DNA of 36,503 bases from contig JAEEUR010000014.1 of assembly GCA_016290595.1 (NCBI GenBank), forward strand, positions 1 through 36,503, written 5' to 3'. This document shows, one piece after another, positions 1-36,503 of this stretch (positions are counted from its first letter, which is position 1; each line of letters opens with the position of its first letter). Origin of the DNA: Lachnospiraceae bacterium. GTDB taxonomy: Bacteria > Bacillota > Clostridia > Lachnospirales > Lachnospiraceae. The notes beneath the pieces were generated by a model that ran no database searches, was not told the origin of the DNA, and worked only from the letters and a program-made list of their open reading frames with translations. Made by a program: the position numbers and the translations under genes.

Positions 1-1
1 G

Positions 2-832
2 CTCTCCTCCGCCCTGGTGGACGTCATCGAGAGAAACGGAGGCCAGGTCTGGTACGACAGCGAGGTCCCACCGTTCCTCTACAATAAGGACGGGAGCGTG
101 GCCGGCGTGGCGGTCGGCGACAAAAAGATCTACGCGAAGGAGGTCATCTCCAACGTCATCCCGAACAACGTCTTCAACATGAGCGACCCGAAGGTGATCC
201 CGGAGCAGAACTTAAAGCTCGCCAACGCCCGTGAGTTCGGCATCTCCGTTGCGACTATCTATCTGGGACTGGACTGTACGGCCGAAGAGCTGGGCATGAA
301 GGACTACACCATCTTCATCAAGGGCTACGACAATCCGCGCGCGCAGTACGATCACCGTCTGGAGGACGGCCTCTATATCGTCAACTGCCTGAACCGCGTG
401 GTGCCGGACAGTTCGCCCGAAGGCACCTGCACGCTCTTCTTTACCATCCCGATCTTCGGCTGCGACGTGCCGAAGGACTTAAAGCCACAGGATTACAAGA
501 AGTACAAGAACGAGATCGCGAAGAAGTACATCGAAGATGCGGAAAAGACCCTGGGCATTTCGATCCTGCCGCATATCGAGGAGATCTCCGTGGCGACGCC
601 GGTGACCTTCGCCCGCTACCTGGGCACGCCCGAGGGCACCATCTACGGCTACAAGCTGTCCGGCTGGGACAACCTGATGGCCCGCACCGCCGGCGAAAAG
701 ACCGACTATGCGATCCCGGGCCTTTCCTTCTGCGGCGGCCACTATATCCGCGGGGACGGCTACAGCTGCGCGTATGCGATGGGGGACACGGTCGGAAAAC
801 GGGTCGCGAAACGCGTGAAAGGAGGTGCCTGA
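2..832 (+). CDS. Phytoene-desaturase-like NAD(P)/FAD-dependent oxidoreductase, C-terminal part (5' truncated by window)
   Basis: Frame open from base 2; C-terminal 'GLSFCGGHYIRGDGYSCAYAMGDTVGKRVA' resembles the FAD-binding C-terminus of the phytoene dehydrogenase-like family. Confidence 0.75.
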   Translation, partial: LSSALVDVIERNGGQVWYDSEVPPFLYNKDGSVAGVAVGDKKIYAKEVISNVIPNNVFNMSDPKVIPEQNLKLANAREFGISVATIYLGLDCTAEELGMKDYTIFIKGYDNPRAQYDHRLEDGLYIVNCLNRVVPDSSPEGTCTLFFTIPIFGCDVPKDLKPQDYKKYKNEIAKKYIEDAEKTLGISILPHIEEISVATPVTFARYLGTPEGTIYGYKLSGWDNLMARTAGEKTDYAIPGLSFCGGHYIRGDGYSCAYAMGDTVGKRVAKRVKGGA

Positions 833-833
833 G

Positions 834-2033
834 ATGTCCAAACTGAAAAACCTGAATCCGATGGATTTCACGAAGATGACGCCTGCGCGGAACGAGATCA
901 TTGACGCCGCGCCGGCCAGAGCGCTGCCGAAGGCGTCCTCCTACCTGCCGAACCAGATCGCGGCGGCCCTGCACCCCGAGGTCCAGCACCTGAAGGTGAC
1001 CAGGATCCGCGTCTGGAGCCCGGACACCAAGAGCTATTTCCTGGTCCCGGACGAAGAAAAAGGCACGGAAAAGCTGGCGTATTTCAGCGCCGGCCAGTAT
1101 ATCAGCCTGTCGATGAAGATGGGGGACAGCTTCGTGACGCGCCCGTATTCGCTCGCTTCCTCGCCGAAGGAGGCGCTGGCGGGCGAATACATGATCACGG
1201 TGCGCCGCGCGGCCGGCGGCTTCGTATCGGACTACATTTTAGACAACTGGCAGGAGGGGACGAAGGTCACGGCCTCCGCGCCGCTCGGCGAATTCACCTA
1301 TGAGCCGCTTCGGGACGCGAAGCACATCGTGGGCCTGGCCGGCGGCAGCGGCATCACGCCATTCCGCTCGCTCGCCCGGGCGATCGCGGACGGCGACGAG
1401 GACGCGGAACTGACGCTCCTTTACGGCAGCCGCACGCGCGCGGACGCCGTCTTCGCGGCGGAATTCGAGATCCTGGCCAAGAGCTGCCCGCGCTTCCGCT
1501 ACGTCAACGTCTTAAGCGACGAGGAAGCGCCCGGCTACGAGCACGGCTTCTTAAGCGCGGAACTGATTAAAAAGTACGCGCCGGAGGGCGAATATTCCGT
1601 TTTCCTCTGCGGCCCGAAGGCCATGTACGACTTCCTGGATAAGGAACTGCCGAAGCTGGGCCTCCGCCGCAAGTTCATCCGCCACGAGCTCTTCGGCGAG
1701 GTGAAGGATCCGTCGAAGGAGGCGGGCTATCCCGGCGCGGACGCGGAACGCTACCAGCTGACGGTCCGGATCTGCGGAGAAGAGAAGGTCATTTCCTGCG
1801 GCGCGAAGGAAACGCTGCTGGTCGCCATGGAAAAGGGCGGCATCGCGGCGCCGTCGCACTGCCGCAGCGGCGTTTGCGGCTGGTGCCGGTCCAAGCTGGT
1901 GAGCGGGAACGTCTTCGTGCCGGCCTCGGTGGACGGCCGGCGGGAAGCGGACCTGATCTACGGCTTCGTGCACCCCTGCTGCACCTTCCCGTTGAGCGAT
2001 ATCGTGCTGGACGTGCCGCCGTTCAAGCCGTAA
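834..2033 (+). CDS. FAD-binding oxidoreductase / ferredoxin reductase with C-terminal 2Fe-2S ferredoxin domain
   Basis: 'RPYSLASSP' flavin-binding motif, 'GLAGGSGITPF' NAD-binding motif, C-terminal 'CRSGVCGWCRS...HPCC' 2Fe-2S cysteines; starts 1 nt after upstream stop. Confidence 0.85.
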   Translation: MSKLKNLNPMDFTKMTPARNEIIDAAPARALPKASSYLPNQIAAALHPEVQHLKVTRIRVWSPDTKSYFLVPDEEKGTEKLAYFSAGQYISLSMKMGDSFVTRPYSLASSPKEALAGEYMITVRRAAGGFVSDYILDNWQEGTKVTASAPLGEFTYEPLRDAKHIVGLAGGSGITPFRSLARAIADGDEDAELTLLYGSRTRADAVFAAEFEILAKSCPRFRYVNVLSDEEAPGYEHGFLSAELIKKYAPEGEYSVFLCGPKAMYDFLDKELPKLGLRRKFIRHELFGEVKDPSKEAGYPGADAERYQLTVRICGEEKVISCGAKETLLVAMEKGGIAAPSHCRSGVCGWCRSKLVSGNVFVPASVDGRREADLIYGFVHPCCTFPLSDIVLDVPPFKP

Positions 2034-2101
2034 GAAAAAGAGACCGGTGCCGGTGCGGAAACCGGCCCCGAAAGAAAAATGCATAGACAAAAAGGTGAAC
2101 T

Positions 2102-3034
2102 ATGAGCTGTCTTGACGAATTATACGAACAGTTTCCGGTCCGGAACACGGCGGAGCAGAAGAAAAACTTCCGAAGCTGGGCGGCCGCCCAGGCGGAAAAG
2201 AGCGGATGGACCGTCCGGGAAGAGGAAAACGAAGAGCATATCAACCTGGTGATCGGGGACCCGGAGAAGGCGAAGCTGCTGTTTACGGCGCACTACGATA
2301 CGCCCCGCCGCTCGTTCCTGCCCAACGTCCTGCTCCCCGCGAACAAGACGCTGAAGACCCTGTACACCTTCGGCGTGCTCCTTCCCATGCTGGCGGTGGC
2401 GGTCGGCGCGGCTCTGCTGGCCGGACAGGCGGCCGGCGGCTTCGGCACTATGACCGGGCGGATGACGACCATGGTGACCTATATGATCCTCTATTTCGCC
2501 CTGTTTTTCCTGCTGCTCCGCGGGCCGGCGAATCGTGAGAACAAAAACGACAACAGCTCCGGCGCGGCGGCCGTACTGGATCTGGCCGCACGGCTTGCCG
2601 GAAACGGATCGGCAGCGCTCATCCTTTTCGACGACGAGGAGAAGGGCAAGAAAGGCTCGAAGGCCTGGACGGCGGCGCATCCGACCTTAAAGTCCGGCCT
2701 GCTGGACGTCAATCTGGACTGCGTCGGCAACGGAGAGCACGTGATCGTGAGCGTTCCGCCGGAGGCGGAGCACGACCCGGCCTGGCCCGCGCTGAAGGCG
2801 GCACTGGAAGAACTGGACGCCGTGATCCTGCCCGCCGGATCGACCGCGATGAACAGCGACCAGAAAAACTTCGAAAAAGGCGTCGGCATCTGCGTCTGCC
2901 TGAAAAAGAAGAAGCTCTACTACACGCCGCGCATCCACACAAGCCGCGATACCGTCGCCTCCGGGGAGACGGTGGACCGCCTGGTCGGCGCGCTGGCTTC
3001 CTTCGCCGGCGGGGCGCCTGCGCAGAAAGCATAA
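2102..3034 (+). CDS. M28-like peptidase domain membrane protein
   Basis: 'LLFTAHYDTPRR', 'NKNDNSSGAAAVLDLA', 'LILFDDEEKGKKGSKAW', 'NLDCVGNG' match the M28 aminopeptidase pattern; two hydrophobic segments inside. Confidence 0.75.
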   Translation: MSCLDELYEQFPVRNTAEQKKNFRSWAAAQAEKSGWTVREEENEEHINLVIGDPEKAKLLFTAHYDTPRRSFLPNVLLPANKTLKTLYTFGVLLPMLAVAVGAALLAGQAAGGFGTMTGRMTTMVTYMILYFALFFLLLRGPANRENKNDNSSGAAAVLDLAARLAGNGSAALILFDDEEKGKKGSKAWTAAHPTLKSGLLDVNLDCVGNGEHVIVSVPPEAEHDPAWPALKAALEELDAVILPAGSTAMNSDQKNFEKGVGICVCLKKKKLYYTPRIHTSRDTVASGETVDRLVGALASFAGGAPAQKA

Positions 3035-3049
3035 ACGGAGAGAAAAAGC

Positions 3050-3102
3050 ACAAAAAAAGAACGGAGCGCCTTGCCTTGCACGACGCCCCGCTCTTTTTTA
3101 CC
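3050..3102. terminator. Probable bidirectional rho-independent terminator between convergent genes
   Basis: aaaaaaagaacggagcg ... cgccccgctctttttt stem with flanking A/T runs. Confidence 0.6.
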
Positions 3103-3105
3103 GTC

Positions 3106-3801
3106 TTATTTGTCTTTGCTTTCCAGGAACTTGTAGACGTACGCCGCCAGCGCCGCGCCGATCATCGGGCCGACGATGAAGACCCAGAGAGCCGCGATGG
3201 GTTCCGTGTTGCCGGAAATCGCCGCGATGACGGCCGGGCCGAAGCTGCGGGCCGGGTTCACGGAGGTGCCGGTGAGACCGATGCCGAGGATGTGCACGAC
3301 CACCAGGGTCAGGCCGATGACCAGCCCGCCGAAGGAGCCGTGGTTCGCTTTCTTGCTGGTGACGCCCAGGATGGCGGTCACGAAGATGAAGGTCAGGACG
3401 ATCTCCACCAAAAGGCCCGCGAGCGCGTTGCCGTTTACGCCGGCCAGACCGTTGGAACCGAAGCCGCCGGTCATATCCTTGACCTTGCCCAGCCCGAAGA
3501 TCGCGGCCAGAAGGCCGGACCCGGCCAGAGCGCCCAGACACTGGCTGATCACGTAGCCCGCAAACTCCTTGGCCTTCATGCCGCCGGAGAGCAGCACGCC
3601 CAGGGAAACGGCCGGGTTGATGTGACAGCCGGAAATGTTGCCGATGGAATAGGCCATGGCTACGATGGTCAGGCCGAAGGCGAAGGCGGTCAGAATATAT
3701 CCGCCGCCGGCTGCCGCGTCACAGCCGACCAGCATGGCAGTCCCGCAGCCCAAAACCACCAGCGTACAGGTTCCGATAAATTCCGCAATGTACTTTTTCA
3801 T
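3106..3801 (-). CDS. Aquaporin / MIP family channel
   Basis: Two NPA motifs ('HINPAVSLG', 'SVNPARSFGPA'); N-terminus 'KKYIAEFIGTCTLVVLGCG' typical of AqpZ/GlpF. Confidence 0.93.
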   Translation of the reverse strand: MKKYIAEFIGTCTLVVLGCGTAMLVGCDAAAGGGYILTAFAFGLTIVAMAYSIGNISGCHINPAVSLGVLLSGGMKAKEFAGYVISQCLGALAGSGLLAAIFGLGKVKDMTGGFGSNGLAGVNGNALAGLLVEIVLTFIFVTAILGVTSKKANHGSFGGLVIGLTLVVVHILGIGLTGTSVNPARSFGPAVIAAISGNTEPIAALWVFIVGPMIGAALAAYVYKFLESKDK

Positions 3802-3971
3802 AGGAAAAGCCCTCCTTTTTCATTATTGTAGCATAGAAACGGGGGATGGGAAAGAAAAAAAGGCAAATCGCCCTGATTTTCTTGCTTCCTTCATTGACCT
3901 TGCCTCCGCTTCATGTTACGATTCGGGAAATGGTGAAGCACGCCCCGGACCGGCGGGATCGGAGGGAAGGA

Positions 3972-5060
3972 ATGGAAAAACTTAAAGCGTTCCTGAAACG
4001 GAAGGATATCGAGATCTCATTGAAGCGCTACGGGATCGACGCGCTCGGCGCCATGGCGCAGGGCCTGTTCTGCTCGCTGCTGATCGGGACCATCATCAAT
4101 ACGCTCGGCACGCAGCTGGGTCTGAAATTCCTGACGGAGCCCGTCGCGACGGTCGGCACGGTGACCTACACCGTGGGCGGTATCGCCTCCGCTATGAGCG
4201 GCCCGGCGATGGCGGTGGCCATCGGCTATGCCTTAAAATGCCCGCCGCTGGTGCTCTTTTCCATGATCTCCGTGGGCTTTGCAGCCAACGCCCTGGGCGG
4301 AGCCGGCGGCCCGCTGGCGGTGCTCTTCATCGCCATCCTTTCCGCGGAATGCGGCAAGGCGGTCTCCAAGGAAACGAAGGTCGATATCCTCGTCACGCCG
4401 CTCGTGACCATCGGCATCGGCGTGTTTTTATCCTGGCTGATCGCGCCGCCCATCGGGAAAGCCGCCATGTGGGTCGGCAACCTGATCATGTGGGCGACCG
4501 AACTGCAGCCCTTCCTGATGGGAATCCTGGTCTCCGTGCTGGTCGGCATGGCGTTAACGCTTCCGATCTCCTCCGCTGCGATCTGCGCGGCGCTGGGCTT
4601 AACGGGCCTTGCTGGCGGTGCGGCAGTCGCCGGCTGCTGCGCGCAGATGATCGGCTTTGCCGTCATTTCCTTTAAAGAAAACCGCTGGGGCGGCCTGGTC
4701 TCCCAGGGCCTGGGCACCTCCATGCTGCAGATGGGCAACATCGTCAAGAACCCGAAGATCTGGATCGCGCCGACGCTGGCTTCCGCCGTGACGGGCCCGC
4801 TCGCGACCTGCCTCTTCAAGCTGAAGATGAACGGCGCGCCGGTCTCCTCCGGCATGGGCACCTGCGGCCTGGTCGGGCAGATCGGCGTCTATACCGGCTG
4901 GGTTAACGATATCGCGGCCGGCACCAAAGAGGCCATCACCTCTTTCGACTGGATCGGCCTGATCCTGATCTCCTTCGTCCTGCCGGCGCTTCTGTCTCTG
5001 GCGTTCCATGCCCTTGTCAAAAACCTCGGCCTGGTCAAAGACGGCGATATGAAGCTGTAA
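3972..5060 (+). CDS. PTS sugar transporter subunit IIC-like membrane protein (PTS_EIIC_2 type)
   Basis: Polytopic protein, 'KRYGIDALGAMAQGLFCSLLIGTIINTLG'; RBS ggagggaagga before ATG 3972 (ORF track start 3846 judged too early). Confidence 0.75.
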   Translation: MEKLKAFLKRKDIEISLKRYGIDALGAMAQGLFCSLLIGTIINTLGTQLGLKFLTEPVATVGTVTYTVGGIASAMSGPAMAVAIGYALKCPPLVLFSMISVGFAANALGGAGGPLAVLFIAILSAECGKAVSKETKVDILVTPLVTIGIGVFLSWLIAPPIGKAAMWVGNLIMWATELQPFLMGILVSVLVGMALTLPISSAAICAALGLTGLAGGAAVAGCCAQMIGFAVISFKENRWGGLVSQGLGTSMLQMGNIVKNPKIWIAPTLASAVTGPLATCLFKLKMNGAPVSSGMGTCGLVGQIGVYTGWVNDIAAGTKEAITSFDWIGLILISFVLPALLSLAFHALVKNLGLVKDGDMKL

Positions 5061-5083
5061 GGAACGGTACAGAAAATAAAAAA

Positions 5084-5093
5084 CGGCGCCCGG
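5084..5093 (+). terminator. Left arm of the PTS IIC intrinsic terminator, separated from its partner by the IS
   Basis: aaaaaaCGGCGCCCGG; exact complement CCGGGCGCCGttttt lies at 6579-6593. Confidence 0.8.
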
Positions 5094-5142
5094 CCGGTGA
5101 TATGTACCCAGTTTCCTGGACACATTGATTTATGACCGAGGC

Positions 5143-5946
5143 TTAACAGGTGGATGCCATTCTGTATTTAACAGGTGGCATCCACTTTGTTTTCGCCTGG
5201 ATGCGCTCATTATTGTAGTAGTCAATGTATTCGTCCATAGCTGCGGAAAACTCCTCGTAGGACCGATAGTCCTTCTCACACCCATAAAACATCTCGTTCT
5301 TTAGTCTCCCGAAGAAAGTCTCCATGATGCTGTTATCATAGCAGTTCCCTTTCCGGGACATGGACTGTATGATGCCTTTCTCTTTGATCGCATTTCTGTA
5401 ATAAGCGTGCTGGTACTGCCAGCCCTGGTCGGAATGAACAATCAGGCCTTTGAGCGATGCAAACCTGCCAAGCCCTTTCTCCAGCATCCTTCGGATCTGT
5501 TCCATGTTTGGACTCTGTGAGAGATCGTAAGAGATGACCTCATTCGTGTGCATGTCCAGAATCGGGGAGAGATAGCATTTCCCCCAGGGAAAACTGAATT
5601 GGGAGACGTCCGTCGTCCATTTCTCAAAAGGCTTTGTCGTGCTGAAGTCTCTGTTGATGAGGTTATCGGCTATCTTTCCCACTTCTCCCTGATAGGAATA
5701 ATACTTCTCCTTCGGACGTTTCCCTTTCAGTCCCATGCAGTGCATCAGCCGCTGTACCTTCTTGTGATTTACCTTATAGCCTCTGTTGATCAGTTCGTGA
5801 TAGACTCTGCGGACACCGTATCGTCCGTTGTTGTGTTCAAAGATATCTCTGATCATACCGGCTGTCTCTTCATTTCTTTTGGCTACAGCGTCTTCTTTTG
5901 AGATCTCATAATAGTATGTAGATCGAGACAGCCCCATCACTTTCAA
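5143..5946 (-). CDS. IS3-family transposase OrfB (rve integrase, DDE)
   Basis: 'WTTDVSQF', 'LIVHSDQGWQYQ', 'NSIMETFFGRLKNE' DDE residues; TTG start; frame extends upstream as 'GEKAAIVKELRENGYQLRHLLKVMGLSRSTYYYE', consistent with OrfAB fusion by -1 frameshift. Confidence 0.93.
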   Translation of the reverse strand: MKVMGLSRSTYYYEISKEDAVAKRNEETAGMIRDIFEHNNGRYGVRRVYHELINRGYKVNHKKVQRLMHCMGLKGKRPKEKYYSYQGEVGKIADNLINRDFSTTKPFEKWTTDVSQFSFPWGKCYLSPILDMHTNEVISYDLSQSPNMEQIRRMLEKGLGRFASLKGLIVHSDQGWQYQHAYYRNAIKEKGIIQSMSRKGNCYDNSIMETFFGRLKNEMFYGCEKDYRSYEEFSAAMDEYIDYYNNERIQAKTKWMPPVKYRMASTC

Positions 5947-5954
5947 AAGATGTC

Positions 5955-6527
5955 TCAGCTGATATCCGTTTTCTCTGAGTTCTTTGACGATCGCTGCTTT
6001 TTCGCCTTGAGATGCGCAGCTTCCTTTTCTTCTCTCAAGGCGATCTCTTTTTTTATTACTTCGATCTCCGCCTTGATATACGCATTCTCCGCTCTCAATC
6101 GTACGAGTTCTTCATACTCGGATTCATTGAGCTTTCTCGGATTGTTGTAGTTGAGTTTCTTCATCTGGGGCTCCTTTGGTGGTCGGCCTTTCTTTAAGTT
6201 TACAAGACTATTATACCCTTCGTTTTCATATTTGCGAACCCATTGATACAACAATCCTCTAGCAATTCCCGCATCAATAGCCACTGATGTGATGGATGCT
6301 CCGGCTAGCACCTTGGATACCAGTTCCAGCCGTTCCTCAGGACTCCATTCCTTATTCTGACTTTTGTGTTTTAGAACATCCGGGCCATTTGCTTCTTCCA
6401 TGCGGACCCATCGTCGAACCATGTGGCGAAAGTTTTCCGGATCCTTTATTCCATCCGGAGTCTCAGGCCACTTTCCTTCCCTGTACAGTTCAACGCATTT
6501 CCGCTTGTACTCGTAACTGTAACGCAT
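5955..6527 (-). CDS. IS3-family transposase OrfA (helix-turn-helix)
   Basis: 'MRYSYEYKRKCVELYREGKWPET...' HTH-type; start at 6527 keeps the gene inside the IS (the ORF-track start 6602 is outside it). Confidence 0.88.
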   Translation of the reverse strand: MRYSYEYKRKCVELYREGKWPETPDGIKDPENFRHMVRRWVRMEEANGPDVLKHKSQNKEWSPEERLELVSKVLAGASITSVAIDAGIARGLLYQWVRKYENEGYNSLVNLKKGRPPKEPQMKKLNYNNPRKLNESEYEELVRLRAENAYIKAEIEVIKKEIALREEKEAAHLKAKKQRSSKNSEKTDIS

Positions 6528-6578
6528 AAAATATACCCTCCTTACTGGTTGTCCAGTAAAGAGGGTACATATCACGGA

Positions 6579-6593
6579 CCGGGCGCCGTTTTT
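6579..6593 (+). terminator. Right arm and T-tract of the IS-split PTS IIC terminator
   Basis: CCGGGCGCCGttttt, perfect reverse complement of 5084-5093. Confidence 0.8.
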
Positions 6594-6730
6594 GCGTGAC
6601 AAAAAAGCTTACAGCAGCGGTGTAAGGACGGGTCTTGCATTTTCCGCCGGCCTGTGAAATAATGACGGCAGCGAAGACGTCGGCGAAAAGAAGCCTGTCA
6701 GACCGAACAGAAACAAAGGAGGCGGCCCGC

Positions 6731-7597
6731 ATGTCCGTGAATCCGAGAAAGATCTATACCGCCTATCCCGGCGGCCTTGAAAAAGCCTTTACCATGAGCT
6801 ATGACGACGGCAACGACTGCGACATCCCGCTCGTGGAGATGATGCGGAAATACGGGGTGAAAGGCACTTTCAACGTCAATTCGGGCTGCTGTCCGCCCGA
6901 ACGGTTGCCCCACGGGAAAAAGCCGTGGGCCCGGCTCCCGTTAAGCGAGCTGATCGACCTTTACGGGGACGATATGGAGATCGCCGTGCACGGCCGGATC
7001 CATCCGACCTGGGACCGCCTGCCTTCGCCGAACGCGATGCAGGACATCCTGGACGACAGGCGGGAACTGGAACGCACGACCGGAAAGATCATCCGCGGAG
7101 CGGCCTATCCGAACGGCAGCTATAACGACGACGTGGCCGAGATCCTGCGCCTCGCCGGCTTCGTGTACTGCCGGACCACCCCCTGCACGGGCAGCTACAA
7201 GCATCTTCCGCAGGACCTCCTGCGGCTGCAGGGGACGACTCGCAATACCGATCCGCGCTGCCAGGCGCTGGCCGAAGAATTCGTGAAGCCGCACACGCCC
7301 GGCCGGCCCCTGTGGCTCTACTATCTCTGGGGCCACAGCTACGAATTTGTCGAAAACGACAGCTGGGACAGTCTGGAAAAGCTGCTCGCCACCGTCGGCG
7401 GGCGCGAGGACATCTGGTACGCGACCAATATCGAGATCTTCGATTATCTGAACGCATCCCGGCTGCTCCGCTACGATATCGACATGAGCCGCGTCTATAA
7501 CCCGACGGACACCGAGATCTGGCTCCGCATCACCCGCGGAGAAGACGTGCAGTGCATCGCCGTTCCGCCTGCGGAGGAGCTGCAGCTGCCGGAATAA
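6731..7597 (+). CDS. Polysaccharide deacetylase family protein
   Basis: 'KAFTMSYDDGNDCDIPLVEMMRKYGVKGTFNVNSG' (NodB motif with DD), 'IAVHGRIHPTWDRLP' HxxxH-like motif; RBS aaaggaggc. Confidence 0.85.
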   Translation: MSVNPRKIYTAYPGGLEKAFTMSYDDGNDCDIPLVEMMRKYGVKGTFNVNSGCCPPERLPHGKKPWARLPLSELIDLYGDDMEIAVHGRIHPTWDRLPSPNAMQDILDDRRELERTTGKIIRGAAYPNGSYNDDVAEILRLAGFVYCRTTPCTGSYKHLPQDLLRLQGTTRNTDPRCQALAEEFVKPHTPGRPLWLYYLWGHSYEFVENDSWDSLEKLLATVGGREDIWYATNIEIFDYLNASRLLRYDIDMSRVYNPTDTEIWLRITRGEDVQCIAVPPAEELQLPE

Positions 7598-7670
7598 GGG
7601 CGGAAAAACTCATTTTGATGATCTTTTCAAAATGATATATCCGGGTTTGATACTTGGAGGAGAAAACCTA

Positions 7671-7769
7671 ATGGAAATGCAGACCATCTATCACAATCTG
7701 ACGTCCGTTGATATTGAAGAACAACGGCGGCTTTGGAATGAAAGAGGGAAGCCGGTTTGTATTATATAA
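7671..7769 (+). pseudogene. Short ORF (32 aa), possible truncated gene remnant
   Basis: RBS cttggaggag; 'MEMQTIYHNLTSVDIEEQRRLWNERGKPVCII*' vaguely resembles the N-terminus of longer NERD-type proteins, then stops. Confidence 0.3.
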
Positions 7770-7835
7770 GCAGTGAGAGGCAGAGAAGAGCTTAAATATA
7801 TATAAGTGCAGTTTAATGTTTTTGGGAGAAGGAGA

Positions 7836-9782
7836 ATGCGTTTTCGCAAGGTCACAGCATTTCTTATAGCAGTCGTTATCGTTCTGTCTTCGTGTTCATC
7901 GCAGAATACGGCGACACTTGGAACGGACCCCTCGGAAGTTTACTCCAGCACGGAAGAAACGGCTTTTTCACCGGTTACATCCTCAGAAGAGCTTTCGTCT
8001 ATATATAACACGGAGGTTCTGCGGGAAACAACCGCTGCCCAAACTTTGCCGCCGGAAACACCGGTCGAGGAGACAACACCGGAAGAGACTACTCCTGAAG
8101 AGACAAACGCACCGGAACCGGCATTTGATTTAGGCGAATATCAGGTGCCGGATGTTTCTGACCTGTACAATGTAACGGAACTGATCCCCAAAGACAGTCT
8201 TCAGGAAATCTTCATGCGAGATGACGAAACGCTTGGAATCGTCTCAACTGAGAATAACAAGTCGGTCCTGGTCCATTATCTGGACCTAAACACAGGCAAG
8301 CTCACCAAGGTATATGAGTCCGGAACATTGATCAGCTCTCACAAAGGCAAACTGAATGTAGATGTCATCTCAACAAACCCGGTAATCATCATGCTTCCGG
8401 CGTTTCAGTTCCTGCTGTATCCTGAAGAAGGAAGAAGGGTTATACTTCCAAAGGATCACAAATACCAGGTTGTTTGTCAGGATGAAACGATCTACCTCTT
8501 GGAAAAGGATAGTGGGATATCGGTGCTAAACGAGGAAGGAATACCGGAATTCATCTGGGCATTTCCGGTGGGATTTGACCAGTACCAGCTTATTGTCTCA
8601 CCAGCAAAGGATGATGTAAGATTTACAGCGCGGAGGATGATAGACGGGAAAAAGGTCTGCGTCCGGTATTATCCCGGAACCGATGCATATGACGTGCTCG
8701 AAGACTACCCGGAGGACATGGTGCTCTGTAAGACAGGTGGCCGTTGTCTTCTTTCAGGAGACACGTCATTCATTGTTGCGGACAAAGAGTTGCAGCAGTT
8801 TTACTCCGATCAAGATATGCTGTTGTCCATTGGTGTTTCCGTAAAAAGCGCTGCCGTATCCCATGCTGCAGTAAGCGAAAATTGCCTATGCTTTATCTCT
8901 TCAAAGGAGAGGGTGTCCAATAAGCAATATTATATATGGCGCTTCTCAGAACATCCGCTGGAAGAAAGCTATTCTTTGGAAATGGGAACGCCGAGCACGC
9001 TGGAACAAAACGAAGAGTACAAGCACTTTCTGGGTATGCTGCAGGATCTCCTGGACCGGTTTAACGTTCATGTTGTATATGGCACGGCTCTTGAAAAAGA
9101 GGTTGGGGGATATAATACGAAACAGATCACAGATCTATATGAACTCAATCGGTTTACGTCTACGTTACTTAATGTAATGGCGAGTTACCCCGATGGGTTT
9201 TATGATAAATTGCTCAGCGGGGAATATAATAAGCTTTTAATATATTACACGGGGGTACTTGAACGGTATTCTGAGACTGGTGAATATCAGGATGCAGCAG
9301 GCTGTGCATGGCCAGACTCATCGATGGACAGCTACCGTATTGCGTTCGTTGTGTTGAGCAAACATGAAGATCGTATCAACACGATTACGGCATATCACGA
9401 ACTAACGCACGTCACGGATTTTTACTTACAAAGCAAGGGTTTGCTCAATGACTGGGAGAAATATTATTTCCCTGGATTTGAGTACGACAACAATCCTAAT
9501 AAGCAATACACAGTTGATGATGATGCTACTTTGGCAAATCCCGAACTGTTATATTTCTATACGGCATACGGGAAGCAGAATGCATTGGAAGACCGGGCAT
9601 GTCTCATGCAGAATCTGATGGATCCGATTCAGTATTTCCCGCAGATGTATAAGAGTTCACATATTCGGGAAAAATATGAAGCGTATTTCAGTATAATCCG
9701 GGAAGGCTTCCAGTTGGACTGGGGCGATGTGATCTGGGAGAAACTGTATAATCAATATACGGGACAGAACAAGGCATATTAG
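7836..9782 (+). CDS. Lipoprotein with putative HExxH zinc metallopeptidase motif
   Basis: Lipobox 'FLIAVVIVLSSCSS'; T/E/P-rich linker; 'ITAYHELTHVTDFYL' HExxH; later 'NALEDRACLMQNL' possible third ligand; RBS agaaggag before ATG 7836. Confidence 0.65.
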   Translation: MRFRKVTAFLIAVVIVLSSCSSQNTATLGTDPSEVYSSTEETAFSPVTSSEELSSIYNTEVLRETTAAQTLPPETPVEETTPEETTPEETNAPEPAFDLGEYQVPDVSDLYNVTELIPKDSLQEIFMRDDETLGIVSTENNKSVLVHYLDLNTGKLTKVYESGTLISSHKGKLNVDVISTNPVIIMLPAFQFLLYPEEGRRVILPKDHKYQVVCQDETIYLLEKDSGISVLNEEGIPEFIWAFPVGFDQYQLIVSPAKDDVRFTARRMIDGKKVCVRYYPGTDAYDVLEDYPEDMVLCKTGGRCLLSGDTSFIVADKELQQFYSDQDMLLSIGVSVKSAAVSHAAVSENCLCFISSKERVSNKQYYIWRFSEHPLEESYSLEMGTPSTLEQNEEYKHFLGMLQDLLDRFNVHVVYGTALEKEVGGYNTKQITDLYELNRFTSTLLNVMASYPDGFYDKLLSGEYNKLLIYYTGVLERYSETGEYQDAAGCAWPDSSMDSYRIAFVVLSKHEDRINTITAYHELTHVTDFYLQSKGLLNDWEKYYFPGFEYDNNPNKQYTVDDDATLANPELLYFYTAYGKQNALEDRACLMQNLMDPIQYFPQMYKSSHIREKYEAYFSIIREGFQLDWGDVIWEKLYNQYTGQNKAY

Positions 9783-9797
9783 AGGGGTACAAATTAC

Positions 9798-9824
9798 AGA
9801 GCAGGACTTTTGATGTCCTGCTCT
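9798..9824 (+). terminator. Hairpin after lipoprotein gene
   Basis: AGAGCAGGAC-ttttgat-GTCCTGCTCT perfect 10-bp stem; T-tract weak. Confidence 0.5.
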
Positions 9825-10057
9825 AATTGTAAAATGTTTGTTCCTGCTTGCTGGTTCTATGAGAAATCGTCTATAGAACAGAAAATATATAAAGTGCGCA
9901 CTGTTAATACGGTAAAAACGAAGTGAAATAACAAAAAAACAGTTTATCTTATGTGCTCAAAATAGTTTTATGTGGGAGTAAATCCCTTGTTTTTTGACCT
10001 CGCGCGGAATTTTTGCGCGGAATTATATGAAAATTGGCCTTAGAGGGAGGCTGAAAG

Positions 10058-10103
10058 CAAAAAGAGAAAAGCCTTGAATTCGTAGGAATTCCAAGGCTTT
10101 TCA
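10058..10103 (-). terminator. Terminator downstream of tRNA-Thr (minus strand)
   Basis: gaaaagccttggaattc-ctac-gaattcaaggcttttc followed by tctttttgcttt on minus strand. Confidence 0.65.
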
Positions 10104-10110
10104 CTAAAAA

Positions 10111-10183
<73 letters not shown>

Positions 10184-10202
10184 ACGCGAATGCGCAATCG
10201 TC

Positions 10203-10231
10203 ACTATACACGAAGAAGGAAAGCTTGTCAA
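10203..10231 (-). promoter_or_regulatory. Promoter for tRNA-Thr
   Basis: Minus strand TTGACA-17 nt-TATAGT immediately upstream of the tRNA. Confidence 0.75.
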
Positions 10232-10320
10232 GAACTTTTTTTCTTTTCTTCGGGTTTCTTTTTCTTTCTTAAGCGGATCTGGAACGGTGACCGCATCCTT
10301 ACCAAGGAGGCGGTCATCTT

Positions 10321-10809
10321 TTATTCTGCGGTGCCGTCCTTTTCGGCTTTCAGGCGCCGCCGCAGGCCGGCGAAGAAATCGGAGAGCAGCGCGCTGCATT
10401 CCGCCTCCAGCACGCCGCGGGTGATCTCCACCTGGTGGTTGAACTGCGGCATCTGCAGGATGTTGAGGAGCGAGCCGGCGCAGCCGGCCTTGGGGTTCAT
10501 CGCGCCGATGACCACGCGGTCGATGCGGCTCTGCACCAGCGCGCCGGAGCACATCTGGCAGGGCTCCAGAGTGACGTACATGGTGCAGCCCTCCAGGCGC
10601 CAGTCGCCCAGCTTCCGGCTGGCCCGGTCGATGGCGGTGATCTCCGCGTGGGCGAGCGTGGAATGCTTGTGCAGGCGTTCGTTGAAGCCCCGGGCAATGA
10701 TCTTTCCGCCGCAGACGATCACGCAGCCGATGGGGATCTCCCCGATCGCGGCGGCGCGGCGGGCCTGGTGAAGGGCTTTCTTCATGAACTTTTCGTCATC
10801 CGTCAGCAT
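10321..10809 (-). CDS. tadA: tRNA-specific adenosine deaminase
   Basis: 'AHAEITAID' (HAE) and 'TLEPCQMCSGALVQSRIDRVVIGA' (PCxxC) zinc-dependent deaminase motifs; 'EIPIGCVIV'. Confidence 0.92.
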   Translation of the reverse strand: MLTDDEKFMKKALHQARRAAAIGEIPIGCVIVCGGKIIARGFNERLHKHSTLAHAEITAIDRASRKLGDWRLEGCTMYVTLEPCQMCSGALVQSRIDRVVIGAMNPKAGCAGSLLNILQMPQFNHQVEITRGVLEAECSALLSDFFAGLRRRLKAEKDGTAE

Positions 10810-10871
10810 GATCCTGTGCGAGATCCTTCCTTCCGAGTATGAAAAAAGCACGTATCCGCGTGCTTGTTTCA

Positions 10872-10944
10872 TGAGCGATGCGGGACTCGAACCCGCGACA
10901 ACTTGATTAAAAGTCAAGTGCTCTACCACCTGAGCTAATCGCCC
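10872..10944 (-). tRNA. tRNA-Lys (TTT)
   Basis: Minus strand GGGCGATTAGCTCAGG...CTTGACTTTTAATCAAG...GGGTTCGAGTCCCGCATCGCTC. Confidence 0.93.
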
Positions 10945-10990
10945 ATCCCATACGGGTCTTAAGCTGCTCGCGGCGGCAGGCCGGACTTTA

Positions 10991-11062
10991 CTGGGCTAGC
11001 TGGATTCGAACCAGCGAGTGCAGGAGTCAAAGTCCTGTGCCTTTCCGCTTGGCTATAGCCCA
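10991..11062 (-). tRNA. tRNA-Gln (TTG)
   Basis: Minus strand TGGGCTATAGCCAAGCGG...CAGGACTTTGACTCCTG...GGTTCGAATCCAGCTAGCCCAG. Confidence 0.93.
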
Positions 11063-11066
11063 AGAG

Positions 11067-11141
11067 GGTGGGTGGTGGGACTCGAACCCACGACCTTCAG
11101 AACCACAATCTGACGCGCTAACCAACTGTGCTAAACCCACC
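11067..11141 (-). tRNA. tRNA-His (GTG)
   Basis: Minus strand GGTGGGTTTAGCACAGTTGG...TCAGATTGTGGTTCTGA...GGGTTCGAGTCCCACCACCCACC; extra 5' G as expected for His. Confidence 0.92.
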
Positions 11142-11186
11142 ATGCTCTTCCCGCGCGCCGGACAAGTCCTGGGCTTACGCGAGGGA

Positions 11187-11257
11187 AGCGGGCGATGGGA
11201 ATCGAACCCACGTGTCCAGCTTGGAAGGCTGGTGTTCTACCATTGAACTACGCCCGC
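11187..11257 (-). tRNA. tRNA-Gly (TCC)
   Basis: Minus strand GCGGGCGTAGTTCAATGGTAGAAC...CCAGCCTTCCAAGCTGG...GGGTTCGATTCCCATCGCCCGCT. Confidence 0.93.
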
Positions 11258-11400
11258 GCTCTAAAAAGCGCAAGACGCATTATAGTATAAATGATCCCCC
11301 CTGTCAATCAGTTTTTTAAAAAACTCCCGGAGACTTTTGAAAAACGTCCGCCTTAGCGCAAAAAGGGCTGCCGCGCGCCGTCCTTTCCGCAAAACTGTGG

Positions 11401-11429
11401 TTGCGAAGCGGACAGAAAATTGCTATACT
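11401..11429 (+). promoter_or_regulatory. Promoter for the M16 peptidase gene
   Basis: TTGCGA-17 nt-TATACT with extended -10 TGC. Confidence 0.55.
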
Positions 11430-11468
11430 GACCACATCACTCCGATGCGAAAGAAAAGGAGAACAATT

Positions 11469-14400
11469 ATGAAGAAACTACTTGCCATGCTTCTGGCGGC
11501 AGCGATGCTTTTATCCATGGTATCCTGCTCGCCTTCCGGTGAGCCGACCCAGCCGGCTGGTTCTTCGGCAGAAGAAAGTACGGCGGCGCCGGCAACGGAC
11601 CCGAGCCAGACGCTTCCCGCAGAAACGACGGCTGCGCCTACGGAGCCGGCTGTGACCGAACCTGTCACGGAGCCTCCGACAGAGCCGCCGACGACGGAAC
11701 CGGTGGTCGAACCGGAACTGACGCCGGAAGAAAAAGCCAAGCTTCCGGAAGTCGGCCAGGTCATCAAGGGCTTTGAGACGAAGGAGATCCGGGAGTATCC
11801 CATTTTAGGCGCGAAGCTGGTCTATATGGTCCACCAGAAGACGGGCTCCGAGCTGCTCTATATCGCCAACAACGATACGAACCGCTATTTCGCGCTGACC
11901 TTCGGCACGCAGGCGATCGACAACACCGGCCTGCCGCACGTCTTTGAGCACGCGACCTTGAGCGGCTCGCAGAAATATCCCAGCGCCGACCTGTTCATGA
12001 ACCTGTCCTATCAGACCTATCAGACGCTCATGAACGCCTACACCTACGACCGCATGACCATGTACCCGCTGGGGAGCCTCTCCCAGGAACAGCTGCTGGC
12101 GCTGGCGGACTACTACATCGACTCCTGCTTCCATCCCATGATCATGGAAGATGAGAGCATCTTTAAGACCGAAGCCTGGCGCTACCGCGCGGAGAAGGCC
12201 AGCAAGCCGCTGACCCTGGAAGGCACGGTCTACAGCGAGATGAAGGGCGCCATGACGCTGGAGCGGCAGGCCAACTACAACTGGATCCGCGAAGCGCTGC
12301 CCGGCGCCTTCCTCGGCTACAACCAGGGCGGCGATCCGGACTATATCCCGGATATGACCTGGGACAGCCTGAAGGCGTATCACGACATGTTTTACCATCC
12401 GTCCAACTGCCTGACGCTCCTGTACGGCCAGGTGGACAATTACCGGGATTTCCTGGCCCTGCTGGACGCGGAGTTCTCGCAGTACGAGGCCCGCGAATTC
12501 GAGGTCACCAATCCCGATTACGTCCCGCTGACCGAAAGCGTCGTCAAGGAAGTGCCGTACCCGACCGAAGCCTCCACGGATCCGTCCCGCAGCTCCTGCG
12601 TGGAATACGCGATCGTGCTGCCGGAGGAGGCCTGGGAGCAGTCGAACGCGCTGTCCTATCTGACCTCGCTCCTTTGCTCCACCGCTTCGCCGCTGGCCGA
12701 AGTCATCAAGACGCAGTTCCCGTACGCCAGCGTCAGCGGCGGCCTGGAGATCGCGGGCCCGGTGCCGGTGGCCATCTTCACGCTCTACAACGCGGAGCGC
12801 GAGGACGCGGAGGCCTTTAAGGCGGCCGTGGACGCGGCTATCGCCGACGTGATCGAGAACGGCTTCCCGAAGGAAATGCTGGACAGCTACGCCGCCAGCT
12901 TTGCCATCAGCGACCTTTTGGCGCGCGAAGACAACGAGGTCGGCGAGAGCGTCATGTCCTCCGTCGCCTACGACAAGCACACCTTCGGCGACATCTGGTA
13001 CTATTTCGACAGCTCCGAGGAAGCGGAACTGATGGTGCCCTGGAACGAGAACGGCACCTATTCCGCGCTGGCCTCCAGGTATTTGAGCGGCGAGGACGTC
13101 ATCACGGCCCTGGTCACGACCTATCCGGAACCCGGTCTGCAGGAGCAGAAGGATAAGGAATTAAAGGAAAAGCTCGCCGCCATCAAGGAAAGCATGACGA
13201 CGGAAGAGATCAAGGCGATCGTGAAGGCCTCGACGACCGGCAAGCGCGAGAATCCCGCCACGGCGGAGATGGTCAAGCAGCTGACGGTCGTGGACGTCGC
13301 CTCCCTGCCGGAGGAGATCCGCGAATACGAGGTCTCCGACACCAGCGAGAACGGCATCCGCTATATCGAAGTCGCGGCCGCCGTGTCCGGCGTCACCAAC
13401 CTGTCCGTCAATCTGGACGCCTCGTTCCTGGACGGGGAGGGCCTGCACTATCTGAAGCTGTACAAGGACCTGATCGCGTATCTGGACACCGCGCAGCACA
13501 CCCGTGCGGACCTGAAGTCCCTGCAGACCCGCTATCTGTACGAAGGGCACGTTTACGTCAGCCTGATGCGCGAAAACGACAGCGTCCATCCGTTCCTGCA
13601 GTTTACCTGGATGGCGCTGGACGACGACCTTCAGACCGGCATGGATCTGATGCGTGAGATGTTCTTCGAGCTGAAGATCGACGACGCGGCGCGCCTGCAG
13701 GAAGGCGTGGAAGCCCTGCTGATCGCGACGAAGAACGACGTCAACGGCAACCCTTACAGCGAAGCCATCCGCCGTTCCTTCGGCCGGACCGCGGAGCTGT
13801 ACCGCTACTCGGCTTATCTGGGCGGCGTGGAATACTACGTCTTCCTGTCTGACGTCCTGGCGCAGCTGAAGAGCGATCCGCAGGTCATCATTGATAAGCT
13901 GGCGGCGCTGCGCGACAGCATCAATTCCCGCCACGATTCGCTGGTGATCCTTGCCGGCGGCGAAGAGTCCGTTGGCAAGGCGCATCAGGTGGTCGGCAGC
14001 TGGCTGGCGACGCTGGAGGATACCGAGCACGAGAAGGCCGAATTCGAGCTGCCCATGGCGGCCGCGAAGGAAGCCATCGTCGTGGAAAGCAACGTGCAGT
14101 ACAACGGCCTGGCGGCTGATTTCGAGACGCTGGGCATTGAATACGACGCCGGCCTGGTGGTCGTGGCGGCCCTGATCACGGACAAATATCTGATCCCGCA
14201 GCTGCGCGACGGCTACGGCGTGTACGGCGTCATGCACTATCCGATCGAGGATACCGGCATCTACATGTGCACCTACCGGGATCCGAACGTCAGCGAGACC
14301 TTCACGAAGTACGCGGAGCTGTCCGGCTGGCTGTCCCGCCAGAGCTTCAAGCAGGAAGATATCGACGGCTACATCCTGTCCAGCTACGTGGATCTGGCGA

Positions 14401-15152
14401 TGCCCAGCGGCGAGCTGGCCGGCGCGATCGACGCCGCTTCCTCCTATCTGGGCGGCGTGGACGCAGACAAGGTGCTGCAGTACATGCGGGAGATCAAGGC
14501 TGTCACGCCGGAGAAGGTCCTGTCCTACGTGGATATGTACAAGGCGTTTGCGGAGAAAGGCAATCAGTACACCGCCGGCGGCGCGGCTGCGCTGGAAGCC
14601 AATGCGGACCGCTACGAATCGGTCCTGAATCCCTTCGGCGTGGTGGATCCGACCAAGGTGGATTACACGGACGTGGCGAAGGATTCCCCGTGGCGCGATG
14701 ATATCTACTACGCGCTCGGCACCGGCTTTATCAAGCCGGCGGGCGAGGGTCTCTTTGATCCGGACGGCACGGTCACGGTCGGCGATCTGGCGACCTATCT
14801 GTACGTGCTGGTGGGCGGCAACATGGACGCCGAGGCGGCGCTTTCCTTCCTGCAGGGCTACGGGATCTTCCCGGCCTCGGCCAAGGTGGGTGACGATCTG
14901 ACCCGCGAGCAGGCGGCGTACTCCAGCGGTATCTTTATGGAGCTGACCGGCAACACCATTCAGAAGAAGCTGCCGGCCGATATGAAGCCCGCGGATGCTG
15001 CGGAACTGACCGCCTACATGAAGTGGGCGCTGAAGGAAGGCGTGCTGAAGATGAAGACCAACGCGGCCGGCGAAGAGGTCGGCGCGCAGGCGGATCTCGT
15101 GAGCCGCGCGGAGTACGCGCATCTGCTCAAGGTCTTCGACGGCCTGCAGTAA
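11469..15152 (+). CDS. M16C (presequence-protease type) metallopeptidase lipoprotein with SLH-like C-terminus
   Basis: Lipobox 'AAAMLLSMVSCSPS'; inverted zinc motif 'HVFEH' in 'NTGLPHVFEHATLSGSQKYP', 'GTVYSEMKGAM'; C-terminal 'DYTDVAKDSPWRDDIYYALGTGFIKPAGEGLFDPDGTVTVGDLATYLYVLV' SLH-like. Confidence 0.88.
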   Translation: MKKLLAMLLAAAMLLSMVSCSPSGEPTQPAGSSAEESTAAPATDPSQTLPAETTAAPTEPAVTEPVTEPPTEPPTTEPVVEPELTPEEKAKLPEVGQVIKGFETKEIREYPILGAKLVYMVHQKTGSELLYIANNDTNRYFALTFGTQAIDNTGLPHVFEHATLSGSQKYPSADLFMNLSYQTYQTLMNAYTYDRMTMYPLGSLSQEQLLALADYYIDSCFHPMIMEDESIFKTEAWRYRAEKASKPLTLEGTVYSEMKGAMTLERQANYNWIREALPGAFLGYNQGGDPDYIPDMTWDSLKAYHDMFYHPSNCLTLLYGQVDNYRDFLALLDAEFSQYEAREFEVTNPDYVPLTESVVKEVPYPTEASTDPSRSSCVEYAIVLPEEAWEQSNALSYLTSLLCSTASPLAEVIKTQFPYASVSGGLEIAGPVPVAIFTLYNAEREDAEAFKAAVDAAIADVIENGFPKEMLDSYAASFAISDLLAREDNEVGESVMSSVAYDKHTFGDIWYYFDSSEEAELMVPWNENGTYSALASRYLSGEDVITALVTTYPEPGLQEQKDKELKEKLAAIKESMTTEEIKAIVKASTTGKRENPATAEMVKQLTVVDVASLPEEIREYEVSDTSENGIRYIEVAAAVSGVTNLSVNLDASFLDGEGLHYLKLYKDLIAYLDTAQHTRADLKSLQTRYLYEGHVYVSLMRENDSVHPFLQFTWMALDDDLQTGMDLMREMFFELKIDDAARLQEGVEALLIATKNDVNGNPYSEAIRRSFGRTAELYRYSAYLGGVEYYVFLSDVLAQLKSDPQVIIDKLAALRDSINSRHDSLVILAGGEESVGKAHQVVGSWLATLEDTEHEKAEFELPMAAAKEAIVVESNVQYNGLAADFETLGIEYDAGLVVVAALITDKYLIPQLRDGYGVYGVMHYPIEDTGIYMCTYRDPNVSETFTKYAELSGWLSRQSFKQEDIDGYILSSYVDLAMPSGELAGAIDAASSYLGGVDADKVLQYMREIKAVTPEKVLSYVDMYKAFAEKGNQYTAGGAAALEANADRYESVLNPFGVVDPTKVDYTDVAKDSPWRDDIYYALGTGFIKPAGEGLFDPDGTVTVGDLATYLYVLVGGNMDAEAALSFLQGYGIFPASAKVGDDLTREQAAYSSGIFMELTGNTIQKKLPADMKPADAAELTAYMKWALKEGVLKMKTNAAGEEVGAQADLVSRAEYAHLLKVFDGLQ

Positions 15153-15251
15153 GCAGAATAAACGGACGAAACAGGACGTCCGCTGACAAAAGACGGAGAT
15201 CGGGCGGCGGAAGGCGGCCCGGTCTCTGTTCTGCAAAAAAGGAGAGAAAAC

Positions 15252-15593
15252 ATGAAGGTTATCGACGTACTGGAAGGATATTATGCGGCGGAATGCACCG
15301 CGAACGGCCGGCCCCGCCATGCGGCGAAGGTCTGCCTGACGGCGACCAGCTACGCGGGGCAGATCACTTACGAATGGTCGATCACGTTTTTCCCGCACGA
15401 CGACCCGGAGGACTTTGCGGTCAGCTACGACGCGATCGTCAGCCGCAAGGTCTATGAAGGAAAAGGCCGCCGCTCCAAAAAGAAGGAAGAGGTCTATCTG
15501 GCAGAGCAGGAAGCCGTCTGCGACGAGCTGGCCGCCGAGCTGGAAGGAAAGGTCTTCTGGGATCAGCCGCTGCGGGAGGTCCGGCGCGGATAA
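15252..15593 (+). CDS. Hypothetical protein (113 aa)
   Basis: ORF with RBS (aaaaggagag) in coding-dense context; no recognised motif. Confidence 0.6.
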   Translation: MKVIDVLEGYYAAECTANGRPRHAAKVCLTATSYAGQITYEWSITFFPHDDPEDFAVSYDAIVSRKVYEGKGRRSKKKEEVYLAEQEAVCDELAAELEGKVFWDQPLREVRRG

Positions 15594-15643
15594 GTCCCGC
15601 CGTCCGGCGCCCGCATAAAAAGAAAAAAACTGGAGAGAGAACC

Positions 15644-16393
15644 ATGCTGAACGTATCGCACGTCACAAAAAAATACGGAAAGACCGTCGCCTGCCGGGAC
15701 GTCAGTTTTCATCTGGACCCGGGCAGCGTGACCGTCCTGCTGGGCCCGAACGGCGCCGGCAAGAGCACCATCATGAAATCGATCGTCGGCTTCCTGCGCT
15801 ACGAAGGGGAGATCTTCGTGGCGGGCTATCCGAACAAGAGCGTGGAGGCGCGGCGCATCCTGGGCTACATCCCCGAACTGCCCTCGCTCTATCCGAATCT
15901 GACGGTGTACGAACACATGGAATTCCTGGCCCGCGCCTATAAGCTGACGGATTACAAGGAAAGGATCGAGGCGCTGCTGGCCCGTTTTGAACTGGACGAC
16001 AAGAAGAAAAAGTTCGGCGACGAGCTGTCCAAGGGCATGCAGCAGAAGCTCAATCTCTGCCTCGGCCTTCTGCCGGATCCGGAAATGCTGATGATGGACG
16101 AGCCGATGATCGGCCTGGACCCGCATGCGATCAAGGAACTGAAGAACTGCATGGAGGAGATGCGCGCCGCCCGCAAAACGATGCTGATCAGCACCCATAT
16201 CATCGACAGCGTGGACATGCTCTGGGACCGGGCGCTCATCATGCAGGACGGCCGGATCAAGGCCAACGTGACGCGCCGGGAGCTGGACGCCTCCGGCCGG
16301 AGCCTGGAGGAGCTGTTCTTTGAAGTGACCGAAAACCTGTCCCGGGAGGATATGTCGCATCCCGCGGAAGCCCCGCTTGAGGAGAACGCCTGA
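15644..16393 (+). CDS. ABC transporter ATP-binding protein
   Basis: Walker A 'GPNGAGKST', signature-like 'LSKGMQQKLNLCLGLL', Walker B 'MLMMDEP', H-loop 'LISTHI'. Confidence 0.95.
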   Translation: MLNVSHVTKKYGKTVACRDVSFHLDPGSVTVLLGPNGAGKSTIMKSIVGFLRYEGEIFVAGYPNKSVEARRILGYIPELPSLYPNLTVYEHMEFLARAYKLTDYKERIEALLARFELDDKKKKFGDELSKGMQQKLNLCLGLLPDPEMLMMDEPMIGLDPHAIKELKNCMEEMRAARKTMLISTHIIDSVDMLWDRALIMQDGRIKANVTRRELDASGRSLEELFFEVTENLSREDMSHPAEAPLEENA

Positions 16394-18061
16394 ATGAAGC
16401 TGTTCCTTTACTATGTTCTGCACAGCGCGAAAAACGCGCTGAAAAAGCTCTTCAAGACGTGGGTCCTGATCTTTTTCCTGGTCATGCTCGTGGGCGGGGT
16501 GGTCGTCGGCATCACCGTCGGCACCCTCTTAAGCCATACGATCCCGGATGATCCGTCGGAGCCCGGAACGGAGCAGACGGATCCCGGCTGGCAGAAAGAG
16601 CCCGGGGAGATCGTCCTGCCGGAGGATCCGCAGGACGAAACGCCGGTCATGGATATCCTGGAGCTGGCGTCCGGCGCGATCATCCTGCTGTTCTTCGTGC
16701 TCGGCGTCTTCGGGGCGGACAAAAGCGGCGCGGAGATCTTCCAGCCGGCGGACGTGACGCTCCTGTTTTCTTCCCCCTTATCGCCGCAGTCGGTGCTTCT
16801 GTTCCGGACCATGACGCAGATCGGGACCCTTATCGCGGCGACCCTGTACTTTATGATCTTCCAGATCCCGAATCTGGTCCGGAACGCGGGCTTTGATTTC
16901 TGGATCATCCTGGCGATCATGGCCGGCTGGATCCTGACGCTGGGGATCTCGCAGCTCTTAAAGATGCTCTGCTTCGTGGCGGGCTCGACCCGTCCGGCCT
17001 TCAAAAAGAACCTGCGGCGCATCGTGTATCTGATCCTCGGAGCGGCTGCCGCCGGCTTCTATTTCTTCAAACAGAGCAGCGGCCTGGGCTGGTGGGAGGC
17101 GGTGCTGGCTTATTTCAACGCGCCGGCGACCCGCTTCATTCCCTTCTGGGGCTGGATCAAGGGCTTCGTGATGTTTGCCGCGGAAAGAAACCTGCGGGGC
17201 ACGCTGCTGTGTCTGGCAGCCACCCTGCTGGGCGGCGCCTTCGTGGCCTGGCTGACCTGGCACATGAAGGCGGATTTCTATGAGGAGGCCCTGCAGAAGA
17301 CCTCCGAAAAAGCGGAGATGATGGAGGCGGTGCAGGCCAGCCAGAGCGGCGCGGCCATCATCCGGCGGAAGAAGGACCGCAGCGAAAAGCTCCGCCGCAA
17401 CGAGCTGAATCGCGGCTGGGGCGCGACGGTCTTCTTCCACAAGTCGCTGTACAACCGCTTCCGCTTTGCGCATTTCGGCTTTCTGACCAAAACGCTGGAG
17501 TTCTATCTGGTCGTCGGCGTGGGCGCCGCCCTGATCTGCCGCCTGGTCATCGGGACCGAAAGCTATCTGCCGCTGGCGCTGCTGCTGGCGTTCTGCGTTT
17601 TCTTCCGAAGCCTGGGGAACGCGCTGAAGGCGGATACGCAGATGTGGTACTTCCATATGATCCCGGAGGATCCCTGGCTGAAGCTCATTTGTTCGCTGGG
17701 CGGCGATCTGATGAACTGCCTGCTGGACGTGCTGCCGGCGCTTGTGATCGGCCTGCTGGTGCAGGGCGCGCCGCTGTTCCCAGGACTGTTCTGGATCTTC
17801 CCCATCGTGTCCGTGACGGCCTACGCCACGAGCGTGGGGACCTTTATCGACATGTCGGTCAACGTGAACGCCGGCAAGACCCTAAAGCAGATGATCCAGG
17901 TCATCTTCATCTATTTCGGCCTGCTGCCGGATATCGTCGTGGTCGGCGTGCTGCTGATCCTGAAGCTGCCGGTGCTGGCGGCTCTGGCGGTGACGCTGAT
18001 CAACCTGGGCTTAAGCGCGCTCTTCCTGTTCTTCGCCTCGCTGCTGATGGGAAGAAAGTAA
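16394..18061 (+). CDS. ABC exporter permease
   Basis: Multiple hydrophobic segments; starts immediately after the ATPase stop; 'GADKSGAEIFQPADVTLLFSSPLSPQSVLLFR' typical of multi-TM ABC exporter subunits. Confidence 0.8.
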   Translation: MKLFLYYVLHSAKNALKKLFKTWVLIFFLVMLVGGVVVGITVGTLLSHTIPDDPSEPGTEQTDPGWQKEPGEIVLPEDPQDETPVMDILELASGAIILLFFVLGVFGADKSGAEIFQPADVTLLFSSPLSPQSVLLFRTMTQIGTLIAATLYFMIFQIPNLVRNAGFDFWIILAIMAGWILTLGISQLLKMLCFVAGSTRPAFKKNLRRIVYLILGAAAAGFYFFKQSSGLGWWEAVLAYFNAPATRFIPFWGWIKGFVMFAAERNLRGTLLCLAATLLGGAFVAWLTWHMKADFYEEALQKTSEKAEMMEAVQASQSGAAIIRRKKDRSEKLRRNELNRGWGATVFFHKSLYNRFRFAHFGFLTKTLEFYLVVGVGAALICRLVIGTESYLPLALLLAFCVFFRSLGNALKADTQMWYFHMIPEDPWLKLICSLGGDLMNCLLDVLPALVIGLLVQGAPLFPGLFWIFPIVSVTAYATSVGTFIDMSVNVNAGKTLKQMIQVIFIYFGLLPDIVVVGVLLILKLPVLAALAVTLINLGLSALFLFFASLLMGRK

Positions 18062-18127
18062 GGCTTCCGCTTTCGGGCTTTTTCTGCTATACTGGAACGG
18101 CCGGAGAACGGCCGACGGAGAGAACCT

Positions 18128-18988
18128 ATGCGAGAGATCAGAATCATGGCCGACGTGAACGCGGATACCACGCCGGAATTTGTCAGAGAAGAGAACATCG
18201 CGATCATGCCGCAGTACTACCATTTCAACGACGGCGTGATCTACGGGGACGGAAACGTCCTGCCGATCCAAATCTTTTTCGACCGCCTGGCGGCCGGCGA
18301 GCGGGCCTTTTCCATGGGCTGCAATCCGGACCGGGTCCACGGGATCATGGAGCAGGCGGCGCTGGACGGCTGCGATATCATCGTCTATATGGCGTCCTCC
18401 GACTGCAGCGGCAGCTACAACACCGTCTGCATGGAAGCGGAGAGCCTGATGGAGCAGTACAAGGACTGCCGTATCCACGTGGTGGATTCCCGCCTGGAGT
18501 GCGCGCCGATCGGGCTGCTGGTCAAGCAGGCCGTGGCCTTAAAGAAGGCGGGGAAGAGCTTCGACGAGATCGTCCGGATCACCGAGGAATTAAAGAGCAC
18601 GGCCAACGTGTTCTTCCTGGTGGACCATCTGGACTATCTGGTCCGGGGCGGGCGCCTCTCGCCGATCAGCGGCGCGGTGGGGACCGTCCTCAATATCAAG
18701 CCGATCCTGTACTTTGAGGAGGGGAAGATCGTTCCCTTCACGAAGGTTCGGGGCCGCGTCGCCGGGAAAAAGACCATCCTGGAGCAGTTAAAGAAGCTGG
18801 ATCCGAAGAAGACGGTCTGCTCGGTGGTGCATACGGTGGCCGAGGCGGAGGCGAAGGAATTTGCGGCGCAGATCGAATCGGAGCTGGGCCTGAAGGTCGT
18901 CAGCATCGACGAGGTCAATCCGACCATCGGCGCCCATGCGGGACACAACGCGATCGGCGTGGCCTACTGCGGCACGGCCGGACTGTAA
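18128..18988 (+). CDS. DegV family fatty-acid-binding-like protein
   Basis: 'RIMADVNADTTPEFVREENIAIMPQYYHFNDGVIYGDG', 'YMASSDCSGSYNT', 'LVDHLDYLVRGGRLSPISGAVGTVLNIKPIL'. Confidence 0.93.
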   Translation: MREIRIMADVNADTTPEFVREENIAIMPQYYHFNDGVIYGDGNVLPIQIFFDRLAAGERAFSMGCNPDRVHGIMEQAALDGCDIIVYMASSDCSGSYNTVCMEAESLMEQYKDCRIHVVDSRLECAPIGLLVKQAVALKKAGKSFDEIVRITEELKSTANVFFLVDHLDYLVRGGRLSPISGAVGTVLNIKPILYFEEGKIVPFTKVRGRVAGKKTILEQLKKLDPKKTVCSVVHTVAEAEAKEFAAQIESELGLKVVSIDEVNPTIGAHAGHNAIGVAYCGTAGL

Positions 18989-19016
18989 AAGAACTTTTCG
19001 ATTCGAAGGGTGAGAC

Positions 19017-19775
19017 ATGGAAAGAGGAAAACGCTTATTTATCGTCGTTCCCTGCTACAATGAGGAGGACTGCCTGCCGGCGACGCAGCCGATCTTCGCG
19101 GCGGAGCTCAAAGAAATGATCCGCAAGGGACTGGCCGCGGAGGACAGCCGCGTTCTGTTCGTGGACGACGGCTCCAAGGACAAGACCTGGGATCTGATCC
19201 GTTCGTACCACGAGGCGGATCCGCTCTGCGCGGGCCTGCGGCTTCTGCCCAACGGCGGCCACCAGAAGGCGGTCATGGCCGGGATCATGGAGGCGCTGGA
19301 CCGGGCCGACGTGAGCATCTCCATCGACGCGGACCTACAGGACAACATCTACGCCATGCAGGAGATGATGCGCAAATACCTGGACGGCGCGCACATCGTC
19401 TGCGGCGTGCGCAATTCCCGCGCTACGGACAGCTTCTTAAAGCGCTTTACCGCCCGCGCCTACTATTTCCTGATGAACGTCTTCGGCGCGAAGCTGATCT
19501 TCGACCATGCGGACTACCGCCTGCTGGATAAGGAAGCCATGGGGCGGCTCTGCCTGTACCACGACGACGCCCTGTTCCTGCGGGGCATGATCACCCGCCT
19601 GGGCCTTTCCACCACCACCGTTACCTACGACCGCAACGTACGGATGGCGGGAGAGAGCAAATATACGCTACCGAAGATGCTGAAGCTGGCAAAGGACGGC
19701 TTTGCCTGCGGGAAACTGAAGCCGAAGGACATCCGCCGTCCTTACGACGAGCGGATCCGGGAAAAACTGTTTTAA
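19017..19775 (+). CDS. Glycosyltransferase family 2 (DPM synthase-like)
   Basis: 'FIVVPCYNEEDCLP', 'VLFVDDGSKDKTWDLI', 'SISIDADLQD', 'NGGHQKAVMAGI'. Confidence 0.92.
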   Translation: MERGKRLFIVVPCYNEEDCLPATQPIFAAELKEMIRKGLAAEDSRVLFVDDGSKDKTWDLIRSYHEADPLCAGLRLLPNGGHQKAVMAGIMEALDRADVSISIDADLQDNIYAMQEMMRKYLDGAHIVCGVRNSRATDSFLKRFTARAYYFLMNVFGAKLIFDHADYRLLDKEAMGRLCLYHDDALFLRGMITRLGLSTTTVTYDRNVRMAGESKYTLPKMLKLAKDGFACGKLKPKDIRRPYDERIREKLF

Positions 19776-19798
19776 CGAAAGAGAAGAGCCGGGCCTGT

Positions 19799-20203
19799 AT
19801 GATCCAAGAAGAGCATCCCGAACAGCATACACACGAGGAGGGGACCGTACACGTCCATGCGGACGGGACGGTGCATTCGCATGCCGACGGCACGGTGCAC
19901 GTTCATGCGGACGGCACGGGGCATTCGCATCCGCATACGCACAGCCATACCCAGACGAAGGCGGTCATCAGCCGCCTGGCCCGTGCGGTCGGGCATCTGG
20001 AAGCCGTCAAAAAGATGGTGGAGAACGGCCGCGACTGCTCGGAGGTCCTGGTCCAGCTGGCGGCCGTGCGGGCCGCGCTCGGCTCCATCAGCAAGGTGAT
20101 CCTGAAGGATCACATGGAGCACTGCATCGCGGACGCGGTGCGGGACGGCGATCAGGAAGCCATCGAAGAGCTGGAGAAAGCCATCGACCAGCTGCTGGTA
20201 TAA
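19799..20203 (+). CDS. Metal-sensing CsoR/RcnR-family regulator with His-rich N-terminal extension
   Basis: 'VISRLARAVGHLEAVKKMVENGRDCSEVLVQLAAVRAALGSISKVILKDHMEHCI' matches the CsoR/RcnR four-helix fold pattern; His-rich N-terminus. Confidence 0.88.
   Translation: MIQEEHPEQHTHEEGTVHVHADGTVHSHADGTVHVHADGTGHSHPHTHSHTQTKAVISRLARAVGHLEAVKKMVENGRDCSEVLVQLAAVRAALGSISKVILKDHMEHCIADAVRDGDQEAIEELEKAIDQLLV
19841..19936 (+). repeat. 24-bp in-frame repeat, about 4 units, encoding (GTVH[VS]HAD)n
   Basis: Protein GTVHVHAD-GTVHSHAD-GTVHVHAD-GTGHSHPH. Confidence 0.85.
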
Positions 20204-20216
20204 AGAAACTGACAGC

Positions 20217-20252
20217 AAAAAAGCGCCGGAGCAGCCGCTCCGGCGCTTTTTT
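20217..20252. terminator. Bidirectional rho-independent terminator
   Basis: AAAAAAGCGCCGGAGC-AGCC-GCTCCGGCGCTTTTTT. Confidence 0.92.
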
Positions 20253-20262
20253 GCGTCCCGCT

Positions 20263-21921
20263 TCAGTTATCGCACAGTTCTTCCTTTGCCGGCGGATAGG
20301 GCTCCAGCCAGGCGTGGAAGTGGCGCATCGGCAGGTTATGGCCGAAGGTGATCTTAAGGTTGGGGATAGTATCCCTGTCCTTATGCAGCTGGGCCGCCGC
20401 CGCGATGATGTAGTCCATGTGCTGCTTGGAGTACTGGCTGCGGTTGATGGCAAGGCGCACCACGTTGCAGACCTCGGCCTGCTGCTCCGGCGTCTTCAAG
20501 TCGTATTCCATGGAGAAGTCGCCCAGTTCCGAGCAGCGGATGCCGTAGCGGTGGATCATCTCCAGGGAGAGCGCCTGGCCCGCGAAGCTTTCGTGGCCGC
20601 GCTTATAGTCAAAGAACTTGTCCACGTCGATGTAGACGCCGTGGCCGCCGGCGGGCAGCACCACGGGGACGCCGGCGTCGTGCATGCCCTGCGCGAGGTA
20701 TTCGCATTGGCGCACGCGCTCGTCCTGATACTCGAAGCGCTGCTCCTCGTAGAGCCCCTGCGTCAAGGCCATGATGTCGTGCCCGCTCATGGCGCCGTAG
20801 GAATCGTTGCCGTAGGCGGAGATCTGCCGGACTTTGAGGAGATGGCCGATATCGGTCTTTACGCTGCCGTCAGCGTTGAATTCGGAGAAATATTTCCAGA
20901 AATAGCCCTTATCCCGGAAAGCGAGCAGTCCGCCCATGTTGGCGTGCCCGTTCTTTTTTAAGGAGGCGCAGACCACGTCGAAGCAGGAGAACATCTCCTT
21001 CGCGATCTCCGGAATGCTCTTGTCGCGGTAGCCTTCCTCGTTCATCTTGATGAAGTAGCAGTTCTCCGCCCAGCGCGCGCCGTCCATCACGTAAGGGATC
21101 TGATAACTGTGCGCAAGCTCGGAGACGGCCCGCATGTTGGCCATGGAGACCGGCTGGCCGCAGACGGAATTGTTCGTGACCGTGGTATAGATGAGCGGGA
21201 CGTTTTCCACGCCGACCGCATCCAGAAGCCGGCGGAGCTTGTCCAGATCCATGTTGCCCTTAAAGGGGTTTACCTGATAGCGGCCGCCCTCCGGCACCTC
21301 GAAGAGCAGTTCCTTATGGTAGAGGTTGCGCGGGACGGAGCCCATCTGTTTGATGTTTCCCTCGGTGGTGTCGAAGTGCGCGTTGGACGGGATGGTGAAG
21401 ACCTTGCCCGGGTGGCGCCTGGCTAAAAGCGGCTTGATGACGTCGAAGAGCAGGGCTTCCGCGCAGCGCCCCTGGGGCAGGATGAAGGTGTTCGGGCGTT
21501 CCAGCTGATAGGCGCCGCCGTTGAAAAAGCCGCCCTCGCAGTCCACCAGATAGACCTCGTCCATCATCTTCTGGACGTCGTCCTTGTCCGTGCCGTTCCG
21601 CAGGTAGTTGATGAGGCGTTTCTGATCGTTGCCGCGCTCGAAGACGTCGCGGAAGGCGTCCAGCAGCACGTAATAGCCTTTGTTGCGGCCGTAGGATTCG
21701 TCGCCCAGGAACATGGCGGCCCACTGCGCGTCGGTCATGGCGGTGGTGCCGGAGTCGGAGAGGCAGTCGATGTAAAGCAGCCCGGCCGGGAAGGCGAATT
21801 CGTTGAAATGCGTGCGTTCCAGGGCTTTCCAGCGCTGCTCGGCGGTGACGGTGGGCAGCTGGCGCGTGACAAAGGTACAGGATTTGGGAGCTTCCACAGC
21901 TAAGGGAAACTGATGATCCAT
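20263..21921 (-). CDS. Tryptophanase/tyrosine phenol-lyase-like beta-eliminating lyase (divergent)
   Basis: 'YIDCLSDSGTTAMTDAQWAAMFLGDESYG', 'YVMDGARWAENCYFIK', PLP-lysine region 'CASLKKNGHANMGGLLAF', 'INRSQYSKQHMDYIIAA'; RBS ggaggtg before ATG at 21921. Confidence 0.82.
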   Translation of the reverse strand: MDHQFPLAVEAPKSCTFVTRQLPTVTAEQRWKALERTHFNEFAFPAGLLYIDCLSDSGTTAMTDAQWAAMFLGDESYGRNKGYYVLLDAFRDVFERGNDQKRLINYLRNGTDKDDVQKMMDEVYLVDCEGGFFNGGAYQLERPNTFILPQGRCAEALLFDVIKPLLARRHPGKVFTIPSNAHFDTTEGNIKQMGSVPRNLYHKELLFEVPEGGRYQVNPFKGNMDLDKLRRLLDAVGVENVPLIYTTVTNNSVCGQPVSMANMRAVSELAHSYQIPYVMDGARWAENCYFIKMNEEGYRDKSIPEIAKEMFSCFDVVCASLKKNGHANMGGLLAFRDKGYFWKYFSEFNADGSVKTDIGHLLKVRQISAYGNDSYGAMSGHDIMALTQGLYEEQRFEYQDERVRQCEYLAQGMHDAGVPVVLPAGGHGVYIDVDKFFDYKRGHESFAGQALSLEMIHRYGIRCSELGDFSMEYDLKTPEQQAEVCNVVRLAINRSQYSKQHMDYIIAAAAQLHKDRDTIPNLKITFGHNLPMRHFHAWLEPYPPAKEELCDN

Positions 21922-21975
21922 GAGGGACACCTCCGGTATTAAAGATATAGTATTGCGTTCGGAACTTACTGAAAC

Positions 21976-22004
21976 AGTATAGCATAAAAGCAGGGGCCGG
22001 ACAA
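21976..22004 (-). promoter_or_regulatory. Promoter for the tryptophanase-like gene
   Basis: Minus strand TTGTCC-17 nt-TATACT with extended -10 TGC. Confidence 0.55.
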
Positions 22005-22116
22005 GCCCCTGCACAGCCGCTTCGCCGTTTCTTCCGCCGTCCCGGTTGTTTTTTTCCGCCGCGCGTGATACATTTTTACTGTCGGAAAGAGGCTCAATAT
22101 CTGTGAGGGTAAGACG

Positions 22117-22443
22117 ATGGAAGATTTTGGGATCAGCGAGATGCTTGAGATGCAGAAGGCTCTGCAGGAAAAATACAGGGACATCTGGAAGCCGATCTGT
22201 CCGGAGCGCGGAAAGGATCAGCTGCTGTGGATGATCGGCGAGATCGGCGAAGTGATCGATATCATAAAGAAGCACGGCGGGGAAAAGGCATGCGGGAACG
22301 CGGAAATACGGGAGCACCTGGTCGAGGAACTGGGAGACGTCCTCATGTATTATAATGACGTCCTTCTTTGCTACGGGATTTCGGCAGGCGAACTGAAGCA
22401 ATCCTATATCAGAAAATTCGAAAAGAACATGAAGCGCTGGTAA
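22117..22443 (+). CDS. MazG-like nucleotide pyrophosphohydrolase
   Basis: 'LLWMIGEIGEVIDIIKK...REHLVEELGDVLMYYND' EExxE/ExxD pattern. Confidence 0.8.
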   Translation: MEDFGISEMLEMQKALQEKYRDIWKPICPERGKDQLLWMIGEIGEVIDIIKKHGGEKACGNAEIREHLVEELGDVLMYYNDVLLCYGISAGELKQSYIRKFEKNMKRW

Positions 22444-22460
22444 AACTGCCGTCTGGCAGG

Positions 22461-22507
22461 AAAAAGAAAAACCGGTCTGCCGCGTCGCTGACCGGTTTTT
22501 CTTTTTT
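22461..22507. terminator. Bidirectional rho-independent terminator
   Basis: AAAAACCGGTC-tgccgcgtcgct-GACCGGTTTTT. Confidence 0.9.
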
Positions 22508-22522
22508 CGCCCCTGCCGCGTA

Positions 22523-23440
22523 TTATTTCTTCTTTTCGACCAGCTTGAACAGCAATGGATACAGGCCGAGGCAGACGAAGATGACGAGGGCGTAGCGCAG
22601 GCTCCTTACCGCGAAGGCCGCCGCCGTGCCGGAGGAAAGGAAGGCGGAAGAGAAGGGCATCTTCAGGACGGTGTTCATGCCGAAGAAGACGGCGATGCCG
22701 CCGATGAGCCGCAGGATCATGAACAGCGGATTGCGGGTATTCTCAAAGTGCACGAATTTCCGCTCGAACAGGTCGCCGCCCGCCATGCCGCAGAGCATGC
22801 CGAAGGCGCTGAAGTAGTCGTTGGTCGTGCAGTAGAACATGCCCGGAACAGCCACGGCGATCAGGATCGCGTACAGCATCCAGCGCTTTTCCAGCTTCTT
22901 TTCCAGCGTCGTGACGATCAGCATGGCGATGATGCCGAGGACCCAGCCGACCATGACGTCGGTCGGATAGTGCACGCCCAGGATAAAGCGTGAGACGCCG
23001 ACCAAGAAGACTAAAACGATCGCGAGGATCGTCAGCCAGCGCTTTTTAAAGCACGTTGCCGCCGCGCCGTAGGTGCCCGCCGTGCTGGAGGAATGCCCGC
23101 TCGGGAAGGAATAGCCCTGCGCGGCCACGTCTATGATGTCCGCGCTGGAGTCCACCGGCTTTAGACACTTGACGTTCGGGTGCGCCATGTAGGGGCGCTG
23201 CCTCAGGGCGATGTTCTTGATCATCGGATTCCAGACGGAGACCGTCAGAAGCGTAAGGCCCACGGTCGCGCCGGTCTTTTTGTCCCAGCACCAGTACAGA
23301 AAGCCCAGGATGGCGACGAGGAAGAGCTCCTCGCCGAAGTTGGAGATGAACGCGGCAATGGCCGTGCCGGCAGACCCGATGTGCGCCTGCAGCCATTCGA
23401 TCAGAGCCGGTTCCCATTCGAAATAAAAGATATTGCCCAT
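22523..23440 (-). CDS. PAP2-family phosphatase
   Basis: 'LRQRPYMAHP', 'SFPSGHSSSTAGTYG', 'SRFILGVHYPTDVMVG' three-part PAP2 signature; start at 23440. Confidence 0.93.
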   Translation of the reverse strand: MGNIFYFEWEPALIEWLQAHIGSAGTAIAAFISNFGEELFLVAILGFLYWCWDKKTGATVGLTLLTVSVWNPMIKNIALRQRPYMAHPNVKCLKPVDSSADIIDVAAQGYSFPSGHSSSTAGTYGAAATCFKKRWLTILAIVLVFLVGVSRFILGVHYPTDVMVGWVLGIIAMLIVTTLEKKLEKRWMLYAILIAVAVPGMFYCTTNDYFSAFGMLCGMAGGDLFERKFVHFENTRNPLFMILRLIGGIAVFFGMNTVLKMPFSSAFLSSGTAAAFAVRSLRYALVIFVCLGLYPLLFKLVEKKK

Positions 23441-23563
23441 AACGAACCCTCTTTTCGGATAAACCTGCCGTATTATAGCATAAAACGGGCGTTTCTGGCA
23501 AGCCGCCGGGCGGGATCGGACCGCAAAAAACAAATTTCACGCCGGGAGAGAGCCTCATTCTCC

Positions 23564-23592
23564 TTGCCCTGTCCGCCGCCCCGTGCTATACT
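23564..23592 (+). promoter_or_regulatory. Promoter for GH3 gene
   Basis: TTGCCC-17 nt-TATACT with extended -10 TGC. Confidence 0.55.
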
Positions 23593-23623
23593 GCTGTATA
23601 TCACAGGCGGGAGGCTTCTTTCG

Positions 23624-24907
23624 GTGGGCAGAGGATATAAGATCGCATTCCTAATCGTTCTGATGGCGGGCGCTTTGGCGCTGGCCGGCTGCAGCGGTCT
23701 TTTCGGGAACCGCGAGACCTCCGACGCCGTCACCCTGCCGCCTATCTTCCCCGAAAACACGATCCCGGTCGCAACGCCCGCCGCAACGGAGGAGACGCTG
23801 CCGGCCGGCGAAACGCCTCTGTTTCCGCTGACGCTTTCCTATGAACGCAGCCTCGCCTGGCAGGCCGCGCTGGAGCGGGCGGACAGCCGCATCGAAAAGA
23901 TGGAGGACCGCGAGCTGCTCCTGCAGCTGCTGATCGTCACGCCGGAGATCGTCGGAAAGGACGTCCCGGTCCTGAATGCGGAGGAGAGCCTGCTGGAGGA
24001 ATATCCGGTCGGCGGCCTTCTGATCCGCAGCCAGAACGCGGACAGCAGCGCGCAGCTTCAGGGCCTGACGGCGGGCTATCAGGAGAGCTCCCGCATCCCG
24101 CTGCTGATCATGGCGGAAGAAGAGGGCGGCCGGAACGTGACCGTCATGAAAAAGCTGGATCTGCCCCGCGTCAGCAACATGTTCAGCTACCGCGGAGACG
24201 GCCTGGCGAAAGCCTATGACAACGCCAGGACCATCGCGTCGGGGCTGGCCGATCTGGGGATCAATACGGATCTGGCGCCGGTCGCGGACGTGTGGAGCGA
24301 GCTGGAGAACCGGACGATCGGAGAGCGGGCCTACAGCGACGATTTCGAAAAAGCCTCGCAGCTGGTGGCCGAGGCCGTCAGAGGCTTCCGTTCGCAGAAC
24401 GTCATCTGCACGCTGAAGCATTTCCCGGGACTGGGCACCTCCGTGCTTCCCACCAAGCAGTCGGCGGCCGTTCAGCTGGATAAAACGAAGCAGCAGCTCT
24501 TGAAAGAGGACCTTCTGCCCTTCGCCGCCGGCATCCAGGCCGGCGCGGACGTCGTGATGATCGGAAACGCCTTTGTCCCGCAGCTGGATGATACCGCTCC
24601 CGCGCCGTTTTCCTATGCCGTCGTCACCCTGCTCCTGCGCGGCGAAGTCGGCTTCCACGGCGTCGTGATCACAGACGAGCTGGCGCCGGCCTTAAAGGAA
24701 TACGACGTGACGGCCGGTTCCGCCGTCCTTAGGGCGCTTTCGGCCGGCTGCGATCTGATTCTCTGCCCGGTGGAGAGCCGGGAGGATCTGGACGAGTGCC
24801 TGGCGATCCTGACGGCCGCCATGGAAGCCGGCAATCTAACGCGCGAGCACCTGGCGGAAAGCGTCCGGCGGGTCCTGGCCTTAAAGGCCGTCTACGGCAT
24901 CTGGTAA
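23624..24907 (+). CDS. Glycoside hydrolase family 3 (beta-N-acetylhexosaminidase-like) lipoprotein
   Basis: Lipobox 'MAGALALAGCSG'; 'RDVSCTLKHFPG'-type segment 'VICTLKHFPGLGTS'; 'GVVITDELAPAL'; GTG start with upstream ggcgggagg. Confidence 0.85.
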   Translation: MGRGYKIAFLIVLMAGALALAGCSGLFGNRETSDAVTLPPIFPENTIPVATPAATEETLPAGETPLFPLTLSYERSLAWQAALERADSRIEKMEDRELLLQLLIVTPEIVGKDVPVLNAEESLLEEYPVGGLLIRSQNADSSAQLQGLTAGYQESSRIPLLIMAEEEGGRNVTVMKKLDLPRVSNMFSYRGDGLAKAYDNARTIASGLADLGINTDLAPVADVWSELENRTIGERAYSDDFEKASQLVAEAVRGFRSQNVICTLKHFPGLGTSVLPTKQSAAVQLDKTKQQLLKEDLLPFAAGIQAGADVVMIGNAFVPQLDDTAPAPFSYAVVTLLLRGEVGFHGVVITDELAPALKEYDVTAGSAVLRALSAGCDLILCPVESREDLDECLAILTAAMEAGNLTREHLAESVRRVLALKAVYGIW

Positions 24908-24948
24908 AACTGTCCGGAAAATATTTCTTTTCTTTTTCAGTCCGCCTC

Positions 24949-24977
24949 TTGACATCCATCATCCGGCGGACTATACT
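24949..24977 (+). promoter_or_regulatory. Promoter for metal P-type ATPase
   Basis: Consensus TTGACA-17 nt-TATACT. Confidence 0.85.
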
Positions 24978-24984
24978 GTCGGTA

Positions 24985-25010
24985 AACATATGAACAATTA
25001 AGCATATGTT
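24985..25010 (+). promoter_or_regulatory. Probable ArsR/SmtB-family operator
   Basis: AACATATG-aacaattaag-CATATGTT inverted repeat at the predicted transcription start; ATATGAACAA half-site resembles known ArsR/SmtB operators. Confidence 0.65.
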
Positions 25011-25026
25011 TTGCAAAGGAGCCGCC

Positions 25027-27282
25027 ATGGACAAGGAAGAAGTCAGAAAAACGGAAAACGAAGTCCCGGAAGAGATAGAAGAGGAAGCCTGCCATCACCA
25101 TCATCACCACGATGATGACGATGACGGGGAATGCTGCTGCCATCATCATCACCATGATGACGACGATGATGACGATGAAGAGTGCGGCTGCCATCATCAT
25201 CACCACGATGATGACGATGACGACGAGGAGTGCACCTGCCATCATCCGCACCATCACCATCACGACGATGACGACGACGAGGACGAGGACGAGCCGCATT
25301 TCGAGCTGGGCTGCAGCTGCGGCCACTGCCATCATGAGCATCACGAACACGGCCATGAGCACGGGCATGAGCATCATCACGGGCACGGGCACCGGCACGG
25401 GGCGGATGCAGACGGGGAGGATGACGAAGCGCACGAGAAGAAGGAAAAGCGGGAGCTGATCCTCGGCGCGGGCCTGTTTGCGGCCGCCGTGATCCTGCAT
25501 CTTGTTCTGCGGGAGGAAGGCTACAGCTGGCCGCTCATCGTACTTTTGGTCGCTGCCTACCTGATCCTTGGCAAGGACGTGCTGCTGACCTCGGTGAGAA
25601 ACATCGCGCACGGGGAGATCTTCGACGAGAACTTTCTGATGAGCATCGCGACGCTGGGCGCCTTCGCCATCCGGGAGTATCCGGAGGCGGTCGGCGTGAT
25701 GCTGTTCTTCCGCCTGGGCGAGATGTTCGAGGACATGGCGGTGGAGAGCAGCCGCAAGAAGATCCTGGAGACCGTGAATCTGCGCGCGGAGACCGTCACG
25801 CTCTCGAACGGAAGCGTGATCCCCGCCAAAAAGGCGAAGGCAGGCGACCTCGTCCTGGTCAGCCCGGGCGACCGGGTGCCGCTGGACGGCGTGATCACCG
25901 GGGGCGAAAGCTTTCTTGACACCTCCGCGATCACCGGCGAGCCGGTGCCCGTACGGGTCGGTCCCGGAAGCGAGATCCTGGCCGGCTGCGTGAATACGCA
26001 GGGCGTGCTGACCGTGCGCGCCACGAAGAAGCTTTCCGAGTCCATGACCAGCCGTATCCTGCGCTCCGTGGAGGAGGCACAGGAGCAGAAGCCCCAGATC
26101 GAGCACTTTATCACGCGCTTTGCGCGGGTCTATACGCCCATCGTGGTGGGACTGGCCCTGTTCGTCGCTGTCGCCATGCCGCTGATCCGCGGCGAGGCTT
26201 TTAAGCCCTGGCTTTATACCGCCATCAGCTTCCTGGTCATGAGCTGCCCCTGCGCGCTGGTGGTCAGCGTGCCGCTGGCTTTCTTCTGCGGCATCGGCAC
26301 CGCGTCCGGCCGCGGGATCCTTTTAAAGGGCGGCGCCGCCATCGAAGCGCTGTCCCGGATCAAAGCCGTCGTGCTGGACAAGACCGGGACCATTACCGAA
26401 GGCAGCTTTGCCGTGCAGAAAACGGAGACGCTGGGCACGCTCTCCGAGGAGGAGGCCCTGCGCCTGGCGGCCGCCTGCGAGCGCTTAAGCCGCCATCCGA
26501 TCGGGCAGAGCATCGTAAACGCCGCCGTTTCCCGGGGGCTTGAGATCCCCGAAGCGGAGGACATGTCGGAGATCGCCGGCCGGGGCGTCATCGCGTCCGT
26601 GGAAGGAAGACGCATCCTCTGCGGCAATCCGAAGCTGTTTAAGGCGGAGGGCGTTTCCGTCGAAGGGATCCCCGCGGCGGCGGGAACGCAGGTGCTGCTG
26701 GCCGTGGACGGCATTCTTCAGGCGAGCTTTACGATCGCGGACGCGGTCAAGAAGGACGCGCAGCCTTCGCTTTCGGCCTTAAAGAAGATGGGCCTGACGC
26801 CCGTCATGCTGACCGGAGACGGAGAAGCGTCGGCGCGTGAGATCGCCGGGCAGGTCGGCATCGGGCGCATCCGGGCGGGCCTGCTGCCGGAGGAGAAGCT
26901 CTCCGCCATGCAGGAGATCCGCCGGGAGATCGGCGGCGTGCTCTTCGTGGGCGACGGTCTAAACGACGCGCCCGTTCTGGCCGGCGCCGACGTGGGCGCC
27001 GCAATGGGAAGCGGTGCGGATGCGGCGATCGAGGCAGCCGATCTGGTCTTCATGAACTCCAACGTGGCCGCAATCCCCGAGGCGATCACGCTGGCGAACC
27101 GGGCCATGCGCATCGCCCGGGAGAACGTCATCGGCGCGCTGGCGATCAAGATCCTTGTGATGATCCTGGGCGTGGCCGGCATCTACTCCAACATGTGGCT
27201 GGCGGTGTTTGCGGACACGGGCGTTTTGTTCCTCTGCATCTTAAACGCCCTGCGCCTTCTGCGCTGGAAGACTGTTAAATAG
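25027..27282 (+). CDS. P1B-type heavy-metal (Zn/Cd/Pb-like) translocating ATPase with His/Asp/Cys-rich N-terminus
   Basis: 'SCPCALVVSVPL' CPC motif, 'DKTGTITEG', 'GDGLNDAPVLAGADVGAAMG'; RBS aaaggagccgcc. Confidence 0.93.
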   Translation: MDKEEVRKTENEVPEEIEEEACHHHHHHDDDDDGECCCHHHHHDDDDDDDEECGCHHHHHDDDDDDEECTCHHPHHHHHDDDDDEDEDEPHFELGCSCGHCHHEHHEHGHEHGHEHHHGHGHRHGADADGEDDEAHEKKEKRELILGAGLFAAAVILHLVLREEGYSWPLIVLLVAAYLILGKDVLLTSVRNIAHGEIFDENFLMSIATLGAFAIREYPEAVGVMLFFRLGEMFEDMAVESSRKKILETVNLRAETVTLSNGSVIPAKKAKAGDLVLVSPGDRVPLDGVITGGESFLDTSAITGEPVPVRVGPGSEILAGCVNTQGVLTVRATKKLSESMTSRILRSVEEAQEQKPQIEHFITRFARVYTPIVVGLALFVAVAMPLIRGEAFKPWLYTAISFLVMSCPCALVVSVPLAFFCGIGTASGRGILLKGGAAIEALSRIKAVVLDKTGTITEGSFAVQKTETLGTLSEEEALRLAAACERLSRHPIGQSIVNAAVSRGLEIPEAEDMSEIAGRGVIASVEGRRILCGNPKLFKAEGVSVEGIPAAAGTQVLLAVDGILQASFTIADAVKKDAQPSLSALKKMGLTPVMLTGDGEASAREIAGQVGIGRIRAGLLPEEKLSAMQEIRREIGGVLFVGDGLNDAPVLAGADVGAAMGSGADAAIEAADLVFMNSNVAAIPEAITLANRAMRIARENVIGALAIKILVMILGVAGIYSNMWLAVFADTGVLFLCILNALRLLRWKTVK
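25090..25400 (+). repeat. In-frame CAY/GAY low-complexity repeats encoding poly-His/poly-Asp blocks
   Basis: 'CHHHHHHDDDDDGECCCHHHHHDDDDDDDEECGCHHHHHDDDDDDEECTCHHPHHHHHDDDDDEDEDE...HEHHEHGHEHGHEHHHGHGHRHG'. Confidence 0.9.
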
Positions 27283-27322
27283 AAGGCGGCGCGGGCCGGA
27301 TGATCACGTAAAAAACCGGAAG

Positions 27323-27368
27323 AAACCTGCCGGCGGTCAGGAAAAGATTGACCGCGGCAGGTTTTTTT
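27323..27368 (+). terminator. Rho-independent terminator of the metal ATPase
   Basis: AAACCTGCCGgCGGTCA-ggaaaagat-TGACCGCGGCAGGTTTTTTT. Confidence 0.88.
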
Positions 27369-27376
27369 GGTATATT
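27348..27376 (+). promoter_or_regulatory. Promoter for the YidC-sulfatase locus, overlapping the terminator
   Basis: TTGACC-17 nt-TATATT. Confidence 0.6.
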
Positions 27377-27461
27377 TTGAGCGGAGGGTTACAAACACGT
27401 TCCGTTCTTTTGCTGGAAGGAAGAAAGGAACGTGTCTTTGTGGCGTATTTCGGGAGGACCC

Positions 27462-30212
27462 ATGAGTATTTTCGGAATGCTGTATCAGCTTTTGATCGGG
27501 CCGCTGGAGCTTTTTTTTGAAGCGATCTACGGCTTTTCCAAGCTGCTCTTCGGAAACGCCGGCCTCTCCATCTTCCTTTTGAGCATGAGCATGAACGTCC
27601 TGCTGCTGCCGCTCTACAAACGGGCGGACGCGATCCAGGAGGAGGAACGCCAGATCAACAAACGCCTCTCGCCCTGGGTCAGCCACATCAAGAAGACCTT
27701 TTCGGGCGACGAGCGCTACATGATGCTGCAGACCTACTACCGGCAGAACGATTACCGGCCCTTCTACGCCCTGCGCGGCTCGCTGCCGCTCCTTCTGGAG
27801 ATCCCCTTCTTCATCGCGGCGTATCATTTCCTGTCCAATCTGCCGGAATTAAAGGGCACGGCCTTCGGTCCCATCCGGGATCTGGGCGCACCGGACGGCC
27901 TGCTGACGATCGGTACGCTGACGGTGCACGTCCTGCCCATTCTGATGACCCTGATCAACTTCGTCTCCAGTGCCATCTATACGAAAGGGCTGTCGGCAAG
28001 GGACAAGATCCAGCTCTACGGCATGGCGCTGATCTTCCTGGTCCTGCTTTATCAATCGCCGGCGGGACTGGTCTTTTACTGGACGCTGAACAACCTGTTC
28101 TCCCTCGTTAAAAACCTGATCGGCCGGCTGAAGGATCCGGGCCGGACCGTGCGGATCGGCCTGGCCGTGCTGGGAGCGGCGCTTTTCTTCTGGTCGCTGC
28201 TTTTCTACCGGCCCGCCAGAACGGCGTATAAGCTGCTGCTGGTCTTTCTGGCCTTCCTGATGCTGCTTCCGCTGCTTTTATCGCAGCTTAAGAAAAAAGG
28301 ACGCCTGCCGGCGATCTCCCTTCCGGAGGACAGTTCGCCCCGCCGCTTCTTCGGCGGCGCCCTGCTGCTGACGGTCTTAACGGGCGTTCTGATCCCTTCG
28401 GCCGTCATCGCCGCCTCGCCGGCGGAATTCATCCAGATGGCGGACTTCTACTCGCCGCTGCGCCACGTGTTCAACGCCCTGCTGCTGGCGGCCGGCCTCT
28501 TTCTGGTCTGGTTCGGTATCTTTTACTACCTGGCCGGCCGGAAGGCGAAGACGGTCATAGAAGCGCTTTTGTGGGTGCTCGGCGTCCTTGCGATCATCAA
28601 CTATATGTTTTTCGGAACGAAGCTGGGAACGCTCTCCGCGGAACTTAAATACGATACGCCGCCTGCCTTCGGCGCGGGAACGAAGCTCATCAATCTCGGC
28701 ATCCTGGCGGCGGCGGCCGTCCTTGTGATCTGGCTGTGGAAGAAAAACAAAAAGCTCTGCTCCGGCTGCTGCCTGGTGCTCTGCCTGGCGATGGCGGGCA
28801 TGTCCGCCGTCAATCTTGTCCGCATCCGGGGGACGGTCTCCGATATGCGCGGGATCGCGGAGCAGGCCCCGGAGGAACAAGCGGAGCTTACTTTGAGCCG
28901 CGACGGGAAAAACGTGATCATTATCATGCTGGACCGCGCCATCAGCAGTTATCTGCCGTATCTGTTTGCGGAAAACCCCGCGCTTAAGCAGCAGTATGCC
29001 GGCTTTACCTATTATCCGAATACGGTCTCTCACGGCGCCTATACGATCTTCGGCGCGCCCGGGCTCTGGGGCGGCTACGAATATACGCCGGAGGAGATGA
29101 ACAAGCGGAGCAGCGAGACCTTAAAGGACAAGCACAACGAGGCCTTAAAGGTCCTGCCGGTGCTGTTTGATCAGGCCGGCTACGACGTCACGGTCTGCGA
29201 CCCGACCTACGCGGGCTATGCCTGGATCCCGGATCTTTCCATCTACAGCGGGTATCCGGACATAAAGTGCTATATCACGGAACAGGGCCAGTTCTCCCTG
29301 GAAACGGGAGAAGAGAAGGCCGAGGCCTTAAACGGGATCTGGAAGCGGAACTTCTTCTGCTACAGCCTGATGAAGTGCTCGCCGCTCGTGCTCCAGAGCA
29401 ATCTGTACCAGGGCGGCAGCTATTTCGCCTCCGCTTCCTTCAGGCGCTGGAGCCAGACGGAAGAGGGGATCTCGCAGGCGCAGGGCTATAAGAACAGCTT
29501 TATGGATTCCTACGCCGTGCTGGCGGCCCTGCCCTCCGTCACGAAGCTGAGCGAAGGAACGGCCGGCTCGCTACTCATCATGAGCAATTCCACGACGCAC
29601 GAGCCGATGCTGCTTCAGGAGCCGGCCTATCAGCCGGCCGAAAAGGTGGACAACCGGGAATACGATGAGGCCCACCGGGACCGCTTTACCTTAAACGGCC
29701 GCACGCTCCGCGTGGAGGATTTCAATCAGATGGCCCACTATCAGACCAATATGGCGGCGTTGATGGCGCTGGGAAACTGGTTTGACTATCTTAAGGCAAA
29801 CGGCGTTTACGACAACAGCCGCATCATCATCGTATCGGACCACGGCCGCGATCTGGCCCAGTTCGACGACCTTCTCTTCGGCACGGAATACTACGAAGAC
29901 GTGATGTTCTACAATCCGCTGCTGCTGATCAAGGATTTCGGGGCAAAGACATTTACGACGGATAATGCGTTCATGACCAACGCCGACGTGCCGGCAGAAG
30001 CGCTGGCGGGGCTTATCGAAGAGGCGCGCAATCCCTTCACCGGGCAGCTCATCGACTCGGGCCGGAAGGCGGAAGGGCCGCAGCGCATCCTGTTTTCGGA
30101 CAATATCGAGACGGACAAGAACACCGGCTGCACCTTCGCACCGGGCGTCTGGTTCGAGGTGGATGAAAACATCTTCGATCTGTCCAAATGGAAAAAACTC
30201 GGGTCTTACTAA
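27462..30212 (+). CDS. YidC/Oxa1-like domain fused to sulfatase/LtaS-fold domain, copy 1
   Basis: N-terminal YidC-like 'LLIGPLELFFEAIYGF...MNVLLLPLYKRADAIQ...LPLLLEIPFFIAAYHFLSNL...QSPAGLVFYWTLNNLFSLVKN'; C-terminal 'NVIIIMLDRA', 'SHGAYTIFGAP', 'STTHEPMLL', 'IIIVSDHGRDL'; RBS gggagga before ATG 27462. Confidence 0.85.
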   Translation: MSIFGMLYQLLIGPLELFFEAIYGFSKLLFGNAGLSIFLLSMSMNVLLLPLYKRADAIQEEERQINKRLSPWVSHIKKTFSGDERYMMLQTYYRQNDYRPFYALRGSLPLLLEIPFFIAAYHFLSNLPELKGTAFGPIRDLGAPDGLLTIGTLTVHVLPILMTLINFVSSAIYTKGLSARDKIQLYGMALIFLVLLYQSPAGLVFYWTLNNLFSLVKNLIGRLKDPGRTVRIGLAVLGAALFFWSLLFYRPARTAYKLLLVFLAFLMLLPLLLSQLKKKGRLPAISLPEDSSPRRFFGGALLLTVLTGVLIPSAVIAASPAEFIQMADFYSPLRHVFNALLLAAGLFLVWFGIFYYLAGRKAKTVIEALLWVLGVLAIINYMFFGTKLGTLSAELKYDTPPAFGAGTKLINLGILAAAAVLVIWLWKKNKKLCSGCCLVLCLAMAGMSAVNLVRIRGTVSDMRGIAEQAPEEQAELTLSRDGKNVIIIMLDRAISSYLPYLFAENPALKQQYAGFTYYPNTVSHGAYTIFGAPGLWGGYEYTPEEMNKRSSETLKDKHNEALKVLPVLFDQAGYDVTVCDPTYAGYAWIPDLSIYSGYPDIKCYITEQGQFSLETGEEKAEALNGIWKRNFFCYSLMKCSPLVLQSNLYQGGSYFASASFRRWSQTEEGISQAQGYKNSFMDSYAVLAALPSVTKLSEGTAGSLLIMSNSTTHEPMLLQEPAYQPAEKVDNREYDEAHRDRFTLNGRTLRVEDFNQMAHYQTNMAALMALGNWFDYLKANGVYDNSRIIIVSDHGRDLAQFDDLLFGTEYYEDVMFYNPLLLIKDFGAKTFTTDNAFMTNADVPAEALAGLIEEARNPFTGQLIDSGRKAEGPQRILFSDNIETDKNTGCTFAPGVWFEVDENIFDLSKWKKLGSY

Positions 30213-30221
30213 GGAGGCGAA

Positions 30222-32939
30222 ATGTCCTTTTTCCATATGCTGTATCAACTGATCATCGGGCCGCTGGAGCTGATCCTCGAAACGGTCTACGGGGCGGCGC
30301 AGCTCTTGTTCGCCAGCCCCGGCGTTTCGATCATCGCGATGAGCCTGGTCATGAACCTCCTGCTTTTGCCGCTCTATAAGAGCGCGGACGCGATCCAGGC
30401 CGGGCAGCGCGAGAAGGAGAAGAGCCTGGCGGCGTGGGTCTCCCATATCCGGAAGACCTTTAAGGGCGACGAGCGCTACATGATGCTCCAGACCTACTAC
30501 CGCCAGAACGACTACAAGCCCTTCCACGTCTTAAAGGGCATGCTGCCGCTGCTTTTAGAGATCCCCTTCTTTATCGCGGCCTATCACTTTTTGTCCAACC
30601 TGCAGGAGATCCGGGGAACGGCCTTCGGCCCGATCGAGGACCTGGGCTCGCCCGACAACCTCCTTGCGATCGGCACGCTCACGCTCCACCTGCTGCCGGT
30701 CCTCATGACGCTGATCAACTTTATATCCAGCGCGGTCTACACCAGAGGCTTTCCGCTTAAGGACAAGCTGACGCTCTACGGGATGGCCGTGCTGTTCCTC
30801 GTCCTTTTGTACGAGTCTCCGGCCGGCCTGGTCCTGTACTGGACCTTGAACAACCTGTTCTCGCTGGTCAAAAACGTCGTGCAGAAGATCGCGGAGCTGA
30901 TCCGGAAGAAGATAAAAGCCCGGAAGGACAGGAGAGAAACCGTCGTGGCCAGAACGGCCGCGATGCTGGGCGGCGCGCCGGCCGCCGCGCCGGAAGCCGG
31001 AAAAGCACAGGCGTCTGCCGCCCTTCCGAAAGGCCTTTTCTCCCTGGGCTGCCTGTTCTTAACGCTGCTCACCGGCGTGCTGATCCCTTCGACCCTGGTG
31101 CTGGCCTCGCCCTCGGAGTTCGTCCTGATCTCGAATTTCCGCTCGCCGCTCATCCACGTGTTTACCGCGTTCCTGCTGGCGGCCGGCCTCTTTCTCCTCT
31201 GGTTCGGCATCTTTTACTATCTGGCGGGGCCGAAGGGAAAGAAGATCTTTGCCTGCCTTATCTGGCTGCTCTCGGGCGGCGCCGTCGTCAACTACATGTT
31301 TTTCGGGACGGAGCTGGGCAACATGTCCGCGGAGCTCAAATTCGACGTCACGCCGGAATTTTTGCCGAAGGAGCGGCTCCTTAACTTCGGGATCCTGCTG
31401 GGGCTGGCGGCGCTCATGCTGCTCATCTGGATCAAGGGCAAAAAGCTGGTCCGGGGCCTCTATATCGTCCTGATCCTGGCCATCTCGGGCATGGCGGGGA
31501 TGAACCTGATCGATACGCAGAAGCAGCTGCCGCAGATCCGCTCGGTCGTTTACAACGTGCCGGACGAGCTGGCGCACTTTACCATAAGCAAGAACGGCAA
31601 AAACGTGATCGTGATCTTCATGGACCGCGCGGTCGGCGCGCTGGTGCCCTACCTTTTCCAGGAAAAGCCCGAGCTGGCGCAGCAGTTTGAGGGCTTTACC
31701 TTCTATCCGAACACGCTGTCCTTCGGGCCGGTGACCAACATCGCCTCGCCCGCGCTCTTCGGCGGCTACGACTACACGCCCGAGCGCATGAACGCGCGCG
31801 ACACCGTGAAGATCTCGAAAAAGCACGACGAAGCTTTAAAGCTCATGCCGGTGACCTTCTACAACGAGGGCTACGACGTGACGCTCTGCGACCCGACCTA
31901 CGCGAACTACAGCTGGTATCCGGACCTGTCCGCCTTCGACGACTATCCCGGCATGCACACCTACATCACCGCGGAGGGGCAGTTCGCGGACTTCGGCAAG
32001 GAAGGCCAGGGCGTCAGGATGACGGGGATCTGGGAGCGGAATTTCTTCTGCTACAGCCTGATGAAGACCGCGCCGGTGGCCGTTCAGCCCTTCCTGTACC
32101 AGGGAGGAACCTATTTTAAAGCCGAAGCCGTGGAGGAGCTGACGCAGCGCTGGTACGGCATGTCCGTCGCGAAGGGCCTGCATCAGCCCTTCCTGAACGC
32201 CTACTCGGTGCTCTGCTCGCTGCCGGCCATGAGCCGCATCAGCGACGGCGACGAGAACACCTTCATGATGATGGTCAACTATACCGCGCACGAGCCGAAC
32301 CTTCTGCAGGAGCCGCAGTACGAGCCCGCGCAGGAGGTCAACAACCTGCTCTACGACGCGAACCAGAGCCGTTTCACTTACAACGGGCGGACCTTAAGGG
32401 TCGAGAAGATCACGCAGATGGCGCACTACCAGGTCAACATGGCGGCGCTCATGCGCCTGGGCATCTGGATGGATTTCCTGAAGGAGAGCGGCGTCTACGA
32501 CAACTGCCGCATCATCATCGTTTCCGACCACGGCCGGGATCTCGGCCTTCTGGACGAGATGAAGTTCGGGAGCGAAAACTACGAGGACGTGATGACCTAC
32601 AATCCGCTCCTGATGGTCAAGGATTTTAACGCCCCGAAAGAGCCCTGCGTGACGGACGATACGTTCATGACCAACGCGGACACGCCGCTGCTGGCGTTTG
32701 AAGGCCTGATCGAGGATCCCGTCAATCCGCTGACCGGCCTTCCGGTGACGGATGAGCTGAAATACGAGACGGAGCAGCACGTTTTCTTCTCCGATATTTA
32801 TTCCACCGTCAAGAACAACGGCACGGTCTTCCTGCCCGGCACCTGGCTGGTCATGGAAGGCGAAGACATCTTTGACATGAGCCGCTGGCGCACGGTCGGC
32901 GAGACTCCGGACTTTTCCTCAGGCGCGAAAGGACAGTAA
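30222..32939 (+). CDS. YidC/Oxa1-like domain fused to sulfatase/LtaS-fold domain, copy 2
   Basis: Same architecture as copy 1: 'MNLLLLPLYKSADAIQ', 'ESPAGLVLYWTLNNLFSLVKN', 'NVIVIFMDRA', 'SFGPVTNIASP', 'YTAHEPNLL', 'IIIVSDHGRDL'; RBS aaggaggcga. Confidence 0.85.
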   Translation: MSFFHMLYQLIIGPLELILETVYGAAQLLFASPGVSIIAMSLVMNLLLLPLYKSADAIQAGQREKEKSLAAWVSHIRKTFKGDERYMMLQTYYRQNDYKPFHVLKGMLPLLLEIPFFIAAYHFLSNLQEIRGTAFGPIEDLGSPDNLLAIGTLTLHLLPVLMTLINFISSAVYTRGFPLKDKLTLYGMAVLFLVLLYESPAGLVLYWTLNNLFSLVKNVVQKIAELIRKKIKARKDRRETVVARTAAMLGGAPAAAPEAGKAQASAALPKGLFSLGCLFLTLLTGVLIPSTLVLASPSEFVLISNFRSPLIHVFTAFLLAAGLFLLWFGIFYYLAGPKGKKIFACLIWLLSGGAVVNYMFFGTELGNMSAELKFDVTPEFLPKERLLNFGILLGLAALMLLIWIKGKKLVRGLYIVLILAISGMAGMNLIDTQKQLPQIRSVVYNVPDELAHFTISKNGKNVIVIFMDRAVGALVPYLFQEKPELAQQFEGFTFYPNTLSFGPVTNIASPALFGGYDYTPERMNARDTVKISKKHDEALKLMPVTFYNEGYDVTLCDPTYANYSWYPDLSAFDDYPGMHTYITAEGQFADFGKEGQGVRMTGIWERNFFCYSLMKTAPVAVQPFLYQGGTYFKAEAVEELTQRWYGMSVAKGLHQPFLNAYSVLCSLPAMSRISDGDENTFMMMVNYTAHEPNLLQEPQYEPAQEVNNLLYDANQSRFTYNGRTLRVEKITQMAHYQVNMAALMRLGIWMDFLKESGVYDNCRIIIVSDHGRDLGLLDEMKFGSENYEDVMTYNPLLMVKDFNAPKEPCVTDDTFMTNADTPLLAFEGLIEDPVNPLTGLPVTDELKYETEQHVFFSDIYSTVKNNGTVFLPGTWLVMEGEDIFDMSRWRTVGETPDFSSGAKGQ

Positions 32940-32940
32940 G

Positions 32941-34230
32941 ATGATGAAGATCTTTCCGTTATATATCGATCCCGGCACCGGGAGCATGCTGTTTACCGTT
33001 CTGATCGGCGTGCTGGGCACCGCCTTCTACCTGCTGCGCGGCTTTTTCGTCAAGCTCCGCTTCTGGCTGACCGGCGGCGCCGGCGAGAAGAAGGGGCAGG
33101 AGGACCGCATGCCCTTCGTCATCTTTTCCGACAGCAAGCGCTACTGGAACCTCTTCGGGCCGGTCTGCGATGAATTTGAAAAGCGCGGGGAGAAGCTGGT
33201 CTATCTGACGGCCTCCGAAGACGATCCCGCGTTAAAGCAGTCGTACGAAAACGTGCGCTGCGAGTTTATCGGCGAGGGCAACAAGGCCTTCGCGAAGCTG
33301 GGCTTTTTAAAAGCAGACGTGCTGCTTTCCACGACCCCGGGCCTGGAGGTCTATCAGTGGAAGCGCTCCAAGGACGTGAAATGGTACGTCCACGCGCTCC
33401 ACGCGGCCAGCGACGTCAGCGCCTACCGCATGTTCGGCATCGATTACTACGACGCCCTGCTGCTTTCCGGCCGGTACCAGATCGAACAGGTGCGGCAGCT
33501 GGAAAAGCTGCGCGGCCTGCCGGAGAAGGAACTGGTGCTGACGGGCGTTCCCTTCCTGGACGCCATGAAGAAGCGCCTGGAGGAGGCCGATCCGCTTCCG
33601 CCGCATCCCGTGACGGTGCTGCTGGCGCCGACCTGGGGCAAGAGCGGGATCTTAAGCCGCTACGGCGCGAAGGCGATCTGCGCGCTCCTTGCGACGGGCT
33701 ATCACGTCATCGTGCGGCCGCACCCGCAGTCCTTCACTTCGGAAAAGGAGATGCTGGATACGCTGATGGCCGAGTTCCCCGAAAGCGAACAGCTGGAATG
33801 GAACCGCGACAACGACAACTTCGAGGTCCTGCGGCGTTCCGACGTGATGATCTCGGACTATTCCGGCGTCATTTTCGACTACTGCCTGATCTTTGACCGG
33901 CCTGTGATCTATGCGGACACCTCCTTCGACAAGGCGCCCTACGACGCCGCCTGGCTGGACGAGGAGCTCTGGACCTTCCGGACCCTGCCGAAGATCGGCC
34001 GGCCGCTGGAGGAAAAGGACTTCGACAGGATCGGGGAGGTCATCGGCGGGATGATCGGCAACCCGAAGTATCAGGCCGCGATCGAAGAAGCCCGGCAGGA
34101 GACCTGGTGCCATATCGGCGAAGGAGCGGCGCGCATCGCGGACTATATGATCGGGAAGCAGAAAGATCTTAAGGAAGCGGCGGAAAAGGCCGCCGCCGAC
34201 AAGAAAAAGACGGCGGCAAAGAAAAAATAG
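32941..34230 (+). CDS. CDP-glycerol glycerophosphotransferase-like protein with N-terminal membrane segment
   Basis: 'VIVRPHPQSF', 'SDVMISDYSGVIFDYCLIFDRPVIY' Glyphos_transf motifs; N-terminal 'IDPGTGSMLFTVLIGVLGTAFYLLRGFF'. Confidence 0.82.
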   Translation: MMKIFPLYIDPGTGSMLFTVLIGVLGTAFYLLRGFFVKLRFWLTGGAGEKKGQEDRMPFVIFSDSKRYWNLFGPVCDEFEKRGEKLVYLTASEDDPALKQSYENVRCEFIGEGNKAFAKLGFLKADVLLSTTPGLEVYQWKRSKDVKWYVHALHAASDVSAYRMFGIDYYDALLLSGRYQIEQVRQLEKLRGLPEKELVLTGVPFLDAMKKRLEEADPLPPHPVTVLLAPTWGKSGILSRYGAKAICALLATGYHVIVRPHPQSFTSEKEMLDTLMAEFPESEQLEWNRDNDNFEVLRRSDVMISDYSGVIFDYCLIFDRPVIYADTSFDKAPYDAAWLDEELWTFRTLPKIGRPLEEKDFDRIGEVIGGMIGNPKYQAAIEEARQETWCHIGEGAARIADYMIGKQKDLKEAAEKAAADKKKTAAKKK

Positions 34231-34272
34231 AAGAGAACCGGCAGGCACCCTGCCTCAAAGGAGATAAACAGT

Positions 34273-34848
34273 ATGGCAAAGAACATTATTCTGGCTTCCA
34301 ATTCCCCGCGCCGGAAGCAGCTCTTGAAAATGGCGGGGATCCGCTTTACGGTCCTGCCCAGCGACGTGCCGGAAATGGTGCCGGAATTCGTCACGGATGA
34401 GAAGCGCGCGCAGTTCCTGGCGGAGCTGAAGGCCTCCTACACGAGCGTCTTCCATCCGAAGGACATCATCATCGGAGCGGACACGACCGTCATCTGCGAA
34501 GGACGGCTCATGGGGAAGCCCGCCACGCGCGAAGAAGCGAAGGAGATGCTGCGCTTTTTATCCGGCAAGGTCCATACGGTCTATACCGGGGTCTGCCTGA
34601 TCTGGAGCGACGAAGAGGACGCGGAGTGCTTCAGCTCCGAGACGAAGGTGGAGTTCTATCCGCTGACCGAGAAGCAGATAGAAGAGTACGTCGCCAGCGG
34701 CGAACCGATGGATAAGGCCGGCGCTTACGGGATCCAGGGCCTGGGCTCAACGCTGGTCAAGCGCATCGAAGGAGATTATTACACCGTGGTCGGGCTTCCG
34801 ATCGCGGAAGTCGTACGGAGACTAAAGAAACACGAGGGAGAGTTATGA
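34273..34848 (+). CDS. maf: Maf family nucleotide pyrophosphatase
   Basis: 'ILASNSPRRKQLLKMAGI', 'IIGADTTVICEGRLMGKP', 'DKAGAYGIQGLG'. Confidence 0.95.
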   Translation: MAKNIILASNSPRRKQLLKMAGIRFTVLPSDVPEMVPEFVTDEKRAQFLAELKASYTSVFHPKDIIIGADTTVICEGRLMGKPATREEAKEMLRFLSGKVHTVYTGVCLIWSDEEDAECFSSETKVEFYPLTEKQIEEYVASGEPMDKAGAYGIQGLGSTLVKRIEGDYYTVVGLPIAEVVRRLKKHEGEL

Positions 34849-36089
34849 ACAAGAAACAGGTACGGCAGATCTTAAAAGACACGGATTTCATCCACACGAG
34901 CGGCAGCCCCGAAGAGCTGAAGGTCGCGGAATACTTAAAAGCCCGCTGTGAGGAGCGGGGCGTAAAAGCCTGGCTGGAGAGCTTCCCGGTCGAGATGGCC
35001 GAGGTCCGGCATGCGAAACTGACGGTCAAAGACGCGGCCGGCCGTGAGCAGGAGATCCCCTGCGAGGGATACCGGCTCTGCGGCAGCGGAAGCATCGAAG
35101 CCCCGTTTATCTACCTTCCCAACACGGATCCCGCCTCCTTAAGCCAGATCCGCGGGAAGATCGTGCTGCTGGACGGCGGCGTGGGCATCTTCACCTATCA
35201 GGACCTTCTTAAGGGCGGGGCCGCCGGCATCATCACCTATGACGGCAACGTGCACTACGCGGACCGGGACATCGACAAGAAGGAACTGCGGCCGTACGTG
35301 GCGCAGGGAAAAAAGACCCTGGCCGTCAACGTCAACGCCAAGGACGCGGTCGCCGTCGTCAAAGCCGGCGCCGTCAGCGCGAAGATCGAGGTGGAGCAGG
35401 AGGAATCGGCCGGCGAGTCCCACAACGTGATCGCCGAGCTGCCCGGGGAAAGCGACGAATGGATCGTCTTAAGCGCGCATCTGGATACGACGCCCTTATC
35501 CCGCGGCTCCTACGACAACATGACCGGCTGCCTGGGCTTACTGTGCGTGCTGGACGCCCTTAAAGGGAAGAAGCACCGCTACGGCCTGCGCTTCGTCTTC
35601 TGCGGCAGCGAGGAGCGGGGGCTCTTAGGCTCCAAGGCTTACGCGGCGGCGCACGAAGCGGAGCTCGAAAAGATCGCGCTCAACATCAATCTGGACATGA
35701 TCGGCACCTATATGGGCAAATTTATCACCTGCGTCAGCGCGGAGGACGCCCTGCTCGGCTTCATCCGCTACTTTGCGTCGATCCGCGGCTGGGGGCTGGA
35801 CGGCAGAGTCGGCGTCTACTCCAGCGATTCCACGCCTTTTGCGGATAAGGGCGTTCCGGCCCTGTCCTTCGCCCGGATCGCGGGCCCCGCGCAGGCGACC
35901 ATCCACAACCGCTACGACACCCCCGCCGTTCTTTCGGACGAGCAGATCTTAAAGGACAGCGCGTTCATCGCCGCCTTCACCGAGACCATGGCGGACGCGG
36001 TCAAGTGCCCGGTGAAGCGGGAGATCCCCGAAAAAGTCAAGGGGGATCTGGACAACTACCTGGGCCGCAAGCGCAAAGAGCAGCCTTAA
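34845..36089 (+). CDS. M28 family aminopeptidase with PA-like insert
   Basis: 'VLSAHLDTTP', 'GSYDNMTGCLGLL', 'FVFCGSEERGLLGSKAY', 'NLDMIGTY'; ATGA overlap with maf. Confidence 0.9.
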   Translation: MNKKQVRQILKDTDFIHTSGSPEELKVAEYLKARCEERGVKAWLESFPVEMAEVRHAKLTVKDAAGREQEIPCEGYRLCGSGSIEAPFIYLPNTDPASLSQIRGKIVLLDGGVGIFTYQDLLKGGAAGIITYDGNVHYADRDIDKKELRPYVAQGKKTLAVNVNAKDAVAVVKAGAVSAKIEVEQEESAGESHNVIAELPGESDEWIVLSAHLDTTPLSRGSYDNMTGCLGLLCVLDALKGKKHRYGLRFVFCGSEERGLLGSKAYAAAHEAELEKIALNINLDMIGTYMGKFITCVSAEDALLGFIRYFASIRGWGLDGRVGVYSSDSTPFADKGVPALSFARIAGPAQATIHNRYDTPAVLSDEQILKDSAFIAAFTETMADAVKCPVKREIPEKVKGDLDNYLGRKRKEQP

Positions 36090-36095
36090 TGCGTT

Positions 36096-36503
36096 ATGAA
36101 CAAGACGGAGATCCTGATCGCCATCCTCGGATGCGGCTTCCTGATCTATCTGATCCGGGAGGCCTTTCAGGTGCGCGCCGACCGCAGGAAACTGACGCAC
36201 GTCATCTACGTGAACGGGACCCGCGGGAAATCCACGGTCACCCGCATGATCGCCGCCGGCATCACGGCAGGCGGCCATAAGGTCATGTGCAAGACCACCG
36301 GGACCCTGCCCATCGCGATCTATCCGGACGGACGTCAGGAAGAAGTGAAGCGGCGCGGTCCGGCCAATATCCGCGAGCAGATCAAGTTCCTGCATATTGC
36401 GGCGAAGGAAGGAGCGGACTATCTGGTCATCGAATGCATGGCGCTTCTGCCGGAATACCAGCGCGTCTCCGGCAAAAACATGCTGCACTGCGACATCGGC
36501 GTC
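36096..36503 (+). CDS. pgsB: Poly-gamma-glutamate synthase PgsB/CapB-like (3' truncated by window)
   Basis: Manual translation 'MNKTEILIAILGCGFLIYLIREAFQVRADRRKLTHVIYVNGTRGKSTVTRMIAAGITAGGHKVMCKTTGTLP...'; ATP-binding NGTRGKST; frame open to window end. Confidence 0.88.
   Translation, partial: MNKTEILIAILGCGFLIYLIREAFQVRADRRKLTHVIYVNGTRGKSTVTRMIAAGITAGGHKVMCKTTGTLPIAIYPDGRQEEVKRRGPANIREQIKFLHIAAKEGADYLVIECMALLPEYQRVSGKNMLHCDIGV

Follow-up and report, generated by a model that had tools for sequence, protein, structure and literature searches.

The question raised by this locus is whether six co-directional genes at the end of a Lachnospiraceae contig, running from two YidC-sulfatase-like proteins to pgsB, form one composite system for glycerol phosphate and poly-gamma-glutamate (gamma-PGA), as the initial annotation proposed, and what the proteins at its start do. 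The window, the 36,503-nucleotide stretch of DNA analysed here, is a whole contig (C87) of a 2.31-Mb genome in 150 contigs. As this genome is a metagenome-assembled genome (MAG, 96.6% complete), gene absences in it are to be read as soft. The six genes, their order and the gaps of 9, 1, 42, -4 and 6 nt between them were confirmed by the open reading frames, and the domain names by Pfam/NCBIfam models (60KD_IMP in YS1 and YS2, Sulfatase in YS1, Glyphos_transf, Maf, Peptidase_M28 and PgsB). YS denotes the two fusion proteins and their relatives, and GPT the TagF-fold protein encoded next to them:

27348 to 27376, + strand: extended -10 promoter-like site before YS1 (consensus match only)
27432 to 30212, + strand: YS1 open reading frame; the conserved ATG lies at 27462, and a GTG start at 27432 is also possible
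27462 to 30212, + strand: YS1, a YidC domain, five transmembrane (TM) helices and a transferase of the alkaline phosphatase superfamily (open reading frame, Pfam/NCBIfam)
30222 to 32939, + strand: YS2, a paralogue of YS1 of 905 aa (open reading frame, Pfam, AlphaFold)
30321 to 30881, + strand: YidC domain of YS2 (Pfam 60KD_IMP; fold match to E. coli YidC)
30354 to 30356, + strand: codon of YS2 Asn45, aligned with the groove Arg of YidC (E. coli R366; profile alignment)
31578 to 32936, + strand: predicted extracytoplasmic transferase domain of YS2 (invariant D468, T505, H690, D769-H770)
32941 to 34230, + strand: GPT, a membrane-anchored GT-B protein with a TagF/TarL fold, conserved partner of YS (Pfam, model)
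34273 to 34848, + strand: Maf nucleotide pyrophosphatase (genus backbone, specific to neither YS/GPT nor pgs)
34845 to 36089, + strand: M28 peptidase (genus backbone, found also in genomes without pgs)
36096 to 36503 (contig edge), + strand: 5' part of pgsB, the remainder lying on contig C69

The promoter-like site before YS1 is the sole one on the + strand of the region, where two extended -10 promoter-like matches were found and 2.5 were expected. The terminator-like sites of the region lie within genes or on the opposite strand. Of the proposed single operon from YS1 to pgsB, the short gaps and the lack of a clear internal terminator therefore stand, and a single transcript is plausible.

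A scan of named genomes returned at least 584 stretches encoding YS relatives, of which the best 79 loci, mostly from MAGs of rumen and gut Clostridia, were kept; YS was found by the gene caller in 76 of them. Among these 76 loci (from the best 79 of at least 584), GPT was present in 64 and directly adjacent on the same strand in 63, in both orders (GPT-YS and YS-GPT), and pgs genes were present in two, both of this genus. The conserved unit is YS plus GPT. YS is often tandemly duplicated, and one cluster (L168) holds seven YS genes with one GPT. Cultured isolates of Butyrivibrio or Lachnospiraceae such as XBD2001 and INlla21 have the pair as well. The pair was also seen in records labelled Eggerthellaceae and Bacteroidaceae (L156, L182), which reflects either horizontal transfer or misbinned contigs.

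Genes that recur near the pair encode an EamA transporter (LicB-like), a LicA-type choline kinase and a cytidylyltransferase resembling LicC, which in many cases carries a winged-helix domain; others encode a PEP mutase-cytidylyltransferase, a TPP enzyme resembling phosphonopyruvate decarboxylase and a class V aminotransferase. Genes for LicA/B/C or for PepM/Ppd/aminoethylphosphonate (AEP) transaminase occur in 37 of the best 79 loci (of at least 584), upstream, downstream or convergent to YS-GPT, and one locus of the same genus (L040) reads YS-GPT-LicA-LicB. In a generic Pfam tally, no further family recurred in more than 5 of the 106 other neighbours, and LicD appeared at most once. Counting against a role in head-group transfer, lic/pnt genes are absent nearby in more than half of the loci (best 79 of at least 584). 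Because the neighbour enrichment ignores shared ancestry, we relied on counts on the YS tree, where no fewer than eight changes on supported branches are required to explain the lic context, and likewise the pnt context. Both contexts cluster on this tree more than shuffles do (2 of 500 and 0 of 500, respectively), as would be expected if YS itself were tuned to the head group; shared gene order among near relatives also contributes to this clustering.

YS2 aligns with YS1 over the full length at 55% identity and with the same active-site residues, which it keeps although it was missed by the Pfam Sulfatase model. An AlphaFold model of YS2 (mean pLDDT 91.7) was matched by Foldseek to E. coli YidC in its N-terminal part (rmsd 3.5-3.9 over 210 columns) and, for the rest, to proteins of the alkaline phosphatase superfamily including MCR-1, PbgA, LtaP and LtaS. 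Hydrophobicity and positive-inside loop charge fit ten TM helices, five plus five, with the catalytic domain outside. The residues D468, T505, H690, D769 and H770 are present in all 92 YS proteins, and Thr505 is presumably the nucleophile, given its position and what is known of the family. As judged from sequence and model, the five TM helices, outside domain, Thr at the nucleophile place and metal ligands would make the second half of YS an LtaS/EptA-type enzyme. A Thr at this place, rather than Cys or Ser, favours a phospho-group transferase over a sulfatase. A true sulfatase was ruled out, as Thr505 occupies in 92 of 92 proteins the position where Cys or Ser (for formylglycine) is needed.

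The GPT model shows a GT-B fold with a TM anchor and has TagF with CDP-glycerol as its nearest match, and the GPT profile matches Cps3D and TarL; weak matches to the TarF and TarL families were obtained for six and two of 32 GPTs, respectively. GPT has the TagF fold and the PF04464 match expected of a CDP-glycerol glycerophosphotransferase, with the Pfam match spanning the donor half only. The donor-site motifs RPHP and SD(F/Y)S are present, and an invariant P-(S/T)-W-G is found where the TagF-like Cps3D has P-T-W-R. The motif YIDPGTG, which starts the TM anchor (window 32962-32982), is invariant in 32 of 32 GPTs.

With regards to donor supply, the glycerol-phosphate substrate assumed in the initial annotation became doubtful, as no glycerol-3-phosphate cytidylyltransferase (TIGR01518) and thus no TagD/TarD-type supply of CDP-glycerol was found in the 96.6% complete genome of the window. 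In the same genome, GPT is the sole Glyphos_transf gene, and LicD was not found. Synthesis of AEP by this genome itself was ruled out, as no PEP mutase was found in the genome search. It does encode a 589-aa LicC-choline kinase fusion (L204:2032-3801, contig C20), which is extended at its N-terminus by a region similar to a winged helix and is preceded by a gene for a cytosine/purine-type permease. Activation genes are linked to the transferase in the 37 loci of relatives mentioned above, and the LicC-kinase of the window's own genome lies on another contig. Fourteen of the 15 LicC-positive genomes of the genus have LicD (one as a contig-edge fragment) or YS, the exception (G006) being 83% complete, and the sole LicC-negative genome has neither, all of which are small numbers drawn from MAGs. 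Four YS genomes of the genus carry LicC and no LicD; that some YS genomes also carry LicD counts against the head-group reading. A CDP-alcohol phosphotransferase could instead be the consumer of CDP-choline in the window's genome, which encodes a third such enzyme, a PF01066 protein of about 359 aa. At L209:4385-6961, an ABC permease domain is fused to a LicC-type nucleotidyltransferase in a separate protein of 859 aa, and G006 and G009 have similar frames of 860 aa.

Since YS and GPT travel together in many gut Clostridia, often beside phosphocholine or AEP genes, they are a candidate system for displaying charged head groups at the cell surface. The reading we prefer, to which we give a little less than an even chance, is that the pair decorates a surface glycan or polymer with nucleotide-activated head groups (phosphocholine; AEP in relatives). 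LicC/PntC-type enzymes, whose genes were seen, would make CDP-choline or CMP-AEP. GPT, to judge by its fold, would then act at the cytoplasmic face, taking the head group off the nucleotide and placing it on a membrane lipid or a lipid-linked acceptor. The YidC domain, which has lost its groove charge, may pass this lipid to the outer leaflet, in line with the in vitro scrambling of lipids by E. coli YidC (PMC10491306). Finally, the fused Thr-type transferase, with its LtaS/EptA-type architecture and intact active site, would place the head group on its ultimate acceptor at the surface. A more specific version, on balance unlikely, is that YS is a single-chain lipid scramblase and head-group transferase, its YidC domain having become a dedicated lipid translocator that feeds the fused transferase. 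Together with GPT, YS would then stand in for LicD or supplement it, and carry out the last AEP or phosphocholine tailoring steps at the surface of gut Clostridia.

Judged by fold alone, YS and GPT would suit glycerol phosphate just as well (LtaS/LtaP, TagF). YS may instead be an LtaS-type glycerol-phosphate polymerase that uses phosphatidylglycerol and brings its own YidC-derived scramblase, with GPT priming from CDP-glycerol and the Lic/Pnt enzymes only decorating the resulting teichoic acid, a reading that we regard as a genuine, if doubtful, possibility. The structural matches to LtaP/LtaS and to TagF with CDP-glycerol and the weak TarF/TarL family matches argue for such a polymerase, as does the known decoration of polymers with phosphocholine and AEP. 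However, neither TIGR01518 nor a second Glyphos_transf gene was found in the window's largely complete genome, GPT differs from Cps3D in the final residue of the P-(S/T)-W-G motif, and the YS clades track the lic versus the pnt context, which is not predicted if other enzymes perform the decoration.

The YidC half of YS has the fold and the Pfam/TIGR03592 domain of a YidC insertase. A profile alignment places Asn45 where E. coli YidC has its groove residue R366. Of the 92 YS proteins, 89 have Asn here, two Ser and one Thr, so that the charge called strictly conserved among YidC homologues (PMC8920935) is missing. A housekeeping YidC is encoded elsewhere in the genome (C13), with a groove Lys as read from its sequence. 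In the predicted topology of YS, the YidC part ends inside, the second bundle likewise begins inside, and the YidC C-tail runs directly into the TM bundle of the transferase. It is conceivable that the YidC domain works as a genuine insertase, serving YS itself or a partner membrane protein, with the transferase as incidental cargo. E. coli YidC with R366N and Y517W still complements (PMC8920935), and YS has an invariant Trp at the position read as E. coli 517; since R366N is tolerated together with Trp, insertase activity of YS is possible, and the YidC fold is retained. Nevertheless, the separate housekeeping YidC with its groove Lys, the uncharged groove of YS and the continuity of the C-tail with the transferase bundle make this explanation improbable. 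We know of no case in which lipid scrambling is the dedicated physiological task of a YidC-type insertase, and the question of dedicated scrambling would become testable with a widespread protein that joins a charge-less YidC domain to a lipid-using transferase.

At the other end of the locus, contig C69 overlaps the end of the window by 256 bases with 3 mismatches (window 36248-36503 and L003:11015-11270), which probably represent strain variation that broke the assembly. C69 continues with the rest of pgsB, pgsC, two successive TIGR04332 genes, an ECF-type membrane protein and LarC. The same order is unbroken on single contigs in two relatives, and the join of C87 and C69 is therefore sound. 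PgsB scored above its model cut-off and PgsC, at 87.7 bits, just below the cut-off of 96.45, and both parts of a Pgs gamma-PGA synthase are present. With pgsC and the two TIGR04332 genes following pgsB, the downstream operon is a genuine gamma-PGA one, and the description of the locus as co-directional envelope-polymer genes was borne out. Of the genes expected beyond the contig edge, pgsC was found, and the genes around pgs on C69, with the TIGR04332 genes after pgsC, showed neither pgsA (CapA) nor pgsE. By eye, two serpin-like genes in tandem adjoin a siderophore-type ABC system at L003:2-1747.

Within the genus, true pgsB is present in 12 of 16 genomes and YS in seven (G000, G002, G003, G009, G010, G012 and G013), and the two are linked only in the three sister species G000, G010 and G012. 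Both are present and unlinked in G009, YS occurs without pgsB in G002, G003 and G013, and pgsB occurs without YS in eight genomes. The interval from a P-type ATPase to maf is a variable site. Three species have YS/GPT there; G004, G008 and G011 have different sequence that lacks the pair (of these, only the G004 sequence was read); in G007, the P-ATPase, maf and M28 genes are consecutive, with neither YS/GPT nor pgs. Because this site varies and G007 has neither module, Maf and M28 are best seen as backbone flanked by YS-GPT and pgs. On the YS tree, all pgs-linked rows fall within one same-genus group, so a single origin of the linkage is possible. YS plus GPT (module 1) and pgsBC with the two TIGR04332 genes (module 2) are almost certainly separate modules lying side by side, and only a few sister species have YS/GPT beside a gamma-PGA operon. 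The initial annotation had named loss of synteny between YS and pgsB in relatives as evidence against its composite system, and outside the three sister species this link is indeed broken. That both modules act on one composite polymer, with glycerol phosphate on gamma-PGA, is suggested by the short gaps, the lack of a clear internal terminator and the linkage retained in three sister species, but is highly improbable given their independence across the genus and in 74 of 76 YS loci (best 79 of at least 584).

Two further features were observed at or next to this site. The G004 site (L097:5972-8270) holds at least two opposite-strand genes that by eye resemble AmmeMemoRadiSam proteins. The P-type metal ATPase of the window (25006-27282) has about 130 N-terminal aa of repeated His, Asp/Glu and Cys blocks, a region that is shorter in the relative L097.

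For comparison with known systems, the YS transferase resembles LtaS/LtaP, EptA/MCR-1 and PbgA in its five TM helices plus extracytoplasmic domain, its Thr at the nucleophile place, its Asp/His/Asp-His ligands and its fold, but is fused behind a complete YidC domain and shares only about 11-17% identity with them. A literature search for YidC-sulfatase/LtaS or YidC-LTA synthase fusions and for CDP-choline/LicD in Lachnospiraceae found no description of the fusion in the open-access literature, and this architecture appears to be undescribed. YS shares the YidC domain with YidC/Oxa1 insertases (rmsd 3.5-3.9 to E. coli YidC), whereas its groove Arg/Lys is replaced by Asn (Ser/Thr) in 92 of 92 proteins, the C-tail is not free and an enzyme is fused. 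GPT has the fold and the motifs RPHP and SD(F/Y)S in common with the polyol-phosphate polymerases TagF/TarL/Cps3D; unlike these, it is single-domain, with an N-terminal TM helix bearing YIDPGTG and with P-(S/T)-W-G, in a genome where no CDP-glycerol synthase was found. The downstream module agrees with the PgsB/PgsC/TIGR04332 poly-gamma-glutamate system in pgsB, pgsC and two TIGR04332 genes, differs in that no CapA-type pgsA was seen adjacent, and is independent of YS. From Lic1 (LicABCD) and Pnt (PepM/Ppd/PntC), the activation genes adjoin YS-GPT in the 37 loci described above, and YS/GPT would replace, or stand beside, LicD. The pilin phosphorylcholine transferase PptA also belongs to the alkaline phosphatase superfamily and transfers phosphocholine (PMC10434233), but has no YidC fusion. 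No species with both Lic-1 and PptA was found in that survey, and a transferase of the superfamily linked to lic genes would accordingly be new. In phosphonate tailoring, the transfer step was left open and called enigmatic (PMC6697681); YS and GPT are candidate enzymes for this step and for phosphocholine display in rumen and gut Clostridia.

Follow-up and report, generated by a model that had tools for sequence, protein, structure and literature searches.

Gene organization at the locus

The window analyzed here is a whole contig (C87; 36,503 nt) of a Lachnospiraceae genome assembly (G000; 2.31 Mb, 150 contigs) with a completeness of about 96.6%, so that absences from this genome are not certain. 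It carries two adjacent genes of a gut/rumen-type clostridium that the first-pass annotation had described, from sequence alone, as tandem paralogs of ∼910 amino acids joining a YidC/Oxa1-like domain to a sulfatase/LtaS-fold domain. Open reading frames, HMM searches and a structure model confirmed this description. Fusion gene 1 (27462–30212, + strand) encodes 916 amino acids comprising a YidC domain, an extra transmembrane (TM) hairpin, five TM helices and an AlkP-superfamily domain. Its reading frame is also open from 27432, but the ATG at 27462, the start chosen in the first-pass annotation, is the better one since it is preceded by GGGAGGA. Fusion gene 2 (30222–32939, + strand; 905 amino acids) begins 9 bp after fusion gene 1 with AAGGAGG-5-ATG, and the two proteins share 53.6% identity along their length. 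A terminator-like inverted repeat with a T-run (27316–27376, + strand) lies 5′ of the first fusion gene and ends the transcript of the upstream metal ATPase gene; it is overlapped by a weak promoter-like site, TTGACC-17-TATATT (27348–27376), of a kind found twice against 2.0 expected.

One base pair after fusion gene 2 lies a gene (32941–34230, + strand; 429 amino acids) whose product matches PF04464, “CDP-glycerol glycerophosphotransferase”, with 56.5 bits. Like TagB and TagF it keeps the RPHP and SD-S motifs of the family (RPHPQS at 33715, SDYSG at 33853), but it is short and starts with a YIDPGTGSM membrane helix (32962), and a related protein is fused to YidC in four other genomes, as described below.

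The YidC domain and its groove

The N-terminal domains proved to be YidC-like, as the first-pass annotation had held. PF02096 (cut-off 35 bits) matched fusion 1 (27462–28151, + strand) with 85.5 bits and fusion 2 (30222–30896, + strand) with 89.7 bits, TIGR03592 matched the fusions with 91–92 bits against a cut-off of 84.3, and a confident model contained the five-helix core. In Foldseek searches the N-terminus of fusion 2 matched Bacillus halodurans YidC (BhYidC2, 3wo7) with a target TM score of 0.69 and an rmsd of 3.2 over 220 columns; taken together, the matches to 3wo7 and 6al2 had rmsd values of 3.2–3.3 over 210–220 columns, in keeping with a five-TM core fold. The fold, the five-TM core and the cytoplasmic hairpin are common to YidC/Oxa1/Alb3 proteins such as SpoIIIJ, BhYidC2 and E. 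coli YidC. The fusion domain differs from these in its groove residue (Asn, Ser or Thr), in being joined to an enzyme and in existing alongside a canonical YidC. In this genome the canonical protein is encoded separately on another contig (C13; 149 bits), and the window fusions are therefore extra, specialized YidC copies.

The canonical YidC of the same genome has Lys at the groove position, which aligns with Asn45 in fusion 1 (27594–27596) and is likewise Asn45 in fusion 2 (30354–30356). Across 100 aligned sulfatase fusions the residue is Asn in 97, Ser in two and Thr in one, and the groove positive charge of the YidC family was found in none of them. This charge has been called strictly conserved, yet it is replaceable in engineered contexts (PMC8920935). 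When conservation in the 100 fusions was expressed as majority fraction, the YidC domain scored highest (0.71), followed by the AlkP domain (0.61) and the TM region (0.47). The YidC domain is thus under constraint, being the best conserved part even though its groove charge is gone, and judging from these alignments it is probably not an ordinary insertase. The “insertase groove” of the first-pass annotation accordingly needs qualifying: the YidC-like domain stands, but the conserved charge is replaced by Asn in nearly all fusions. The groove residue and the separate canonical YidC rule out a plain additional YidC, as does the confinement of this subfamily to fusions, since at E≤1e-25 it was found solely in fused form, in 194 genomes.

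The AlkP-superfamily domain

In fusion 1 the YidC domain is followed by the extra two-helix hairpin (28149–28289, + strand), which by hydropathy and alignment is absent in fusion 2, and by five further TM helices (28359–28811, + strand) with an N-in/C-out arrangement according to hydropathy and loop charges. The corresponding five helices of fusion 2 (31026–31556, + strand) were placed by AF2 secondary structure and hydropathy. The C-terminal AlkP domain of fusion 1 (28830–30209, + strand) was delimited by motif positions and by PF00884 (39.2 bits, cut-off 25); that of fusion 2 (31557–32936, + strand) scored 18 bits, under the cut-off, and was assigned from the model, fold matches and motif positions. 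The model of fusion 2, built from the alignment of 100 fusions, had a mean pLDDT of 91.7 and a pTM of 0.89 and shows the AlkP-superfamily fold at high confidence. Foldseek matches of its C-terminus were EptA (top), PbgA, LtaP/LtaS, MCR-1, phosphonate monoester hydrolases and sulfatases, with choline sulfatase also among them. A separate model of the TM and AlkP parts was poor (pLDDT 75.6), so that the fold search made with it is supporting evidence alone. The AlkP fold seen in the model and the Foldseek matches comes after the TM helices, and the loop charges place this domain outside and the linker that follows the YidC domain inside.

Each of the catalytic-type motifs reported in the first-pass annotation was found once, where expected. 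The residues concerned are D491 (28932–28934), T528 (29043–29045), H713 (29598–29600) and D793-H794 (29838–29843) in fusion 1, and D468 (31623–31625), T505 (31734–31736), H690 (32289–32291) and D769-H770 (32526–32531) in fusion 2. The latter five are invariant in 100 of 100 relatives, in which the Asp-to-Thr spacing is always 37 residues. In LtaS and EptA the equivalent residues bind metal and the Thr is the nucleophile; the predicted Asp-His metal ligands and Thr nucleophile of this type are intact in the fusions. That the fold is of LtaS/EptA type and its Asp/Thr/Asp-His set intact is therefore upheld by HMMs, by a confident model and by complete conservation.

Distribution of the fusion family

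At least 579 relatives were confirmed in a scan of 85,462 species genomes, and the 78 loci that were kept came mostly from clostridial metagenome-assembled genomes of ruminant guts. The YidC domain is present in all complete relatives among these loci. Among evenly drawn Clostridia the fusion was found in 11 of 289 genomes, and a phylum-wide draw added one genome (G666). An assembly artefact, which the first-pass annotation had thought unlikely, or a chance fusion was ruled out because all complete close relatives on 78 named contigs show the same fusion, and so does every strong match among the genomes sampled at class and phylum level. Matches to immunoglobulin light chains were low-scoring and due to chance. 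It is all but certain, then, that the YidC-AlkP fusion, in its architecture and as a family, is real, conserved and widespread in Clostridia. No earlier description of it was found in the open-access literature that was searched; within that literature the family is undescribed, and it is a predicted variant of the AlkP-fold membrane phosphotransferases.

Distant relatives of the AlkP half that lack YidC but keep the TM region occur at four loci (L135, L136, L152 and L153). One of them (L136, 6808–9387) has an extra C-terminal region of ∼350 amino acids and lies in a polysaccharide-type cluster. At another locus (L081, 2456–20591) about seven fusion genes form an array with one PF04464 gene, and one array copy is split in two frames (15056–16120 and 16081–17820).

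Gene neighborhood of the fusions

The survey of co-occurrence called for in the first-pass annotation revealed a near-constant partner. Using an HMM of the PF04464 neighbor at the 59 loci with enough flank, we found this gene adjacent and on the same strand in 54, mostly with a gap of 0–50 bp or an overlap of 1–4 bp. In the fetched flanks of the 78 loci, LicA/LicC-type genes were present at 29, PEP mutase-cytidylyltransferase together with phosphonopyruvate decarboxylase at 8, PhnW/AepZ at 7 and an EamA (LicB-like) gene at 8; all these neighborhood counts ignore kinship among loci. These genes are of the types known from the Lic-1 phosphocholine pathway and the Pnt (PntC) pathway of phosphonate tailoring, and some operons hold complete activation pathways, namely FUS-GPT-LicC-PhnW-PepM-Ppd (L016 and L124), LicC-LicA-LicB-GPT-FUS (L025) and NTPtransferase/PepM-FeADH-Ppd-FUS-GPT (L131). 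The operon at L131 points to hydroxyethylphosphonate. PEP mutase was found in 8 of 11 genomes with the fusion versus 16 of 278 others, and in 3 of 4 versus 12 of 176 genera (p about 0.002), an association dominated by one genus. One group of fusions (G004) is found within or close to genes of polysaccharide type and has no PF04464 or lic neighbor. At a further locus (L125, 10956–16784) a Lic-type cytidylyltransferase and a LicC-LicA fusion gene lie near a fusion-GPT pair, in a cluster that gives the impression, from sequence, of a trimethylamine/betaine methyltransferase and transporter system.

LicD coexists with the fusion in 12 of 20 fusion genomes, in one case (L123) directly upstream of the fusion gene, so that it is not generally replaced by the fusion system, and head-group transfer in these 12 genomes may be the job of LicD. 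In the genomes of L016, L025, L050 and L069 activation genes are present, but no LicD was found; in such genomes its place appears to be taken by the PF04464 protein together with the YidC-AlkP fusion.

YidC is also joined to the partner enzyme. Four other genomes encode a YidC-PF04464 fusion, exemplified by a protein of 710 amino acids (G218) matching PF02096 with 112 bits and PF04464 with 57 bits, whose gene overlaps that of a YidC-less membrane sulfatase protein with a YIDP-type helix. In two of the others the YidC-PF04464 fusion adjoins (L152) or lies ∼2 kb from (L153) a YidC-less sulfatase, while in the fourth (L154) it is inside a phosphonate operon and no recognized AlkP protein was found nearby. 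These fusions keep the groove Lys. At L135 (6781–11180) and L152 (5067–8695) the YidC-PF04464 gene beside a YidC-less membrane sulfatase presents the same parts domain-shuffled. Being welded to either partner of the pathway, YidC appears to serve the pathway and not merely the folding of one enzyme. An independent origin of the two YidC fusion types was not established, as the tree cannot reject a single clade (AU p 0.32).

Head group and proposed role

The lic-type genes of the window genome lie on contigs other than that of the window: C20 carries a fusion gene of LicC-LicA type, and on C115 a LicA-like gene is truncated by the end of the contig. LicD, PEP mutase and the glycerol-3-phosphate cytidylyltransferase TagD (TIGR01518) had no match in this genome (about 96.6% complete), and TagD had none in two further genomes (G676 and G677). 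On this gene content phosphocholine is the likeliest head group here, and the lack of a TagD match makes glycerol phosphate less likely. The first-pass annotation had proposed that the YidC-like groove is coupled to transfer of a phospho-group, for instance glycerol phosphate. The coupling gains from the near-constant PF04464 neighbor and from the YidC-PF04464 fusion, but glycerol phosphate is disfavored, since the activation genes linked to the fusions lead to donors of the CDP-choline and CMP-phosphonate types and TagD is unmatched.

The frequent phosphocholine and phosphonate decoration genes beside relatives suggest an undescribed envelope-attachment machine, and a role in decorating the envelope with activated head groups is reasonably likely. 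We propose that the fusions and the adjacent PF04464 protein form one envelope-decoration system with polytopic phospho-/phosphono-transferases. The cytosolic PF04464 protein would use a CDP- or CMP-activated head group (phosphocholine, aminoethyl- or hydroxyethylphosphonate) to load a membrane lipid or a glycan linked to lipid; the YidC domain, its groove charge lost, would give the polar intermediate a way across the membrane or access to its outer leaflet; and the extracytoplasmic AlkP domain would move the phospho(no)-group via its Thr onto an exposed envelope glycopolymer. Taken whole, with each of these steps, we give this explanation even odds. In three-part glycan-modification systems an inner charging enzyme, a flipping protein and an outer transferase act, and the fusion would join the last two. 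The family name of PF04464 implies CDP-glycerol; we infer from the gene context that its putative substrate here is a cytidylyl-activated head group. EptA, MCR and PptA, which transfer phosphoethanolamine or phosphocholine, are like the fusions membrane proteins of AlkP fold that handle small amino-alcohol phosphates, and they take the group from a phospholipid. As phospholipid is the donor of the known AlkP-fold transferases, the cytidylyl-activated group may be used in another step.

The conduit step is plausible because lipid scrambling in vitro has been shown for E. coli YidC and further Oxa1 proteins (PMC10491306), and the fusions make it testable whether evolution has put this side activity to use; that the YidC domain is a lipid conduit is nevertheless a tentative proposal, somewhat short of an even chance. 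Also doubtful, though worth stating, is the broader idea that the YidC fold has turned from inserting proteins to carrying a lipid-linked, head-group-charged intermediate across the membrane and, welded to either PF04464 or AlkP enzymes, forms a compact machine for decoration with phosphocholine and phosphonates that can replace LicD. The fusions provide a natural case of YidC joined to envelope enzymes in two architectures. The later steps of the Pnt pathway have been called enigmatic, and the route of cytidylyl-activated phosphonates to surface glycans has been described as unresolved (PMC6697681). The fusion family is a concrete, culturable candidate for these missing transfer steps; one culturable carrier, Lachnospiraceae bacterium XBD2001, has a single fusion in an operon of the order cytidylyltransferase-GPT-fusion.

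Alternative explanations

The fusions could instead be LtaS-type polymerases making polyglycerol phosphate (LTA/WTA-like) from phosphatidylglycerol, with the PF04464 protein giving a CDP-glycerol-derived linkage unit and YidC as an accessory. They share with LtaS/LtaP, which are among their fold matches, five TM helices followed by an extracytoplasmic AlkP domain with a Thr nucleophile and Asp-His ligands; PF04464 is named for CDP-glycerol transfer, and no other PF00884 protein above the cut-off was found in the window genome. LtaS/LtaP, however, have neither the N-terminal YidC domain nor the PF04464/lic/phosphonate context, and the first metal ligand is Glu in LtaS and Asp in the fusions. 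The fusions bear next to no resemblance to the NCBIfam LtaS model (12 bits for fusion 1 against a cut-off of 970, no listed match for fusion 2), LtaS came behind EptA in each of the two fold searches, the partners encoded in the operons yield choline and phosphonate donors, and the three genomes searched for TagD gave no match. We regard this polymerase as unlikely.

It is similarly improbable that the YidC domain is a mere membrane chaperone or anchor, inserting the helices of the fusion itself or recruiting ribosomes, while the enzyme works without it. Membrane insertion and chaperoning are the canonical functions of YidC, and the YidC-less AlkP relatives with a TM region fit such a dispensable part; but YidC is also fused to the PF04464 enzyme, where there is no AlkP domain to insert, the groove Asn prevails in a domain that is the best conserved of the protein, and a canonical YidC is already in the genome. 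A third reading makes the AlkP domain a hydrolase, either a phospho-/phosphono-diesterase or a sulfatase, that trims or recycles envelope head groups with no transfer. Although the best matches by fold and by sequence include phosphonate monoester hydrolases and sulfatases, these enzymes use a formylglycine made from Cys or Ser, whereas the nucleophile position is Thr in every one of the 100 fusions, and the constant pairing with a biosynthetic transferase and activation genes also makes trimming very unlikely. The decoration system proposed above is the reading we prefer.

Other features of the window

Upstream of the fusion pair a heavy-metal P-type ATPase gene (25006–27282, + strand) encodes an odd N-terminus in which His runs alternate with Asp/Glu/Cys runs (HHHHHHDDDDDGECCCHHHHH...) and which is probably a tail that binds metal. 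Within ∼5 kb of it a small protein (19799–20203, + strand) has HADGTVHSHADGT repeats at its N-terminus and a C-terminus that gives the impression of a CsoR/DUF156-type metal regulator. An insertion sequence (5143–6602, − strand) contains two open reading frames resembling an IS3-type transposase. Downstream of Maf and M28 peptidase genes, the start of a Mur-ligase-like gene (36095–36503, + strand), cut by the contig end, gives the impression of PgsB/CapB of poly-gamma-glutamate synthesis and possibly belongs to a second envelope polymer system.
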